Assembly (NCBI RefSeq): GCF_018619335.1
Contig: NZ_JAHHDX010000090.1
Span: 62,001-126,000, forward strand
Origin: Alteromonas sp. ALT199
GTDB taxonomy: Bacteria > Pseudomonadota > Gammaproteobacteria > Enterobacterales > Alteromonadaceae
Reading direction: 5' to 3'
Length of the DNA: 64,000 bases
Each line of letters starts with the position of its first letter. Positions within the stretch are counted from its first letter, which is position 1. Below are positions 1 to 64,000 of this stretch, piece by piece. Below the pieces are notes generated by a model, which saw only the letters and a program-made list of their open reading frames with translations, was not told where the DNA came from and made no database searches. The translations under genes and the position numbers were made by a program.

Positions 1-531
1 CGTAGGAAGTAACCAAGTTTGTTCGCCTTGAACCCCTTTAAATTCGTCTTGGCGAACCAGTAGCTGTTCACCTAAGGTCAGTACTGACCAGCCTTCGTGA
101 GTAACAGGAACCGCTAGAACGTCAGGAATAAGGGTGTCGCAGAAAAGGCCAGCTTCGCTTAGCCAAGCTTGCCATTGCTCCATTTTTTCGTGGCTAACTA
201 CAGCGACAGCTTGATTGTCGCCGCGCTTAGGGCCAATTGCGAAAAACTGCTGGCTGATATCGGTAGCTAGCTCATCTTCCAGCATAAACGGAATGGCAGA
301 AATAATTCTACGCCCAGCTTTAGGCGGTAGTTCTACCCATTTAAGCAATATCTCGCTGCTAGGGGCTAAAGCAATAACGCTTCGCTGGCCAGCGCGTTCA
401 GTAAGTGTAGATAAGTCTTCTGCACTGGGAAGTTCGCCAGATGCAATAATCTCGTCTTCAGATTTTGAATATACGAGCCAGCTTATCGGGTCTGTGTAGT
501 TGGCGCCTAAACGCACCAATAATTGTTCCAT
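1..531 (-). CDS. gspL: Type II secretion protein GspL (partial, C-terminus outside window)
   Basis: The first 177 codons of GspL, the inner-membrane assembly-platform protein whose cytoplasmic actin-like domain recruits the GspE ATPase. The visible part (starting MEQLLVRLGANYTDPISWLV) is all cytoplasmic domain; the transmembrane helix and periplasmic ferredoxin-like domain lie beyond the window edge. Its ATG overlaps the gspK stop codon by one base (TAATG), implying translational coupling. The call rests on position after gspK in canonical gsp order and on the typical N-terminal sequence. Confidence 0.9.
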   Translation of the reverse strand, partial: MEQLLVRLGANYTDPISWLVYSKSEDEIIASGELPSAEDLSTLTERAGQRSVIALAPSSEILLKWVELPPKAGRRIISAIPFMLEDELATDISQQFFAIGPKRGDNQAVAVVSHEKMEQWQAWLSEAGLFCDTLIPDVLAVPVTHEGWSVLTLGEQLLVRQDEFKGVQGEQTWLLPT

Positions 532-1613
532 TAATAGGTTCCCCCAAACTCGCGATTCACAATGCTTACGCCACTATCGGCGCTTGCATGAAACACGGTG
601 GAAAGCTTAAAGGTTGCTTTGTTGTATTGTGTTTTTGTATGCAACATAAAATATTCAGTTTTAACCGCAAACCATTCTTGTCGAGAGCTTGTTAAATTAA
701 GCGCTTGAATAGATGGTTCACTCAAAAAGGCATTTGTATCATCCCATCCGTTTTGCGGACGGCTGTTGAGTAAACTTGAAGCTTGCTGGATATCAAGCCC
801 CGTTAGGCCTGCTAAAAGTGGTGCATCTTCTTCTTCTAACGTATTAACGTTTATTTTTAGCTCACTGTAATCTGGGATCACGCAAATCAAAGGCATTAAG
901 TCGCCCAGCCACGCTGGTGATACCCCGTTAATAATACGCAATTCACTTTTCGATGCCAGTGGTCCGTTAGCCGCAAGGTAAGGAAACTCTCTTGACTCAT
1001 ACTCGCTGTCTTCTGCGCCATAGGGGCGCATACTGTCATCTTCATCTACCCAATCAGCTAAACTGTCGCGCAGCGTATCGGCGGTAAAGTTGTCTAGCCC
1101 ATCTACGCTTAGTGATAGCAGCATGGTATGAAAGGCTTCCATAGCTTCGGTGGTATTACTTGAGGCGCTGCTCGATGTGCTATTTGCGTTATTCGAAGCG
1201 CTACCGGATGTTATCGCGTTAAGATTAAAGCAAGCTTGAAGGTCTTCTAAATTAGCCGTTAAGCCACCGTTTTCTAACGGATAGCTAAATTCTTGTGCCC
1301 AAGGTTGATCAATAGAAATAGTATCTGGGCTTTCATCTATCAGCGTCTGAATAGACTTGCGTGCAAAAGCTTCAGCGCCCATGGCATACCAATACGCCTG
1401 ATTATTGTCTTTTAAGTTCATAGTGCGCTGCACCTGCAGCTGCAATCGCGTACCCATTTCTGTAGCTAGCACGGCCACTAACGTCACAATCATAAGCACA
1501 ATCATCAGTGCCACACCCTTTTGTTTAGCTGGTGGGCTAGACAGTTGGCGCGTGCACATCGCCGCCTTAGCACGCGTCCGGTTTTTTAAAAGGCGTATTT
1601 TGATATTTGACAT
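531..1613 (-). CDS. gspK: Type II secretion minor pseudopilin GspK
   Basis: GspK, 360 aa, the large minor pseudopilin thought to sit at the pseudopilus tip with GspI and GspJ. After a basic leader of about 32 residues comes a prepilin-type cleavage site (KG|VALM) and one hydrophobic helix. The fifth mature residue is not Glu, which is normal for GspK but not for other pseudopilins. A Ser/Asn-rich low-complexity stretch lies near residues 135-155 in the globular domain. Both ends form TAATG overlaps, with gspJ upstream and gspL downstream. The start could lie slightly downstream because the leader is long. Confidence 0.93.
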   Translation of the reverse strand: MSNIKIRLLKNRTRAKAAMCTRQLSSPPAKQKGVALMIVLMIVTLVAVLATEMGTRLQLQVQRTMNLKDNNQAYWYAMGAEAFARKSIQTLIDESPDTISIDQPWAQEFSYPLENGGLTANLEDLQACFNLNAITSGSASNNANSTSSSASSNTTEAMEAFHTMLLSLSVDGLDNFTADTLRDSLADWVDEDDSMRPYGAEDSEYESREFPYLAANGPLASKSELRIINGVSPAWLGDLMPLICVIPDYSELKINVNTLEEEDAPLLAGLTGLDIQQASSLLNSRPQNGWDDTNAFLSEPSIQALNLTSSRQEWFAVKTEYFMLHTKTQYNKATFKLSTVFHASADSGVSIVNREFGGTY

Positions 1614-2239
1614 TATGACGATTCACCCGTGGTTAAGGTGAATTCCCTTCGAATTTTGCCAAAGTCTTTACTTACAAATTCTATAGCCACTGCCCGCGGT
1701 AACGCTGCGCCTTTGAAGCTTTCACTCCACGAGATATCCTCGTCTTCATCTAACGAACTGCTGTTGGAGGTGGCGAGAAACTCAATTTTTAAACTTTCTA
1801 TGTCTTCTAGCAGCACCCGTACTTTGGGTTCGTAGCCAATAACATTATCTACGTAATTACTGTAAAGGCGCTCAAGCTTGTTTTCTTGAAGTCTATAGGC
1901 AACAAACTGTAGGGTACTTCTCGGCAGCATCAGCTGCGGGTTGTGCCATCCGCCTCGCACAAAACCAATGCCATCATCATCGCTGTCGTCGGTTTCTCCG
2001 CCTGACATTACCACGTCTTGTTTTTCACCGTTTACACGAGAAGCGCGAGGCACCGCTTGCTGAAGATCTCGCTCAATTGTGATCATGGCCCGCTGTAGCA
2101 ATTGAAGCTTGGCAAAACGCTCTTCTGAAATATTATTACTGTCGATAACAGTGGTAAGTAAGCCCGTTGATGCCAGCCCGATAAGGGTAAATATGGCCAT
2201 GGCAATCAGTATTTCTATAAGCGTAAAACCGCGTTGCAT
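1613..2239 (-). CDS. gspJ: Type II secretion minor pseudopilin GspJ
   Basis: GspJ, about 208 aa from the chosen start. The prepilin leader is very short: MQRG followed by the N-methylation motif FTLIE and a hydrophobic helix. An in-frame ATG ten codons upstream (2269) lies inside gspI, so the ATG at 2239, two bases after the gspI stop, is preferred. GspJ forms the pseudopilus tip complex with GspI and GspK and is processed by the prepilin peptidase, which is not in this window. It overlaps gspK by one base. Confidence 0.92.
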   Translation of the reverse strand: MQRGFTLIEILIAMAIFTLIGLASTGLLTTVIDSNNISEERFAKLQLLQRAMITIERDLQQAVPRASRVNGEKQDVVMSGGETDDSDDDGIGFVRGGWHNPQLMLPRSTLQFVAYRLQENKLERLYSNYVDNVIGYEPKVRVLLEDIESLKIEFLATSNSSSLDEDEDISWSESFKGAALPRAVAIEFVSKDFGKIRREFTLTTGESS

Positions 2240-2240
2240 A

Positions 2241-2684
2241 CTAGTTCGCCACCGTTGGCTTAGCCACAAAAGTGGTAACCGATGTCACTGAACTTTCGTA
2301 GCTTTCGTCTTCGCCCACCGAAACGGTAACTGCGCGTAAGTCGTTATCATTGGTCTTCGCAACGGTTTGCTGCCAGTACCAAGTGCGGTCAGCCATCTCC
2401 ATGGTGCCTTTTAGATTGTTTTTAGGTGGCCAAGTGGTATCTAGCTGAAGCTGGTTTAAGCGGTTGCTCGCCACCCAGTTGGCAAAAGTGACAGCTTCTA
2501 TTTGACCAACGCTTGATAAATGCTCGCCAGCCGCTTTAAGTACCGCTGTACCTGTTAACGCGAAAATAAGAAGTGCCACCATAACTTCAAGTAGGGTTAA
2601 CCCTCGTTGGTTATGGGGTTTGTTAGAGGCAATGCTTTTGCCAGATGCATTTACCGTGCTTGTTCTCATAGTGGACGCGTTCAT
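2241..2684 (-). CDS. gspI: Type II secretion minor pseudopilin GspI
   Basis: GspI, 147 aa from the upstream ATG. The prepilin motif is QRG|LTLLEVMVALLIF, preceded by an unusually long leader of about 28 residues. The start overlaps the gspH stop as ATGA. A 15-bp tandem duplication here creates a second in-frame ATG at 2669, so the N-terminus begins MNAST-MRTST; either ATG could be used. GspI is thought to initiate assembly of the pseudopilus tip. Confidence 0.92.
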   Translation of the reverse strand: MNASTMRTSTVNASGKSIASNKPHNQRGLTLLEVMVALLIFALTGTAVLKAAGEHLSSVGQIEAVTFANWVASNRLNQLQLDTTWPPKNNLKGTMEMADRTWYWQQTVAKTNDNDLRAVTVSVGEDESYESSVTSVTTFVAKPTVAN

Positions 2685-2695
2685 AGTGGACGCTC
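2666..2695. repeat. 15-bp tandem duplication at the gspH/gspI junction
   Basis: Two adjacent copies, 2666-2680 and 2681-2695, sharing the 13-mer TCATAGTGGACGC (plus strand). The copy at 2681 holds the gspH stop/gspI start overlap; the copy at 2666 repeats that ATGA in frame within gspI, adding five codons and a second possible start. Confidence 0.85.
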
Positions 2696-3307
2696 CAGGG
2701 GACCTTCAAGCACTAAAGGCGGTAAGTCTTGGTTTTGCAGACTGTAATAAACAGGGTCGTCGCCGTCATCACCTTCATAATTAAACGATAGGGTAAAAGG
2801 TGTAATTTCGCCGCTCGACATAATCAGCACTTGCGGTGGCGGTAGCTTTTTCTCTTCTTCGTTACCTATTTCAACGCCTTCGTCAGAAACACTTAGGTTT
2901 TCGTCGAACAATTCTCTGTCAAAGAGTCTATCTTCAACGTCCCACGGTAGGTCGTCTAAATTTAAGGTGAAGGTAAAGGGTTCGGGTAACGTGTAAGGTT
3001 CGTAGGTTTTTTCGCCTTCAATCCGCTGCCACTCATCATCGTCGTCTAAGTAAACGAAGTAGTATTCGTTTTTGTCGGCTTCAAAACGCACGCCTAGCTG
3101 TTGTTGATTTAACACCGCGAAGTCGCTGGCCATATCAATCACTACCTGCAGGCGTTGGGCTTGGGTTTTTAATAGGTCTGACTTACTTGCGCCGAAGGCG
3201 TTAAACATAACGTAACCTGCCGCCAAGCCCATAAGCAGCAGTACCAGCATGACTTCTAATAAGGTAAAGCCTGCTTTATAAGCCGATGTACTGCCGCGGT
3301 AGCGCAT
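2681..3307 (-). CDS. gspH: Type II secretion minor pseudopilin GspH
   Basis: GspH, 208 aa, with prepilin motif KAG|FTLLEVMLVLLLM about 13 residues in. The globular domain is rich in Asp and Glu (for example YLDDDDEW near residue 75), giving a very acidic pseudopilin. It begins five bases after the true gspG stop, so it is transcribed and probably translated together with gspG. Length is somewhat above the usual 150-190 aa. The family call is secure from the N-terminal motif and its position between gspG and gspI. Confidence 0.92.
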   Translation of the reverse strand: MRYRGSTSAYKAGFTLLEVMLVLLLMGLAAGYVMFNAFGASKSDLLKTQAQRLQVVIDMASDFAVLNQQQLGVRFEADKNEYYFVYLDDDDEWQRIEGEKTYEPYTLPEPFTFTLNLDDLPWDVEDRLFDRELFDENLSVSDEGVEIGNEEEKKLPPPQVLIMSSGEITPFTLSFNYEGDDGDDPVYYSLQNQDLPPLVLEGPLERPL

Positions 3308-3312
3308 ATAGG

Positions 3313-3749
3313 TTAGTTCAAGTATTCGTTAATGTTCCAGTTACCAATGTCGTCATCAGTACCCGGTTCGCCGTCTGGACCGTTAGAGAAAATATCCACC
3401 ACGCCAAGCTCTCCCGGACTAATTAACGCATATGGGTTGCCCCAAGGGTCTTCAGGTAGACGTTTAATGAACCCACCTTCAGGATAATTACGTGGAATCG
3501 GATCGATAGTCGGCGCTGCACCAAGGCATCTAGGCCTTGCTCAGAAGTTGGGAAACGGTTGTTACGCAACTTGTACATTTCAAGCGCACTTTCCATTTGT
3601 TGAATGTCTACCGCCGCCTTCTTAAGCTGGGCTTCTTCTTGGTTGCCCAAGATTTGAGGCGCTACCATAGAGGCCATAATACCGATAATTAGAAGTACGA
3701 CCATGACTTCAATTAAACTGAAACCAGAGTTGCGATTAAGTGCTTTCAT
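3313..3749 (-). pseudogene. gspG: Major pseudopilin GspG, disrupted by a -1 frameshift
   Basis: GspG is the main subunit of the type II pseudopilus. The N-terminus is canonical (NSG|FSLIEVMVVLLIIGI) and reads correctly through SEQGLDALVQ. Near 3513-3520 the frame shifts: as given, translation continues with unrelated residues to a stop at 3423 (108 aa). Dropping into the next frame restores the family sequence (APTIDPIPRNYPEGGF, LPEDPWGNPYALISPGE) through the calcium-binding loop region GPDGEPGTDDDIGNWN to a TAA at 3313. The span of 437 nt is one base short of a 145-codon gene plus stop, the usual GspG length. Either a real deletion or a sequencing error explains it. The ATG overlaps the gspF stop (TAATG). 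Confidence 0.9.
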
Positions 3750-4975
3750 TAAATATTCACCATGTTGTTCAATGCTAAAATTGGTTGCAATATTGCCATA
3801 ACGATAAACAGAACAATGCCTGCCATCGATACAATAAGTAAGGGTTCAAATACCTTAAGTGAGACACCAATAAGCGCTTCAAATTCCCTATCTTGATTAT
3901 CTGCGGCGCGCGCTAGCATTTGCTGCAGCTCGCCGGACTTTTCACCTGATGCAATCATGTGCATCATCATTGGTGGAAACATTTTTGTGTTATCTAGCGC
4001 GGCGCGCAAGCTGGAGCCTTCTTTAACATTCACTGCTGCATCGGCTACTTGATTTTTAATATGCTGATTTTCCAATACATCGCCTGAAATACGCATAGCT
4101 TCAAGTAGCGGCACTGCGCTGGCGCTCAATATACTTAAGGTACGAGCAAAGCGGGCCGTATTTAAGCCTCTAGAAACTTTGCCTATTAAAGGCAGGGTTA
4201 AAAGTGCTCTGTGATAGCGCAGCTTCATGTGCTTTTGCTGCAGCACGCGCTGAATAATAACAATAAGTACGCCTATGCCAATTAGCATAAATAAACCGTA
4301 GTTCTGAAGCCATGTACTTACAGAAATAAGAAACTGTGTTATGCCCGGCAGGTCTTGCCCCATGTGATCGAACTGGCCAACAATTTTTGGCACTACTACG
4401 GTTAACAGCAGTAATACGATACCCATTGCAAAGAACAGCATTAACGATGGGTAAATCATTGCCTGTGTTATTTGGCTGCGGGTTTGTTGCCTGCGTTCAG
4501 TGTAGTCGGCCAATCGATTAAGCACGGTATCAAGGTGACCAGATTTTTCACCAGCTGCGACCATAGCACGGTATAGCTCATCAAAAACGCTGGGAAACTG
4601 TGCAAGCGCATCGGCAAGCCCGTGACCTTCTACCACTTTACTGCGCACCGCCATCATCATGTTCTTCTGACGAGGTTTTTCACACTGCTCAGCAACGGCA
4701 AGTAGTGCTTCTTCAACAGGAAGTGCTGATTCTACAAGCGTGGCCAGTTGGCGTGTAAGAAGCGCTAAATCTGATGCTGAAATACGTGGCTTAAACAACG
4801 AAAATGAAAGCCCTTTGCCTTCATTTTGCGAACGCTCTGCAACTTGCTCTACTTCTAATGGAATTAAGCTTTTTTCGCGCAGTTGTTGGCGAACCTGACG
4901 GGCGTTATCGCCCTCAAGTACGCCATTTGTGTTTTTACCGCGGGCATTAACCGCTTTATAAGCGAATGCCGCCAT
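3749..4975 (-). CDS. gspF: Type II secretion inner-membrane platform protein GspF
   Basis: GspF, 408 aa, the polytopic core of the inner-membrane platform that couples GspE ATPase action to pseudopilus growth. Two tandem cytoplasmic GspF/PilC-type domains (about residues 70-195 and 270-395) contain the family signatures VAAGEKSGHLDTVL and IASGEKSGELQQML. Hydrophobic segments lie near residues 170-195, 220-243 and 375-398. The ATG follows the gspE stop directly, with no gap. Length and domain order are normal. Confidence 0.96.
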   Translation of the reverse strand: MAAFAYKAVNARGKNTNGVLEGDNARQVRQQLREKSLIPLEVEQVAERSQNEGKGLSFSLFKPRISASDLALLTRQLATLVESALPVEEALLAVAEQCEKPRQKNMMMAVRSKVVEGHGLADALAQFPSVFDELYRAMVAAGEKSGHLDTVLNRLADYTERRQQTRSQITQAMIYPSLMLFFAMGIVLLLLTVVVPKIVGQFDHMGQDLPGITQFLISVSTWLQNYGLFMLIGIGVLIVIIQRVLQQKHMKLRYHRALLTLPLIGKVSRGLNTARFARTLSILSASAVPLLEAMRISGDVLENQHIKNQVADAAVNVKEGSSLRAALDNTKMFPPMMMHMIASGEKSGELQQMLARAADNQDREFEALIGVSLKVFEPLLIVSMAGIVLFIVMAILQPILALNNMVNI

Positions 4976-6535
4976 TTAGTCTTCCCTCGTTACTCGAAGC
5001 ACTTCTTCAAGTGAGGTTCTGCCTGCGAGCACTTTGCTGCAGCCGTCTTCACGGATGCTTGGGGTAGAGGTTCTGATATAACGTTCAATAGCTTGTTCGC
5101 CCACACCTTCGTGCATCATTTCACGAACTTTTTCATCAACTAGCAACAGTTCGTGAATACCGGTACGGCCGCGATAGCCGGTTTGGTTACACGCTGCGCA
5201 GCCGTGCGGTTTGTAGATGGTAGTGTCGCTGGTCGCGCTCTGCCCTAGTACTTCAAGTTCAGAAGCGTCTGGCGTATGTGGTTTTTTGCAATCTGGGCAA
5301 AGGGTACGTACAAGACGCTGTGATAGTACGGCCAATAAGCTCGACGACAGCAAAAATGGCTCAATACCCATGTCTTCTAGACGGGTGATGGCACCTGCTG
5401 CAGTATTGGTATGTAATGTAGACAGTACTAAGTGACCGGTTAAACTTGCTTGCACCGCAATTTGTGCGGTTTCAATGTCGCGAATCTCACCTACCATTAC
5501 TACATCAGGGTCTTGACGCAAAATAGCGCGAAGCCCGCGGGCAAAGGTCATATCTACACGGGGGTTAACCTGTGTTTGTCCGATGCCTGGAAGATCAAAT
5601 TCGATGGGGTCTTCAACTGTTAAAATGTTTCTGTCTCGAGAGTTTATTTCGGTTAACCCTGCGTATAGGGTGGTACTTTTACCTGAGCCTGTTGGGCCGG
5701 TAACCAAAATAATGCCGTGAGGTTTTCTGATAAGAGACGAAAAATGGTTTCGGTTTTGAAGCGTCATGCCCAAATCTTCTAGATTCAGGCGTGCATTATT
5801 TTTATCTAAAAGACGCAGCACTACACGTTCGCCATGACTTGATGGCATGGTAGAAACACGAACATCCACAGCGCGACCGGCAATGCGAAGCGTAATACGA
5901 CCATCTTGAGGTACGCGTTTTTCGGCAATGTCTAATTTCGCCATTACCTTGATACGCGACACCAACATAGAAGAAAGCTTGCGGTTAGGACGTAAAATTT
6001 CGCGCAATACACCGTCTACTCGAAAACGAACGACAAGCTGGTTCTCAAAGGTTTCGATGTGAATATCCGATGCACCTTCTTTTATCGCTTCACCTAACAT
6101 GGCGTTGATAAGCTTGATAATAGGCGCATCGTCTTCGCTATCTAACAGGTCTTCAGTGTCTGGCAAATCTTCAGCAAGTGCGAACAAGTCACTTTCGTTG
6201 CCAAGGTCTTCCATTAGTTGCTTCGCTGCAGAACTATCGCGCTGAAACGCACTCGTTAATAGGCTTTCAAACTCGTCAGCGGGTATAGTTTTAGGGACAA
6301 ACGGTTCCCCGTAGAAGCGCCTAACTTCGGCAAATACGTCAAAAGGCGTATTTTCTGTAAAGTACAGAACAGCTGGCGTCTCGTTGGTTTCAAGTAACAC
6401 TTGGTTGCGCTTTGCAAAGCTAAAAGATAACTGCTTAGGGCCAGCCTCTTCTTCGGGTAGACCGGCCTCTTCACCCATGGCTTCTAGGGCTTCTTCTTGG
6501 GCCTCTAGTGCTTGAGTAAGTTGTTCATCCGCCAT
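4976..6535 (-). CDS. gspE: Type II secretion ATPase GspE
   Basis: GspE, 519 aa, the hexameric cytoplasmic ATPase powering the pseudopilus. Visible are Walker A (GPTGSGKST, near residue 278), the Asp box/Walker B region ([12 protein letters not shown]), the His box (STLHTN), and a tetracysteine zinc site (CPDC about 45 residues before CAAC). The N-terminal 35 residues are strongly acidic. The ATG at 6535, one base after the gspD stop, is preferred over an in-frame ATG at 6586 that would overlap gspD by 50 bases and add a Lys/Arg-rich extension. Confidence 0.95.
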
Positions 6536-6536
6536 A

Positions 6537-8582
6537 CTACTCGTTACCTTCTTTTTGCTTCTCTTTCTCTGAAAGGTACTCTTCAAACGAAGGTGGTAGG
6601 GCTAGGGCATCATTCCACTCAGGCATGCTCGGCGTTTCAGCAGATGGCATTAAAGATACACCCTCTTGCTGACGTTTAAGCTGTAGCGCACGAATATAGT
6701 TGTACTTACGGTGACTGATTGAATTCATAGTCGCGCCATCACGAACAATCGTAGGCTTTAAAAACACCATTAGATTACGCTTACGCTTGCTGGTCGACGT
6801 AGTTTTGAAAAGATGACCGAGAATAGGGATATCGCCTAAAAGTGGCACTTTAGAAACACTTTCTTGTACGTCTTCGTCAATCAAGCCACCTAGTACGATA
6901 GTGCCGCCATCATCAACGATGACTGTGGTTTTAATTTCACGTTTGTTAATCGAAATATCTACCGAGGTTGCACCGCTTACGCTCGACACTTCTTGCTCGA
7001 TAAGTAGCTGAACGGCGTCGCCTTCGTTAATTTGCGGTGTTACTTTAAGTTTAATGCCCACTTCTTGACGGTCGACCGTTTGGAATGGGTTAGAGTTATT
7101 AGAACCTGTTGTGGTACCGGTAATAATAGGTACTTCCTGACCAACGATGAAAAAGGCTTCTTCATTGTCCATGGTGGTTAGGTGAGGCGTGGCAAGGATA
7201 TTTGAATTGGTGTCGGTACTTACCGCTTGGACAACTGCGCCCCAGCCATTTTCAATTACGCCGGCAATTAAGCCATTTGCACCGCCTAATAGGCTTGCTA
7301 ATGCGGTGTAGTCACCTTCATCGGTGGTATTAACCGTTACCACTTCACCGTCGTCGGTGACATAGGCTTCGGTGTCGGTATCATCTTCTGCTTGCTTAAG
7401 GGCAACAGCTAATGAACCTACGGGAACTACACCGTTGCTAAATTGCGTGCCGCCACCTTGTTCTGAAACCCATTGAACACCTAGCGTTGTGCCATCGCCT
7501 TCAAACACTTCAACGATAATAGCTTCAACTTGTACCTGCGCACGGCGAATATCCAGCTGTCGAACGACTTCTTCAAGCGAACGCATCATATCCGGCTCTG
7601 CGGTGATTACGATGGCGTTAGAGTCTTCATGTGCGTCAATGCTGATTTCGCGGTTTGAACTCGCTCGGCGTGACGTGGTGCCGCTGCCTTGCTCTTCTGC
7701 TTGAATGCTGGCTGATACGCCTTGAAGTACCTTAACTAGGTCTTCCGCTTTTGCATAGTTAAGGAACAGTACGCGAGTGTTGCCGTTAGACTCAAGCTCT
7801 TGGTCCATGCGCTGAATAAGGTTGATAAGGCGCTGACGTGCTTTAACATCGCCACTGACGATAACCGAGTTTGTTCTATCGTCAGCCACTACGCGGGGTT
7901 CTGATTTAGTCCCAGTGTTCGCTTTGCCTTGAGACTTATTGATGCTTTCTATGATACGCACCATTTCAGATGCTGACGCGTACCGAAGCTTTACAATTTC
8001 TACTTCTTCATCGCCTGCGCGGTCTACGCGTTCAATAATTTCTACAAGGCGATTCACTACCGCTGCGCGGCCGGTTAGCATCATAACGTTTGATGGGTCG
8101 TGGCTTACTACGTTACCGCCGCCCGCTTGGTCGTTAAGCTGTCGTAAAATGGGAGCAAGTTCACGCACAGGAACGTTATATACTGGCACCACTCGGGTAA
8201 TAAACTCATCGCCATCTTGTTGTGCGCCTTCCACTACTGGAATATTAGAGGTTTTCGCGTCTTTAGAGCGTACAACTTTTAAAATACCGCTTGGCATTTC
8301 TACAACGGCAAAGTCGTAAACTTGCAGTACGTTTAGAAAAAACTGGTAGTACTGATCTTCATTAAGCATGTCGTAACTGCGTACGCTAATTTTGCCGCGT
8401 ACATTAGGGTCGACAATAATGGTTCGCTCAAGGTTTTTGCCGACAATATTAATGAATTCATTGATGTCAGTATCTTTGAAATTAGGCATGTATTCAGCGG
8501 CGGTCACCGAGAAACACAGAAGCGCAGTACACATAGCTGTGCCTAAGCGAGATAATAGTTTATGGCTAGTGCGCCTTTTCAT
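6537..8582 (-). CDS. gspD: Type II secretion outer-membrane secretin GspD
   Basis: GspD, 681 aa, the multimeric outer-membrane channel. A signal peptide (about residues 1-29, ending VTAAEY) is followed by N0 (about 30-110) and three KH-like N1-N3 repeats, then the secretin domain with the hallmark [14 protein letters not shown] near its end. An acidic, Asp/Thr-rich insertion sits around residues 395-420. The C-terminal tail (ending KEKQKEGNE) would be where a pilotin binds, but I see no pilotin gene here. It lies 116 bp downstream of gspC, the largest gap in this operon. Confidence 0.96.
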
Positions 8583-8698
8583 TCTAACTTCCTTTATTTC
8601 CTAACATGTCGATGGCTGAATTGCTTGTCAGTTACAGTGCTGACCTCTTCACAAACGCTTACCTAGTAAAAAACGAGCCGTTACCGTTTTAGTTGTTG

Positions 8699-9619
8699 TT
8701 ACGCCTCGGGTAAATCTAAGTAGACGGTGGTTAAACTGCCATCTCGAATAATCGTTAATTCTATATTTTGTGCATTGCGTAGCTCAGACAGTGCCTCTTG
8801 CGATTGTTGCAGGTCGGTAAGGTCTAGCCCGTTAATTTGTGTAATGACATCGCCAGCCTGAAGCCCTGCCGATTTGAATAACTCAGGCTCTTTACCAGGG
8901 CTAACCTGATAACCAATAAGCTGGCCTTCTTCGGTTTTTGGCGATATCGAAATAAAGTCTGTAAAGCTAGCAGGGCGTTCTCGAAGTGCAGCGGTCGCCT
9001 CTAATGCCTCTTTGCTTAATTGTGGTTCATCGTCTTGTACTTCTTGCCTTGGGGCTGGACGCTGTCGCGCCTGCGTTTCACGGCGGCGATTCGCTTCGTC
9101 GTAGTCGATTCCGTCCAACATCAGGGTTTCATTTCTAACCCCGTTTTTAATAATAACGCGATCGTTATACACTTTTTGTAGCGTGGCGTTAGTGCCTTCA
9201 ATCTTTTCACCTAAACCGTATACCGCTTGACTGCCGCGATTTTCGATAATAGCAGTGCCTGCTTCTTGATCAGAGCTAGCCACAACGCCAGTTAAGGTTA
9301 GGTTTAGGCGTGTCTCTGGCGCGTCAGTGACCTCGGCTACCGGTTCAACAGGTTTAGCCGCAGCATTACCAAATAAATTCAGCTGTTGTATTTTCGCAAT
9401 GTTGACCCCATTTTTGCCTGATGACGATGAAATAACTGGAGCACGGCTTACTGTGGTTGTCGCAGATAGTTGAGGTTCAGGTATAATTCGCCACACGAGT
9501 TTGGCAGCAAATGCAATTAAATACAGGCTAAGCACAACCACTACTATGGTATGTAGCTGTTTTTGGTGCTGGCTTAGATAAACAACCAGAGATTGTGGAT
9601 TGGGTTTATTGAATGTCAT
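8699..9619 (-). CDS. gspC: Type II secretion protein GspC
   Basis: GspC, 306 aa, first gene of the operon. A short cytoplasmic N-terminus is followed by one transmembrane helix (about residues 22-44), a periplasmic homology-region domain (about 85-170, binding GspD N0), a Gln/Arg-rich linker, and a C-terminal PDZ domain (GLQAGDVITQINGLDL near residue 260) implicated in substrate selection. It is divergent from hslR, and a TATAAT box lies just upstream of its start. Confidence 0.95.
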   Translation of the reverse strand: MTFNKPNPQSLVVYLSQHQKQLHTIVVVVLSLYLIAFAAKLVWRIIPEPQLSATTTVSRAPVISSSSGKNGVNIAKIQQLNLFGNAAAKPVEPVAEVTDAPETRLNLTLTGVVASSDQEAGTAIIENRGSQAVYGLGEKIEGTNATLQKVYNDRVIIKNGVRNETLMLDGIDYDEANRRRETQARQRPAPRQEVQDDEPQLSKEALEATAALRERPASFTDFISISPKTEEGQLIGYQVSPGKEPELFKSAGLQAGDVITQINGLDLTDLQQSQEALSELRNAQNIELTIIRDGSLTTVYLDLPEA

Positions 9620-9642
9620 GCTGCCACTGATGGTACTGCTTT

Positions 9643-9669
9643 ATTATAATATAGTGAATTTTTGGTTAA
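9643..9669 (-). promoter_or_regulatory. Candidate promoter for the gsp operon
   Basis: On the minus strand a perfect TATAAT (complement of 9643-9648) lies about 24 bases before the gspC ATG. A weak -35-like GTTAAC sits 16 bases further upstream. Only the -10 element is convincing. Confidence 0.4.
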
Positions 9670-9747
9670 CCGCGCTTTAGCAAACCCATAATAGCCTAGT
9701 AAAGGTGAGGGTCAAACACTAAAGCCGCACCATTACGAAATTATTAC

Positions 9748-10152
9748 ATGAGCCAATTGGAAAGTAACAATACACCACAAAATATCAGGCTGGACAAGTG
9801 GCTATGGGCTGCAAGGTTCTTTAAGACTCGCGCCATCGCTAGAGATATGGTGCAGTCGGGAAAGGTCCAGTACAACGGGCAACGAGCCAAACCTGGTAAG
9901 CATGTAGAGCTTGGGGCGATGATTAAAGTTCCCGCGGGATGGGATATTCGTGAAATAAAGGTGCTAGGCTTAAGCGACAAGCGTTTGAGCGCCCCTTTGG
10001 CACAAGCACTTTTTGAAGAAACGGTTGAAAGTGTAACAAAACGTGAAGAAAACCAAGCTGCCCGAAAAATGAGCGCTTTTCATAGCCCTAAACCAGATCA
10101 TAGACCTGATAAAAAGCAGCGACGACAGATTATTAAATTTAAGCAGCAATAG
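9748..10152 (+). CDS. hslR: Hsp15, ribosome-associated heat-shock protein
   Basis: HslR, 134 aa, with an S4 RNA-binding domain (IRLDKWLWAARFFKTRAIAR onward, about residues 12-70) and a basic C-terminal tail rich in Lys, Arg and Gln. Hsp15 binds 50S subunits carrying stalled nascent chains and assists their recycling. It sits directly upstream of hslO, as in many gammaproteobacteria, with a 23-bp gap, so the two are probably co-transcribed. Confidence 0.95.
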   Translation: MSQLESNNTPQNIRLDKWLWAARFFKTRAIARDMVQSGKVQYNGQRAKPGKHVELGAMIKVPAGWDIREIKVLGLSDKRLSAPLAQALFEETVESVTKREENQAARKMSAFHSPKPDHRPDKKQRRQIIKFKQQ

Positions 10153-10175
10153 TGTGCTGCTCAACAGGATCATTT

Positions 10176-11075
10176 ATGAGCGATTTCGATAAATTACACC
10201 GCTTCCTATTTACTCAAGCTAATGTTCGTGGCGAATTAGTTCGTCTTGATGAGAGCTTAAAGCAAATTGTGCACAGCTATGAATACCCTTTGCAAATTCA
10301 AACCTTGTTAAGTGAAATGGCGGCGGCGACGTCACTTTTAACGGCAACGCTTAAATTTAAAGGTGAAATTTCACTGCAAATTCAAAGCAAAGGCCCGGTG
10401 AGTTACGCGGTATTAAACGCCACTCATGAGCAAACGCTTCGCGGTGTGGCGCGCTGGGATGAAACGCTCGAAACCCTACCTGAAACGTTTTCAGAGCTAT
10501 TGTCTCAAGCGGTGTTAGTCATCACAATTACACCAGATGAAGGCGAGCGTTATCAGGGTGTAGTAGCTTTAGATAAACCGTCTCTTGCTGAATGTATCGA
10601 AGGCTACTTTGCACAGTCAGAACAGCTTGCAACCAGCGTTCATCTAATGACAGACATGAGCGACTCTAAAAACGCGAAAGCGTCGGGTGTGCTGTTGCAA
10701 GTATTGCCTACCGATGCCAGCGCGACTGACGTGTCTCAAGCCAATGAGTTTGCTCACATCTCAAAACTTACCGAAACACTAACCAAAGAAGAGATGTTTT
10801 CTTTGCCAGTTGAGGACATTTTATACCGTCTTTATCACCAAGAAGACGTGGAAATGTACCCAGCAAAAGACGTATCGTTTGCGTGTTCATGTTCAAAAGA
10901 GCGCAGCGCAGAAGCACTTCGTCATGTTGAGAAGTCTGAACTTCACGCAATTATTGCTGAAGAAGGCGCGATAAAAATGAACTGTCAGTACTGCCACACA
11001 GAATACCGCTTTGACAGCATCGACGTGGAAGCTATTCACAGCGGTAACTTCGACGTACCGTCTTCAAATCAATAG
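10176..11075 (+). CDS. hslO: Hsp33 redox-regulated chaperone
   Basis: HslO, 299 aa, a cytoplasmic holdase switched on by oxidative stress. The C-terminal redox switch is intact: C237-x-C239 (ACSCSKE) and C270-x2-C273 (NCQYCH), the four zinc-ligating cysteines that form disulfides on activation. The ATG at 10176 (MSDFDKLHRF) follows an AGGAT ribosome-binding site. A longer in-frame start overlapping the hslR stop would add eight residues unlike the family. An intrinsic terminator follows. Confidence 0.95.
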   Translation: MSDFDKLHRFLFTQANVRGELVRLDESLKQIVHSYEYPLQIQTLLSEMAAATSLLTATLKFKGEISLQIQSKGPVSYAVLNATHEQTLRGVARWDETLETLPETFSELLSQAVLVITITPDEGERYQGVVALDKPSLAECIEGYFAQSEQLATSVHLMTDMSDSKNAKASGVLLQVLPTDASATDVSQANEFAHISKLTETLTKEEMFSLPVEDILYRLYHQEDVEMYPAKDVSFACSCSKERSAEALRHVEKSELHAIIAEEGAIKMNCQYCHTEYRFDSIDVEAIHSGNFDVPSSNQ

Positions 11076-11146
11076 CTTATTTGTTTTTTGAATGGTTTTA
11101 GAGGTTAGTCACAAAGCGAGTCATTACCCCTACACGACCACTATAG

Positions 11147-11178
11147 AAAAGGCACTTCTTATGAAGTGCTTTTTCTTT
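11147..11178 (+). terminator. Intrinsic terminator after hslR-hslO
   Basis: GGCACTTC, a TTAT loop, and GAAGTGCT followed by TTTTCTTTTT. Stem of about 8 bp with one G-T pair, 72 bases after the hslO stop. Confidence 0.8.
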
Positions 11179-11573
11179 TTACGCTAAAGATGCGCTAGAA
11201 GACCCCCAAAATAACCTTCATACTTCACCTGTGGTGAAAAAGTAGTCACTAGTAAGTGTTTAAGTTCTCAACGACCTGTTGTCGTTTCATCTTTTTAAGT
11301 TTATTGAAAGCTTTCACTTCGACTTTCTAAAAATCTAACCATTTTTTATTTTGAAATTCATCGATCATTCAAGCCTTGCTACTCATATTTTCTGCATTTA
11401 TATTCAGGGAAAACGCTTTTATTGTAATTAATTTACAATATTTATGAAATTTAAGTGTTTTGAATAGTGATTATATGTCTTATAAATGCGTCTAAGCCCT
11501 TATTTACTTTACACTCGAAGAGGTGATACTTTTTTGAAAGTGCTTTTGAAAAATTACATATAGGGTAACAGCC
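11179..11573. other. AT-rich intergenic region upstream of pckA
   Basis: No gene seen. This is the control region of pckA. It contains an inverted repeat at 11421-11439 (ATTGTAA, 5-nt spacer, TTACAAT), about 135 bases before the pckA ATG, which could be an operator. No clear promoter hexamers stand out in the AT-rich background. Confidence 0.5.
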
Positions 11574-13136
11574 ATGACCGCAGCAGCCTCAATTCAAACG
11601 GAACTGAAAGTAACGCCACTCACCGATCTGCCAAATGCAGAGCTTATCGAACGCGCCGTATTGCGCGGCGAAGGTGTACTAGACAAAAACGGCGCGCTTG
11701 TCGTTGAAACCGGCAAACGTACGGGGCGCTCTCCAAACGATCGATTTATCGTTAAAGAGCCAACAACAGAGAACCACATCGACTGGGGCAAGGTTAACAA
11801 GCCTTTTGACGCTGACAAATTCGATGCGCTGTGGGATAGAGTTGAAGCTTATCTTTCTACCCAAGAACATTTTCTATCACACCTTCAAGTGGGCTCGGAC
11901 CCTGAGCATGCATTATCCCTTGAAGTAAGAACGCAAACTGCTTGGCAGCATGTTTTTGCCCGTAATCTATTTATCATTCCTGAACAATGGAATGTTAAGG
12001 GTGACCAGCCATGGCAAATCTTAAACGTACCTGGCTTCACTTGTGAACCAGAGCGTGACGGCACAAACAGCGACGGCACAGTTATCATTAACTTCGCTAA
12101 AAAGCGTGTCTTGCTTGCGGGCATGCGTTACGCAGGTGAAATGAAAAAAGCCATGTTTTCAGTGCAAAACTTCTTGCTTCCAGCAAAAGACGTACTGCCT
12201 ATGCACTGTTCAGCCAATGTGGGTGAAGAAGGCGATGTGACCTTGTTCTTTGGTCTTTCAGGGACAGGTAAAACAACGCTTTCTGCGGATCCTAAGCGTT
12301 TCTTAATTGGTGACGATGAGCACGGCTGGGCGCCAGGTAGCGTATTTAATATTGAAGGTGGTTGCTACGCTAAATGTATCGACCTATCTCAAAAGAATGA
12401 GCCGGTTATTTGGAATGCAATTAAGTTTGGCACTATTTTAGAGAACGTAGTACTAGATGAAACGCGCACGCCAGATTATACCGATACATCTTTGACCCAA
12501 AACTCGCGTGCGGCTTACCCGCTTTCACACATTGAAAAGCGCGTATCTGAAAACCGTGGCGGCGAACCTCGCTCAGTCGTATTTCTAACGTGTGACGTAA
12601 GTGGCGTGTTGCCTCCTGTTTCGGTACTAAGCGAAGAAGCTGCGGCATACCACTTCTTAAGCGGCTACACAGCGAAAGTAGGCTCTACTGAAATTGGTTC
12701 TACTAGCGATATTGAATCGACCTTCTCAACCTGTTTTGGTGCGCCTTTCTTCCCGCGTCCAGCAGGTGTTTACGCAGAGCTTCTTATTAAGCGCGTGAAA
12801 GCGTTTGGTGCAAAGGTTTACTTGGTTAATACCGGTTGGACAGGCGGCCCTTACGGCACAGGTAGCCGTTTTGATATTCCTACCACGCGCGCCATTATTG
12901 ATGCCATTGTGTCGGGCAATTTGGCTGACGTTGAAACTCAGCACATCGACGCGTTAAACCTAGATGTCCCAGTGGCCATTGAAGGCGTAGACAGTAACTT
13001 GCTTGTGCCGCAAAACACGTGGGCAGACAAGGAAAAATACAACGAATACGCTGCTAACTTAGTTAGCGACTTTAAACAGAACTTTGAAAAATATGACGTT
13101 AGCGACGCTATCGTTAAAGCCGGGCCGGGTAACTAA
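11574..13136 (+). CDS. pckA: Phosphoenolpyruvate carboxykinase (ATP)
   Basis: PckA, 520 aa, catalyses oxaloacetate + ATP to PEP + CO2 + ADP, the first committed step of gluconeogenesis, in the cytoplasm. Diagnostic ATP-type motifs: [12 protein letters not shown] (about residues 47-58), the P-loop GLSGTGKTT (227-235), and the metal-binding segment LIGDDEHGW shortly after. The start carries a weak GGTAAC ribosome-binding site. Monocistronic: long leader, strong terminator. In Alteromonas-like organisms growing on amino acids and organic acids, this enzyme supplies hexoses. Confidence 0.97.
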
Positions 13137-13189
13137 TACTCGGTTCGCCCCTTCCCAACGTTCATCACACTCAACGTGATTGATGTTTT

Positions 13190-13216
13190 GCCCGCACCGT
13201 GTTGCGGGCTTTTTTA
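13190..13216 (+). terminator. Intrinsic terminator after pckA
   Basis: GCCCGCA, 6-nt loop, TGCGGGC, then TTTTTTAT. Perfect 7-bp GC-rich stem with a T-run. Confidence 0.9.
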
Positions 13217-13368
13217 TGCCTTCATACTCGTTTCTGCCGACCTATTAACATTTTTCACACAATGAATACGTATGTTTATTTAAGTCACTACTGCCTGCCG
13301 TTATCATTTAGTTAACATAAAAAGGTTTTCAGTGTCTGCAGCACCGAAATAAAATGAAGGGTTTTAGC

Positions 13369-15822
13369 ATGTCGAAAAGACACGAGCGTTCGGTTTTATC
13401 TTCCACAATTAGCACAGCGTTCACACGCAGCCTGTTGGCGACTTTGCCTGTTCTTGCATTGTTATCAGGTAATGCAGTAGCCGACGTTGAGCAATTCTCT
13501 TTAGATGGTCACTCCCTTCACGTTGATACAGACACTAACGACTTCGTTGTAACCGCACTAGGTAATCAGAGCTTCCAAGTTACATTTCTAACAGACGATA
13601 ACGGTAAGCCCTATGAAAACCTGCCGTCTATGGCTCTACCCGAAGATAAAAACACAAGCCCGCTTGCTGTGAATCTCTCTGAAACCCCCGCTACTATCTC
13701 GTTAACCTACGACGGTGTTGCAGCACGTATAGATAAGCAAAGCCACTCAATAAGCTATGTGCTAAACGGTGAAGTCGTCGCCAACGAGCGGGACGGGCTG
13801 TCCATTACCGAGGGTAGCGTCAGACTGTCTTTCTCGCTAGATGAAAACGAAAAACTTTATGGTGGCGGTCAGCGCGTTTTAGGTATGGACCGTCGTGGAA
13901 ACGCCATGCCGCTGTACAACAAAGCACACTATGGTTACACCACGTCTTCAAACCAAATGTACTTTGGTTTGTCGGCGGTGATGTCGTCAAAAAATTATAG
14001 CGTATTGTTTGATAACACCGCTTCTGGCGAGCTAGATATTGGCAAAACGAACAGCGACGAGTTGCTATTTAAGGTGCAAGGTGGGCGCGCCAGCTACATC
14101 ATGGTGTTGGGTGAAAACCTAGAAGATACGGTAACGTCTACTGTAGCAGTAACGGGAAAACAGCCGCTTCCACCGCGTTGGTTGTTAGGTAACTTTGCTT
14201 CTCGCTTTGGTTATAAGTCGCAGCAGCAGGTAATGGATGTTGTCGATGCCTTTAACACGCAAGATATTCCTGTTGATGCTGTAGTACTAGACCTTTATTG
14301 GTTTGGTAAAGACATAAAAGGGCACATGGGGAACTTAAGCTGGGACACTGCCACTTTCCCTGAGCCTGAAAAAATGATTAGCGAGCTACGCGCTCAAGAC
14401 GTGAAAACCGTGCTTATAACCGAGCCTTTTATTCTCACGACTTCAAAGCAATGGGAAAGCGCGGTTGCCAATAATGCACTTGCACAAAACGATAATGGCA
14501 CGCCTTACACCTTCGATTTTTATTTTGGCAATACCGGCCTGGTTGATGTGTTCAGTGAAAGCGGTCAAAATTGGTTTTGGCAGTATTATGAAAAGCTTGC
14601 TGCGCAAGGTGTTGCAGGCTGGTGGGGCGACTTGGGCGAGCCTGAAGTACACCCTGATGATATACAGCACATGTGGCAGTCGAAAAAAGTAAGCGGTGCA
14701 GAGGTTCATAATGGTTATGGCCACCAGTGGGCGAAAACCGTTTATAACAATTTAAATGAGCTTCAGCCTGACACACGCCCGTTCGTACTCATGCGCTCAG
14801 GCTTTTTGGGCAGCCAACGCTACGGTATGGTGCCTTGGACTGGGGACGTAAGTCGAAGTTGGGGCGGGCTAAAGCCACAGGTAGAACTCGCACTTCAAAT
14901 GAGTGTTTTTGGTATGGCGTATACTCATTCCGATTTAGGTGGGTTTGCTGGCGGCGAAACCTTTGATGCTGAACTTTATACCCGCTGGCTACAATTTGGT
15001 ACTTTTTCGCCGGTGTTTAGGCCTCACGCTCAGGATAATATTGCCCCAGAGCCTGTTTTCCATGCCGACCCGGTGAAGTCTATTGCGCGCAAGTTTATTC
15101 AGCTTCGTTACGACATGCTGCCGTACAACTATTCGTTGGCGTTTGAAAATGCACTGAACGGCACACCGCTAATGCGCCCACTGGCCATGGAGTACAGTGA
15201 AAGCTCATGGTTTGAAAATGCTGACAGCTATTTATGGGGCGACGCGCTGTTGGTATCGCCCGTGACCAGTCCTGATCAGAGCCAATGGACGACAGCCCTT
15301 CCAAAAGGCGTTTGGTTCGACTTTTTCTCAAACACCAAATACCAAGGTGAGCAAACGGTAGATTACCCGTTAACTCAAGAAAATTTCCCTGTATGGGTTA
15401 AGGCAGGAAGCTTTATGCCAATGTCAAAAGGGCTTGATCGTACAGAGCAGTTTAATGCTCGCGAGCTAGAGATACATTACTGGCACGACAGCTCTGTAAC
15501 TTCCTCTTCTTACACCTATTACGAAGATGACGGTAAGAATCCAGCGTCTGTCGAAAAAGGTTTGTACACCACTTTACAGCTACACTCATCAGTTAATGAT
15601 AACGCCGAATTGACCCTTTCTCTTGGCAGCGAAGGCAGCTACATAGGTATGCCTAAGCAGCGCAACATCACCTACGTGTTGCATGGGTTTAGCCAAAAAC
15701 CTTCGCGTGTTTTGATTGATGGCCATAGCGTACCAGTAGCATGGGATGAAAAAGGGAAAACGCTTTCGCTTGCATTTTCGTGCGACTATCAGCAATCTGT
15801 AAAGGTAGTGATTATGCGATAA
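13369..15822 (+). CDS. Secreted GH31 alpha-glucosidase / transglucosidase
   Basis: About 817 aa from the chosen start. A signal peptide (ending SGNAVADVEQ) indicates export. The N-terminal beta-sandwich contains GGGQRVLGMDRRG. The GH31 (beta/alpha)8 barrel carries the nucleophile motif GWWGDLGEPE (D421) and the probable acid/base Asp in PWTGDVSRSW (D493). Length, motifs and spacing recall the Cellvibrio oligosaccharide 4-alpha-glucosyltransferase Agd31B, but hydrolase and transferase cannot be told apart here. An ATG at 13354 is in frame, but GAAGGG lies 7 bases before the ATG at 13369, so the latter is chosen. The adjacent MFS gene suggests use of alpha-glucans. Confidence 0.85.
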   Translation: MSKRHERSVLSSTISTAFTRSLLATLPVLALLSGNAVADVEQFSLDGHSLHVDTDTNDFVVTALGNQSFQVTFLTDDNGKPYENLPSMALPEDKNTSPLAVNLSETPATISLTYDGVAARIDKQSHSISYVLNGEVVANERDGLSITEGSVRLSFSLDENEKLYGGGQRVLGMDRRGNAMPLYNKAHYGYTTSSNQMYFGLSAVMSSKNYSVLFDNTASGELDIGKTNSDELLFKVQGGRASYIMVLGENLEDTVTSTVAVTGKQPLPPRWLLGNFASRFGYKSQQQVMDVVDAFNTQDIPVDAVVLDLYWFGKDIKGHMGNLSWDTATFPEPEKMISELRAQDVKTVLITEPFILTTSKQWESAVANNALAQNDNGTPYTFDFYFGNTGLVDVFSESGQNWFWQYYEKLAAQGVAGWWGDLGEPEVHPDDIQHMWQSKKVSGAEVHNGYGHQWAKTVYNNLNELQPDTRPFVLMRSGFLGSQRYGMVPWTGDVSRSWGGLKPQVELALQMSVFGMAYTHSDLGGFAGGETFDAELYTRWLQFGTFSPVFRPHAQDNIAPEPVFHADPVKSIARKFIQLRYDMLPYNYSLAFENALNGTPLMRPLAMEYSESSWFENADSYLWGDALLVSPVTSPDQSQWTTALPKGVWFDFFSNTKYQGEQTVDYPLTQENFPVWVKAGSFMPMSKGLDRTEQFNARELEIHYWHDSSVTSSSYTYYEDDGKNPASVEKGLYTTLQLHSSVNDNAELTLSLGSEGSYIGMPKQRNITYVLHGFSQKPSRVLIDGHSVPVAWDEKGKTLSLAFSCDYQQSVKVVIMR

Positions 15823-15960
15823 TTAAGGGCAGCTGTTCTTTATTGCACAGTAAAGTTCAGCGTCCTCTGAAGGTTCACTTTGTGATTAAGGGGCATATCA
15901 ACGCTGTGCCCTCGAGCCCGTATCCGATGTCATCGAACTGACGTTAACCGTGGAGCCTTA

Positions 15961-17142
15961 ATGAGTCGACTTCCCGCTACCATTGTTATCTTTGCCGGTT
16001 TTTTCTTAATTGGTAAGTTATTTCTTCTATGGGGAATACTGCTGCCTGATATTGCCGCTGATTTGCAGATGTCTGAGGTCGTCAGTGGTGCTTTATTCTC
16101 GCTGTTTTCGGTAGGCATGATGTTAGGTGCCGTAATTGGTGGTAAATATGCCAGCCGCTTCGAGTACATGCCCCTGCTAGCCACGTTGTTCAGCCTGAAT
16201 ACAGGGCTTTTGCTTTTGGTGTCCGTACTATCATCTTGGCAGTGGTTTCTAGTGTTAGCCGTATTAATTGGTGTGGTGAGTTCAACAATATTTACCATTG
16301 GGCATACGCTTATCGCGCGCATGTACGCGGAAAAGCGCTTTACTATGATGGGCTTAATGGACTTTATGTTCAGCTTAGGTACGTTTGCCGCGTCGTTCTT
16401 TGTAACACTGTTATATCTTATTGAACAAAACTGGCGATTGCCTATTCAAGTGGTGGCGGGCGTGATGATTATTCTATCGTGCTATACGTTTATTGCCGCT
16501 CGGTCACAGGCAAAAGTACTTAAAGGTCAACCAAAACTGCCTAAGAAAACCTTGGCATTCGGCACCATTATTAAACAACCTGTTTTTATATTTCTAGCTC
16601 TGCTTACTTTTGGCTATGGTGCGGTAGAGTTTGGTAACGCGAACTGGTTTGTAAGCTACGCACAAAAAGGCTTAGGCTTTAGCGGCGAGCAGTCGCGTAA
16701 TTTACTCGCGTGTTTTACCGCTGGTATGGTGATTAGTCGCCTGACCTTTCCATTTCTGCTTCGCTTTGTGTCAGTCCATCGCATGATAGTACTTATGGCC
16801 ACCGCTTCACTTGCTGGTGTATTTGCGCTTAAATTAATGCCGACTTTCTACGGCATAGGCGCGGGTAATTTGCTGCTAGGTTTAGGGTTAGGTGGGCTTT
16901 TCCCGCTTGCACTGTCTGCGGCAATGAATATTGACAGCGACAATGGCCCTGTACTTTCTGGTATTGCTATTATCGGCAATTCTACGGGTGTGCAAGTGGC
17001 TTCTTTTTCTACCGGGCTTTGGGCTAACTTTGTACCCCTTACCACGGCATTTTGGGTGATCCCATTGGGTGGATGTGTGCTGTGGCTAGCTTCTTACGGT
17101 TACAGCAGAAAGATAAAGTACCACAAAGACCCCGTAGGCTGA
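15961..17142 (+). CDS. MFS transporter
   Basis: 393 aa, about 12 hydrophobic helices and no signal peptide: an inner-membrane major facilitator. The N-half loop 2-3 is GGKYASRFEY, a degenerate MFS motif A. Glycine-rich helices around residues 295-320 (GAGNLLLGLGLGGLF) are typical. Substrate unknown; its place 138 bp downstream of the GH31 glycosidase makes a sugar or maltooligosaccharide plausible, but this is inference from context only. It is convergent with envZ. Confidence 0.8.
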   Translation: MSRLPATIVIFAGFFLIGKLFLLWGILLPDIAADLQMSEVVSGALFSLFSVGMMLGAVIGGKYASRFEYMPLLATLFSLNTGLLLLVSVLSSWQWFLVLAVLIGVVSSTIFTIGHTLIARMYAEKRFTMMGLMDFMFSLGTFAASFFVTLLYLIEQNWRLPIQVVAGVMIILSCYTFIAARSQAKVLKGQPKLPKKTLAFGTIIKQPVFIFLALLTFGYGAVEFGNANWFVSYAQKGLGFSGEQSRNLLACFTAGMVISRLTFPFLLRFVSVHRMIVLMATASLAGVFALKLMPTFYGIGAGNLLLGLGLGGLFPLALSAAMNIDSDNGPVLSGIAIIGNSTGVQVASFSTGLWANFVPLTTAFWVIPLGGCVLWLASYGYSRKIKYHKDPVG

Positions 17143-17251
17143 GCGCTCTGATAAAGCCGAGAAACCTAAGAAAGCAGAGCGGACTGGCTTTGCGTGCACA
17201 AACATTTCTAGCCGGTATGCATAGCGCTACAAATTGACAGCGTAACGCAGG

Positions 17252-18586
17252 CTATTTCTTTGTAGGAAGCTCAGAAAGATAAGGTAAGTAAAACTCTGCC
17301 ACTAACCCTTGCTGCGGGTGGTTTCTTAGTGACACTTCTCCATCGTGGGCCTCTACTATTCTTCGAATAATGGCAAGCCCTAGGCCAGAACCAGATGAAT
17401 TGCGCGCTTTATCACCTTGTGCAAACGGCATGAAAACACTGTTTAATTCCTCTTCTGGAATACCTCGCCCGAAATCACGCACTTTGCAGTACACACGCTT
17501 TTCGTGACGGTTATAGAAACTGCTAATGGCAATTTCATCAGAGCCGTATTTAAAGGCATTTTCAATGAGGTTGTCGATGACTCGCTTCATTGCAATACGC
17601 CGCAGTGATAGTGGCGGAATGGCGTTAAGCTTTAATTCAATATGATGTTTATCATCTAAGTGCCTTGCTTGCACCAGCTCTGCAATAATAGTGTTTAAAT
17701 CGGTTTCTTGGGTCACTTCTTCGGTGTCGTAACGTGCATAGTCAATGAATTGGTCAATGATAGCGTTCATGTCCTCTATATCGTTCACAATGCCGTCTTT
17801 TATCCAATCCTGATCTTCTGGCAGCATTTCTGATGCAAGGCGAATACGAGTAAGCGGCGTGCGCAAGTCGTGGGAAATACCTGCGGTCATGATATTACGG
17901 TCGTTCTCAAGCTGCTTTATGCCCTGATTCATACGGTTAAAAGCGCGAGTAACCTGAATCATTTCGGTGCTGCCTTGTTCGCGAAGCGGCGCTGGATGCT
18001 CACCTTTGCCCACGGCAATTGCTGCTTTTTGTAAGGCTGATAGGGGCCGCGTCATGCGCCTTACAAACAGCCAGCCACCGGCTACGCTCAATATCCCAAT
18101 CACCATTAAATACATAGTCAGTGGGGAGATATTCGCTTCGTTTAAACCCGAAATGGGAATAGAAATCCAGGTGTCTGGGTAGCGATTAAGAGATATCCAT
18201 ACGATGTAAGGCGCGTTCTCGTCGCTAGCTTGTGTGGTTGTGCTAATGCGTACATCGGCAAGCTGCCTAAGCTGTTCACTAACCTGCGTTGATATATAGC
18301 TGTAATAAACCGCGCTTTCTAGGCCGTTCTTTCTCGCTACGCTTTCATCAAATACTTGTACCTGCGTTTGCTGAAAGTAGCGGTCCCGTGTTTCTTGGTT
18401 AGTCACCAGTAAATCGTTAGCCAGCACAGACTTAACTTGGGTTGCCAATAAGCTGTTAATTTGCTGGTAGCTGGGGTGAATAAAGTAATAGGTGACCGAG
18501 ATGTAGGACACAATTTGGTTTATGAGCAACAACACGCCAATAAGCATGACGGTTTGACCAAATGCGCTTTTGGGAATTAAACGCAT
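17252..18586 (-). CDS. envZ: Osmolarity sensor histidine kinase EnvZ
   Basis: EnvZ, 444 aa. Two transmembrane helices flank a periplasmic sensor of about 120 residues; then HAMP, the dimerization box [15 protein letters not shown] with phospho-accepting H239 (E. coli H243), and the ATPase domain with an N box ([10 protein letters not shown]), G1 (VRDFGRGI) and G2 (GSGLGLAI). It phosphorylates OmpR. The chosen ATG gives [17 protein letters not shown], aligning with the E. coli N-terminus; an ATG at 18634 would add 16 unsupported residues. Gap to ompR is about 135 bases. Confidence 0.94.
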
Positions 18587-18721
18587 AGCTTGCCGTCGCT
18601 TTGTGTCATGAACCAGTGCTTGCAATGGCAGCATGTAAAAACATAATTAGGTTTCATGAGTAAACATACTTCATTAGCGAATAGGTTATGGCAGAGGTAC
18701 CCGCCGTATCCGTCATAGTTA

Positions 18722-19450
18722 CTATACTTGCTCGCCATCAGGCACAAATACGTAGCCTAAACCCCAAACGGTTTGAATGTAGCGAGGGTTGGCTGGGTCG
18801 TCTTCAAGCATTCTACGCAGTCGTGATACTTGAACATCAATACTGCGTTCTAGGGCGCTGTAGTCTCGGCCTCGCGCTAAGTTCATCAGTTTGTCTCGCG
18901 ACAAAGGCTCGCGGGGGTGGGTAACCAAAGACTTTAATACCGCAAACTCGCCGCTTGTCAGAGTCAACGGCGTATCGCCCGCTGTCATCTCGCGGGTGGC
19001 GAGATTAAGTTTGTAATTGCCAAACTCTACAATTTGTAGGTCTTTAGACGGTGCGCCAGGTGCTTCGCTGCTGCGCCTGCGCAATACTGCTTTAGCGCGG
19101 GCTAAAAGCTCGCGCGGGTTAAATGGCTTTGGTAAATAATCATCCGCACCCATTTCAAGGCCTATAATGCGGTCAACTTCATCGCCCTTTGCGGTAAGCA
19201 TAATAATGGGCATGTCGTTTTCTTGCTGGCGCAGGCGGCGACAAATAGATAAACCATCTTCGCCTGGTAGCATAAGGTCCAAAACCATAAGATGAAAATT
19301 CTCGCGCTCTAGCAGTCTATCCATCTGCTCTGCATTAGCGGCACTGCGAACTTGGTAGCCTTGTTCTAGCAAGTAGCGCTCCAGTAGGCTTCGCAGACGC
19401 ATGTCATCATCAACAACGAGAATTTTAGAGGTTTCCTGACCCATACTCAT
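18722..19450 (-). CDS. ompR: Response regulator OmpR
   Basis: OmpR, 242 aa. Receiver domain with acidic triad (VVDDD), phospho-acceptor Asp in MVLDLMLPGEDG (D58 from the first Met) and conserved Thr/Lys (MLTAKG, PKPFNP). The C-terminal winged helix (about 140-238) has RSIDVQVSRLRR, the recognition helix. Together with the downstream envZ it forms the porin/osmolarity two-component system. An ATG two codons later (MGQ) is an alternative start. Confidence 0.96.
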   Translation of the reverse strand: MSMGQETSKILVVDDDMRLRSLLERYLLEQGYQVRSAANAEQMDRLLERENFHLMVLDLMLPGEDGLSICRRLRQQENDMPIIMLTAKGDEVDRIIGLEMGADDYLPKPFNPRELLARAKAVLRRRSSEAPGAPSKDLQIVEFGNYKLNLATREMTAGDTPLTLTSGEFAVLKSLVTHPREPLSRDKLMNLARGRDYSALERSIDVQVSRLRRMLEDDPANPRYIQTVWGLGYVFVPDGEQV

Positions 19451-19583
19451 ACCTTTTGTTTTACGTTTGTTTCACTATAACCACAAGATGTGAAATACAA
19501 AAGCGAGAAAAGCGTAAAAGGCAGAGCATGTTTGTTACAAATAGTGTCTAAAACAGACAAGAACCCGTGTTGCTTATGTAATG

Positions 19584-20714
19584 CTAATCAAAGGTGGCGA
19601 CATTAAGGGCTTTGGTATTGGCCGAACCGTTAAGTGTTTCTAAATATAACTGTATTATGGCATCAGCGCCCTGATGCGACTGTTCGAAGAACTGGTCGCT
19701 GATTTTTAAGGCGAAGCGCTGCCATGCACCCGCGTATTTCGTTAAAAAGGCCTCATGCCCCCATTCGCTTTGGCGCAGTTTTACGCGAGCTGGTGCGAAG
19801 AAAATCTCTGCGTTAAGCAGTTTGGGGTTGGGCTTTTCTTCGGCTTTCCAATCTGTAGCACCTATTAAGGTTACTTCGCTTAAGCTATCGCCAAGCAGCT
19901 CGCTAAGATTATTGATTAGCGTGCCGTTAGCTGCAAAATCAAGAAGCCAGTAACGCGAATCGCTACTGTCACTCGTAAGCGCAGATAGGTCATCATAGCT
20001 ATACACTGCATCGTAGCAGCCAGTTGTTTTTACCATATCCACATTAGATTGAGAGGTTAACCCAACCACTTGGTAGCTGGCGTTTCGAACCGCTTTTTGA
20101 TCTTTTAGTAGTTGCGCTGTACCCAACGCGGTTTTACTTGAAGCGCTAGATAGCAGTAAGGTTTCCCCCTTTGTTTTCTCAGCAACATAGTCATCAAGTA
20201 CAAACGACGTCATATAGAGGGGTCTAAAATTTAGCTGCCATGCTTCACGGTTTTTGTCGTAGCCAGGGTCTGCCGCACAGCGCAAATATTGGTCGTAAAC
20301 TGGGCTGATGCTTTTACGCATTTCATGTACGTCTGAAAATCCGTGTGGGGCGACTTTTCCCGCCTTTATTACCCAGTGGCTCGCCATGGGCAGGTAGCCG
20401 AATACCTTCTCGCCTTCTTTGATGTCAGGATGACAAGACGCTTTGACGGTAGCAAAGCCCCAAACGGGCACTATGCCAAAGCCGTTTGGGTTATCACAAT
20501 TGTCACCACTTTGTGGTGGAAAAAAGCCCCAATAGCCCATTTTAAAACCCAATGCCGCGTAGGTAATGTTATTGGCAGAAAAGCCGAAGCTGTCGGTTTC
20601 AAGCAATACTTCGTCTTGCTGTAAATCGCTTACGTTAATATCGCAGTGAACAACTTTAGTGTTGGCAAGGTTCTGCTGATCTATCCAAATTTGCTGGCTT
20701 TGAATTGTAGTCAT
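19584..20714 (-). CDS. DUF2855 family protein (MDR-like fold)
   Basis: 376 aa, matching my memory of DUF2855, a family distantly like medium-chain dehydrogenase/reductases but without clear zinc ligands. The N-terminal half resembles a GroES-like domain (EVLLETDSFGFSANNITYA). The middle has a Rossmann-like stretch (TLLLSSASSKTALGTAQLL) in which the glycine-rich loop is replaced by SSASSKTA. No known reaction. It has its own upstream region with an inverted repeat. Confidence 0.75.
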   Translation of the reverse strand: MTTIQSQQIWIDQQNLANTKVVHCDINVSDLQQDEVLLETDSFGFSANNITYAALGFKMGYWGFFPPQSGDNCDNPNGFGIVPVWGFATVKASCHPDIKEGEKVFGYLPMASHWVIKAGKVAPHGFSDVHEMRKSISPVYDQYLRCAADPGYDKNREAWQLNFRPLYMTSFVLDDYVAEKTKGETLLLSSASSKTALGTAQLLKDQKAVRNASYQVVGLTSQSNVDMVKTTGCYDAVYSYDDLSALTSDSSDSRYWLLDFAANGTLINNLSELLGDSLSEVTLIGATDWKAEEKPNPKLLNAEIFFAPARVKLRQSEWGHEAFLTKYAGAWQRFALKISDQFFEQSHQGADAIIQLYLETLNGSANTKALNVATFD

Positions 20715-20736
20715 AATAGGTGCCCGACGGTCATAG

Positions 20737-20758
20737 AACTGGGTTAAAAGGCCCAGTT
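20737..20758. promoter_or_regulatory. Inverted repeat upstream of the DUF2855 gene
   Basis: AACTGGG, 8-nt spacer, CCCAGTT: perfect 7-bp arms, ending 23 bases before the DUF2855 ATG (20714). No T-run follows on either strand, so an operator or leader hairpin is likelier than a terminator. Confidence 0.45.
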
Positions 20759-20762
20759 AAAA

Positions 20763-20799
20763 AGCTTAGTCAAAAAAAGCTTAGTCAAAAAAGCTAAGC
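20763..20799 (-). terminator. Intrinsic terminator of the phosphoribulokinase-like gene, with duplicated unit
   Basis: Read on the minus strand: GCTTAG, a 9-nt loop, CTAAGC, then TTTTTTT. Directly after comes a second CTAAGCTTTTT unit, a partial tandem duplication (14-bp unit AGCTTAGTCAAAAA on the plus strand). Located about 90 bases past the stop of the kinase gene. Confidence 0.7.
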
Positions 20800-20889
20800 A
20801 ATAATAAACCTAGATTGACGCAGGGAATGAGCCATTACGACTTAATGTTTTAAATACATGCCTATAGAAGCGGTGTATATAGCCTACGG

Positions 20890-21795
20890 CTATTCGCTGG
20901 TGCTGAGCCAATCCATTTGATGACCAGCTCTTCGCTTTTTATTCAAAATATCTTCAAGCAGAGGTGTAAGAATAAGTTCCATTGCCAGTGCAATTTTGCC
21001 TCCCGGTACAACTAATGTATTGATACGAGACATGAATGAACCGTCGATCATTTTTAGCAAATAAGGATAATCGACATTCTTCATTTCACGCCTGAACCGC
21101 ACTACAACAAAGCTTTCATCTTGGGTTGGGATTTCCCTGGCACTGAACGGATTCGAGGTATCAACTGTCGGCACGCGCTGAAAGTTAACATGGGTACGCG
21201 AAAACTGCGGCGTAATATAGTGGAAGTAATCGTCTAGGCCGCGAACAATACTGCTCATTACCGCTTCACGAGAATGACCGCGGTCAGTGGTATCACGCAC
21301 AATTTTTTGAATCCACTCTAAATTTACAATCGGCACCATGCCTACCAGTAAGTCTACGTGCTTCGCTACATCGTTTTCTTCAGTTTTGACGCCGCCGTGC
21401 AAGCCTTCATAAAACAGTAAGTCGGTGTTTTGAGGCAAATCTTGCCAAGGGGTAAAGGTACCCGGCATCTGGTTAAAAGGAACGGCTTCATCAAAGGTGT
21501 GAAGGTATTGCCTAAACTGACCTGTACCCGAACTGCCATATTCTCTAAAAAGCGTCTCCAGCAGTTCAAAGTCGTTGGCTTTAGGGCCAAAATAGCTGAT
21601 ATGTCTGCCTTGTTCTTGGGCTTTACGAATTTCTACTTCCATTTCTGGGCGAGTGAAACGATGGAAACTATCACCACCAACTACTGCAGCATTAACATTT
21701 AAGTTCCTGAAAATATGGCGAATAGCATTGGTCGTGGTAGTAGTACCCGCGCCAGAAGAACCTGTTATAGCAATAATAGGATGTTTGACAGACAT
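20890..21795 (-). CDS. prkB: Phosphoribulokinase-like kinase
   Basis: 301 aa, phosphoribulokinase/uridine kinase family, P-loop GSSGAGTTTTTNA near the N-terminus followed by GGDSFHRF, and ELILTPLLEDIL near the end. It resembles the short bacterial PRK type (about 290 aa), including the E. coli protein named PrkB, rather than the plant enzyme. True PRK makes ribulose-1,5-bisphosphate from ribulose-5-phosphate. No RuBisCO gene is in the window and the inferred organism is not autotrophic, so the physiological substrate is uncertain. Own terminator; monocistronic. Confidence 0.82.
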   Translation of the reverse strand: MSVKHPIIAITGSSGAGTTTTTNAIRHIFRNLNVNAAVVGGDSFHRFTRPEMEVEIRKAQEQGRHISYFGPKANDFELLETLFREYGSSGTGQFRQYLHTFDEAVPFNQMPGTFTPWQDLPQNTDLLFYEGLHGGVKTEENDVAKHVDLLVGMVPIVNLEWIQKIVRDTTDRGHSREAVMSSIVRGLDDYFHYITPQFSRTHVNFQRVPTVDTSNPFSAREIPTQDESFVVVRFRREMKNVDYPYLLKMIDGSFMSRINTLVVPGGKIALAMELILTPLLEDILNKKRRAGHQMDWLSTSE

Positions 21796-21917
21796 AGGAA
21801 TTCTTTTTGGAAATGACGGGTACTAGTTATAAGCTGATGAGCGACAAGAATCAAGGGGGCGAAAACGTGCACGCGGTCAAATTTCAGGTAAGTATTTGCG
21901 ATTAGACCACTTCGCAA

Positions 21918-22865
21918 TCAATTGTCTGGCCTTTTATGATGGTGCTGTAATAGGCGCACAATTAATTTTGCTTCTTCTTCATCTAAATCAAGCAATGCTC
22001 GCACGTGTTCTAAATGGTGTATATCGTGCTCACTTAGCTTTCCATCGTCTAAAACACTTCTTACTGTATCTTTAAACCGAGCGCGTTTAAGCTGCATTTG
22101 GGTGGTATAGCTTGACGATAAAATGCCCGCGGGCAAGGCATAAAAGCAAATGCCCATAATCGTTATTAGCCCCCCAAATACCTTGCCTAACGCTGTAACG
22201 GGAACGGCGTCGCCATACCCTACCGTAGTAAGTGTAACCAGCGCCCACCATAATGAGGCGGGAATACTGCTGAAGACGTCGGGTTGTGCAGTGTGTTCGA
22301 TATAGTAAATACACGTGGCGGCAATAACAGTGAACAGTAAAAGTACGCTTATAGCAGCAATCAGGCTATGCGATTCGTTGCGCAACACCGTGATAAGGGT
22401 TTGCACTGAACGGGAATAGCGCCCAATTTTCAAAATTCGCAACACCCTAAATACTCGCAATATGCGAAGATCAAATGCCACGAAAACACTTAAGTAAAAA
22501 GGTAGAATCGCCATTAAATCCACCAGCGCCATAGGGCTTTTTATATAAGCCCAACGTTTTTGCCAAGCGGTTGTTTTTTCTTGGTGAGTGCGGTTAGCTT
22601 GGGAAGTACGGTTAGGCGCTGATGCACTGCTGTAAACGCGAAGTATGAATTCAACAGTGAAAATAAGTACCGAAACGACCTCAATGATATGCAGCTCATG
22701 CTGCCAAAGGGCGGGAATGCCCGGTACGGTTTCTAGCATCATGGCTGCTACATTTACGATAATCAGCGCGATAAGGAGTAGGTCAAACAACTTACTGAGT
22801 TTTTTGTATTCGTGAGCGTCGCTAGCAGGAGCGAGGATGTGATAGCACGCGTTTTGAAAGGACAT
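21918..22865 (-). CDS. Voltage-gated-type potassium channel
   Basis: 315 aa. Six transmembrane helices with an S4-like Arg-rich segment (RILRVFRVLRILKIGRYSRS) and the K+ selectivity filter TTVGYGD before S6, the Kv architecture. A short cytoplasmic C-terminus (about 60 residues, acidic, helical) has no RCK/TrkA domain. An upstream in-frame TTG (22982) would add 39 poorly conserved residues; the ATG at 22865 (MSFQNACYHILAPAS) is favoured. Monocistronic and divergent from the next gene. Ion selectivity is inferred from the filter. Confidence 0.85.
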   Translation of the reverse strand: MSFQNACYHILAPASDAHEYKKLSKLFDLLLIALIIVNVAAMMLETVPGIPALWQHELHIIEVVSVLIFTVEFILRVYSSASAPNRTSQANRTHQEKTTAWQKRWAYIKSPMALVDLMAILPFYLSVFVAFDLRILRVFRVLRILKIGRYSRSVQTLITVLRNESHSLIAAISVLLLFTVIAATCIYYIEHTAQPDVFSSIPASLWWALVTLTTVGYGDAVPVTALGKVFGGLITIMGICFYALPAGILSSSYTTQMQLKRARFKDTVRSVLDDGKLSEHDIHHLEHVRALLDLDEEEAKLIVRLLQHHHKRPDN

Positions 22866-23029
22866 AGCCAAGATTGTGATAGAACGAATATCCTTTTTAT
22901 ACCAATAACAGCGCGAAATTGGTAATGCTTCTGATAAACAGAAAATTTTGTTATGCAGCTTTTCAAACGCAGTAGGGCTCAAAACATGTTAGTTTAAACG
23001 TCAAGAAGGCAAACTAAGAGCGTATTCAA

Positions 23030-23791
23030 TTGAAAAGTACTAAACCCCTAGTATCAGCATTCACCTCTACATTACTTGTCGCTATGCTTGCCCCAGCAGC
23101 ACAGGCGAAGCCGGACAGTGTTATATTTACCGCGAATGCACCCGTTATAGATGGCGTAGCAAGTGATGCCACTTGGAAAGAAGGTGAATGGCACGAAATG
23201 ACCTCGCTGATGTGGGGCACCAGTCCCGAGCCCAGTGACTTTTCTGGTAGATATAAATTACGCTGGGATAAAAAGGCGTTGTACCTATTAGCAGAAATAG
23301 AAGACGACCACCTCTCAGATACCTATGCCAATCCGCTAGAGCGATATTGGGATGATGATTGCCTAGAAATTTTTATTGATGCGGATGCCTCTGGTGGCGA
23401 TCACTTTAATAATTACAACGCGTTTGCTTATCACTTGGCGCTAGATAATCAAGTTGTTGATATTGGCCCGAATAAAGCGGGTGAAGCGGTGCCGCAACTG
23501 TATAACAATCATGTTGAAAACAAATGGCAGCGAGATATATCGGCGCCTCATAAGATTTATTGGGAAGCGGCCGTGCGTGTATTTGACGATAGTTATCAGC
23601 ATGGAAAAGACAACTCACCATTAACCTTAAAAGAAGGTATGGCTCTGGGCTTTATGCTGGCCTACTGTGACGCCGATGGCGGCGACAGAGAGCACTTTAT
23701 GGGCTCTCACGAAATTACCCCCGTGAACGGCGACAAAAACCTAGGGTTTAAGGATGCGTCTGTGTTTGGGAAAGTGATTTTAGCGAAGTAG
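23030..23791 (+). CDS. Secreted CBM9-like (carbohydrate-binding family 9) protein
   Basis: 253 aa starting at TTG; no closer ATG retains the signal peptide (KSTKPLVSAFTSTLLVAMLA, cleaved about AAQAK). The mature part is essentially one beta-sandwich of the CBM9-like type: an opening of VIDGVASDATWKEGEWHEM, then YLLAEIEDDHLSD and ERYWDDDCLEIFIDADASGG. These segments match the family pattern of a ligand and calcium-binding domain in xylanases and in stand-alone periplasmic proteins. No catalytic module. It may bind sugars in the periplasm; the substrate is unknown. Confidence 0.75.
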   Translation: MKSTKPLVSAFTSTLLVAMLAPAAQAKPDSVIFTANAPVIDGVASDATWKEGEWHEMTSLMWGTSPEPSDFSGRYKLRWDKKALYLLAEIEDDHLSDTYANPLERYWDDDCLEIFIDADASGGDHFNNYNAFAYHLALDNQVVDIGPNKAGEAVPQLYNNHVENKWQRDISAPHKIYWEAAVRVFDDSYQHGKDNSPLTLKEGMALGFMLAYCDADGGDREHFMGSHEITPVNGDKNLGFKDASVFGKVILAK

Positions 23792-23940
23792 TGAAGACCT
23801 TAATCGAGGCTTTTGGGTCTTAAAAAGGAGTTCGCGCGCCCTCTTCCGTCAGTGTATTTCTATAAGATAAGGTTAATGCACTGGCTGTGGGTACTCGCCT
23901 ATTTGATAATCGAATTGCTAACGGTCAAAGCCCAAGGTAG

Positions 23941-24357
23941 CTACTGTTCTCCAAATAAAACAACAAGGCCTTCGGGCACTTCGGCGGTTGATAAAATATA
24001 CGTTATTGAGTTTTTATTGCTAAGTACATAGCTCAACGCTTCCTCTTGAGAGCTAAATTCCTTTGGTGGGGTCTTTCTTCCACTAAAGCGCATTTGCGCC
24101 CAATATCCTTGGATGCGAGACTCGGTTAAAGCGATGAACTTGGTGTTGAATATTGTTCTGGCGGTATTGGGTGGTCGCAATCCTACAGGCTCTATGTCCC
24201 AGTCAGAGGATTTTCCCATAAAGATATCTCGAATTTGCCATTTTTCAGTTGGTGCGTCTTGTACCTGCAAGTTAGCAACAATCATTATTTCTTCGCACTT
24301 TGCGAAGGATGCAAACATTGCAACAAGAATGGCAAACAACAGCGTGTGTATTTTCAT
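23941..24357 (-). CDS. Small periplasmic PstS-like substrate-binding protein
   Basis: 138 aa with signal peptide (MKIHTLLFAILVAMFASFAKCEE). The mature protein is too short for a full two-lobed binding protein (about 250 aa or more) but contains segments seen in phosphate-binding-like domains: WQIRDIFMGKSSDW, NTKFIALTESRIQGYW and a closing SITYILSTAEVPEGLVVLF. Its ATG overlaps the stop of the upstream barrel gene (TAATG), so the two are co-translated. The ligand is unknown. Confidence 0.6.
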   Translation of the reverse strand: MKIHTLLFAILVAMFASFAKCEEIMIVANLQVQDAPTEKWQIRDIFMGKSSDWDIEPVGLRPPNTARTIFNTKFIALTESRIQGYWAQMRFSGRKTPPKEFSSQEEALSYVLSNKNSITYILSTAEVPEGLVVLFGEQ

Positions 24358-25553
24358 TAAAACACCCACTCTAGTGCAAATTGGGTGAGTACCGCATTTC
24401 TATCGAAGGTTGGGTCTTTGATTTCTGAATAGAATGAGTTTTGCCCCTCCTCACCTCTTAACCAAGTCACCTCAGCTTTGGCAGACATATTGTGTCTAAA
24501 GTCCCAGCGAAGTCCTACCGAGAGTGAGTCAAGGTTATAGCGTGGAAGATTATCTACTATTGCGTCATAGGCAAAAGACAATGAAGTGAGTTGTGGAGAT
24601 TGGCCCTTCGGAATTTGATTGGTTGGGACATCGTTGCTGCTATTCGCTGACGCAATAGTAGTAAAAACTTGAAAGTTATCAAAATAATGACCAATGGTAA
24701 TGTAATATGCATTAACTTCAGGGACACTGATTAAATCTGATTCAATTTTGATAATTTCAGAGTAAACAAAATAGTCGAGAGAGTCATATTGCAGGCTTGC
24801 TTGATAAGCGATTGCATCTGAATCAAATCGAAAAACGTTGGCGTTTTCTGTATAGCCCGCAAGTTCCAAAAGTGTAGCAAAGTCTTGAAAGCCTGGGATG
24901 TCTGCAAAGAAGTCAGACGACACTATGGCGGAAGCCCGTGCGCGAAAGCCGCCCTTAGATATGCCTAAAATGAGCCCCCGAATATCGTTTACTTCAATGG
25001 CTGTTTCTTCACCTGCACGGTCAAAAGTACCATCATAAGTGCCGTAATAAGCTTCAATTTCTACGTTTAACTTATCAAAGTGGATGCGGTACGTTGTGCT
25101 GAGTCCTTCATAGTTTGAAAATAAGAAACCGCCGTAAACCTGTTCGGGAGGCGTAATCCAGGGGTAAGCGAAGCCCACATCAATGACATCACTGTAGCGA
25201 AAAAATGGGGTTCTCAATTTGCCTAATTTGAAGCTCCAATTCGAGCTTGCCTCATAGGTTAGATAGAGCCATTCAAGGCCAGAGTCTCTATCGTCGTTAG
25301 AATGACCAAGTAATTGCCCAGATAATTTAAGCTTTTCACTAATGCTTATGTCCGCTTGTAACGCAAATAATGACTGTTCAGAAAAACTAAAATCATTTGA
25401 GTAGCCCTGAAATTCAGCTTTGCTCGTGTCTAGCTGTCCTCCAACCACCCTAGCAAAGCCACTGATACCTATCGAGTCAGAGAGTGTTTCGCTGCTCTTC
25501 GCCGCACAGGTAAAGCATGCTAGACATATTGCCAGTATGTTAAGGGTTTTCAT
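24357..25553 (-). CDS. Outer-membrane beta-barrel (porin-like) protein
   Basis: 398 aa. Signal peptide (ending CAAKSSETLS), then alternating aromatic/polar strands and a C-terminal Phe (FALEWVF), the mark of an outer-membrane barrel recognised by BamA. The N-terminal part (GISGFARVVGG) and the segment LEWLYLTYEASSNWSFKLGKL, which sits in a longer conserved-looking stretch, resemble general porin-like families found in Shewanella and Vibrio. It is translationally coupled to the small PstS-like protein, so the pair may act together in solute capture or surface attachment. Function not known. Confidence 0.7.
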   Translation of the reverse strand: MKTLNILAICLACFTCAAKSSETLSDSIGISGFARVVGGQLDTSKAEFQGYSNDFSFSEQSLFALQADISISEKLKLSGQLLGHSNDDRDSGLEWLYLTYEASSNWSFKLGKLRTPFFRYSDVIDVGFAYPWITPPEQVYGGFLFSNYEGLSTTYRIHFDKLNVEIEAYYGTYDGTFDRAGEETAIEVNDIRGLILGISKGGFRARASAIVSSDFFADIPGFQDFATLLELAGYTENANVFRFDSDAIAYQASLQYDSLDYFVYSEIIKIESDLISVPEVNAYYITIGHYFDNFQVFTTIASANSSNDVPTNQIPKGQSPQLTSLSFAYDAIVDNLPRYNLDSLSVGLRWDFRHNMSAKAEVTWLRGEEGQNSFYSEIKDPTFDRNAVLTQFALEWVF

Positions 25554-25671
25554 TCACCGCGAATTCTTTTGTACTTTGATTTCATTCAAGTATAGACGCT
25601 CAAAGAAAAAAGTTGCGTGTTTTAAGTTCTTTATGTGGAAGTTAAGTGAAATAGCTGAAAGCTTTGTGATA

Positions 25672-25695
25672 TAAAAAACGCGGCTTAGGCCGCGT
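25672..25695 (-). terminator. Intrinsic terminator of purD
   Basis: Minus strand: ACGCGGC, CTAA loop, GCCGCGT, then TTTTTAT. Perfect 7-bp stem about 30 bases past the purD stop. Confidence 0.9.
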
Positions 25696-25725
25696 CTTTA
25701 TTGTTTGTGTTATATGCGTCGCTTA

Positions 25726-27015
25726 TTAAGCCTCAGCTTCACGGGCAATTGCACGGTGTGCAATGTCAGTGCGATAGTAGACATCTTTAAACTGAATGGT
25801 CTTAAGTAGCTCATAGGCTTTTTGTTGCGCTTCAGTTACGTTATTACCTAACGCTGTTGCGCAAAGCACGCGGCCTCCAGCGGTAACAACATCACCGTCT
25901 TGAAGTGCGGTACCTGCGTGGAAAACCTTTCCATCTAACTTAGCTGCTTCTTCAAAACCGGTAATCACGTCGCCCTTGTCGTAGCTGCCTGGATAGCCGC
26001 CCGCGGCAAGCACAACACCTACCGATGCGCGCTCGTCAAACTCAATGGTTTTGCCTGCAAGCTCGCCTTTACACGCTGCTTGGCAAAGTGGAACCAAATC
26101 AGATTTTAAGCGAAGCATAATAGGCTGGGTTTCTGGGTCGCCAAAGCGGCAGTTGTACTCAATGACCTTTGGTGTGCCGTCGGCCATAATCATAAGGCCC
26201 GCATATAAAAAGCCAACATAGTCGTTGCCTTCAGCGGCCATGCCATCAACCGTCGGCATGATCACTTCCTGCATAATGCGGTCGTGAATGTCTTGCGTAA
26301 CAACTGGAGCTGGAGAATAAGCGCCCATACCACCTGTGTTTGGGCCTTTATCGCCGTCAGCCGCACGTTTGTGATCTTGGCTGGTGGCAAAAGGCAGTAC
26401 GTTCTTACCGTCTACCATAACGATAAACGACGCTTCTTCACCGTCTAAGAACTCTTCAATAACTACGCGGCTGCCAGCTTCGCCAAAGGCATTACCTGCT
26501 AGCATGTCGCGGATAGCATCTTCAGCTTCTTCAAGGGTCATCGCAACAATAACACCTTTACCAGCAGCAAGACCGTCGGCCTTTACTACGATAGGCGCAC
26601 CTTTTTCACGAACATAGGCAATAGCCGGATCAATCTCGGTGAAGTTTTGATACTCAGCCGTAGGAATATTGTGGCGAGCCAAAAAATCTTTGGTGAAAGC
26701 TTTTGAGCCCTCAAGCTGGGCGGCAGCTTGTGTAGGGCCAAATATCATTAAACCAGCGTTAGTGAACGCATCTACTACACCTGCAACTAGCGGCGCTTCT
26801 GGGCCTACAATAGTAAGCGCTACATCGTTTCCTTGAGCAAAAGAAACTAAGCCGGCGATGTCGTTTACATCAATAGCTACGTTCTCAAGCTTAGGCTCTG
26901 TAGCAGTGCCGGCATTACCTGGCGCTACAAATACTGTTGAAACATCAGAAGACTGCGCTGCTTTAAACGCTAGCGCGTGTTCGCGGCCACCGCCGCCAAT
27001 TACAAGTACGTTCAT
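25726..27015 (-). CDS. purD: Phosphoribosylamine-glycine ligase (GAR synthetase)
   Basis: PurD, 429 aa, makes GAR from phosphoribosylamine, glycine and ATP (purine step 2). Opening MNVLVIGGGGREHALAFKAA (nucleotide-like loop), ATP-grasp domain with VKADGLAAGKGVIVA and FGEAGSRVVIEEFLDGEEAS, and the conserved NCRFGDPETQ near residue 290. Lies at the end of a purine cluster with purH about 1.2 kb upstream, the two separated by a methyltransferase gene and a terminator. Length normal. Confidence 0.97.
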   Translation of the reverse strand: MNVLVIGGGGREHALAFKAAQSSDVSTVFVAPGNAGTATEPKLENVAIDVNDIAGLVSFAQGNDVALTIVGPEAPLVAGVVDAFTNAGLMIFGPTQAAAQLEGSKAFTKDFLARHNIPTAEYQNFTEIDPAIAYVREKGAPIVVKADGLAAGKGVIVAMTLEEAEDAIRDMLAGNAFGEAGSRVVIEEFLDGEEASFIVMVDGKNVLPFATSQDHKRAADGDKGPNTGGMGAYSPAPVVTQDIHDRIMQEVIMPTVDGMAAEGNDYVGFLYAGLMIMADGTPKVIEYNCRFGDPETQPIMLRLKSDLVPLCQAACKGELAGKTIEFDERASVGVVLAAGGYPGSYDKGDVITGFEEAAKLDGKVFHAGTALQDGDVVTAGGRVLCATALGNNVTEAQQKAYELLKTIQFKDVYYRTDIAHRAIAREAEA

Positions 27016-27042
27016 TAACTGTTCCGTTTTGAGTGTTTAATA

Positions 27043-27858
27043 TTATGATTTTGGTTTGGTGAATTTTAGCGTCATGCGGTTGCTCTCGCCAATCGCCATG
27101 TATTTTTCACGATCTTGGTCGTCTAGCGCCAAACGTGGAGGTAGCGTCCACACACCTTTCGGGTGGTCAGCTGAATCCATCGGGTTTGCGTTTACATCGC
27201 TACTTGCTTCAAGCACAAAGCCTGCTTTTTCAGCGGCAGCAACAACGTAAGAACGCTTCATGTAGCCACTTTTCTTCATTGCTTCATCGTCTGCGCTTTC
27301 CGGTAACTCATGTTCCACTACGCCCATTACGCCACCTGGCTTAAGGGCTTTAAAGAAAGCGCCAAATGCGTTGTCGATGCCTTCATCCCCGTGACGCATG
27401 TACCAGTTGTGTACGTTGCGAAAAGTTAGCACCATATCAGCGCTGCCAGCTTCGCTAATATCTAGCGCTTTCATAGGGTCGAATGCGGTAAGTTCTGCAC
27501 CTTCATACTTCATGCCCGGCTTCATTTTCTCTTTAAAGCCTTCTACCGACTTTTTGTAGTAGCCGCTGGTTTCATCGTCTACATAAAAGTGGGCTGCAAC
27601 GTATTTTCCGTCTTGTTTTACAACAGAATGAAGAATGTCGGCATACCAGCCGCCGCCCGGCGAAATTTCAACGACGGTCATGTCTGGCTGTAGGCCAAAA
27701 AAGCGTAGTGTTTGCTGAGGGTTGCGATACTCGTCGCGAACTTTGGCTTTATCAGAGCGGATATCGCTCATCGCGGCGTCAGAGATAGCATCAGCACTGG
27801 CATAGGTTGCTGTTACGCCAAGTGTCGCGGCTAACACGAATTGGGCTAACTTTTTCAT
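27043..27858 (-). CDS. Exported class I SAM-dependent methyltransferase-like protein
   Basis: 271 aa. A clear signal peptide (MKKLAQFVLAATLGVTATYA, cleavage about ASADA) precedes a methyltransferase fold: motif I-like VVEISPGGGWYADIL, motif II-like MVLTFRNVHNWY, and post-motif KALKPGGVMGVVEHEL. It resembles a family of predicted periplasmic methyltransferases in COG4798. SAM is not expected in the periplasm, so the role may be non-catalytic or use another cofactor. It ends 27 bases upstream of purD and may be co-transcribed with it. Confidence 0.75.
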   Translation of the reverse strand: MKKLAQFVLAATLGVTATYASADAISDAAMSDIRSDKAKVRDEYRNPQQTLRFFGLQPDMTVVEISPGGGWYADILHSVVKQDGKYVAAHFYVDDETSGYYKKSVEGFKEKMKPGMKYEGAELTAFDPMKALDISEAGSADMVLTFRNVHNWYMRHGDEGIDNAFGAFFKALKPGGVMGVVEHELPESADDEAMKKSGYMKRSYVVAAAEKAGFVLEASSDVNANPMDSADHPKGVWTLPPRLALDDQDREKYMAIGESNRMTLKFTKPKS

Positions 27859-27924
27859 TCTTATTTCCTTTTTCTGTCGAGGGTAGGTAATTGTCTATGC
27901 GGACTAGTAAAACATAACATTTAT

Positions 27925-27941
27925 TAGTAACACTATTACTA
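27925..27941. promoter_or_regulatory. Inverted repeat upstream of the methyltransferase gene
   Basis: TAGTAA, 5-nt spacer, TTACTA, about 67 bases before the start at 27858: a possible operator. The rest of the 342-bp gap between this gene and purH holds the purH terminator (28100-28140) and no gene. Confidence 0.35.
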
Positions 27942-28099
27942 CAAATTACCACGGGTCAGATCAAGCCTATCAGCTAACCCCTATTTGCACTTACGCCTTA
28001 GCAGAATAATTCGCACCTTTGTCGCTTCGATAAGGTTTCATTGCAACCAAGCAAATGATCTTGAGTTTGCGCATTAAAAAGGGTTAAGGAAAAATAACA

Positions 28100-28140
28100 A
28101 ACACACAGTAAAGTAACAAAATGCCACTTTACTGCGTGTT
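28100..28140 (-). terminator. Probable intrinsic terminator of purH
   Basis: Perfect 15-bp stem (AACACGCAGTAAAGT paired with ACTTTACTGTGTGTT on the minus strand, one G-T pair) with an 11-nt loop, about 60 bases past the purH stop. It is followed by TGTTATTTTT, an imperfect T-tract. Confidence 0.7.
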
Positions 28141-28200
28141 TAACTTAGGTATTGGTTTCTCTCACTAAGCCTGCACTAAAAGATATAGCGTAGATACCTA

Positions 28201-29799
28201 TTAGTGACGGAAGTGACGCATGCTCGTAAACACCATAGCAATGCCGTGTTCGTCAGCAGCATCAATTACTTCTTGGTCGCGCATAGAACCGCCAGGCTGA
28301 ATTACTGCCTTAATGCCAGCTTCAGCTGCAGCGTCAATACCGTCACGGAATGGGAAGAAAGCGTCAGACGCCATGACAGAGCCAGCTACTTCAAGGCTCT
28401 CGTCAGCTGCTTTAATACCGGCAATTTTTGCAGAGTAAACGCGGCTCATTTGACCTGCGCCCACACCTACTGTCATGCCGTCTTTGCAATATACAATCGC
28501 GTTAGACTTCACGTATTTTGCTACCTTCCAGCAGAACATAAGGTCGCGCAGTTCTTCTTCACTTGGCTTACGTTTAGTCACAACTTCTAGGTCTTCCATT
28601 TCAACCATGCCGAAGTCGCGCTCTTGAACTAACAAACCGCCGTTTACACGTTTAAAGTCATAACCTTCAGTTAGCTGACCAGCCCAGTCGCCGCATGCTA
28701 GAAGGCGTACATTCTTTTTCGCACTTACGACTTCTTTTGCTTCATCGCTTACTGTTGGTGCAATAATGACTTCTACGAATTGACGGTCAACAATGGCTTG
28801 TGCTGTTTTCGCATCAAGCTCGCGGTTAAACGCGATAATGCCGCCAAATGCAGACGTAGGGTCAGTTTTAAATGCGCGATCGTAAGCACTTAGAATATCG
28901 TCGCCAATAGCAACACCGCACGGGTTAGCGTGTTTAACAATGACACATGCTGGCTCTTCGAATTCTTTTACGCACTCTAGCGCCGCATCGGTATCAGCAA
29001 TGTTGTTAAACGATAGCTCTTTACCTTGAAGCTGAGTAGCAGTAGCAACAGACGCTTCTTGAATATCATTTTCTACATAGAAGGCCGCTTCTTGATGGCT
29101 ATTTTCGCCATAGCGAAGGTCTTGCTTCTTAGTAAGCTGCATATTGTAAGTACGCGGGAATTCGCTGCTATCTTCACAACAACCTGTTTCGCATGCAGCA
29201 CTATTTAAACGGGCACCGAAATAGTTCGCAATCATGCCGTCGTATTCAGCTGTGTGTTCAAATGCTTTAATGGCTAGGTCGAAGCGAGTGCTGTAAGACA
29301 AAGAGCCGTTATTCTCATTCATTTCAGCAAGTACGCGAGGATAGTCTGACGCATTAACCACAATAGTCACATCTTTATGGTTTTTTGCAGCAGCACGCAC
29401 CATGGTTGGGCCACCGATATCAATATTTTCAATTGCATCTTCTAGCGTGCAATCTTCGTTTGCCACTGTTGCAGCAAATGGGTAGAGGTTAACCACCACA
29501 AGATCGATAGGTGCAATGCTATGCTCTTCCATCACCGCTTCATCGGTACCGCGACGACCAAGGATACCGCCATGAATTTTAGGATGAAGAGTTTTAACAC
29601 GACCAGCCATGATTTCTGGGTGACCTGTGTGATCAGAGACTTCTTTCACAGGTAAGCCAGCGTCAGCGAGTAGTTTAGCAGTACCGCCCGTCGACAGAAG
29701 TTCTACGCCAGCGTTATGCAGCGCTGTCGCGAAATCGAGGATACCGGTTTTATCAGAGACACTAAGGAGAGCACGTTTAATTGGTTTTGGTGTTTGCAT
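28201..29799 (-). CDS. purH: Bifunctional AICAR formyltransferase / IMP cyclohydrolase
   Basis: PurH, 532 aa, catalyses the last two steps of IMP synthesis. The N-terminal IMP cyclohydrolase domain (about 1-200) has [17 protein letters not shown] and [12 protein letters not shown]. The C-terminal transformylase domain has the signature [16 protein letters not shown] and [13 protein letters not shown] with the catalytic Lys-His. The ATG at 29799 ([11 protein letters not shown]) is preferred to one at 29868 inside the fis terminator. In the same direction as fis but separated from it by that terminator. Confidence 0.97.
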
Positions 29800-29833
29800 A
29801 AATTTTAAGTTTCTAATGTTGTAGTGTTGAAAC

Positions 29834-29859
29834 AAAAAGAGCACCATTTGGTGCTCTTT
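29834..29859 (-). terminator. Intrinsic terminator of dusB-fis
   Basis: Minus strand: AAAGAGCACCA, short AA loop, TGGTGCTCTTTTTG. Strong GC stem plus T-run, starting 23 bases after the fis stop, before purH. Confidence 0.85.
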
Positions 29860-29881
29860 GGTGGGCAAAGCCCTAGGAATC

Positions 29882-30175
29882 TTAGTTCATGCCGTATTGC
29901 TTAAGCTTCTTGCGAAGTGTGCCACGGTTGATGCCCATCATGATGGCAGCGCGGGTTTGATTGCCGCGCGTGTAAGTCATGACTTCTTCTAGCAGCGGCG
30001 CTTCAACTTCAGCCAGTACCATTTCGTACAGGTTGTCGATGTTTGCGTTATCCAATTGCTTAAGGTACTTATTAACCGCTTGCTTTACAGAGTCACGCAG
30101 TGGCTTTTGAGCTTGCGTTTGTGAAGGCGTAGTTACTGTAGTAGTAAAAGGTGAAGTCACGTTTTGATCGAACAT
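29882..30175 (-). CDS. fis: Nucleoid-associated regulator Fis
   Basis: Fis, 97 aa, dimeric DNA-bending protein controlling rRNA, recombination and many growth-phase genes. The C-terminal helix-turn-helix ([24 protein letters not shown]) is nearly identical across gammaproteobacteria. The N-terminal arm is longer in Thr/Gln than in E. coli. It lies 30 bases downstream of dusB, as in enteric bacteria, and would be expressed from the dusB promoter. Confidence 0.97.
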
Positions 30176-30205
30176 AATACTGTGTTGCTCTTAAGTTAGT
30201 CATCA

Positions 30206-31204
30206 CTATGCTGCGGGAGAAATCTGTCGGGTTTCTCGTGTCTGCAGCGCTTGAAAATATGCATTTAGTGCATCGAGTTGCTTATTCGCTTCATCGATAG
30301 CGTTAAACGTTTTACGAAACTGACGATCCGTATCGTGCTCCGCGAGATACCAGCCCACGTGCTTACGGGCAATTCTCACACCGGCTATGTCGCCATAAAA
30401 GTCCTGCACATTGGCTACGTGCTCATGCAAGAGCTTATATAGCTCTGACAGTGGTGGTGGTGCTAGGTTCTCGCCCGTTTCAAGATAATGTTGGATTTGC
30501 TTAAATATCCAAGGCTTACCTTGCGCGCCGCGACCTACCATTACGCCATCTGCACCGGTGTAATTCAGCACCTCTTGTGCTTTCTCTGGAGAAGTAATGT
30601 CACCATTTGCAATAACCGGAATTGAAATTGCCGCCTTTATTTGGCGTATGGTGTCGTATTCAGCTTCTCCTTTGTACATACAAGCTCGTGTTCTGCCGTG
30701 AACAGCAAGCGACTGTATGCCGTTTTGCTCTGCAATGCGGGCAATGTCTACCCCATTACGATTTTCTGGGTTCCAGCCGGTACGAATTTTCAGTGTTACG
30801 GGTACATCAACAGCATTAACTACTGCTTTTATAATCGCTTCCACTGTGTCTGGGTATTGAAGCAATGCAGAACCTGCAAGCTTCTTATTAACCTTCTTAG
30901 CAGGACAACCCATGTTGATGTCGATGATTTGCGCACCGTTATCTACATTAAATTGCGCCGCTTGAGCCATAAGCTCAGGGTCAGCCCCAGCTATCTGTAC
31001 AGAGCGAATGCCTTCTTCACCCTCATGATTCATACGCGCTTGCGATTTTGCAGTGTTCCAAACCTTCGGATTACTCGAAAGCATTTCTGAAACAACAAGC
31101 CCTGCGCCTAAGCGTTTACAAAGTTGGCGGAACGGTCTGTCTGTTACGCCAGCCATGGGGGCCAACATCAAATTGTTTTCTAACTCGTAAGGTCCAATTC
31201 GCAT
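30206..31204 (-). CDS. dusB: tRNA-dihydrouridine synthase B
   Basis: DusB, 332 aa, FMN-dependent enzyme reducing uridine to dihydrouridine at D-loop positions of tRNA. TIM barrel with MLAPMAGVTDRPFR, the catalytic-cysteine motif IDINMGCPAKKVNKKLAG, SLAVHGRTR and GADGVMVGRGAQGKPW (FMN phosphate site). First gene of the dusB-fis unit, the usual gammaproteobacterial arrangement. Confidence 0.97.
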   Translation of the reverse strand: MRIGPYELENNLMLAPMAGVTDRPFRQLCKRLGAGLVVSEMLSSNPKVWNTAKSQARMNHEGEEGIRSVQIAGADPELMAQAAQFNVDNGAQIIDINMGCPAKKVNKKLAGSALLQYPDTVEAIIKAVVNAVDVPVTLKIRTGWNPENRNGVDIARIAEQNGIQSLAVHGRTRACMYKGEAEYDTIRQIKAAISIPVIANGDITSPEKAQEVLNYTGADGVMVGRGAQGKPWIFKQIQHYLETGENLAPPPLSELYKLLHEHVANVQDFYGDIAGVRIARKHVGWYLAEHDTDRQFRKTFNAIDEANKQLDALNAYFQALQTRETRQISPAA

Positions 31205-31563
31205 TGTAAAATGTATAGCTCGCCATCTAAAACTGCACAGAAAATATACACCCGGCTAAAACGGGGCGCTAAGTGTACGTGTTTTCGCAAGGCTTGAAAA
31301 GGCTAAAAATCACACAAAATTTCACTTCGTGGTCTTGACAGTGAAAAAAATCTGTCACATTAGTAATCTAACGTCGATTTTTAGACTAAATATCGTACGA
31401 AAGTCTTACAGCCCCCGATTTGAAAGGGCTGTAATGTGAAAAAAATTAACAATTTATTAGATTACTGTGACCGTGTTAGTACGTTTTTATAGCGAGTTGC
31501 GAGCAGAAAATATCACTTTTACCAAACGAACATCTCATGTTGCAGTTTATTTAATACTCAAAA
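31205..31563. other. Intergenic region with two dyads, between prmA and dusB-fis
   Basis: No gene seen. It must carry the dusB-fis promoter. Two inverted repeats stand out: a perfect 9-bp dyad at 31406-31434 (TTACAGCCC, 11-nt spacer, GGGCTGTAA) without a T-run, and TGACAG/CTGTCA at 31335-31356 with a 10-nt A-rich spacer. Either could be a binding site or leader structure. Confidence 0.5.
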
Positions 31564-32442
31564 CTAACGTTTTTGGCCAGAAACTCGTGCCCACTCGCCG
31601 TCGATGGCACTGGGTTCTAAGGTAATATTTATTGCATAGGCGTCTTCAATTCGTAAGACTTGCTCAGCCAATATGCCGGAAAGAACTAACAAGCCACTTG
31701 ATTTGCAATAGTTAGTAATAACGCTTTGAAGCTCAAGCAATGGACCTGACAATATATTCGCCATAACCACATCGGCTTCTAGTTCAGGCTGGTCTTCAGG
31801 TAGATACACATCTAAGCGGTCTTCAACGCCATTGCGGCGCGCGTTTTCTTTTGTCGCTTGAAGGGCTTGCGGGTCAATATCAATACCAATAACGCGCTTA
31901 GCACCTAGTTTCAATGCAGCCAGCGCTAAAATGCCTGAACCACAGCCAAAATCGACCACAGTTTTATCTGTCATATCTATGCCGTCTAACCAACGTAGGC
32001 AAAGTGCAGTCGTAGGGTGCGTACCTGTTCCAAAGGCAAGACCTGGGTCCAACATCACATTAACGGCGTCAGGGTCTGGAACATCACGCCAGCTTGGGCA
32101 AATCCATAAACGTTCGCCAAACTGCATTGGGTGGAAGTTATCCATCCATTCCCGCTCCCAGTCTTTATCTTCAAGCGGCTCTAACTTGTATTTAAAGTCT
32201 GGGCCAAGCACTTTAGCCTTACCTAGGCGCTGCAGAATACCTTTCATATCGGCATCTGCTTCAAACAGTCCGACTACTTGTGTGTCTGGCCACAATAACA
32301 CTTCACCCGGTTTGGGTTCGTACATTGGGGTGTCTTTCGCATCGACATAGGTAACCGCCTGCGAGCCATTTGCAGTTAGCATGTCGCCTATTGATTCCGC
32401 GTATTCAGAAGAAGTATTAATTCGAAGTTGTAGCCAAGCCAT
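31564..32442 (-). CDS. prmA: Ribosomal protein L11 methyltransferase
   Basis: PrmA, 292 aa, trimethylates L11 using SAM. N-terminal substrate-recognition domain (about 1-90), then class I methyltransferase fold with [16 protein letters not shown], acidic GIDIDPQAL and post-motif [24 protein letters not shown] is a family signature. It lies upstream of dusB on the same strand, a common neighbourhood. Confidence 0.97.
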
Positions 32443-32649
32443 ATTTATCGTTCGTTGGGACCTTTGCTAGTTATTGTACCTTTGCTTGGCGTTAAACAAA
32501 ATGAAAGCAAGCGAAAAGCGGTAACAAGAGGCGTTATTTATATTTTCTTAGTAGAAAATAAAAAAACTTATCCTTTTGTCCACTGGTGAGAATTACAAAC
32601 GAGCCTATAGTTATCAATGCGGTTTGATTCTAAAGTTAACCGGAGTTCT

Positions 32650-33402
32650 ATGCGTTTTCTTATTCTGTTTGTGTTCATAATTACTACTGCTTTGCCTACT
32701 AAGGCCCGTGAACTAGACGTGGTGGTTGGCTGGAACAAGCCGCCCTATGTTATTTCACAAGAGCACAGCGGTTTTGAAATTAACCTCATAAGAGCCATTT
32801 TGTCAGAAATGGGGCATACGCTTTCGCCCATCTATGTTCCGTTTGGGCGAACTGCGCGGCTCTTGAAAGATAACGCTGTGGATATAGGCCTTACACAAAA
32901 CGCAGCACATAATGTGGATGTTTCTGTCCTTTCCGACCCATATATCATTTATCAAAATGTTGTTGTGACAAAAGCGCGGAGTAACGTTGTTATCGGTGAT
33001 GTCAGTGATCTCAAGGGCAAGCGCGTCATTGGGTTTCAAACTGCGCAATCGGTGTTAGGTGAAGAGTTCCAGCAAGCAATAGCGTTAGAGCCAATGTACA
33101 TGGAAATGGCAAGGCAGGACCGTCAGGTCGATATGCTTATGCTCGACCATGCGGACGCTATTGTTTTAGATAGAAATATTTTCAATCATTTTAAATTCAA
33201 AAATAGCGCCTATATTGAAGAAAAAACACTGTTTCATGAGGTGTTCCCCATTTCGGTGTATTGCGCGGCTATACCGGACGCTGAAATGAGAGCAAGGTTT
33301 AATGCTACCCTTCATCGCTTTATTGAAGATGGTCGGTATCAATTACTACTTGATGAATATCAGCTTGATAATCTGCTTCACAAACTGCCTGCCACACTGT
33401 AG
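32650..33402 (+). CDS. Periplasmic solute-binding protein, family 3-like
   Basis: About 250 aa. Signal peptide (MRFLILFVFIITTALPTKA), then the bacterial extracellular solute-binding family 3 pattern: VVVGWNKPPYVI, FEINLIRAILSEMGH, VDIGLTQNA and LKGKRVIGFQTAQSVLG. No permease or ATPase genes adjoin, so it may serve an unlinked transporter or act as an orphan sensor-like protein, as many such proteins do in this group. GGAG lies 4 bases before the chosen ATG; an upstream ATG (32617) lacks one. Ligand likely an amino acid or polyamine; not determined. Confidence 0.75.
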   Translation: MRFLILFVFIITTALPTKARELDVVVGWNKPPYVISQEHSGFEINLIRAILSEMGHTLSPIYVPFGRTARLLKDNAVDIGLTQNAAHNVDVSVLSDPYIIYQNVVVTKARSNVVIGDVSDLKGKRVIGFQTAQSVLGEEFQQAIALEPMYMEMARQDRQVDMLMLDHADAIVLDRNIFNHFKFKNSAYIEEKTLFHEVFPISVYCAAIPDAEMRARFNATLHRFIEDGRYQLLLDEYQLDNLLHKLPATL

Positions 33403-33569
33403 ACACATACTTTGTAGTGTAAAGAGTGAACCATTTCTAGTTCAACGTATATCAAACTAACGATACAGTAATGCTTGTCACTTTCTACCTAGCCGTAGAT
33501 AAGGCATGATGGCATGGGAACAATCTCATAAGATCAATGGCATAAAAACTATGCGTTAAGGAAAGCTCT

Positions 33570-35195
33570 ATGTTGAAACAGTGGTATCTACTAGTTGCTG
33601 TCTTGCTGTGCACCGCCTGCGTGTCGCAATCAAACCATGAAAATTATGATAATAACAAGTGGCTAGATGAGCCAGCATACCTTCAGGCTCAAGCTATTGC
33701 TAAAGGCGATACTACATCGGCAGAGCTGGTCAGCGGTTATTTAGCTCGTATTAGTGAGTTAGATAAAAAGACAAATAGCGTTTTAGCGCTAAACCCCAAT
33801 GCCTTAGCTGAGGCGAAAGCCATTGATAAACAAGTCGCTAATGGTGCCGCATTAGGCCCGTTAGCCGGTATTCCCATACTTTTGAAGGACAATATTGAAA
33901 GCGCAGAAATGCCCACAACGGCAGGTTCTATGGCGCTAATCAATAACGACACCGGACGAGACGCCTCTATTGTAGCGAAGCTAAAAGCGGCGGGTGCGAT
34001 CATTCTAGGTAAAACGAATTTATCTGAGTGGGCAAATTTTCGCTCGGAATCATCGATAAGTGGTTGGAGTGCAGTAGGGGGCCTAACTCGAAACCCTCAC
34101 ATATTATCGAGAAGTGCTTGTGGTTCGTCGTCTGGCTCGGGCGCAGCGATGTCGCTTCGATTAGCGTCACTTGCCGTAGGTACTGAAACTAATGGCTCTA
34201 TAATCTGCCCAGCATCTATTAACGGTGTAGTGGGTTTTAAGCCAACCGTTGGTTTACTTTCAAGAACGCATATTGTGCCCATTTCTTTCAGCCAAGATAC
34301 GGCTGGACCAATGACCTCAAACGTTCAAGACGTATGGCTAATGACAGCGGTTATGGCTGGCGAAGATGCAAGCGATAGTGCTACTGAAAAAGCCGCTTCT
34401 TACCGCCCCGACATACCTTCATCAGAAATGCTTGCTACAGATTTAAAGGGCAAACGCATTGGTGTTGTCAGGTATCGCCAAGGCGACAACCCTCACGTAC
34501 TAGAGGTCTACGAAAGTGCACTAAACCAGTTAAAAGCATCGGGTGCTACGCTGGTAGATATTAGCGACTTTTCTCAGCCTGATTCCTTTTGGGCCGACTC
34601 TTACAATGTTTTACTGAGTGAGTTCCATCATAGTATCAACGAATATTTGTCGGGGTCGCCGGCAGAGATCCCTGCAAGAAACTTATCTGAGCTTATTGCT
34701 TTCAACAACAAAACCGAGCGAGAGTTGGCGTTATTCAACCAAGATATTTTTGCAAAGTCGCTAGCGTCGGCGCCTATTGATAGTGAAGCGTATCAAAGCG
34801 CCCTTCGCCTTATTCAAGATACAGCGGGTAAAAATGGTATTGATGCATTATTAGCAAGGCATAACGTTGATGTGTTAGTTGCACCTTCTAATAGCCCTGC
34901 GTTTTTAATCGACGGTGTGTATGGCGATCATTCGCCAGCCGGTTTCATTGGTATCGGCTATTTGGCGGCTGTTGCAGGCTATCCGCACCTTACAGTACCA
35001 GCAGGCCAGGTAAGGAACCTCCCTGTGGGAATTAGCTTTATCGGAGGCAAGTGGCAGGATGAAAATGTGCTGAAAATAGGCAAAGTCTTTGAAGCAAAAC
35101 ATGGCTTCTTCATTAAGCCTGGTCTTTTACCAACTCGTTTTGCCAACCCAAGTTTAAAAGGTATTGATGAAGGGGTTCAAGTAACCGCTAAGTAA
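33570..35195 (+). CDS. Amidase-signature family enzyme, probable lipoprotein
   Basis: 541 aa. N-terminus MLKQWYLLVAVLLCTACVSQ looks like a lipoprotein signal (cysteine after TA), giving an envelope-anchored enzyme. Catalytic Ser-cisSer-Lys triad visible: K106 (ILLKDN), the Ser-rich loop ACGSSSGSG (about S186), and nucleophile S210 in TETNGSIICPAS. Family members hydrolyse aliphatic or aryl amides and peptide amides; secreted forms often act on peptide amides. Substrate unknown. GGAAAG lies before the ATG. Confidence 0.85.
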   Translation: MLKQWYLLVAVLLCTACVSQSNHENYDNNKWLDEPAYLQAQAIAKGDTTSAELVSGYLARISELDKKTNSVLALNPNALAEAKAIDKQVANGAALGPLAGIPILLKDNIESAEMPTTAGSMALINNDTGRDASIVAKLKAAGAIILGKTNLSEWANFRSESSISGWSAVGGLTRNPHILSRSACGSSSGSGAAMSLRLASLAVGTETNGSIICPASINGVVGFKPTVGLLSRTHIVPISFSQDTAGPMTSNVQDVWLMTAVMAGEDASDSATEKAASYRPDIPSSEMLATDLKGKRIGVVRYRQGDNPHVLEVYESALNQLKASGATLVDISDFSQPDSFWADSYNVLLSEFHHSINEYLSGSPAEIPARNLSELIAFNNKTERELALFNQDIFAKSLASAPIDSEAYQSALRLIQDTAGKNGIDALLARHNVDVLVAPSNSPAFLIDGVYGDHSPAGFIGIGYLAAVAGYPHLTVPAGQVRNLPVGISFIGGKWQDENVLKIGKVFEAKHGFFIKPGLLPTRFANPSLKGIDEGVQVTAK

Positions 35196-35261
35196 TGATA
35201 ATTACCTGTAATTTAAAACCTATTAAAAGATGTTTAAACGAGTAAGCCTTGATGATTAAAG

Positions 35262-35304
35262 TGACTCAAATTAATTGAACATTTCAGTTAATGAGAGTCA
35301 TTTT
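35262..35304 (+). terminator. Probable terminator after the amidase gene
   Basis: TGACTC and a 10-bp AT-rich inner stem (with one G-T pair) closed by a CAT loop, then GAGTCA and TTTTAT. A two-base internal mismatch interrupts the stem. The remaining bases to 35541 hold no gene and presumably the promoter of the next operon. Confidence 0.6.
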
Positions 35305-35541
35305 ATGTTCTGCCCACAATTTTTAAAAATAAGTTAAAAAAATGTGGTCAAATTTTGCTCAATGTGTAAAGCTGACGCTTGTTGACTTGAACGGTACGTC
35401 TTTTCAGACAGCCAAATTACGGACATTGTTCATTGCCTGAATTCGCTTGGCGAGAAGAAGTGTAGTGGAGAGGTCAACACATATAAATAATGACTGCGGT
35501 AAATGTCACTTCATTCTAGATTATCACTATGGAGGTGTATT

Positions 35542-36288
35542 ATGTCTGGAACTTCTGAAGCAGTTACTCAGGCCACGAGACTAAGCGAAATTGGATTCCC
35601 TGAATTTACGACTAAACTCATAACCGATGTGTTTGACGCATTAATCTCTAGCAACATCCGCCAAACCGAAGCTTATATTGAGCTTCTCCAACAAACTAGC
35701 AAATCGCTTACTTCCTTTATCAATGACACCAAAGACGATATTAGTGGTGACATGATTTTAGATTTTTTAGCTCGTGCGTTACCCGCTGATGTGGACGATC
35801 AAGAGAAGGTTACCGCTGTTGAAAATAACGGAGGAAACGCCACATTAGATCAAGCTCAAGCTAATGCGTTAAATGAAGCACTCGAAACCCCTGCAGAAGC
35901 TGGAGTAGCCGACAATAATCAAGTTGCTGTAGATGGTCAAAACTCGTATGACGCTATTCTAGATGCGGTAGCGAGGCGAATATCGGTGAATAAATACGAC
36001 ATGCTCAAAGAAATGGTCAAGCAAGGAATCTTGCGCTTGGTCATTGAAAATGGCGACATAGAAACGCGTTTAACGTTTACAACCTATGGCTCGTCTTTTA
36101 GCCGAGAAACACAAAACAAATACAACCGCAAAGCGTTTTCTGCACAAGCTCGTGCTAAAACTGGCTCTATTTTATCTCGGTGGGTAAAAGCATCGGCATC
36201 AACTAAGTATTCGAATGTGACAGTAACGACAACGAGTAAAGTTGATCAAGATAGATCGGGCTCAAGAGTAAATATTTTGGTGGTGTGA
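35542..36288 (+). CDS. Unknown protein A of a three-gene operon, paralogous to protein B
   Basis: 248 aa from the ATG at 35542, which has an excellent GGAGGT five bases upstream; a start at 35503 lacks one. No signal peptide or membrane segment: probably cytoplasmic. Residues 13-40 (LSEIGFPEFTTKLITDVF onward) match residues 6-33 of protein B at 15 of 28 positions; residues 154-179 (MLKEMVKQGILRLVIENG onward) match B 144-169 at 9 of 26. Between lies an acidic, Asn/Ala-rich linker. It ends in an Arg/Lys/Ser-rich, beta-predicted tail. I do not recognise the family; layout faintly recalls DUF2589 proteins, from memory. Confidence 0.8.
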   Translation: MSGTSEAVTQATRLSEIGFPEFTTKLITDVFDALISSNIRQTEAYIELLQQTSKSLTSFINDTKDDISGDMILDFLARALPADVDDQEKVTAVENNGGNATLDQAQANALNEALETPAEAGVADNNQVAVDGQNSYDAILDAVARRISVNKYDMLKEMVKQGILRLVIENGDIETRLTFTTYGSSFSRETQNKYNRKAFSAQARAKTGSILSRWVKASASTKYSNVTVTTTSKVDQDRSGSRVNILVV

Positions 36289-36340
36289 AAATTAACTTCC
36301 GCACCGATTATTTACCGCTAGATCAGTAAGGAAACGCGCC

Positions 36341-37102
36341 ATGTCAAACTCAGCTCTTAATGAGCTGGGTTTTGCCGAGTTTGTGGCAAAGCTCATCTCA
36401 GATACGTTTGGTGCGGTTCTCGCATCGCAAATCGAACAACAAGATAAAATATCAGAACTAAGCAGTTTATTGTCACTTTCAGACGACGAGTATGTTGCAA
36501 TATGTATGCAAGACGATGAACTTGTTTTCCAATTAGAAGAGAACCTTAAACAGCGTTATCCGTTTGATAGCGATACAGAGCATGCGGTCTACAAGGGCGC
36601 ACCGTATCAAGCACCGACGCAGCAAAAAGAAGAGTCCCCCCCATTTTTTAAAGACCTAGGAATTTCACTAGAGGAAAAACAGGACTTTTCAGGCAAAAAA
36701 TTAACCGAAGAAGGAGCAAAGAAAGTAAAAATAGCTGTCATGCTAACCATTGCGCAAAAACAACGGCAATTACTCTCTGATGTGTTGGTAAACGGCATTC
36801 CTAAGCTATCTGTCGATCATGGTAAGATCAACGCTAAGCTCACTTTTAGCATGAAGGACGATGGCTCACAGGATGAGGGGGAAGAGAGCAACTCAGCACC
36901 AAGCAGAAACGCAATAATAACCAGAAACACCGCTCTGAGCAATTTGTCAGTAGCCAACCGATTTGCCGGGGTTATCGATACGTCAAAACTGACAAAAACA
37001 AGGCTTAACATTACACCTGCGAGTAATCGCGCACCGCAAGACGCACAAAGTAGTGCAAACATCTACAGCGAAGTAGAAATTCACTTCAAGTCAATTTTAT
37101 GA
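36341..37102 (+). CDS. Unknown protein B of a three-gene operon, paralogous to protein A
   Basis: 253 aa, 52 bases after protein A. Shares the N-terminal block (LNELGFAEFVAKLISDTF) and the mid-C-terminal block (NGIPKLSVDHGKINAKLTF) with protein A. The middle is different: acidic and Pro/Gln-rich (YKGAPYQAPTQQKEESPPFF). The final ten residues (YSEVEIHFKSIL) look like a beta strand, as does the end of A. No signal peptide or transmembrane helix. The last codons overlap the start of protein C (ATGA), so B and C are translationally coupled. Function unknown. Confidence 0.8.
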   Translation: MSNSALNELGFAEFVAKLISDTFGAVLASQIEQQDKISELSSLLSLSDDEYVAICMQDDELVFQLEENLKQRYPFDSDTEHAVYKGAPYQAPTQQKEESPPFFKDLGISLEEKQDFSGKKLTEEGAKKVKIAVMLTIAQKQRQLLSDVLVNGIPKLSVDHGKINAKLTFSMKDDGSQDEGEESNSAPSRNAIITRNTALSNLSVANRFAGVIDTSKLTKTRLNITPASNRAPQDAQSSANIYSEVEIHFKSIL

Positions 37103-37737
37103 CCACTCATACTGACGTACAGAGCTTAATTTGGCTTATACATGCTGAAATGGCGACGGTGATGAATACCATAGCCGATCAGCAGTCTAGTTTCGGAGTA
37201 GATAGTATACGAGTAAGAATGGGCCAGCTAACTGATGATGAAAGTAATAGTGAAGCCGCACCTCAACTTGATCTCCAACGCTACCCGCTTGCACAAGATG
37301 GGTGGTTACTAGACGTCCATTATAATGTTCACTCTATGGACACACCATTGGTGCCAGCGAAGTGGAAAGGCTTAAAAAGCGATATTGAGGTCATTCGCCT
37401 TCAAGGCGTTGGTCCACAACTTACCAAGCGACTGCACAAGTTGCAGATCTTTACCATCGATGAACTTAGTCGTATGAAAGCTGAATTAGTCAAGGCTCAC
37501 GAACTGAGGCCGTATCAAACGATAGCTGCATTAGCCTTATCGTTGCCGCCCATCGCATTAACTTCTGAAATCCTTAAAAACTCGCCGCTATGGTTAATTG
37601 ACAATGAATCATGGTTAAGCACACAAGTGTCTTCAAAAAGTCATATCCGCGCACTTTCTACTTGGCTGCGGCAGTTAGAGGTCTGTTTGGATAATAAGTG
37701 GCTATCTCGTGTTTCGCTGAACGAAATTGTTGGTTGA
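37099..37737 (+). CDS. Unknown protein C of a three-gene operon, helix-hairpin-helix-like
   Basis: 212 aa. Starts within the last codons of protein B (four-base ATGA overlap). Around residues 96-125 the stretch VIRLQGVGPQLTKRLHKLQI resembles a helix-hairpin-helix, with the GVGP turn at about 105-108 and the continuation FTIDELSRM, a common DNA- or protein-binding element. The C-terminal third is helical and Trp-containing. No signal peptide or catalytic motif seen. Function unknown; the HhH call is a pattern match only. Confidence 0.75.
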   Translation: MTTHTDVQSLIWLIHAEMATVMNTIADQQSSFGVDSIRVRMGQLTDDESNSEAAPQLDLQRYPLAQDGWLLDVHYNVHSMDTPLVPAKWKGLKSDIEVIRLQGVGPQLTKRLHKLQIFTIDELSRMKAELVKAHELRPYQTIAALALSLPPIALTSEILKNSPLWLIDNESWLSTQVSSKSHIRALSTWLRQLEVCLDNKWLSRVSLNEIVG

Positions 37738-37862
37738 ATACGCCCAATGTTTTTAGTTCAGCGAAAAATAGTCATCATTTCATTTTGTTGGTCACCACAC
37801 ACGATAGATAGGCGGCCTTGGCTAGCGTAGGTGCTGATACTTACACAACTGTATATAACTTA

Positions 37863-37892
37863 ACAAAACGCCCGACTAACAATAGACGGGCG
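37863..37892 (-). terminator. Intrinsic terminator of the HiPIP gene
   Basis: Minus strand: CGCCCG, 12-nt loop, CGGGCG, then TTTTGTT. About 30 bases after the HiPIP stop. Confidence 0.75.
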
Positions 37893-37920
37893 CTAAGTGA
37901 AGTTGCAATGACTATGGTTG

Positions 37921-38214
37921 TTAACCTGGTTTTTTAACCCAAGCACTACACCAGCCATCAGCATTAACTAGCTTGTTAGGGAAAATGTTACAAGGGCGAT
38001 ATTGTTCGCCATCGGCTCCCTGCACATACATGCAGTTTGAACATTTTGCACCTTCAACGGTTGATGATGGTGTGTAATTTAATGCTTTCGCAGTTGGGTC
38101 ATCAGCGCTCAATTGTTCTTGAGCTTGTGCACGTAGCGCTACACCACCTAATGTAAGACCGATAACTGTAGAGCCCGACAGTTTTAAAAAGTCACGGCGA
38201 TTTACAGATTTCAT
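37921..38214 (-). CDS. High-potential iron-sulfur protein (HiPIP)
   Basis: 97 aa from an ATG with TAAGGAG upstream; a start at 38262 would add 16 residues ahead of the Tat signal. Twin-arginine motif NRRDFLKLSG, cleavage about RAQAQE, so it is exported folded with its cluster. Four cysteines C58-x2-C61-x13-C75-x13-C89 match the [4Fe-4S] pattern of HiPIPs. It carries electrons in the periplasm; the partner is unknown. No oxidase or photosynthetic gene is adjacent. It is followed by its own terminator. Confidence 0.9.
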   Translation of the reverse strand: MKSVNRRDFLKLSGSTVIGLTLGGVALRAQAQEQLSADDPTAKALNYTPSSTVEGAKCSNCMYVQGADGEQYRPCNIFPNKLVNADGWCSAWVKKPG

Positions 38215-38274
38215 AACATTCTCCTTAAGAGATAGAAACGATAATGATTCTTTTTTATTCAATGCCTTAAACGC

Positions 38275-38301
38275 AAAAACCTGCCCAAAGAGGCAGGTTT
38301 T
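38275..38301. terminator. Bidirectional-looking terminator between HiPIP and flavin reductase genes
   Basis: AAAA-CCTGCC, 6-nt loop, GGCAGG-TTTT. Symmetric, with A-run and T-run on both sides; both neighbouring genes are on the minus strand, so it probably ends the flavin reductase transcript. Confidence 0.75.
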
Positions 38302-38436
38302 GTGTAATGGTTAAATACTATCTCTTTTTGAAAAAAGATCGAATGAAATCTCGTATTTTCACTTGATCTAGATTAAATAAACTTCAGAGTGAGAACACTC
38401 TATTCTAGTTATAAGACCGTTTTATCAGTGGCAAGT

Positions 38437-39066
38437 TCACTTTTTAGCTAATTCAACACCGGGTTTTGCATAGGCGAATTGCGTAATACGCGTTGTGGTG
38501 TGATAGCTATCTAAACCAGAAATACAGGCAGTGTTTGCTTTTTCTATATCAGCGTAACCGTCTTCATTGATAATGCTTTCTGGCATATGAAGCTCTTGGA
38601 TTTCGCCTATAACCATTTCGGTCTCGTTAAGCAATGTGAAGTGTTGCGCCACCTTCAGGCCCATCTTGATTTCACTTTCTCTAACAAACGGTGCATCAAA
38701 AGAATCACTAAACTGTGGCGTTAAACCCACTGCTTCAAATTCACTTTCATCAGGGGCATAGCGAGCAGACGTTTGGTGCGCTTTGTCTACCCAATCAGTC
38801 GACACGTGATTTAGCGTGTAAAAGCCCTGGCTTTTTATATTGCTAAGGGTATCTCGCGTCACCGTGTGTGGGCGCATTATCATGCCGATAAGCGGTGGAT
38901 TCGCACCCACATGAACGATAGAGCTTACAATGGCTAAATTGTTAGTATTGCCGTTTGTGGTACCCACTAAAGTAGCCGACTTAAAGCCTGACAAACTATT
39001 GATTAAATTTGCGCGGTATCGCTGAGCTAGGGCATCAATATCACTGCGAACAAACTGCTTAGTCAT
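38437..39066 (-). CDS. Flavin reductase family protein
   Basis: 209 aa, FMN-binding split-barrel fold: NNLAIVSSIVHVGANPPLIG and MIMRPHTVTRDTLSNI (FMN contacts), then FYTLNHVSTDWVD. Members reduce flavins with NAD(P)H or act as FMN-dependent oxidoreductases. Its start overlaps the stop of the upstream 63-aa zinc-finger-like gene by 8 bases, so the two are coupled. Exact reaction not known. Confidence 0.85.
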   Translation of the reverse strand: MTKQFVRSDIDALAQRYRANLINSLSGFKSATLVGTTNGNTNNLAIVSSIVHVGANPPLIGMIMRPHTVTRDTLSNIKSQGFYTLNHVSTDWVDKAHQTSARYAPDESEFEAVGLTPQFSDSFDAPFVRESEIKMGLKVAQHFTLLNETEMVIGEIQELHMPESIINEDGYADIEKANTACISGLDSYHTTTRITQFAYAKPGVELAKK

Positions 39067-39250
39067 TTTCTCGTTCTGCCTCTATCTGAATGTCGTCACC
39101 ATGCTGATAAGTGCTCAGTTCTATGGGTTGGCAGCACACCTGACAGTCGAGTACTTGAACTTGTCCCACGTCGTTAATCTCATCTATCTCAACGTCGTTA
39201 GGCGCCATACAGTAAGGGCAGGAGAAGCCCATGGAACGGGTTAAGCTCAT
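39059..39250 (-). CDS. CPXCG motif cysteine-rich small protein
   Basis: 63 aa with two cysteine pairs, SCPYCMAPN and CQVCCQPI, a zinc-ribbon-like arrangement typical of the small CPXCG family; the glycine of the motif is Met here. The rest is acidic. Overlaps the flavin reductase start by 8 bases. Function unknown. Confidence 0.8.
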   Translation of the reverse strand: MSLTRSMGFSCPYCMAPNDVEIDEINDVGQVQVLDCQVCCQPIELSTYQHGDDIQIEAEREND

Positions 39251-39445
39251 ATTTCATTGCCTTATTAATCATGAATAGTGTTTATTACGTAATGCTAAGG
39301 CGAGTGGATTTTCTTTAGCAAAAACTCCGTTGCTTATGAGAAGAACGCGCTGAGGTAATCGCAATAGCTGTGGCCATTTTTAAATGAAAATCTTGATGAT
39401 TAGCCCTAATAAACAGCAGCAAGGTGAATGAATAGAGGTGATGTT

Positions 39446-39733
39446 GTGGCAAATAAAGTAGGAAACTGCCCGTGTTGTAATAGAGAAACACGCCTGACCT
39501 ATCATCATCTTATCCCGAAAAAAATGCACCGACGCACCTATTTCAAAAAGCACTTCAGCAAAGCCGAACTTCAAAACGGTATTTATATTTGCAGACAGTG
39601 CCATAGCGGCATACACCGCTTTTATGATGAGATGACATTGGCCAAGCACTACTTCAATTTACAACGTTTACTAGATGACGAGCAGCTTTCAACGTTCTTT
39701 CAGTGGGTGTCTAAACAGCGAGTACGTGTTTAG
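39446..39733 (+). CDS. Small HNH-type nuclease-like protein
   Basis: About 95 aa from a GTG at 39446, which has GAGG at good spacing; an ATG at 39428 is in frame but its AAGG is only three bases away. Motifs: NCPCCNRE (zinc pair), TYHHLIPKKMHRR (HNH histidines), and YICRQCHSGIHRF (second zinc pair plus HNH His). This is the treble-clef nuclease fold found in small stand-alone HNH proteins. Role unknown; the next gene is also a nuclease, but nothing shows they work together. Confidence 0.75.
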   Translation: MANKVGNCPCCNRETRLTYHHLIPKKMHRRTYFKKHFSKAELQNGIYICRQCHSGIHRFYDEMTLAKHYFNLQRLLDDEQLSTFFQWVSKQRVRV

Positions 39734-39851
39734 CAAAAGGCTTGGTTCAATAACGATCAGTAGACTTTAAATGCAATTGATATGGATTTAATTTGATTAA
39801 CTTGGCTGTATAAATATACACTATTGGTGTTTTCATAGCCAAAGATACCTC

Positions 39852-41996
39852 ATGCGAAAAGATTTACCGCCACGTTATTACCTTACACATTTTCACGAGT
39901 TTCTAGCATTTTTTGAAGGTGCTAATAGTATGCTTCTAAGCAATGAGGCTGCAGACTTTGTTGAGCGCTTTAAATCGTTAGATGATGACAAGCAATGTAT
40001 TGTTGTGCGCGCTGCAAATCGCAAGTACGCGGTAATCGACAGAACACAGTTTAATTACCACGAAATTACCGAACCCCAAGCGCAAATAGACTGGCTTATA
40101 AAACACGGTTGGTTTGGAGATATAACACACGCTACGCTTAACGATATCGCTGGCGTGTTAACTAAAAACGCTCTGCTTACACTTCTTGCTGAATACGGCA
40201 GTATTCAAGGTCTCGCTTCGCTGACCAAGCCTAAACTCGTTACCTTACTTAATAAGCACATCACTGTAAAAGGCTGGCCTGAGGGCTTCTCGCTGAATAG
40301 CTATTTGGTGTGTTTATTTGACAATGCGCTTCGCTACTTGCTGTTTATCTACTTTGGCAATACCAAAAGCCGATTAAATCAGTTTTCTATGCGTGACTTG
40401 GGAGTAATGAGAACACGCTCTGATTCGGTAACCGATACCGCGCGTTTTGAAACTAAAAGCGACGCAGAAGCGTCTTGGTTTTACGCTAACCACTACAGCC
40501 AGTTAGCTTTTTATAACGACGATATGTTGTTCGCTATAGCAGAAGGCGAGCTACCTTCAACTGAAGGTGTGTCAGCCAGTTTTTATCGCGACCAGTTGCT
40601 TTACGCGTTAGGACTTAAAATGTTGGCGTTTAACAGGCCCAAAGGGCTAGAGATATTGAAGCTAGCGCAAAGCGACAAGGCAAAAGAAAAGTGGTTAAGG
40701 GAGCGCTATAAAGACGGAAATGGAGATGACGTTAAGCAAGTACTTGAAGACATTATCGATAATCCTCAGTCGGATACGTTACTAGCATTTGCAGAGGATT
40801 TTTATGCCCGTAAGTATAACAAAAAACGCACCAGTACCGTTACCGATATGCTTCGAAGTGCCAGTCGTACATTGGATATCGATGTAAGCCAAAATCAACA
40901 GGTAGAGCGCGGCGTTTTGGCGCATTATGCGCGGCATGGCATAGAGGGCTGGCGCACGGAAAACCGATTGTGGCGTAGTTTGTTTGGTCTTACTTTTTGG
41001 AAGCAACTTTACGAAGAAGATACGCTGGTTACGGAGTTTGATCGAAGGCCGTTATCGCTTAAACAGAATAACTTTTACGCAAAGTTTGAACAAAGTATTG
41101 AAGCATTGCTGCTTGCCCTTGATAGCAAAGAGAAACTGCGCTTTCACATACATAAAATGGCCACAATGCACTACGGCAAAGTGAACAGCCTGTTTATGTG
41201 GTCAAGCCATTTGCTTACGCCTTTAGAAGCCCTAATTGAGCACGGTTCACTAGATAGTATCTACGCTTTACTTCGCATGATGTGCAAAGACTTTGAAAGC
41301 CTTAGAGATGGTTTTCCTGACATTATGGTGTTCGACGGTACGCTTCGCTTTGAAGAGATTAAAGCGCCAGGCGATCAGCTTCGCCGCAACCAGCTGGTTT
41401 CTATTCAACGTCTGCAGCAAGCCGGGTTTGACGTTGCGGTGACAACAGTGAAATGGGTGCGGGACCCAGCCCAACCCTATGTGGTGGTAGATATTGAGAC
41501 CACAGGCGGAAACAACAGTTATAACCGCATAACAGAAATAGGTATGGTTAAACTTATTGGCGGTAAAGAGGTAGACAGGTTTCAAACCTTATTAAATCCG
41601 CAGCGTAGAATTCCTAGCAATATTACCCGCCTTACCGGTATTTCGGATGACATGGTTGCGGACGCACCGCTTTTCGCAGAAATAGCAGAGCAGGTGGCAA
41701 GCTTCACCGACGACGCGGTGTTTGTAGCGCACAATGTGAATTTTGATTATGGGTTCATTAAGCAAGAGTTTGCTCGTTTAGAGCAAAACTTCAGACGCCC
41801 TAAAATGTGCACTGTTCGAGAAATGCGGCGCACTTATCCGGGGCTCCCGTCTTATTCATTAGCAAACCTAACAAAGCATTTTCACATTGAGATGGAGCAA
41901 CATCACCGAGCGCTAAGTGATGCCAAGGCTGCTGCAGAACTATTGAAGCTAGCGTTTGAGAAAGATGATGAATTAACGGGTTTAGCTACCAATTAA
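39852..41996 (+). CDS. FAN1-type VRR-NUC nuclease fused to a DEDDh exonuclease
   Basis: 714 aa. Residues 1-530 have the FAN1 layout: helical N-terminal part, then a VRR-NUC active site FPDIMVF (D490), EEIKAPGD (E502, K504) and Q514, a PD-(D/E)xK set. FAN1 enzymes usually have EVKGP; here it is EIKAP. Residues 540-705 form a complete DEDDh proofreading-type exonuclease: VVDIETTGG (D547, E549), FDYGF (D632), HHRALSDAKAA (H685, D690), like DnaQ. Both active sites look intact. FAN1 acts on branched DNA and interstrand crosslinks; the fusion adds a 3'-5' exonuclease. Monocistronic. Confidence 0.85.
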   Translation: MRKDLPPRYYLTHFHEFLAFFEGANSMLLSNEAADFVERFKSLDDDKQCIVVRAANRKYAVIDRTQFNYHEITEPQAQIDWLIKHGWFGDITHATLNDIAGVLTKNALLTLLAEYGSIQGLASLTKPKLVTLLNKHITVKGWPEGFSLNSYLVCLFDNALRYLLFIYFGNTKSRLNQFSMRDLGVMRTRSDSVTDTARFETKSDAEASWFYANHYSQLAFYNDDMLFAIAEGELPSTEGVSASFYRDQLLYALGLKMLAFNRPKGLEILKLAQSDKAKEKWLRERYKDGNGDDVKQVLEDIIDNPQSDTLLAFAEDFYARKYNKKRTSTVTDMLRSASRTLDIDVSQNQQVERGVLAHYARHGIEGWRTENRLWRSLFGLTFWKQLYEEDTLVTEFDRRPLSLKQNNFYAKFEQSIEALLLALDSKEKLRFHIHKMATMHYGKVNSLFMWSSHLLTPLEALIEHGSLDSIYALLRMMCKDFESLRDGFPDIMVFDGTLRFEEIKAPGDQLRRNQLVSIQRLQQAGFDVAVTTVKWVRDPAQPYVVVDIETTGGNNSYNRITEIGMVKLIGGKEVDRFQTLLNPQRRIPSNITRLTGISDDMVADAPLFAEIAEQVASFTDDAVFVAHNVNFDYGFIKQEFARLEQNFRRPKMCTVREMRRTYPGLPSYSLANLTKHFHIEMEQHHRALSDAKAAAELLKLAFEKDDELTGLATN

Positions 41997-42095
41997 TAAT
42001 ATTGTTATTGTAACTTTTAGTGCCTGGGCACTGAACAAAATACGCCTAAGTTCAGTATTGAGTAGAGTTATTACGTGCATATTGAGATGTAGAAC

Positions 42096-42359
42096 ATGGC
42101 ATTAACTGAAGAACAAGAATCTCGAATTATTGAAATGGCGTGGGAAGACCGTACGCCGTTTGAAGCAATTGAGCGTTTATACGGGCTACCAGAAAAGAAC
42201 GTAATAAAGCTTATGCGGAAGAACCTTAAACAGAAAACGTTCAAAAACTGGCGAGAGCGTGTGTCGGGCAGAAAAACCAAACACGCGAGCTTGCGTCCTG
42301 AAGGTGTTGATAGAGGTTACTGCCCCTCGCAGTACAAATATAAAAGCGCCAATAAGTAG
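42096..42359 (+). CDS. TIGR03643 family protein
   Basis: 87 aa, matching TIGR03643 by memory: LTEEQESRIIEMAWEDRTPF, IERLYGLPEKNVIKLMRKNL and a closing GVDRGYCPSQYK. A helix-turn-helix-like N-terminal half suggests nucleic-acid binding, but no role is established. It starts 100 bases after the nuclease fusion. Confidence 0.8.
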   Translation: MALTEEQESRIIEMAWEDRTPFEAIERLYGLPEKNVIKLMRKNLKQKTFKNWRERVSGRKTKHASLRPEGVDRGYCPSQYKYKSANK

Positions 42360-42415
42360 CGGCTTCTGTAGTTCTTTTTAGGAATTTAGAGCCCTAAAAA
42401 TAGAGGTGTTTCGAA

Positions 42416-42883
42416 CTATTTCTTCGGCGGTGAGATAGTCGTGATGGGTAAAAGAAACGCGGTTAACTGCTGACGTAAGGGCGTTGGGAAGACAACCGTG
42501 TTTCCTGATTGCAGAATGCTCTTTGCGTGTTGAACCTGATGTAAGAACTCTTTATAGGAGTCGTCATTTTTCTGTAAGTCCTCAACCTTGAGCATCATCA
42601 AATCGATAAATTCCGAATTTGATAAATTTTCGTGTTGCCTTATCTCAAGTGCTAACGCTTTAAGAACATAAGCTTCCCATTCTTTTCTATAACTATCTTT
42701 TAGGCGTTCTGGGTATAGCGCCAAATCTGCTATATCTTGCGCTAAATCTACAACATCAAGGGGAGTATCGAAAAGGACACGAAATGCTAGAAGCACTTCG
42801 TCAGAAAGTCGAGAAATGGGAAGTTTTTCTTTGAACTGAGCATAGCGGCTTGGCACAAGAACACCTTTCTTAACGAGCAACAC
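42416..42883 (-). CDS. Unknown protein
   Basis: 155 aa, GTG start with a weak ribosome-binding site. Mostly helical, Leu-rich; no signal peptide, membrane helix or motif I recognise (for example YAQFKEKLPISRLSDEVLL near the start). The C-terminal 25 residues are hydrophobic with a PPKK end. Convergent with the TIGR03643 gene. It could be a real but orphan gene; length and codon look support coding. Confidence 0.5.
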   Translation of the reverse strand: MLLVKKGVLVPSRYAQFKEKLPISRLSDEVLLAFRVLFDTPLDVVDLAQDIADLALYPERLKDSYRKEWEAYVLKALALEIRQHENLSNSEFIDLMMLKVEDLQKNDDSYKEFLHQVQHAKSILQSGNTVVFPTPLRQQLTAFLLPITTISPPKK

Positions 42884-43000
42884 ATTTAGTCTTAGAAGCG
42901 GTATTACATAATTTCACTGACAAGACGCAGCAAAGTGTAATAAAACTCATAATGTGATGAAAGTATTTCAGGTTAAAAATACGTAATCTACGATAACTGA

Positions 43001-43094
43001 ACTCTCTGGTAATCGCTCCCGTAACCTACTATGCACTGTTAAAGTGTGTACGCGTTCTTGCTGTTTGGCCCATCGTTTGATGGGCCTTTTTTTT
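43001..43094 (+). ncRNA. Candidate small RNA with strong intrinsic terminator
   Basis: A plus-strand terminator (GGCCCATC, GTTT loop, GATGGGCC, then eight Ts, 43067-43094) lies between two minus-strand genes with no plus-strand gene for about 700 bases upstream. A possible promoter is TTCAGG (42967) with TACGAT (42989) at 16-bp spacing. No ORF of note between them. The length would be about 95 nt. Confidence 0.45.
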
Positions 43095-43121
43095 GGGGGG
43101 CGAGCCATCTTTTGACCTTGA

Positions 43122-44066
43122 TTAGCGTTCGAAAGAGAGTTTTACACCAGCGAGCAACCGACTAACGCTATCTACAACATCAGCCCTAATAAACCATTCA
43201 ACATCATGCTTGTCAGATAATACGCCACTAAACTCTAGTGAGCCGCCGTGACCTGTCCCCAGAAAATCTTCAATAAGTTCAGCGCGTTCACCAAAGTTAC
43301 GATCTATATATGAATAGTATGCGAAATATTCGATAGGATATGGCGTGTTGAACGCGCTTGCAGCAAACTCACCACTTGTTCCCACCACGATTTTCGCTGC
43401 GCTTTCATCGGTACGCTGCACCAGTTCAACAAATGCCGTATCTTCTTCATTTATCCTAAACCGATACTCTGCACGGGCAAATGTGCCGTCGAGCATTTTT
43501 TCAAAACTTGCCTCGTAGCTATGGCGCTGCCCCATCTTTGCCGAGTACTCAATCTCGAAGTACTCATCTTCTCCACCAATATTGAAAGCCTCGGAAGCTT
43601 TAGCATTACCTAGTTGGCCAACGACTATTTCAATGGCAGTATCGTTTTGCAATTGCCTCACGTGACGTACCCCCGTTATCCAACCATCTTTCGACAAGCC
43701 GGTGGAAGAAACACGCCCTTTGTAAGTTGGAATAATGCCTAACTCAGTTTTCCCTGAATCGGTTTCATGCCTTAAGTACAGTCGCCTTGCATAGAGATAG
43801 TCAGCGTTGTCGCCGCCAAATGTATTGTGGCTTGATGAAAAGTCATCGCCAGTCACTACAAAGCTGTTTATTGACCACGCTGAAGTGACGGCAATAGAGG
43901 GGTAGTAGCGCAGTCGATATTGTTCGCGGCTAGGGCGGTTGGAACGATTATCGTAACGAACTTGCACATCTAGTTTCTGTGAGAAAGCGGGCGCTATTTG
44001 ATCTCCAAACGCATTGGTTCCCGAGATAGTGATGAGTGGTAAAATAAGCAAAACCGGATTTCGCAC
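43122..44066 (-). CDS. Probable outer-membrane beta-barrel protein
   Basis: 314 aa with signal peptide (MRNPVLLILPLITISGTNAF). Alternating strands such as QYRLRYYPSIAV, LYARRLYLRHETDSG and HSYEASFEKM suggest a barrel, and the end LLAGVKLSFER is barrel-like though it ends in Arg, not Phe. I do not recognise the family. Its own transcript has no obvious terminator on the minus strand; the hairpin just past its stop points the other way. Confidence 0.6.
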   Translation of the reverse strand: MRNPVLLILPLITISGTNAFGDQIAPAFSQKLDVQVRYDNRSNRPSREQYRLRYYPSIAVTSAWSINSFVVTGDDFSSSHNTFGGDNADYLYARRLYLRHETDSGKTELGIIPTYKGRVSSTGLSKDGWITGVRHVRQLQNDTAIEIVVGQLGNAKASEAFNIGGEDEYFEIEYSAKMGQRHSYEASFEKMLDGTFARAEYRFRINEEDTAFVELVQRTDESAAKIVVGTSGEFAASAFNTPYPIEYFAYYSYIDRNFGERAELIEDFLGTGHGGSLEFSGVLSDKHDVEWFIRADVVDSVSRLLAGVKLSFER

Positions 44067-44153
44067 TTATCGAACCTTAAACAAAGCAACTACCTAGTTT
44101 ATACATTAAATCTAATCAATTAGCGCATAAGAAAATCGATTCAACAAAAAAGT

Positions 44154-44255
44154 GTAAAAAAAAGCCGGCAGGGATGCCGGCGATAAGTGGAGTGGGACTC
44201 CAATGAGGGTAAAACACACAAAAGGTCTAAAACTCAGGGAGATGTCTTAAAACTT
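44154..44255 (-). ncRNA. Candidate small RNA downstream of accC
   Basis: Minus strand: a TATACT -10 (44267 to 44262) followed about 75 nt on by a small hairpin (GGAGT, CCC, ACTCC) and then a terminator (GCCGGCA, TCCC, TGCCGGC, TTTTTTTT; 44154-44181). accC already has its own terminator upstream (44397-44425). Could instead be a processed 3'UTR of accC. No ORF. Confidence 0.4.
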
Positions 44256-44333
44256 GTATGTAGTATAGAACTGGTTTTTGAATAATAAAATCGTTAAAAA
44301 TTGATTGTGGTAATCGGAAAATTAGAATGCACT

Positions 44334-44382
44334 GAATAGCGAATAGCGAATAGCGAATAGCGAATAGCGAATAGCGAATAGC
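44334..44382. repeat. Heptanucleotide tandem repeat, seven copies of GAATAGC
   Basis: Seven perfect head-to-tail copies in 49 bp, between the accC terminator and the candidate small RNA. Non-coding in either direction as far as can be judged; copy number likely varies by slippage. Confidence 0.95.
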
Positions 44383-44392
44383 AAAGAAAGAA

Positions 44393-44425
44393 AATTGGGC
44401 TACACAAAAGAACTGCGTGTAGCCC
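44393..44425 (-). terminator. Intrinsic terminator of accB-accC
   Basis: Minus strand: GGGCTACAC, 11-nt loop, GTGTAGCCC, AATTTTCTTT. Perfect 9-bp stem, ten bases past the accC stop. Confidence 0.85.
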
Positions 44426-44435
44426 AAAGGGGGGA

Positions 44436-45779
44436 TTAGGCTAAACCTAGCTTCTTCTCTAAATAGTGGATATTGGTTCCACCTGCGAAGAAGTTTTCAT
44501 CGGCCATAATGGCGCGCTGAAGAGGGATATTCGTTTTAATGCCATCTACCACAATCTCTTCAAGCGCATGGCGCATACGAGCAATGGCTTCGTCGCGACT
44601 TTCACCATAAGTAATAAGCTTACCAATCATTGAGTCGTAGTATGGTGGCACGTGGTAGCCAGCGTAAATATGCGACTCCCAGCGAATACCCAAACCACCA
44701 GGCGCATGGAACATGTTGATAGGACCAGGGCTAGGAATAAAGGTGTTTGGATCTTCTGCGTTAATTCGACATTCAATGGCGTGACCGCGAATTTGAATTT
44801 GCGATTGGTCAATAGACAATGGCTGCCCGGCTGCAATACGAAGTTGCTCTTTTATAAGGTCAACGCCTGTGATCATTTCAGATACTGGGTGTTCTACCTG
44901 AATACGGGTATTCATTTCAATGAAATAAAATTCACCGTTTTCATATAGGAACTCGAAGGTACCTGCGCCGCGATAGCCAATTTCAACACAGGCTCTACGG
45001 CAGCGATCGCCAATTTTTGCACGCATTTGCTCAGAAATACCAGGTGCTGGTGCTTCTTCAACTACTTTTTGGTGGCGGCGCTGCATTGAGCAGTCACGTT
45101 CACCCAAGTGAATAGCATTGCCTTGACCATCGGCCAATACCTGAATTTCTACGTGGCGAGGGTTTTCAAGGAACTTTTCCATGTAAACCGTTGCGTTACC
45201 AAAGGCCGCGCCTGCTTCCGCTTGCGTAGTTTCAATGGCCTTTACCAACTCACCTTCACTGCGAACTACGCGCATACCACGACCACCACCGCCGCCAGCG
45301 GCTTTAACAATGATTGGGTAACCAATGCGCTTTGCAATAGCTTTGTTGCGCTCGGCGTCGTCAGTTAGCGGTCCGTCTGAACCTGGTACACAAGGAACAC
45401 CAGCTTTTTTCATGGCGTTAATGGCAGAAACTTTGTCGCCCATAAGGTTGATAGTTTCTGCTTTAGGGCCGATGAAAATAAAGCCGCTTTTCTCAACTGC
45501 TTCCGCAAAGTCAGCGTTTTCTGCAAGAAAACCGTAACCCGGGTGAATAGCAATAGAGTTTGTTACCTCTGCTGCCGCAATAATGCGAGGAATATTAAGG
45601 TAGCTTTCAGTTGCAGAGGCTTTGCCAATACAAATTGATTCGTCAGCCAACAATACATGCTTTAAGTTTTTATCCGCAGTAGAATGCACAGCTACGGTTT
45701 TGATGCCTAGCTCTTTACAGGCTCTCAAAATACGTAGGGCAATTTCGCCACGGTTAGCTATTAGTACTTTATCTAACAT
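44436..45779 (-). CDS. accC: Biotin carboxylase subunit of acetyl-CoA carboxylase
   Basis: AccC, 447 aa, ATP-dependent carboxylation of biotin on AccB, first half of malonyl-CoA synthesis. [20 protein letters not shown] opening, ATP-grasp with [11 protein letters not shown], catalytic [20 protein letters not shown], and normal length. Its ATG follows accB by 14 bases. The aroQ-accB-accC order is standard in gammaproteobacteria. Confidence 0.98.
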
Positions 45780-45793
45780 AGTGAAGTACTCGC

Positions 45794-46258
45794 TTATTCA
45801 ATAATGAACATTGGCTGGTCGAATTCTACAGGGTCTTGGTTTTCTACCAAGATAGCCTTAACCACGCCTGCTTTATCTGCTTCAATTTGGTTCATCATCT
45901 TCATTGCTTCAATAATACAAAGCGTGTCACCCACCTTCACTTGCTGACCAACTTCTGCAAATGGTTTTGCTGTTGGTGAAGATGCACGGTAAAAAGTACC
46001 AACCATTGGAGACTTAACTGCGTGACCTTCTGGTTGTGCAGGTGCCGCTGGTGCTTCAGAAGCCGCTGTGGCTGCCGCTGCTGGCGCAGGGGCCATTTGT
46101 GGCGCTGCAGGTGCTGCGAAGCTATAGTTCATTGGCGCTTGAACACCTGTTGGACCACGGTGGATGCGTACTGATTCTTCACCTTCAGTGATTTCTAGCT
46201 CGGCAATGCCAGATTCTTCAACTAGCTCGATGAGTTTTTTAATCTTTCTAATATCCAT
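45794..46258 (-). CDS. accB: Biotin carboxyl carrier protein
   Basis: AccB, 154 aa. N-terminal region, then an Ala/Pro-rich flexible linker ([15 protein letters not shown]...), then the biotinyl domain with [13 protein letters not shown], where the Lys of MKM is biotinylated. The protrusion-type thumb (ASSPTAKPF) of bacterial AccB is present. Between aroQ and accC. Confidence 0.97.
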
Positions 46259-46272
46259 GTTCTGTCTCTGCT

Positions 46273-46713
46273 TTATTTTTGCGATTTCGGTAAATTGATT
46301 GCTGCAGTTAACGCGAGCGAATAGCCCATGGCACCAAGGCCAACAATGACGCCGGCTGCAACATCAGAAAAATAAGAATGATGACGAAACGGCTCACGGG
46401 CGTGAACGTTCGACAAATGCACTTCAATAAACGGGATATTGACACTTAGCAATGCATCGCGAAGAGCAACGCTGGTGTGCGTGAAGGCAGCAGGGTTAAT
46501 GATAATTGCGTCAACAGTACCCATAGCAGCGTGCACGCGCTCAATCAGTTCAAACTCTGCGTTTGACTGAAAATGCGTTAAGGTCACGTCGCTCGACGAA
46601 GCTTGCGCCTGCAAATCATCTACGATGTCTTGCAAGGTTTGCGTGCCGTATTTGTCGGGTTCTCTTTGGCCTAACATGTTTAGGTTAGGGCCGTTTAATA
46701 ACAAAATGTTCAT
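46273..46713 (-). CDS. aroQ: Type II 3-dehydroquinate dehydratase
   Basis: AroQ, 146 aa, third step of the shikimate pathway. Opening [20 protein letters not shown], then [31 protein letters not shown] and [17 protein letters not shown], all active-site segments of the dodecameric type II enzyme. First gene of the aroQ-accB-accC unit, 14 bases before accB. Upstream 255 bp hold no gene and presumably its promoter. Confidence 0.97.
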
Positions 46714-46969
46714 CTAATTTGCTGCTATCTTCGGGAAAATGTCACTGTTATTGCCATTTCAACAAACTTTTGTGACAGTTGCACGAAAAAAAGCCAATTT
46801 ATTTGCTCGTTTATTGTGTTAACTGCTGATTATAGTGATAGATAAAGATTTCGCAGCAAAATACTGGTCTAATCAGGTGTTTTCGGTGCAAAGTCTACAG
46901 CAAAGTTTGCTTTGAATACTGTCGCGGCACCCCGCATGCTGCCTTTCAAAGAGAAGAGATTGAACGATG

Positions 46970-47884
46970 TTAGTACGAGGCCTTAGTGGGAGTGTTAGCG
47001 AGAGAAAAAGGCACACTTATGTACTTACCATGGAACTTAGCTACGTAGATACCGAAGTGCAGATGGGGTAAAGACGAAAAGCCTGTGTCGCCGGTATAAC
47101 CGATAAGTTGCCCTTGTTGTACATTTTGACCACGGGTTACCGCAACACCCTTGTGTTTTAAGTGATAATACTCACCAGTGGTGCCGTCGCTATGCAAAAT
47201 GACAACATAGTTGGCGTACTTAGCAAACTTAGGCGTTGGGCCGCCTTTATTGCCGTCATCCTTGGTGTCTACCACTATGCCTTCTCGCGCGGCTAGAATA
47301 GGGGTTCCTACGGGAGCAGCGAAATCAAGCGCATACCGTGACGCACCTGAATGACTAAATTTGCCGTTAAAACCTTGAACAATACGGTACTCGCTAGCTG
47401 GCTGTAGCGGTGACATGTAGGTGTAGTCGTTGTCATGTAAAGCGTCTACACGCCCTACCGTCCATTTAACGCGCATTGACTGCCAAAATGCATCGGTATT
47501 TTTTACTACGCCAAGCAGTACTTTGTTATTACTGTCTAAAAAGGCATTAACATGGGCTTTTGGTTTGGGCTCATTTTTGCCAGTAGGAATGTCATGCAAA
47601 ACATTGGAATACAAGGTTAGCGCTACGGGCAATTTCACTTTTCTTTGTACTGAGACTAAATAGAGAGAAGAAGACGAAGGCGTAATCTCAAAACAAAAGC
47701 GTTTGTTATCAAAGCAGCCTGTGTTTTTTGCCGAAACAGTAAATGAAGAAAAGAGTGAAAAAAGCAATAAGCCCAGTAACCACCTAATCCCTTTTACTTT
47801 AAACCTGTAGTGGAACAAATTAAAGGAGGCAGCACTTGGTGCTGCCCGCCATGTTTCAAGATAAAAGGCTTCAGATGTAAACAC
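46970..47884 (-). CDS. M23 family metallopeptidase
   Basis: 304 aa if the GTG right after the dsbD stop is used. The true start may be later (for example TTG at 47818), because the first 22 residues contain a hairpin and look non-native; a signal-like hydrophobic segment follows (GIRWLLGLLLFSLFSS). The LytM/M23 domain is in the C-terminal half: HSGASRYALDF (first zinc His and Asp), HLHFG (last zinc His), GYTGDTG. It probably cleaves peptidoglycan cross-bridges or acts at the envelope. It follows dsbD and cutA on the same strand. Confidence 0.8.
   Translation of the reverse strand: MFTSEAFYLETWRAAPSAASFNLFHYRFKVKGIRWLLGLLLFSLFSSFTVSAKNTGCFDNKRFCFEITPSSSSLYLVSVQRKVKLPVALTLYSNVLHDIPTGKNEPKPKAHVNAFLDSNNKVLLGVVKNTDAFWQSMRVKWTVGRVDALHDNDYTYMSPLQPASEYRIVQGFNGKFSHSGASRYALDFAAPVGTPILAAREGIVVDTKDDGNKGGPTPKFAKYANYVVILHSDGTTGEYYHLKHKGVAVTRGQNVQQGQLIGYTGDTGFSSLPHLHFGIYVAKFHGKYISVPFSLANTPTKASY
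47828..47846 (-). other. Perfect 8-bp hairpin just after dsbD
   Basis: GGCAGCAC, 3-nt loop, GTGCTGCC, about 40 bases past the dsbD stop. On the minus strand it is followed by TCCTTTAATTT, so it could be a weak dsbD terminator or attenuator inside the proposed M23 leader. Confidence 0.45.
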
Positions 47885-47885
47885 C

Positions 47886-49787
47886 TTAGTCGGTTAAACC
47901 GTTTTGATCATCACTAGTGTTGGTCCCACTGTTTAGCCACTCGTTAACGTGACCGGCAAAGGCCTCTGCTTTCATAAATCCAGTCACACGGGCTTTAGTT
48001 AGCTCATCGCCTTTTACGTCAAAGAACAAGATTGTGGGCAAACCAAGCACGGTGAAGGTGTTAAAAACCTCCTGGCGTTCTGGCGTGTTGTCGGTAAGAT
48101 CCATTTGCATCCATACCGTATTGCGAAGTGCAGATACAACGTTCTCGTCTGGGAACGTGTACTTTTCAAACTCCTTACACGCTACGCACCAGTCGGCATA
48201 CAAGTCGACCATAACGGTTTTACCTTGTGCGTTAGCTGCAGCGATCTTACTGCGTAGATCTGTTAAATCGCGGGCAACAACAAAGTCTGGATGCCCTGCG
48301 TGGTTACTATCAGCATGTTCTCCCCAAAGCCCAGTGTTAAGCCCTGCTTGATAGGTAAGGCCAGCACTTCCCATAATGCCCATTGCAACTAATACAGCAC
48401 GTACAAGCTTCATCAGCGAATTTTTACTTGCGCGGTTAAGTACCCAGTAATAGCCAAATAAACCAAAGCCTAGCAAGCCCCACAGGAACCCAGTGGAAGG
48501 GCTATTGTATAAACGTTCTATGAATACAATGGCAACCGCAAGCATCATAAAACCAAAGGTAACTTTAACCACATTCATCCAGTTACCCGCTTTAGGCAGT
48601 AGCTTTCCGCCTGTCATCCCGAACAGAATAAGCGGTACGCCCATTCCTATGCTTAGCAAATAAAGGGAAATAAAACCTAGGGACATGTCGCCCGTTTGAG
48701 CTATAAACAGCAGTATGCCGGTTAACGGCGCAGTAGTGCAGGGCGAAGCGATAAGGCCCGACAGCACACCCATAACAAACACACCAGCGAAACTACCGGG
48801 TGTTTGGTTGTTACTCATATGAGTGAGCTTCTCTTGATACTTTGCTGGCAGCTGAATTTCAAAACCGCCAAACAGGGCAATGGCCAGCGCCACAAATAGC
48901 ACAATGAATACGCCGAGTACTACAGGATGTTGCAGTGCCGCTTGGAACTGCGCACCGGCTACCGCGACCACCAAGCCAAGCAGTGAGTAGGTAATCGCCA
49001 TACCTTGAACATAAATAAAGGTTAGCCAGAAAGAGTGCGATGCGGTTTTAGGCTTGCCTCGACCAATGACAATGCCCGACACAATGGGGTACATGGGAAA
49101 TACACAAGGTGTAAAAGCCAAGCCTACGCCTAATGCGAAAAATAGAGCAAGGGTAAGGGCAAGGTTATCTTTATCGATAAGCTGTTGGGCAAGATCAAAC
49201 TGCTCGCTTTGCGAAGAGGTCGATGGGTTGTTTGATGCCGACTCCGTATCTGTATTGGTTGCTGCAATGCCTCCTACTTCGTTTAAGTACACGACTTTCA
49301 CCGTAGGTGGGTAGCAAAGCCCTGCGTCAGCGCAGCCTTGATAGCGAATTTTAACTACACCGTCACTGCCCGCCGATTCGATAGGCAGGGTAATAGATAC
49401 GCCGTTATAGAATACTTCAGACTCGCCAAAAAACTCATCTTCAATCATTATACCGCTAGGGTACTCGGGCTCGCCTACTTCGGCTTCTTTGGCCACAAAT
49501 TTGAATTGTTTTAGGTACAGATAATAGCCGTCGGCAATGTCGAAGTTTAAGGTGAGCATATCGTCTTTCTGATTGAAATCGAACGCAAACGCTTGGTCTA
49601 CATCTAAAAATTGAGGTTCATCTGCAAAGGGGTCGTCAAAGGCATTGGGGACCTGAGCGAAAGCAAACGCACTTAACAACGACATTAAACAAAACACTGA
49701 AAAAACGTATACAGTAAAGCGATGGAACAGCGAAGCTGATGCAGTGCCTGATAGGAAAGAAGGTAAAGTCATAAAGTTACGGTTCAT
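47886..49787 (-). CDS. dsbD: Thiol:disulfide interchange protein DsbD
   Basis: DsbD, 633 aa, carries electrons from cytoplasmic thioredoxin to periplasmic DsbC/DsbG and CcmG. Signal peptide; alpha domain with CADAGLCYPP; eight-helix membrane core with the redox cysteines (FTPCVFPMYP, SPCTTAPLTG); C-terminal thioredoxin-like gamma domain with DWCVACKEFE. All three cysteine pairs are present. Runs with cutA upstream (50 bases) and the M23 gene downstream. The start could be at the second Met (MTLPSFL). Confidence 0.95.
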   Translation of the reverse strand: MNRNFMTLPSFLSGTASASLFHRFTVYVFSVFCLMSLLSAFAFAQVPNAFDDPFADEPQFLDVDQAFAFDFNQKDDMLTLNFDIADGYYLYLKQFKFVAKEAEVGEPEYPSGIMIEDEFFGESEVFYNGVSITLPIESAGSDGVVKIRYQGCADAGLCYPPTVKVVYLNEVGGIAATNTDTESASNNPSTSSQSEQFDLAQQLIDKDNLALTLALFFALGVGLAFTPCVFPMYPIVSGIVIGRGKPKTASHSFWLTFIYVQGMAITYSLLGLVVAVAGAQFQAALQHPVVLGVFIVLFVALAIALFGGFEIQLPAKYQEKLTHMSNNQTPGSFAGVFVMGVLSGLIASPCTTAPLTGILLFIAQTGDMSLGFISLYLLSIGMGVPLILFGMTGGKLLPKAGNWMNVVKVTFGFMMLAVAIVFIERLYNSPSTGFLWGLLGFGLFGYYWVLNRASKNSLMKLVRAVLVAMGIMGSAGLTYQAGLNTGLWGEHADSNHAGHPDFVVARDLTDLRSKIAAANAQGKTVMVDLYADWCVACKEFEKYTFPDENVVSALRNTVWMQMDLTDNTPERQEVFNTFTVLGLPTILFFDVKGDELTKARVTGFMKAEAFAGHVNEWLNSGTNTSDDQNGLTD

Positions 49788-49837
49788 TTTTATCTATTTT
49801 TACGTTGTAGTTATTCTTGTTACAAATGCGTGTTTAG

Positions 49838-50152
49838 TTAGCGCTGTAGTGTTGTTTGTAACCACTGGCCGTAAGCACTGCTAGCCTCAGCATTAAGCTC
49901 TAGCCATTCAGGTACATCGTACGGATGCAGTTCACTTACTCTATCAAAAGCCTGTAATACGTATTGTGTATTCGTTTTAATGAGCAGCTGGCATTCTGTG
50001 TCGGTTTCTATTTTACCCTGCCATTCATAGACAGACTCAATACCTTTGATAATGTTAACGCAGGCGGCAAGCTTATCTTTAACAAGCGTGCTGGCAATTA
50101 ACCGCGCCGTTTTTTCATTGGGCGTAGTACACAATACAAGCTTTATAGTCAT
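49838..50152 (-). CDS. cutA: Divalent-cation tolerance protein CutA
   Basis: CutA, 104 aa, trimeric ferredoxin-like fold related to PII proteins. Family signatures LCTTPNEKTARLIASTLV, KLAACVNIIKGIESVYEW and HPYDVPEWLEL. Linked to copper tolerance in E. coli, where it also precedes dsbD; that linkage is kept here. Confidence 0.96.
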   Translation of the reverse strand: MTIKLVLCTTPNEKTARLIASTLVKDKLAACVNIIKGIESVYEWQGKIETDTECQLLIKTNTQYVLQAFDRVSELHPYDVPEWLELNAEASSAYGQWLQTTLQR

Positions 50153-50197
50153 AAACTTTTCCTACTTACTTACTTTGCACTAAAGATTTCTTACTCG

Positions 50198-50270
50198 CGC
50201 TAACGGCCTATTATCCAGCGCTAAAGGCTTATTATCCTACGCTAAAGGCCTATTATCCTACGCTAAAGGC
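50198..50270. repeat. 21-bp tandem repeat, about 3.5 copies
   Basis: Units 50198-50218, 50219-50239 and 50240-50260 of consensus CGCTAAAGGCCTATTATCCTA, plus a 10-base partial fourth. Lies in the divergent control region between cutA and fxsA. No spacers, so not a CRISPR. Could be repeated binding sites or neutral. Confidence 0.9.
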
Positions 50271-50452
50271 TTTTGTAAAAAACCGATACAGAAGAGACCT
50301 TGAACCAAACACTATTCTTTCACAGAGAAAGTGTATCACGCTCGTTATCGGTCGCTTTAAGTGGCTATTTAAGCGAAAGGGTGGGCACCTTTTCTTGTTA
50401 TTACGTACAAAGACCCTATAACAGGTTATGAATACATGAAAGAGGAAGCATT

Positions 50453-50980
50453 TTGCGGGTTTTATTTATACTATTTGCCCTATTACCTATTTTAGAAATT
50501 GCGTTGCTAATTAATGTAGGCAGCGTGATCGGTGGCTGGAACACCGTTGGCTTGGTGATTCTTTCTGCCTTTATTGGTGCTTACTTTGTAAAACGCGAAG
50601 GCGTAAATACACTGCAAACAGCACAAGAAAAAATGCAACGAAATGAAGTGCCAGGAAAAGAGCTAGTTGAAGGTTTAATGCTGGTGGTAGCCGGTATTTT
50701 ACTTGTGACACCTGGTTTTATTACCGATATCTTCGGTTTCCTATTGGCAATGCCGGGCTCTCGCCATTTCTTTGCCGCACAGGTCAGTAAGCATATGAAA
50801 ATGCGCGTTGTTACACCTGGTATGGGTCCAGGAATGGGACCGGGCTTCGGAGAAGGCCAATCACCTTTCGGACAAAGTCCATTTGGCGAAAGGCCCAGAT
50901 CAAGTCAAAGTGGTGACGATGTTATTGAAGGTGAGTACACCGACCACACCACCAACGACCCAGATAAGCGTTTGAAGTAA
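50453..50980 (+). CDS. fxsA: FxsA family membrane protein
   Basis: FxsA, 175 aa. TTG start with AGAGGA at good spacing (residues MRVLFILFALLPILEIALLI). Hydrophobic segments near 1-20, 25-45 and 78-98 include GFITDIFGFLLAMPGSR, the family mark. The tail has a Gly/Pro repeat (GMGPGMGPG, QSPFGQSPFG). In E. coli it relieves phage T7 exclusion by the F plasmid; the cellular role is unknown. It lies directly upstream of groES-groEL here, as in enterics. Confidence 0.92.
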   Translation: MRVLFILFALLPILEIALLINVGSVIGGWNTVGLVILSAFIGAYFVKREGVNTLQTAQEKMQRNEVPGKELVEGLMLVVAGILLVTPGFITDIFGFLLAMPGSRHFFAAQVSKHMKMRVVTPGMGPGMGPGFGEGQSPFGQSPFGERPRSSQSGDDVIEGEYTDHTTNDPDKRLK

Positions 50981-51011
50981 CTAGTTTCGACACGCCCTCC
51001 CTCAGGTTATG

Positions 51012-51043
51012 AACGCCGTTTACCACAATAAACGGCGTTTACT
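51012..51043 (+). terminator. Intrinsic terminator after fxsA
   Basis: AACGCCGTTTA, 6-nt loop, TAAACGGCGTT, then TACTTG. Perfect 11-bp stem; the T-tract is short. Confidence 0.7.
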
Positions 51044-51107
51044 TGCCCAATAAAAAGAAGTATTTAGCGAAAAAACCAAATTTTTTACATTTTTTTGCTT
51101 AAAAACC

Positions 51108-51136
51108 CTTGAAGTTATCTGGGTACTACCCCATCT
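51108..51136 (+). promoter_or_regulatory. Sigma-32 (heat-shock) promoter of groES-groEL
   Basis: CTTGAA (51108-51113) and CCCCATCT (51129-51136) with a 15-base spacer. Near-perfect match to the gammaproteobacterial RpoH consensus, about 115 bases before the groES ATG. No CIRCE element was seen. Confidence 0.9.
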
Positions 51137-51159
51137 ATCCGTGCAGAAACGATTTTAAC

Positions 51160-51209
51160 TGCTCAGTAATGAGCAACCCAGGCACACAACATTCAGACGT
51201 CTGAATGTT
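51160..51209 (+). promoter_or_regulatory. groES leader with two hairpins, one a perfect 22-bp palindrome
   Basis: Hairpin 1 at 51160-51175: TGCTCA, GTAA (GNRA-type tetraloop), TGAGCA. Hairpin 2 at 51188-51209: a 22-base perfect palindrome, each half AACATTCAGAC and its complement. Both lie between the sigma-32 promoter and the GGAGA ribosome-binding site (about 51243), so they are in the transcript. Confidence 0.7.
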
Positions 51210-51255
51210 GGTAATCACATAAACTTGAATAGTGGAATTTTCAGGAGACTTGAAA

Positions 51256-51546
51256 ATGGCAATTCGTCCTTTACACGACCGCGTAATCCTTAAGCGCGCA
51301 GAGCAAGAAAGCAAATCTGCAGGCGGTATCGTACTGACTGGTTCTGCAGCAGAAAAATCTACACGCGGTGAAGTTATCGCAGTAGGTAACGGTCGTATTC
51401 TTGAGAACGGTGAAGTAAAAGCGCTAGACGTTAAAGTTGGCGACACCGTTATTTTCAACGACGGTTACGGCGTTAAAACAGAAAAGCTGGATGGTGAAGA
51501 AGTACTAATCCTAAGCGAAAGCGACATTCTAGCGATTGTTGAGTAA
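51256..51546 (+). CDS. groES: Co-chaperonin GroES
   Basis: GroES, 96 aa, heptameric lid of Gro[22 protein letters not shown], mobile loop [20 protein letters not shown], closing [15 protein letters not shown]. The ATG at 51256 has AGGAGA at 8-base spacing; a longer in-frame start (51232) is not supported. 39 bases before groEL. Confidence 0.98.
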
Positions 51547-51573
51547 TTACAACTAACGTTAAACGAATTTTAG

Positions 51574-53226
<1,653 letters not shown>

Positions 53227-53255
53227 TCATCCCCCAAGCTTAACGTTTAAAAGAA

Positions 53256-53284
53256 AAGCGCAGCTCTTAGAGCTGCGCTTTTTT
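53256..53284 (+). terminator. Intrinsic terminator after groEL
   Basis: AAGCGCAGCTC / GAGCTGCGCTT with short TTA loop, then TTTTTTG. Long perfect stem. Confidence 0.9.
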
Positions 53285-53684
53285 GTTTTCGGTCTAAATA
53301 CGCCTTTAAATGCCTTTCCATTTATCGCAGCTAAAAGAGAGTTACCGCATTTTTCGTAGGATGAAAGTCTCGTTGATAACTACGCTTTAGGTAACAATTT
53401 TTTATCACTTGTACTTTTCAAAGCGCTAGCGTATTGAAATCAATTTACCATACTGTCTTGTTTTCCTTGATATGTAGGCAATATGCTAGGTTTTTATCTT
53501 TTCTTGCGCCGTACAAGTAATATGTTAAAAAATTGTACTTACAAGCGGTTTTTACAATTACATAAACGCATCATCATACTTTTTCGGCCTATTGAATTAA
53601 CGCTAATTAGCCTTTAACCTGCCTCGCCTGCTTCATATGTGAAGTAGGCAACTAGCACAGTTTTTTAAAGGCATACTACCCACT
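53285..53684. other. AT-rich intergenic region upstream of the cyo cluster
   Basis: No gene seen in 400 bases. Contains an inverted repeat at 53626-53649 (GCCTGCTTCA, TATG, TGAAGTAGGC, one mismatch) 36 bases before the next ATG; a possible operator or leader hairpin for the membrane-protein/cyo unit. Confidence 0.5.
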
Positions 53685-54092
53685 ATGGCACCACGTTCTT
53701 TCGCTTTTTTAAGCGAATTGAATTCATTAATGAGACCTGCAGTAAACTACACCAATGGTGTAGGCGCTATGTTGTGGTTAGCTAATATGGTGCTGTTGCT
53801 GAATGTTGCGCTAGTTATTAGTGGCACCATGGCCGACGCTACTGAGTTTGTTAGTGCATTTAATGAAAGCTTGGTTTTCGAGCCTTTTTTCATTGCACTT
53901 GCTGATCACACGCTTTCACAATTTATCGTTCCCACTATCGCGTTGGTATTAGTCGGTTTATTGGTTAAAGCCACGGCTATAGCAAAGGCGCAAATAACAA
54001 AACAGCGCCGACCTATTCCTTACCTTTGCCCTACATTTCCTCAGCCTTTCGTTCAAACGGTTGGCAGCCGAGCGCCCCCTCTTTTCAGTTAA
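53685..54092 (+). CDS. Unknown membrane protein upstream of cyoABCD
   Basis: 135 aa. Two hydrophobic helices (about 27-47, VGAMLWLANMVLLLNVALVI; and 77-95, FIVPTIALVLVGLLVKATAI) with a basic Pro-rich tail. No motif recognised. It precedes cyoA by 147 bases on the same strand, so it may share its promoter and could be an assembly factor for the oxidase, but nothing in the sequence shows this. Confidence 0.55.
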   Translation: MAPRSFAFLSELNSLMRPAVNYTNGVGAMLWLANMVLLLNVALVISGTMADATEFVSAFNESLVFEPFFIALADHTLSQFIVPTIALVLVGLLVKATAIAKAQITKQRRPIPYLCPTFPQPFVQTVGSRAPPLFS

Positions 54093-54239
54093 ACGTCTCC
54101 GATATTTTAGACACCATGAGTGCTGCGCTTTAAGCGTAATAACGCCACTTCTGGTGCGTTTTTCGATGCTGTAAACCCGTAGTTCCTTTCGGAACTGCTC
54201 AGTCATCGCCGTTTAACTTGTGGGTTATAGGAACTTGTT

Positions 54240-55181
54240 TTGTCTATTCGTAACCTTTTTACTTTGATTGTTGCTGGTGCTGGGCTTACGTTAGCCGGTT
54301 GCAGCGGTGGCGTACTTGACCCTAAAGGGCAAGTGGGCATGGATGAGAAGAACCTTATTATTCTTTGTACCATCCTGATGCTGATTGTTGTTGTTCCCGT
54401 AATTGTTCTAACGCTTTACTTCGCATGGAAGTATCGCGCCAGTCGCGACTTTGAAATTTACACCCCGAAGTGGGCGCACTCTACAAAGATAGAAGCCGTT
54501 GTATGGTCAATTCCTATCTTAATTGTTATTTCGTTAAGCGTGATCACATGGCGTTCTACTCACGCACTCGACCCTTATTCACCACTAGAAGGCAAAGGAG
54601 AACACCTTACTGTTGAAGTGGTGTCGCTCAATTGGAAGTGGCTGTTTATATACCCAGAGCAGGGCATTGCTACCGTCAATGAATTAGTGTTTCCGGCTAA
54701 TAAACCTGTGGCGTTTAAAATCACTTCTGAAAGCACTATGAATTCGTTTTTCATTCCTCAGTTGGGAAGCCAGATTTATTCTATGGCGGGAATGGAAACT
54801 AAGCTTCACCTTATCGCCAACGAGCCAGGTACCTACAAGGGGATTTCGTCAAACTACAGTGGCGCAGGCTTTACGGGTATGAAATTCAACGCTATCGCCA
54901 CACCGACCGAGGGCGACTTTAACGATTGGGTTGCAAGCGTAAAACAAGCCCAAACAGCGTTAACTCCCGCTTCTTATGAGCAGCTTGCCAAGCCAAGTGA
55001 AAACAATCCTGTGACTTACTACAGCAAGGTTAGTGAAGACCTTTTTCACGACATCGTGATGAAGTACATGAAAGATCATGGATCTATGGATTTCTACAGC
55101 AAGCCAGAAAATGCCGCAACCAGCGAACACCCCACAATGCCTCAAATGCAACACCGTCATCATCAAAAGGATGCACAATAA
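54240..55181 (+). CDS. cyoA: Cytochrome o ubiquinol oxidase subunit II
   Basis: CyoA, 313 aa, TTG start with AGGAA upstream. Lipoprotein signal (LTLAGCSGG), two transmembrane helices, and a periplasmic cupredoxin domain ([38 protein letters not shown]) that lacks the CuA ligands, as in quinol oxidases. His-rich C-terminal tail (MQHRHHQKD). First gene of cyoABCD, two bases before cyoB. Confidence 0.95.
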
Positions 55182-55183
55182 TC

Positions 55184-57169
55184 ATGTCTTTTTTAGGTAA
55201 ATTATCTATAGAGGCCGTGCCCTATCACGAGCCCATTATCATGGTGACACTTGCCGTAGTGGCACTGCTTGGTGTGGTTATAGCCATGCTCATCACCAAA
55301 CACAAACAGTGGGGTACCCTGTGGTTTGACTGGATCACGTCTGTCGACCACAAACGTCTAGGTATTATGTACATAGTATTAGCCATGATCATGCTGCTGC
55401 GCGGCTTCGCCGATGCCATTATGATGCGCACTCAGCTTGCAATGGCAACTAATGGTGCGCCCGGGTATCTGCCACCAGAGCACTACGACCAAATCTTCAC
55501 AGCCCATGGCGTTATCATGATCATCTTCATGGCGATGCCGTTTATGATTGGCTTAATGAACATCATTCTGCCACTGCAAATTGGTGCCCGTGATGTGGCA
55601 TTTCCTTTTTTAAATAATTTGAGTTTTTGGCTAACCGCAGGTGGCGCAATTCTAGTGAATGTGTCTTTAGGGTTAGGTGAATTCGCAAAAACAGGGTGGG
55701 TTGCTTATCCGCCGCTAGCCGGGTTGGAGTTTAGTCCCGGGGTTGGCGTGGACTATTACATATGGGCCTTGCAGATATCCGGGCTCGGTACCCTGTTAAC
55801 TGCCGTAAACTTCTTAGTTACCGTGTTCAAAATGCGTGCTCCTGGCATGAAGTTAATGCAAATGCCTATTTTCACCTGGACCTGTACGTGGGCGAATATT
55901 CTGATTGCCGCCTCGTTCCCTATTCTTACCGCTGTGTTAGCCATGCTAACCCTAGACCGCTACATGGATTTTCACTTCTTCACTAACGAAGCCGGTGGTA
56001 ATTCCATGATGTATATCAACCTGTTTTGGGCGTGGGGACACCCTGAAGTTTATATTCTTGTACTGCCTGCATTTGGTATTTTCTCAGAAGTTATTTCAAC
56101 GTTTACCGCTAAGCGTTTGTTTGGCTACAAGTCGATGGTTTATGCATCAGGGGCCATTGCCATTCTAGGCTTTATTGTGTGGCTGCATCACTTCTTTACC
56201 ATGGGGTCGAGCGCCAACGTGAATGCCTTCTTTGGCATTATGACCATGGTTATCGCTATACCCACGGGGGTGAAGCTATTTAACTGGCTCTTCACTATGT
56301 ATCGAGGCCGTCTTGTACTAAGTGTGCCTGTGCTATGGACGTTAGGTTTTATGGTGACTTTCACCATTGGCGGTATGACAGGCGTGCTGTTAGCTATACC
56401 TGGCGCAGACTACGTACTCCACAATAGCTTGTTCCTTATTGCCCACTTTCATAACACCATTATTGGTGGTGCAGTGTTTGGCTACTTGGCTGGCTTTGCT
56501 TTTTGGTTCCCGAAAGCGATGGGCTTTAAGCTTGACGAAAAAACCGGAAAAGCAGCGTTTTGGTGCTGGCAAATTGGTTTCCTTTTGGCGTTCATGCCCC
56601 TGTATGTGCTTGGCTTCTTGGGTATGACACGCCGCTTAAATCACACCGACAACCCTGACTGGAATATCTGGTTATACATTGCTGCATTTGGTGCGTTTGT
56701 TATTGCGATTGGCATTTTTTTCCAGTTACTACAGCTGTTTGTAAGCTTTAAAAACAGAGAAAAGCTCAACGACACAACAGGCGACCCGTGGAATGGTCAC
56801 ACGCTAGAGTGGTCAACGGCGTCACCGCCTCAATTTTACAATTTTGCCAAGATACCTCACATCAAAGACATTGATGCATGGACGGATATGAAGGAACGCG
56901 GCGAGTCGTATCAACGCCCTGAAAAATACACACCTATTCATATGCCAAAAAACACTTCTGCGGGTGTGTTTATGAGTATGAGTTTTACCGTAATGGGCTT
57001 TGCGCTTATTTGGCATATTTGGTGGCTAGCCATTGCTGGTTTAGCAGCAGGAATAGGGGTGTTTATCAAACGTTGCTATACCGCAGATATTGACTACTAC
57101 GTGCAGGTAGATGAGGTTGAACGAGTTGAAGCTACGCACTTAAGTGCAAATACAATAGGAGGTCGCTAA
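55184..57169 (+). CDS. cyoB: Cytochrome o ubiquinol oxidase subunit I
   Basis: CyoB, 661 aa, holds heme b, heme o3 and CuB; reduces O2 and pumps protons. About 15 transmembrane helices. Ligand motifs: [15 protein letters not shown] (heme b His), [17 protein letters not shown] (CuB His and cross-linked Tyr), WLHHFFTMG (CuB His pair), [10 protein letters not shown] (heme ligands). Stop overlaps the cyoC start (TAATG). Confidence 0.98.
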
Positions 57170-57786
57170 TGAGTACTATTGCAACTTCAAGTGCAGCGTC
57201 AATGCCTCAAGCACATGCACATGAAGAACATCATGAGAACAACACAGTGTTTGGTTTTTGGTTGTATTTAATGACCGACTGTTTGCTGTTTGCATCTTTT
57301 TTTGCCACCTATGCGGTGTTGTTTATGAACACGGCAGGCGGTGTGTCTGGCAAAGATATTTTTGAGCTCAATTTTGTGGCTGTCGAAACCGCCGCATTAC
57401 TTTTAAGCAGTATCACCTTTGGCTTCGCCATGATATGTGCTCATCGACAAAACAAGTCAGGCGCCCTCGCTTGGCTGGCGGTGACATGGGCGCTGGGAGC
57501 GTGCTTTATCGGTATGGAAGTATATGAATTCCATCACCTTATCGAGCATGGTAACGGGCCACAGCAAAGTGCGTTTTTAACGGCGTTTTTCTCGTTAGTG
57601 GGACTGCACGGACTGCACGTTACAGCGGGTCTTATTTGGATGACCATCATGTTTATTGAAATAACCCGCCGAGGTTTAGGTGAGCAAACCGTTACCCGAT
57701 TAAGCTGCTTGAGCCTGTTTTGGCACTTCCTCGATATCGTGTGGATATGTGTATTTACCGTAGTGTATTTAATGGGGGCAATGTAA
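57169..57786 (+). CDS. cyoC: Cytochrome o ubiquinol oxidase subunit III
   Basis: CyoC, 205 aa, five transmembrane helices, subunit III of the heme-copper oxidase. [22 protein letters not shown] near residue 25, [13 protein letters not shown] and [18 protein letters not shown] at the end are family signatures. Overlaps cyoB and cyoD by one base each (TAATG). Confidence 0.97.
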
Positions 57787-58157
57787 TGGCGTTACATGAT
57801 GCAAAATTAACTTTGAATTCGAATAGCCACGCTTCATCTGAACATAGTAGTGATACTAGCCATGGCGATGTGAAGTCTTACGTTATTGGCTTTATTTTAT
57901 CTGTGGTACTTACCGTTATTCCGTTCACCTTGGTGATGAATGGTGACTTTTCTAAAGTCACCACCATTTGGAGCGTGGTTACCTTGGGCTTAGTCCAAAT
58001 TTGGGTGCATCTTAAATACTTCCTGCATCTTAACTTTGTAACCGAGGAAGGCAGAGCCAATACGTTCTCGTTTCTATTCAGTGCGCTCATTATTTTCATG
58101 GTGGTGGGGTTATCCGTTTGGATCATCTACGAGTCGAACGCCATGATGATGTATTAG
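57786..58157 (+). CDS. cyoD: Cytochrome o ubiquinol oxidase subunit IV
   Basis: CyoD, 123 aa from the ATG overlapping the cyoC stop; a start at 57720 inside cyoC is not used. Three transmembrane helices after a Ser/His-rich tail: SYVIGFILSVVLTVIPFTLV, VQIWVHLKYFLHLNF, and LIIFMVVGLSVWIIYESNAM. Helps assemble subunit I with CuB. Confidence 0.95.
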   Translation: MALHDAKLTLNSNSHASSEHSSDTSHGDVKSYVIGFILSVVLTVIPFTLVMNGDFSKVTTIWSVVTLGLVQIWVHLKYFLHLNFVTEEGRANTFSFLFSALIIFMVVGLSVWIIYESNAMMMY

Positions 58158-58182
58158 TAGGTCACTGTGTATAGGTGGTCTA

Positions 58183-58206
58183 GCCTGACGATTTTGTCGG
58201 GCTTTT
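58183..58206 (+). terminator. Intrinsic terminator between cyoD and cyoE
   Basis: GCCTGAC, 6-nt loop, GTCGGGC (one G-T), TTTT. Begins 26 bases after the cyoD stop, so cyoE probably has its own promoter or is read-through attenuated. Confidence 0.75.
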
Positions 58207-58324
58207 CAATGTGTTTTCTTAATCACGGTCAGTACGTTAAGCCCTCACATAGTGCCTTTCTGAAGGGCGCTCAGTGTTGGGCTTCTCAGTATTCATTGGC
58301 GCGTTCTAATTTTGGATTTTACCC

Positions 58325-59221
58325 ATGGCCTCTACCTTTAAACGTTATCTGTCAGTCACCAAGCCCGGCATCATTATGGGTAATGCCATTTCGGTAACGG
58401 GCGGTTTCTTATTAGCGTCCCGCGGCGATATCGATTATTGGCTGCTGCTTGCTACACTTATCGGTTTGTCGCTGGTGGTGGCGTCGGGGTGCGTAATTAA
58501 CAACTGCATTGACCGAGACATTGACGGCAAAATGCAGCGCACCGCAAATCGAGTTACGGTGACAGGCGAGTTGCCGTTACTTACTGCGCTTTTGCATGGC
58601 GCTGTGTTAGGAATGGCAGGGTTTGGTTTATTGGCGCTTTACACAAACCTTACTGCCGTATTTTTTGCCGCCTTTGGCTACGTTATTTATGTGGGCGTTT
58701 ACAGCCTGTATATGAAGCGAAACTCGGTGTACGGCACATTCGTTGGCAGTTTGTCAGGCGCGGTACCGCCAGTAGTCGGTTATTGCGCGGTGAGTGGTCA
58801 GTTTGATATAGCCGCAGCTATTTTGTTGGGTATGTTCAGCATTTGGCAAATGCCCCATTCATATGCCATCGCTATCTTCAGATACAACGATTATAAGGCT
58901 GCTGATATTCCTGTGTTGCCCGTATCGCAGGGTATTGCGAAAGCAAAACGCCATATTGTCCTTCATATTGCGTTATTTGCTTTAGTTGTAATGCTGCTCC
59001 CGCTTAACGGTTATACGGGCATAGGTTTTTTAACCGTGGCCTTTGCAACCAGCCTTTGGTGGCTTTTAATGGCACTTCGCGGCTATAGACCTGACATCAA
59101 TGTAGAGGGCTGGGCAAAGCGAGTATTTGGTTTTTCCATTGTAAATATAACGCTGTTATCTATCGCGATGTCGGTGGACTATCACACCACCGTTGATAGT
59201 CTATTTGCGATAGCTTTGTAG
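58325..59221 (+). CDS. cyoE: Protoheme IX farnesyltransferase (heme O synthase)
   Basis: CyoE, 298 aa, converts heme B to heme O for the bo3 oxidase. UbiA-family prenyltransferase with about nine transmembrane helices; [19 protein letters not shown] (first Asp-rich motif) and [18 protein letters not shown] (second). Separated from cyoD by a terminator and 167 bases. Confidence 0.97.
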
Positions 59222-59305
59222 TGTTTATAAGCGCTTTTCTCTTACGGATAGGGATGCTCTCGTTTATAATTCGCACCTATTCACCACATGCAAATAGGCA
59301 GCACC

Positions 59306-59587
59306 ATGGCAACGGCATCCGCACTTCACATTTTGGTAAAAACAGAGAAAGAAGCGCTTTCAATTCTAGAGCAGCTTAAAAAAGGCAAAGACTTTGCGAG
59401 TTTAGCAAAGCGCCATTCCAAATGTCCGTCGGGCAAGCGTGGCGGCGATCTTGGTGAATTTCGTAGAGGCCAAATGGTAAAAGCCTTCGACGATGTGGTC
59501 TTTAAAAAAGACGTGCTAAAAGTACACGGGCCGGTGAAGACCCGTTTCGGCTACCACCTTATTAAAACGCTCTATCGTAGTAATTAA
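59306..59587 (+). CDS. ppiC: Parvulin-type peptidyl-prolyl isomerase
   Basis: 93 aa, a single parvulin domain: [70 protein letters not shown]. No signal peptide, so cytoplasmic, like E. coli PpiC. The ATG at 59306 ([10 protein letters not shown]) is the family start; a start at 59288 adds six residues. Confidence 0.93.
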
Positions 59588-59679
59588 AACCAGAGCTTTT
59601 TAAAACCAAAGTCGCTAAAGCCGAAGTAAGCCCGATCCATTCAACAAGCGTTTAAAGTATGTCCTAGCTAATTACCTTG

Positions 59680-60426
59680 TTAATTGCCCGGCTCCCACTT
59701 TTCACCGCATACTGAATTTTTGGTAAATATGGCGTAAGGGCTGTTGGTCTCGTGAAGTGAACCGCGAAGTGCAGCGCCGTGATCTACTGCAATAAAAGGG
59801 GTGTCAGTCGCTTTGCCTTGCTCATCAAGCATAAAATAGTCGCTGGTGTAGCTTGTTAGCATCATGCGATTGTCGTAACCCATATCGCTTAAGCGAACCC
59901 GGGTAATGGCTTTGAACTTAGCGTTAGGGTTTGAAAGCCCTACAATTTTCTTAAAAAAGTAGCCTTTATCAGATTGCAGTTGGGAAAAACCGTTTAAGGT
60001 GTTAATCAGGGTTTTCAAATCTATGGCTTCGCGCTGTAACATGAAGTCGTGCTGGATGGCATTGCCATCTTTTCTAAGGCTGTCTTTTGACGGTGTTTTA
60101 CCAGCTGTGTAAGCCTGCTCTGTTTCTAACGAAGTAAGGGTGTCTTGCCCTTCCTCTGCATAGTGAACTAGTGCATTTGTGTTCATATTTACGTAGTAGT
60201 CGCTGATACCAGCGGGTACCACTTCAAATAGCATAACATCTGGAGTTACCGCGCCGCGCTCTTCAGGTGTTTGAGGGCCTTTGGCTACGCACTTGTCAGA
60301 GATGAAATAGTAATATTGGCCCGCTTCAATAGCGAAAGCTGTATTAGACAGCACCGCGCAGGTGGCAAGAAGTAGTAGCCTGGAAGTGAACTGTTTAAAT
60401 GCCGTTACAGCACTGCCTATTTGCAT
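59680..60426 (-). CDS. Secreted protein of unknown function
   Basis: 248 aa with signal peptide (ending NTAFAIEAG). Mature part has a Cys in SDKCVAKGP near the start and another in NSVCGEKWEPGN at the end, possibly a disulfide across the protein. No family recognised. Convergent with ppiC and monocistronic by appearance. Confidence 0.6.
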   Translation of the reverse strand: MQIGSAVTAFKQFTSRLLLLATCAVLSNTAFAIEAGQYYYFISDKCVAKGPQTPEERGAVTPDVMLFEVVPAGISDYYVNMNTNALVHYAEEGQDTLTSLETEQAYTAGKTPSKDSLRKDGNAIQHDFMLQREAIDLKTLINTLNGFSQLQSDKGYFFKKIVGLSNPNAKFKAITRVRLSDMGYDNRMMLTSYTSDYFMLDEQGKATDTPFIAVDHGAALRGSLHETNSPYAIFTKNSVCGEKWEPGN

Positions 60427-60611
60427 ATCAAAGACGCCTTATTGTTCGATGCATTTACATGTAAGGCGCTATTGTAAGGTGTAGTTGATAAAAGCGCGAG
60501 TTAAGCATTGTACGCACTTTGCATTTAGGTATTGCTTGATTGAAAGGCGAGAAGCAATTTGAATTTCTGGCAGATTAGCAACTCGTCATTTTAGCGCTGA
60601 GCGCCTAGTGC

Positions 60612-60794
60612 TTACGTTCCTTGTGAGTTCTTCTCTAGTATTTCTATTTCTTTCCATAGCTTTTCCGACTGGGCGGTAAGCAATGAATAAGTCCTTATGT
60701 CACCGTTTCTTTGTGCGTGCATGGCTTTTTCAAGAAGGGTGTCATATTGCTTTCGCATCTTTTTGGTTGGATTGCTTTTAAAAAGTCCAAACAT
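60612..60794 (-). CDS. DUF6435 (Lacal_2735-like) small protein
   Basis: 60 aa from ATG 60794: MFGLFKSNPTKKMRKQYDTL then LEKAMHAQRNGDIRTYSLLT. This matches the short, lysine-rich DUF6435 family found widely in marine bacteria. An upstream in-frame ATG (60917) would add 41 unlike residues. Helical, probably coiled-coil; function unknown. Confidence 0.8.
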   Translation of the reverse strand: MFGLFKSNPTKKMRKQYDTLLEKAMHAQRNGDIRTYSLLTAQSEKLWKEIEILEKNSQGT

Positions 60795-60958
60795 AGTGAA
60801 AGTCCTAAAAAGACATATAGCGAGAAAACGTTTAAAAAGGAACTTTCGATCACCCATTTTCGTGAACAAATTTTCATAAACATTCATGGGAGAATACTTG
60901 AGTGAATGGCAGGCCACTTGGCTAAGGTGAGCTAATTATGGCCTGCACTGTAGTTAAA

Positions 60959-63286
60959 TTAGAATTGATAAGTTACGTAAGCACTAATACTTCTGCCTGG
61001 CTCTGAGTAACGCTGGTATCCATTGTCGCTCACGCCTCCAAAGAAACCACCAGTACCGTTTCTTACACTATTAAGTACTTCCCAGCGGTAATATTCTTTG
61101 TCTGTAAGGTTGTAAATTACCGTAGTGAAACGCAGGTTTTCGGTAACGTCGTAGTAGGCAAGCAGGTCGAAAACTGCATAGCCTGCTGGCGTATGCGATG
61201 GTCCAGCGCCGTTGTTCAATGAGGTGTAGCTAAGTTGGTTACTTTCTTCTACCCCTTTGCTCAATATGGCGACAAGTTCTGCGCCCCAATCACCTTCATT
61301 AGATACGTAGCCTAGTCCAACAGTTGCGGTATCTGGCGATACGGTTTCTAAGTCGTCACCCGCATTGTTAAAAGCAGACGCAGTGTCGTAGGTGCCGTCC
61401 AATGCGGTATAAGCAAAACGACCTGCGACGTTATCTGTAAAATTGTAATTGGCAGTAACTTCTAACCCATCAACAGTCAGCTCGCCAGTATTTTGTGGCT
61501 GCGTGAATACATCTTCCGTACTCACTACAGTTTCACAACCGAAACGACTGCACTGTACTGTGCTTACTTCAGTGCCATAAGGCGTTGAATAAGTCTCGTC
61601 CTGAATCATGTTAGTGTATTCAGTTCTAAACACCGACACGCTGACATTCCCATTTTCGAAATCACCAATATAGGTTAGCTCAAAGTTAGTCGATTCTTGA
61701 GCATCGAGTTCACTGTTGGCAATACGGTCAAGGTCAATATAGGTGTTACCAGTTACAATATCGGTGACTTCATCACCTGAGTTTGTGCCAAAATATAAGT
61801 TTTGAAGCGTAGGTGCTTGGTAGCCCTGAGCAATACGGGCATTGATAGAGTGACCTTTTACGAATTCGTAAGTAGCCCCAATATCTCCTACCACTGCACT
61901 AAATTCGCTGTCTGTAATGCTTAAACCAGTCGGGTCTGAAAAGGTACTATCTACAGTAGGCGCATATTCTGTTGAATCGTAACGAAGTCCAAGATTTATG
62001 CTTAATTGCTCGCTAAGTTCAACCGTGTCAGCTAGGTAGGCAGTAATCAATGTCTTTTCAGTTTCAGGAACAAAGCTTTGGTCGCGAATTGGGTAACCGT
62101 CTAGTATTGGCGAATCAGCGGTTTGTCCTGCGAATCTGCGGTCGAACATCACTGCCTCTGCATCCACTTGTTGATAACTTAAACCATAAATAATTTCATG
62201 GTTGAATTCTCCGGTGATCGATTTGGCTAAATCAATATTGAAGCTCAGTGAGTCTTGGCTAAAGTTACGGTCTTCGGTACGCAATATAGCGTCGCCGTCA
62301 GCACTGCCAAAAAGAAAGCTGGTTACACCAGAAGAGAATAGTTCTTGATAATTTAATGTCACATCTATGCTATCAGCGAACGTCAGACCTAGGTTTTCGT
62401 TGTTGAAGAAAAGCCCTATTCGCTCGCGGTTATTTTCATCCGCTGAGGTGAAGTCAAAATAAGTATCGTGTTGACGAGAAAGAGGAATGCCATCCGTTTC
62501 TCTGTCAGCTTTTTCGTAAACAAAACCAAGTTGTTGGTGCTCTGAGAAGTTATAAGCAAGTTTAAGTAAAATTGAATCTACTTGATTATCCATCGGGTCA
62601 GCCTGGCCACGTCCTGAACCAGAAATATTCTCACCATTGCTGTGCGCTTCTGTTTCACTGCTGTCGCGCATAGTGTATTGCAAGAGCGAGTCGAAGTTAC
62701 CCGTTCTGTTCGCAACGGTGCCGTGCACTAGCCATTCTTCAGAGCGTGCATCAAAACCGGTTTTCAATTTAACGCCTGTGGCATCACCGGTGGCAGGTAA
62801 AAAGTCGCTCGCTTCATTGGTTACATAGGTGACTGAGCCCGCAAGTGAGCCTGGTCCTTGCGCGACAGCGCTTGGGCCTTTGGTGATGTTGACGGCTTTT
62901 ACGTGTTCCAATTCAATTTCGCCGCGGCTCGAACCATACATACCATAAGCGGCGAATGAGCCTGGATTTAGTGTTTCACCTTGGCCGACGCCATCTACGG
63001 TTACTGCTACGGCGTCCCCTTCTAAGCCGCGAATGTTGAAACCATCGTTACCGAAACGGTTACCCGTGTCATTAGTTTGTACTCCTGGGATATAGCGAGC
63101 GGTATCTTCAATATTTGTGATTGAGCGCTTTGACAGAGTTTGTGCATCCAGCACGGTTTCGACAGTCGTTGTTAGGGTTTCTTCACTTTCGGCTTTTGTT
63201 ACAGCCAATTCTGATTGTTGAGCTAGGGCAGGAAGTGTTAGCGCACAGCCAAGTGAAATAGCTACCGTTGAGCGTTTAAATTTCAT
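60959..63286 (-). CDS. TonB-dependent heme/hemoglobin-type outer-membrane receptor
   Basis: 775 aa. Signal peptide (ending LPALAQQ), plug domain with IPGVQTNDTGNRFGNDGFNI, then RGLEGDAVAVTVDGVGQGET and VTYVTNEASDFL, and a 22-strand barrel ending in ...SISAYVTYQF. The plug resembles the hemoglobin/transferrin receptor group. Upstream lies a Fur-like box, so iron-repressed. The TonB box near the mature N-terminus is not clear. The ligand could also be another iron source. Confidence 0.85.
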   Translation of the reverse strand: MKFKRSTVAISLGCALTLPALAQQSELAVTKAESEETLTTTVETVLDAQTLSKRSITNIEDTARYIPGVQTNDTGNRFGNDGFNIRGLEGDAVAVTVDGVGQGETLNPGSFAAYGMYGSSRGEIELEHVKAVNITKGPSAVAQGPGSLAGSVTYVTNEASDFLPATGDATGVKLKTGFDARSEEWLVHGTVANRTGNFDSLLQYTMRDSSETEAHSNGENISGSGRGQADPMDNQVDSILLKLAYNFSEHQQLGFVYEKADRETDGIPLSRQHDTYFDFTSADENNRERIGLFFNNENLGLTFADSIDVTLNYQELFSSGVTSFLFGSADGDAILRTEDRNFSQDSLSFNIDLAKSITGEFNHEIIYGLSYQQVDAEAVMFDRRFAGQTADSPILDGYPIRDQSFVPETEKTLITAYLADTVELSEQLSINLGLRYDSTEYAPTVDSTFSDPTGLSITDSEFSAVVGDIGATYEFVKGHSINARIAQGYQAPTLQNLYFGTNSGDEVTDIVTGNTYIDLDRIANSELDAQESTNFELTYIGDFENGNVSVSVFRTEYTNMIQDETYSTPYGTEVSTVQCSRFGCETVVSTEDVFTQPQNTGELTVDGLEVTANYNFTDNVAGRFAYTALDGTYDTASAFNNAGDDLETVSPDTATVGLGYVSNEGDWGAELVAILSKGVEESNQLSYTSLNNGAGPSHTPAGYAVFDLLAYYDVTENLRFTTVIYNLTDKEYYRWEVLNSVRNGTGGFFGGVSDNGYQRYSEPGRSISAYVTYQF

Positions 63287-63403
63287 TGTTATTTTCCAAT
63301 TTTAATAAAAGTGCAAATAATTAGTATTTCGTATCAACGCTAAGCATCCTATTTGCGTCGGTTGATATCATTTTTAGTTTTTCTTCAATCGCGCCTGTCA
63401 AAG

Positions 63404-63435
63404 CGATTTTTTGACACATCGTGCGTCAAAAATCG
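63404..63435. promoter_or_regulatory. Long inverted repeat in the divergent control region
   Basis: CGATTTTTTGAC (63404-63415), 9-nt spacer, GTCAAAAATCG (63425-63435): 11-bp arms with one extra T. Placed about 120-150 bases from the receptor start and about 77 before the DUF4198 gene. No T-run beyond it, so a transcription-factor operator is likely. Confidence 0.5.
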
Positions 63436-63441
63436 ATCGTA

Positions 63442-63476
63442 ATACTATTGATAACCATTATCATTTGCAATAGTAT
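63442..63476. promoter_or_regulatory. Fur-like box set in a 35-bp dyad
   Basis: The 19-mer GATAACCATTATCATTTGC (63450-63468) matches the Fur consensus at 14 of 19 positions by eye. It is flanked by a 9-bp inverted repeat (ATACTATTG at 63442-63450, CAATAGTAT at 63468-63476) sharing its centre. It sits between the TonB receptor and DUF4198 genes. Confidence 0.75.
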
Positions 63477-63511
63477 GATTCCACTTTTACAAAAATAGAA
63501 AATAATAAACC

Positions 63512-64000
63512 ATGAAAAAACACACGCTTATTAGTTTGCCCTTGCTTATTGCTAGCTGCTTCAGTGGTGCTGCTCTAGCCCATGTAGCATACCTAAAACC
63601 TCTTCAGTTTGAACCGGTTAGAGGCGGTAAAGTAACGCTAGATGCTTCTTTCGCAGAACAATTTTTTGTGCCCGAAGCGGCAATTACGAATGCATCGTTT
63701 GAAGTGGTTACCCCTAGCGGCAAGCTAATTAATGTGGAGAAGGTTGTCGATCTTTCGACCCGTAATGTTCTTGAACACACCTTAGAAGAAGAAGGGACCT
63801 ACCAGTTTTCAACGGGAAAACGTATGGGGGCAATTTTTCGCGTGTATGAAAAGGACGGCGAACGTGGATCTATGCGAGGCAACGAAAAGCCTCTACCTGA
63901 AGGTGCGATACTAAAAGAGCACTTTCAGTCAGTTACGTTTGCAACGACGTACGTAACGAAGAAAGGGCCAAGTGAACAGGCGTTAGCGCCAAGAAACGAC
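63512..64000 (+). CDS. DUF4198 domain protein (partial, C-terminus outside window)
   Basis: 163 codons to the window edge, open reading frame continuing. Signal peptide (ending SGAALAHVAYLK), then a beta-rich domain. It resembles DUF4198, periplasmic proteins linked to metal or nickel uptake in some genera (NikM-like), from memory. Divergent from the TonB receptor with shared Fur-like control region, suggesting a role in metal acquisition. The remaining part is unseen. Confidence 0.65.
   Translation, partial: MKKHTLISLPLLIASCFSGAALAHVAYLKPLQFEPVRGGKVTLDASFAEQFFVPEAAITNASFEVVTPSGKLINVEKVVDLSTRNVLEHTLEEEGTYQFSTGKRMGAIFRVYEKDGERGSMRGNEKPLPEGAILKEHFQSVTFATTYVTKKGPSEQALAPRND

Follow-up and report, generated by a model that had tools for sequence, protein, structure and literature searches.

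What do two diverged paralogues and a helix-hairpin-helix (HhH)-like protein do together in a bacterial cell, when the three are encoded side by side in one small operon? The question is raised by a 64,000-nucleotide stretch of Alteromonas sp. ALT199 (the window), in which a first-pass annotation had proposed a three-gene operon of no named kind, consisting of a paralogous pair (A and B) and a partner (C) that might bind nucleic acid or a scaffold. All three open reading frames were present and ran in the same direction (Table 1). The GGAGGT ribosome-binding site described for A was located at 35531-35536, the ATGA overlap of B and C at 37099-37102, and the GVGP motif beginning at residue 103 of C. 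The start of A had been placed at 35503; it is most likely the ATG at 35542 instead, 11 bases past the start of the GGAGGT (35531). Between 35000 and 38000 no Rfam element was found at E values up to 0.5, and a promoter and terminator scan gave no promoter-like site on the plus strand and counts not above those of shuffled sequences. All three genes are under purifying selection, with dN/dS values relative to the copy in a second genome of the genus (G018) of 0.029 for A (243 codons before the frameshift described below), 0.067 for B, and 0.104 for C.

Table 1 Features of the A-B-C operon in the window (positions are those of the whole stretch)
Feature	Position	Strand	Description
Gene A, A/B family, type IA	35542..36288	+	248 aa in its present form; cut short by a frameshift close to the end
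Gene B, paralogue of A, type IB	36341..37102	+	253 aa
Gene C	37099..37737	+	212 aa; ATGA overlap with B
Domain layout of C			N-terminal helix/strand region modelled at low confidence, then a probable helical HhH-like domain
GGAGGT ribosome-binding site of A	35531..35536	+	
HhH-like segment of C	37387..37485	+	Residues 97-129; GVGP at 37405; Pfam HHH_5 below cut-off
Third-block remnant of A (FGGVKINFRTDYLPLDQ), in another frame	36276..36329 (about)	+	
Mobile cassette	35343..37746	+	85% identical to the G018 copy, which lies at a different site

The two blocks shared by A and B, which had been counted by eye as 15 of 28 and 9 of 26 identities, were exact in both counts; both blocks stood, but their number did not, as profiles showed three. 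Aligned over their full length, A and B scored 48.9 bits, compared with 28.1 bits for the best of 1000 shuffles of B, and BLASTP gave an E value of 5e-8. A profile-profile comparison built from 21 A-type and 22 B-type sequences detected the homology with a probability of 99.6 (E 1.6e-24) over 229 columns, almost end to end. Judged by these comparisons, A and B are certainly paralogues, and the A-class profiles of all operon types described below matched one another with probabilities of at least 98. The third block, F[KR][ST]DY.PL, is C-terminal in the relatives, where its conservation was selected for by the peptide that our genome scan required (F[KR][ST]DY[LFV][PK]L[DN]). It reads F[KR]TDYLPL in the relatives with the compact operon, and B carries a shorter form, EVEIHFKS. 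The window's A lacks this block because the gene is frameshifted near its end relative to the intact copy in G018, which continues into VNIFGGVKINFRTDYLPLDQ, matching the end of B; the corresponding coding sequence is still visible in the other frame. As the window comes from a draft assembly of 178 contigs, the frameshift may be a real lesion in a decaying gene or an assembly error.

In the window's genus, A, B and C form a mobile cassette. A and C were present in 2 of 36 genomes of the genus, the window's own and G018, and in no others of 60 searched; among 369 genomes drawn from the class, only the window's own carried the cassette. The stretch shared with G018 is 2,404 bp long and holds only A, B, C and upstream DNA. 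It is flanked in the window by an amidase gene (Pfam Amidase) and a gene for a high-potential iron-sulphur protein, and the G018 cassette lies at 1.45 Mb, with the G018 copies of these flanking genes at 4.36 Mb and 119 bp apart. Where the cassette is absent, the two flanking genes are spaced by 148, 148 and 202 bp (G023, G027 and G035). With both matches long, their spacing stays within 324 bp in 17 of the genus's 35 other genomes, G018 included; when shorter matches are counted as well, it stays within 405 bp in 25 of the 35, and the remaining 10 lacked a match to at least one flank. None of these 35 genomes had the triad between the two flanks. The cassette is 85% identical to that of G018 and the flanks are 70% and 76% identical, a difference that suggests the cassette was exchanged after the two species had separated. 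The seven window neighbours that were scanned included no transposase, and no convincing repeats were found at the cassette ends.

Relatives of these proteins extend far beyond the genus. Distant ones were found by tblastn on Tolypothrix-type and Burkholderia plasmids, and a scan of one genome per species across 84,980 species returned 132 relatives, of which the best 80 were kept (79 loci, L012-L090). As read, these loci comprised 21 of type I, the compact form, 21 of type II and 36 of type III, with one (L089) unclear. A, B and C were adjacent, in the same order and on the same strand in 20 of the 21 type I loci (L012-L032) when searched with six-frame profiles, and in the exception, L021, A and B were found with no match to C; homologues of the three genes thus do occur together. 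The C profile was trained on the gene following B in 16 loci, 15 of which are among the 20 positives, and five type I C genes were found independently of this training (four from Knoellia, E about 1e-6, and that of L032, E 3.8e-15). In addition, 13 of the 15 training-set genes matched a profile made from the C proteins of the window, G018 and Tolypothrix. The compact loci belong to Pseudomonadota, Bacteroidota, Nitrospirota and Actinomycetota, and their record titles name Kangiella, Pleionea, other Gammaproteobacteria, Bacteroidetes, Nitrospirae, Knoellia and, for L021, a deltaproteobacterium.

The two larger operon types have their own fixed orders. In type II, found in Chitinophaga, Fulvivirga, Brocadia, Chloroflexota and Tolypothrix, a subtilase gene is followed by c1 (~615 aa), a single A (~345 aa), c5 (~700 aa), c10 (~95 aa) and C, after which most loci carry large payload genes; in Tolypothrix an IS transposase follows C in place of the payload. 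Type III, found in Burkholderia, Aliikangiella, Erythrobacter, Cellulomonas and others, runs payload, A1, c9 (~90 aa), C, subtilase, c1, c7 (~350 aa), A2, A3, a short c1, and A4. Antisense calls hid some open reading frames in GC-rich loci, and the A copies there were recovered by six-frame profiles. When 35 genomes picked from the 79 loci were searched whole, the number of A/B copies per genome was two in 9 of 9 with type I, one in 16 of 16 with type II, and four in 10 of 10 with type III. The seven positional classes (IA, IB, II and III1-III4) each formed one clade in a quickly built tree of 86 chosen rows with long branches flagged, requiring 6 changes, the minimum, compared with a mean of 57 for shuffled labels. 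In 19 type I loci, near relatives included, pairwise distances were correlated between A and B (0.845), A and C (0.798), and B and C (0.955), values reached in 0 of 2000 permutations; this is common inheritance, not contact. C of type I aligned with C of types II and III over 119 collinear columns with a probability of 56.8 that fell to 22.8 when query and template were exchanged, scores which make homology of C across the types likely, not proved. No c1 match was found in 11 type I genomes, in a search run without a positive control.

Copy number and gene order are thus rigid, and the A/B family occurs in at least ten phyla (a small sample, from record titles and tree labels), yet none of Pfam, NCBIfam, PHROGs and PADLOC has a name for it. 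The remark of the first-pass annotation that it knew no named system of this shape holds for these libraries and for the PDB. A and B had only matches below the cut-off in Pfam and no convincing match in PHROGs or among PDB sequences, and in NCBIfam a type I A likewise matched only below the cut-off, to TraN (E 0.0047, 15.5 bits, cut-off 605). At the level of search results, the literature on DUF2589 contained only Archaeoglobus transcriptomes, and neither it nor that on DUF3467, the payload-domain combinations, similar clusters or Alteromonas islands contained anything on an A-B-C system.

Structure prediction points to a part of A that may be built for contact with a partner. The model of an A relative from L012 (mean pLDDT 73) has helices at residues 3-79 and 137-162 and strands at 172-184 and 241-254, which are joined by a hairpin loop (residues 186-239, pLDDT below 50) rich in nearly invariant positions among type IA proteins. 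Compared with composition shuffles, the hairpin showed the alternation of a beta strand (mean z 2.25, positive in 18 of 21 type IA sequences) and no alpha periodicity (mean z -1.35 in the same 21). As the hairpin is conserved, modelled with low confidence in the monomer and beta-alternating, we infer that it folds on a partner. No significant PDB fold match was found for A (Foldseek, 18 rows, best E 0.69). Two rows of this list were of COMMD type, 8f2r_D from the human CCC complex and 9q6a_A, a COMMD-like protein. COMMD-type proteins combine a helical N-domain with a beta hairpin and form hetero-oligomers of paralogues. A relationship of A to them was rejected, with Foldseek E values of 3.4 and 9.3 (probabilities 0.02 and 0.01), and a literature search for bacterial COMMD proteins returned nothing relevant at the level of search results.

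The genes that accompany the larger operons suggest what such an assembly may handle. In type II, the scan of genes after C covered 14 of the 22 c5-containing loci, with L007 among the eight outside it, and took in only one gene in each of L051, L056 and L086. A cell-wall hydrolase domain above the Pfam cut-off was found downstream of C in 10 of these 14 loci (L034, L041, L062, L064, L074, L077, L081, L083, L087 and L088), in L062 about 2.8 kb beyond C, and Pfam detected none after C in L051, L056, L075 and L086. The domains were Phage_lysozyme, Glucosaminidase, Amidase_2, M15_4, M15_3, VanY and Extensin-like, with C70 in several loci. In type III, the gene upstream of A1 encoded a C70 papain-like domain in 8 of 9 chosen loci (all but L079); the one complete payload, from Burkholderia, is 1254 aa long and combines Amidase_2, C92 and C70, and the other eight payload genes are cut by the locus edge. 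Among type I, neighbours resembling cell-wall hydrolases were found in 4 of the 13 loci examined, in two lineages: an Amidase_3 protein in L012 (E 7.8e-28), proteins with M15_4 matches of 19-20 bits, below the cut-off of 25, in L016 and L026, and in L020 a homologue without a Pfam match. None of the seven scanned window neighbours was a cell-wall hydrolase.

Several of these domains (Phage_lysozyme, Amidase_2, M15 and Glucosaminidase) are shared with phage endolysins and virion lysins. The operons differ from phage lysin systems in that no phage structural or holin domain was found among the operon proteins scanned with Pfam. A phage origin was rejected, as tblastn returned no A/B relatives from the INPHARED phages, IMG/VR yielded none in scans with short peptide patterns, which could miss distant relatives, and PHROGs gave no convincing match.

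Export signals appeared nearly absent from the operon proteins in a crude hydropathy test on automatically picked ORF starts. By this rule an N-terminal hydrophobic stretch was found in 0 of 123 A/B proteins, 0 of 49 C proteins, 0 of 38 subtilases and 1 of 56 c1 proteins, and in 0 of 36 payload proteins (c11, c12, c14 and c21, with 6 of the 7 c12 proteins lacking their N-termini), compared with 82 of 194 other genes. Membrane-like stretches were found in 11 of 22 c5 proteins, 10 of 38 subtilases, 4 of 18 c7 proteins and 6 of 56 c1 proteins. In the larger forms, a subtilase and cell-wall hydrolases would sit in the cytosol and lack any visible exit route, which makes it puzzling how and why they are deployed.

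The fixed roles of the paralogues, the strict linkage and the interface-like hairpin argue for a hetero-oligomer, and it is highly plausible that A, B and C belong to the same complex. Of the earlier proposal of a paralogous pair with a partner, the pair and its recurrence held, in a triad found across phyla with congruent distances, and the complex is plausible. The larger operons, in turn, speak for a role of this oligomer in handling lytic enzymes that stay in the cytosol. Our tentative reading, which we put a little short of an even chance, is that A, B and C form one soluble hetero-oligomer of the cytosol and represent, in its smallest form, a new class of operon connected with cell-wall lysis; a lytic role for the assembly is possible, with marginally less confidence. 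A and B would be an old duplicated pair with fixed and differing roles. In both, a helical N-terminal part would precede a sheet of two strands, and the long, conserved hairpin that connects these strands probably needs an adjacent subunit in order to fold; C would join the assembly through its HhH-like domain. On this view one unnamed operon class has three forms, with the triad the most compact. The larger two retain A-type subunits (one or four) and a C; they also encode a subtilase with no visible signal peptide, two or three big proteins of unknown function and, in most of the loci examined, multidomain cell-wall hydrolases or papain-like proteins. As a platform or a particle in the cytosol, the assembly may store, mature or deploy lytic enzymes; the window's compact form may be a pared-down version that moves horizontally and makes do with enzymes that are few in number or borrowed. 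Against this reading stand the A model, which is only moderately confident and has no significant PDB fold, the scarcity of hydrolase-like neighbours in type I loci and their absence beside the window's cassette, and the only moderate evidence that C is homologous between operon types.

A more specific version of this reading is doubtful. It would make the operons encode an undescribed cytosolic assembly of one, two or four position-specific family copies and an HhH-like subunit, which in types II and III would build a particle carrying the subtilase and modular cell-wall hydrolases, with type I as its mobile core. Such an assembly would spread between phyla as a unit, would dock or insert through the conserved hairpin of A, and would be neither evidently phage-derived nor a contractile injection system. 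The three-gene form is small enough for direct expression and structure solution.

The sparse distribution and the different insertion sites of the cassette would also fit a small anti-phage or inter-bacterial conflict module, in which A, B and C sense or scaffold while neighbouring proteases, patatins and lytic enzymes kill. Candidates for such effectors are a Peptidase_C13 protein near L025, patatins near L027, L008 and the G018 copy, and the Amidase_3 protein of L012. Among the type II proteins, the subtilase matched a PADLOC subtilase model (E 1.5e-21) and C had weak matches to BREX PglW (E 0.0019 in PADLOC and 0.0044 in NCBIfam, the latter far below the cut-off). However, PADLOC models matched neither a type I A nor B and C of the window, nor any of c1, c5, c7 and c9; in Pfam, the cassette proteins showed neither an NTPase nor a nuclease domain; and the seven scanned window neighbours included no recognised defence gene, though two are nuclease-like. 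We consider a conflict module unlikely.

The hairpin of A could alternatively insert in the inner membrane as a beta-barrel, so that the operon would encode a cytosolic pore-former or lysis module whose endolysin-like enzymes reach the wall. Its conservation, its lack of a fold in the monomer model and its beta-strand alternation are in keeping with this, as is the absence of signal peptides from the linked hydrolases by the crude hydropathy rule. But A has no sequence or fold similarity to a known pore-former, the alternation is absent in 3 of the 21 hairpins, and amphipathic hairpins are equally expected at subunit interfaces, all of which leaves pore formation distinctly improbable.

The structure of C bears on both its place in the proposed hetero-oligomer and a further alternative, in which the proteins form a regulatory complex associated with nucleic acid and C is the subunit that binds DNA or RNA. 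In the model of C, the helical half is confident (10-residue means of 83-96 over residues 91-210) and the N-terminal half weak. Of the first 31 Foldseek rows, 25 were DinB/iota-type DNA polymerases (probability up to 0.94), and others were mitoribosomal proteins (probability up to 0.97) and NusA AR2. The matched part of the polymerases is, we presume, their HhH domain, in agreement with weak HMM matches of C to polymerase IV models and to Pfam HHH_5 (14.4 bits, cut-off 27). C thus probably carries an HhH-like domain in its second half, for which the HhH-type domains (HHH_5, DinB/iota polymerases and NusA AR2) are the likely fold; C differs from them in sequence matches that stay below the cut-off, in the absence of a structural match at E 0.001 (no E value was below 0.45), and in having its own N-terminal region and partners. 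An HhH-like fold can bind protein, as in NusA AR2, or nucleic acid. While the polymerase rows would suit a nucleic-acid-binding C, the same list contains NusA AR2 bound to the protein SuhB (6ib8_C, target TM 0.61), the GVGP motif varies among type I C proteins, where it is only in part GVG or GIG, and the larger operons supply C with hydrolases as partners, not with enzymes that act on nucleic acid. A nucleic-acid complex is accordingly a remote prospect.

Weakest is the idea, hinted at by the first-pass annotation, that A and B are distant DUF2589 members, which is very improbable: both families are small paralogues, two per locus, with a plan similar by eye only, but neither A nor B matched DUF2589 (PF11655) in Pfam at E values up to 10, and hhalign gave probabilities of 7.4 and 0.9 at full length and at most 12.1 for the C-terminal parts, none of them significant. 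Genome G000 held no PF11655 match. DUF2589 was present in 3 of 35 genomes in one sample and 8 of 398 in another, and 9 of the 11 genomes with any copy had two, like the paired A and B. In several DUF2589 loci, lysozyme-, amidase- or GH19-like open reading frames, recognised by eye only, lie close by.

A stretch of about 70 bp upstream of gene A was 75-76% identical to other places in G018, the same-genus relative that also carries the cassette, and in a further genome, G034, and is perhaps a dispersed element or a common upstream sequence. The end of gene C is spanned by an inverted repeat with arms of 15 nt and 93% complementarity, which was absent from the terminator list of the promoter and terminator scan of the window. 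Beyond the triad, a small gene for an HNH endonuclease-like protein was located directly ahead of a FAN1-like gene, whose 714-aa product unites FAN1_HTH, VRR_NUC and RNase_T exonuclease domains.

Table. Features in the window and at related loci.
Sequence	Positions	Feature
Window	35412-35480	stretch upstream of A
Window	37712-37766	inverted repeat
Window	39428-39730	HNH-like gene
Window	39852-41993	FAN1-like gene
L114 (Burkholderia)	29546-31077	DUF3467 and sigma-54-dependent regulator genes
L025 (Nitrospirae genome)	8407-9261	Peptidase_C13 (legumain/caspase-like) gene

The two genes ahead of the Burkholderia type III operon, a larger form with four copies of the A/B family, are a possible control point. 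The peptidase gene was found upstream of the Nitrospirae triad.

DUF2589 genes (loci L091, L094, L096-L100, L102, L108 and L109) were present as two per locus, about 2 kb or less apart, in 9 of the 11 genomes having any, and lysozyme-, amidase- or GH19-like ORFs, recognised by eye, were located near them at several loci.
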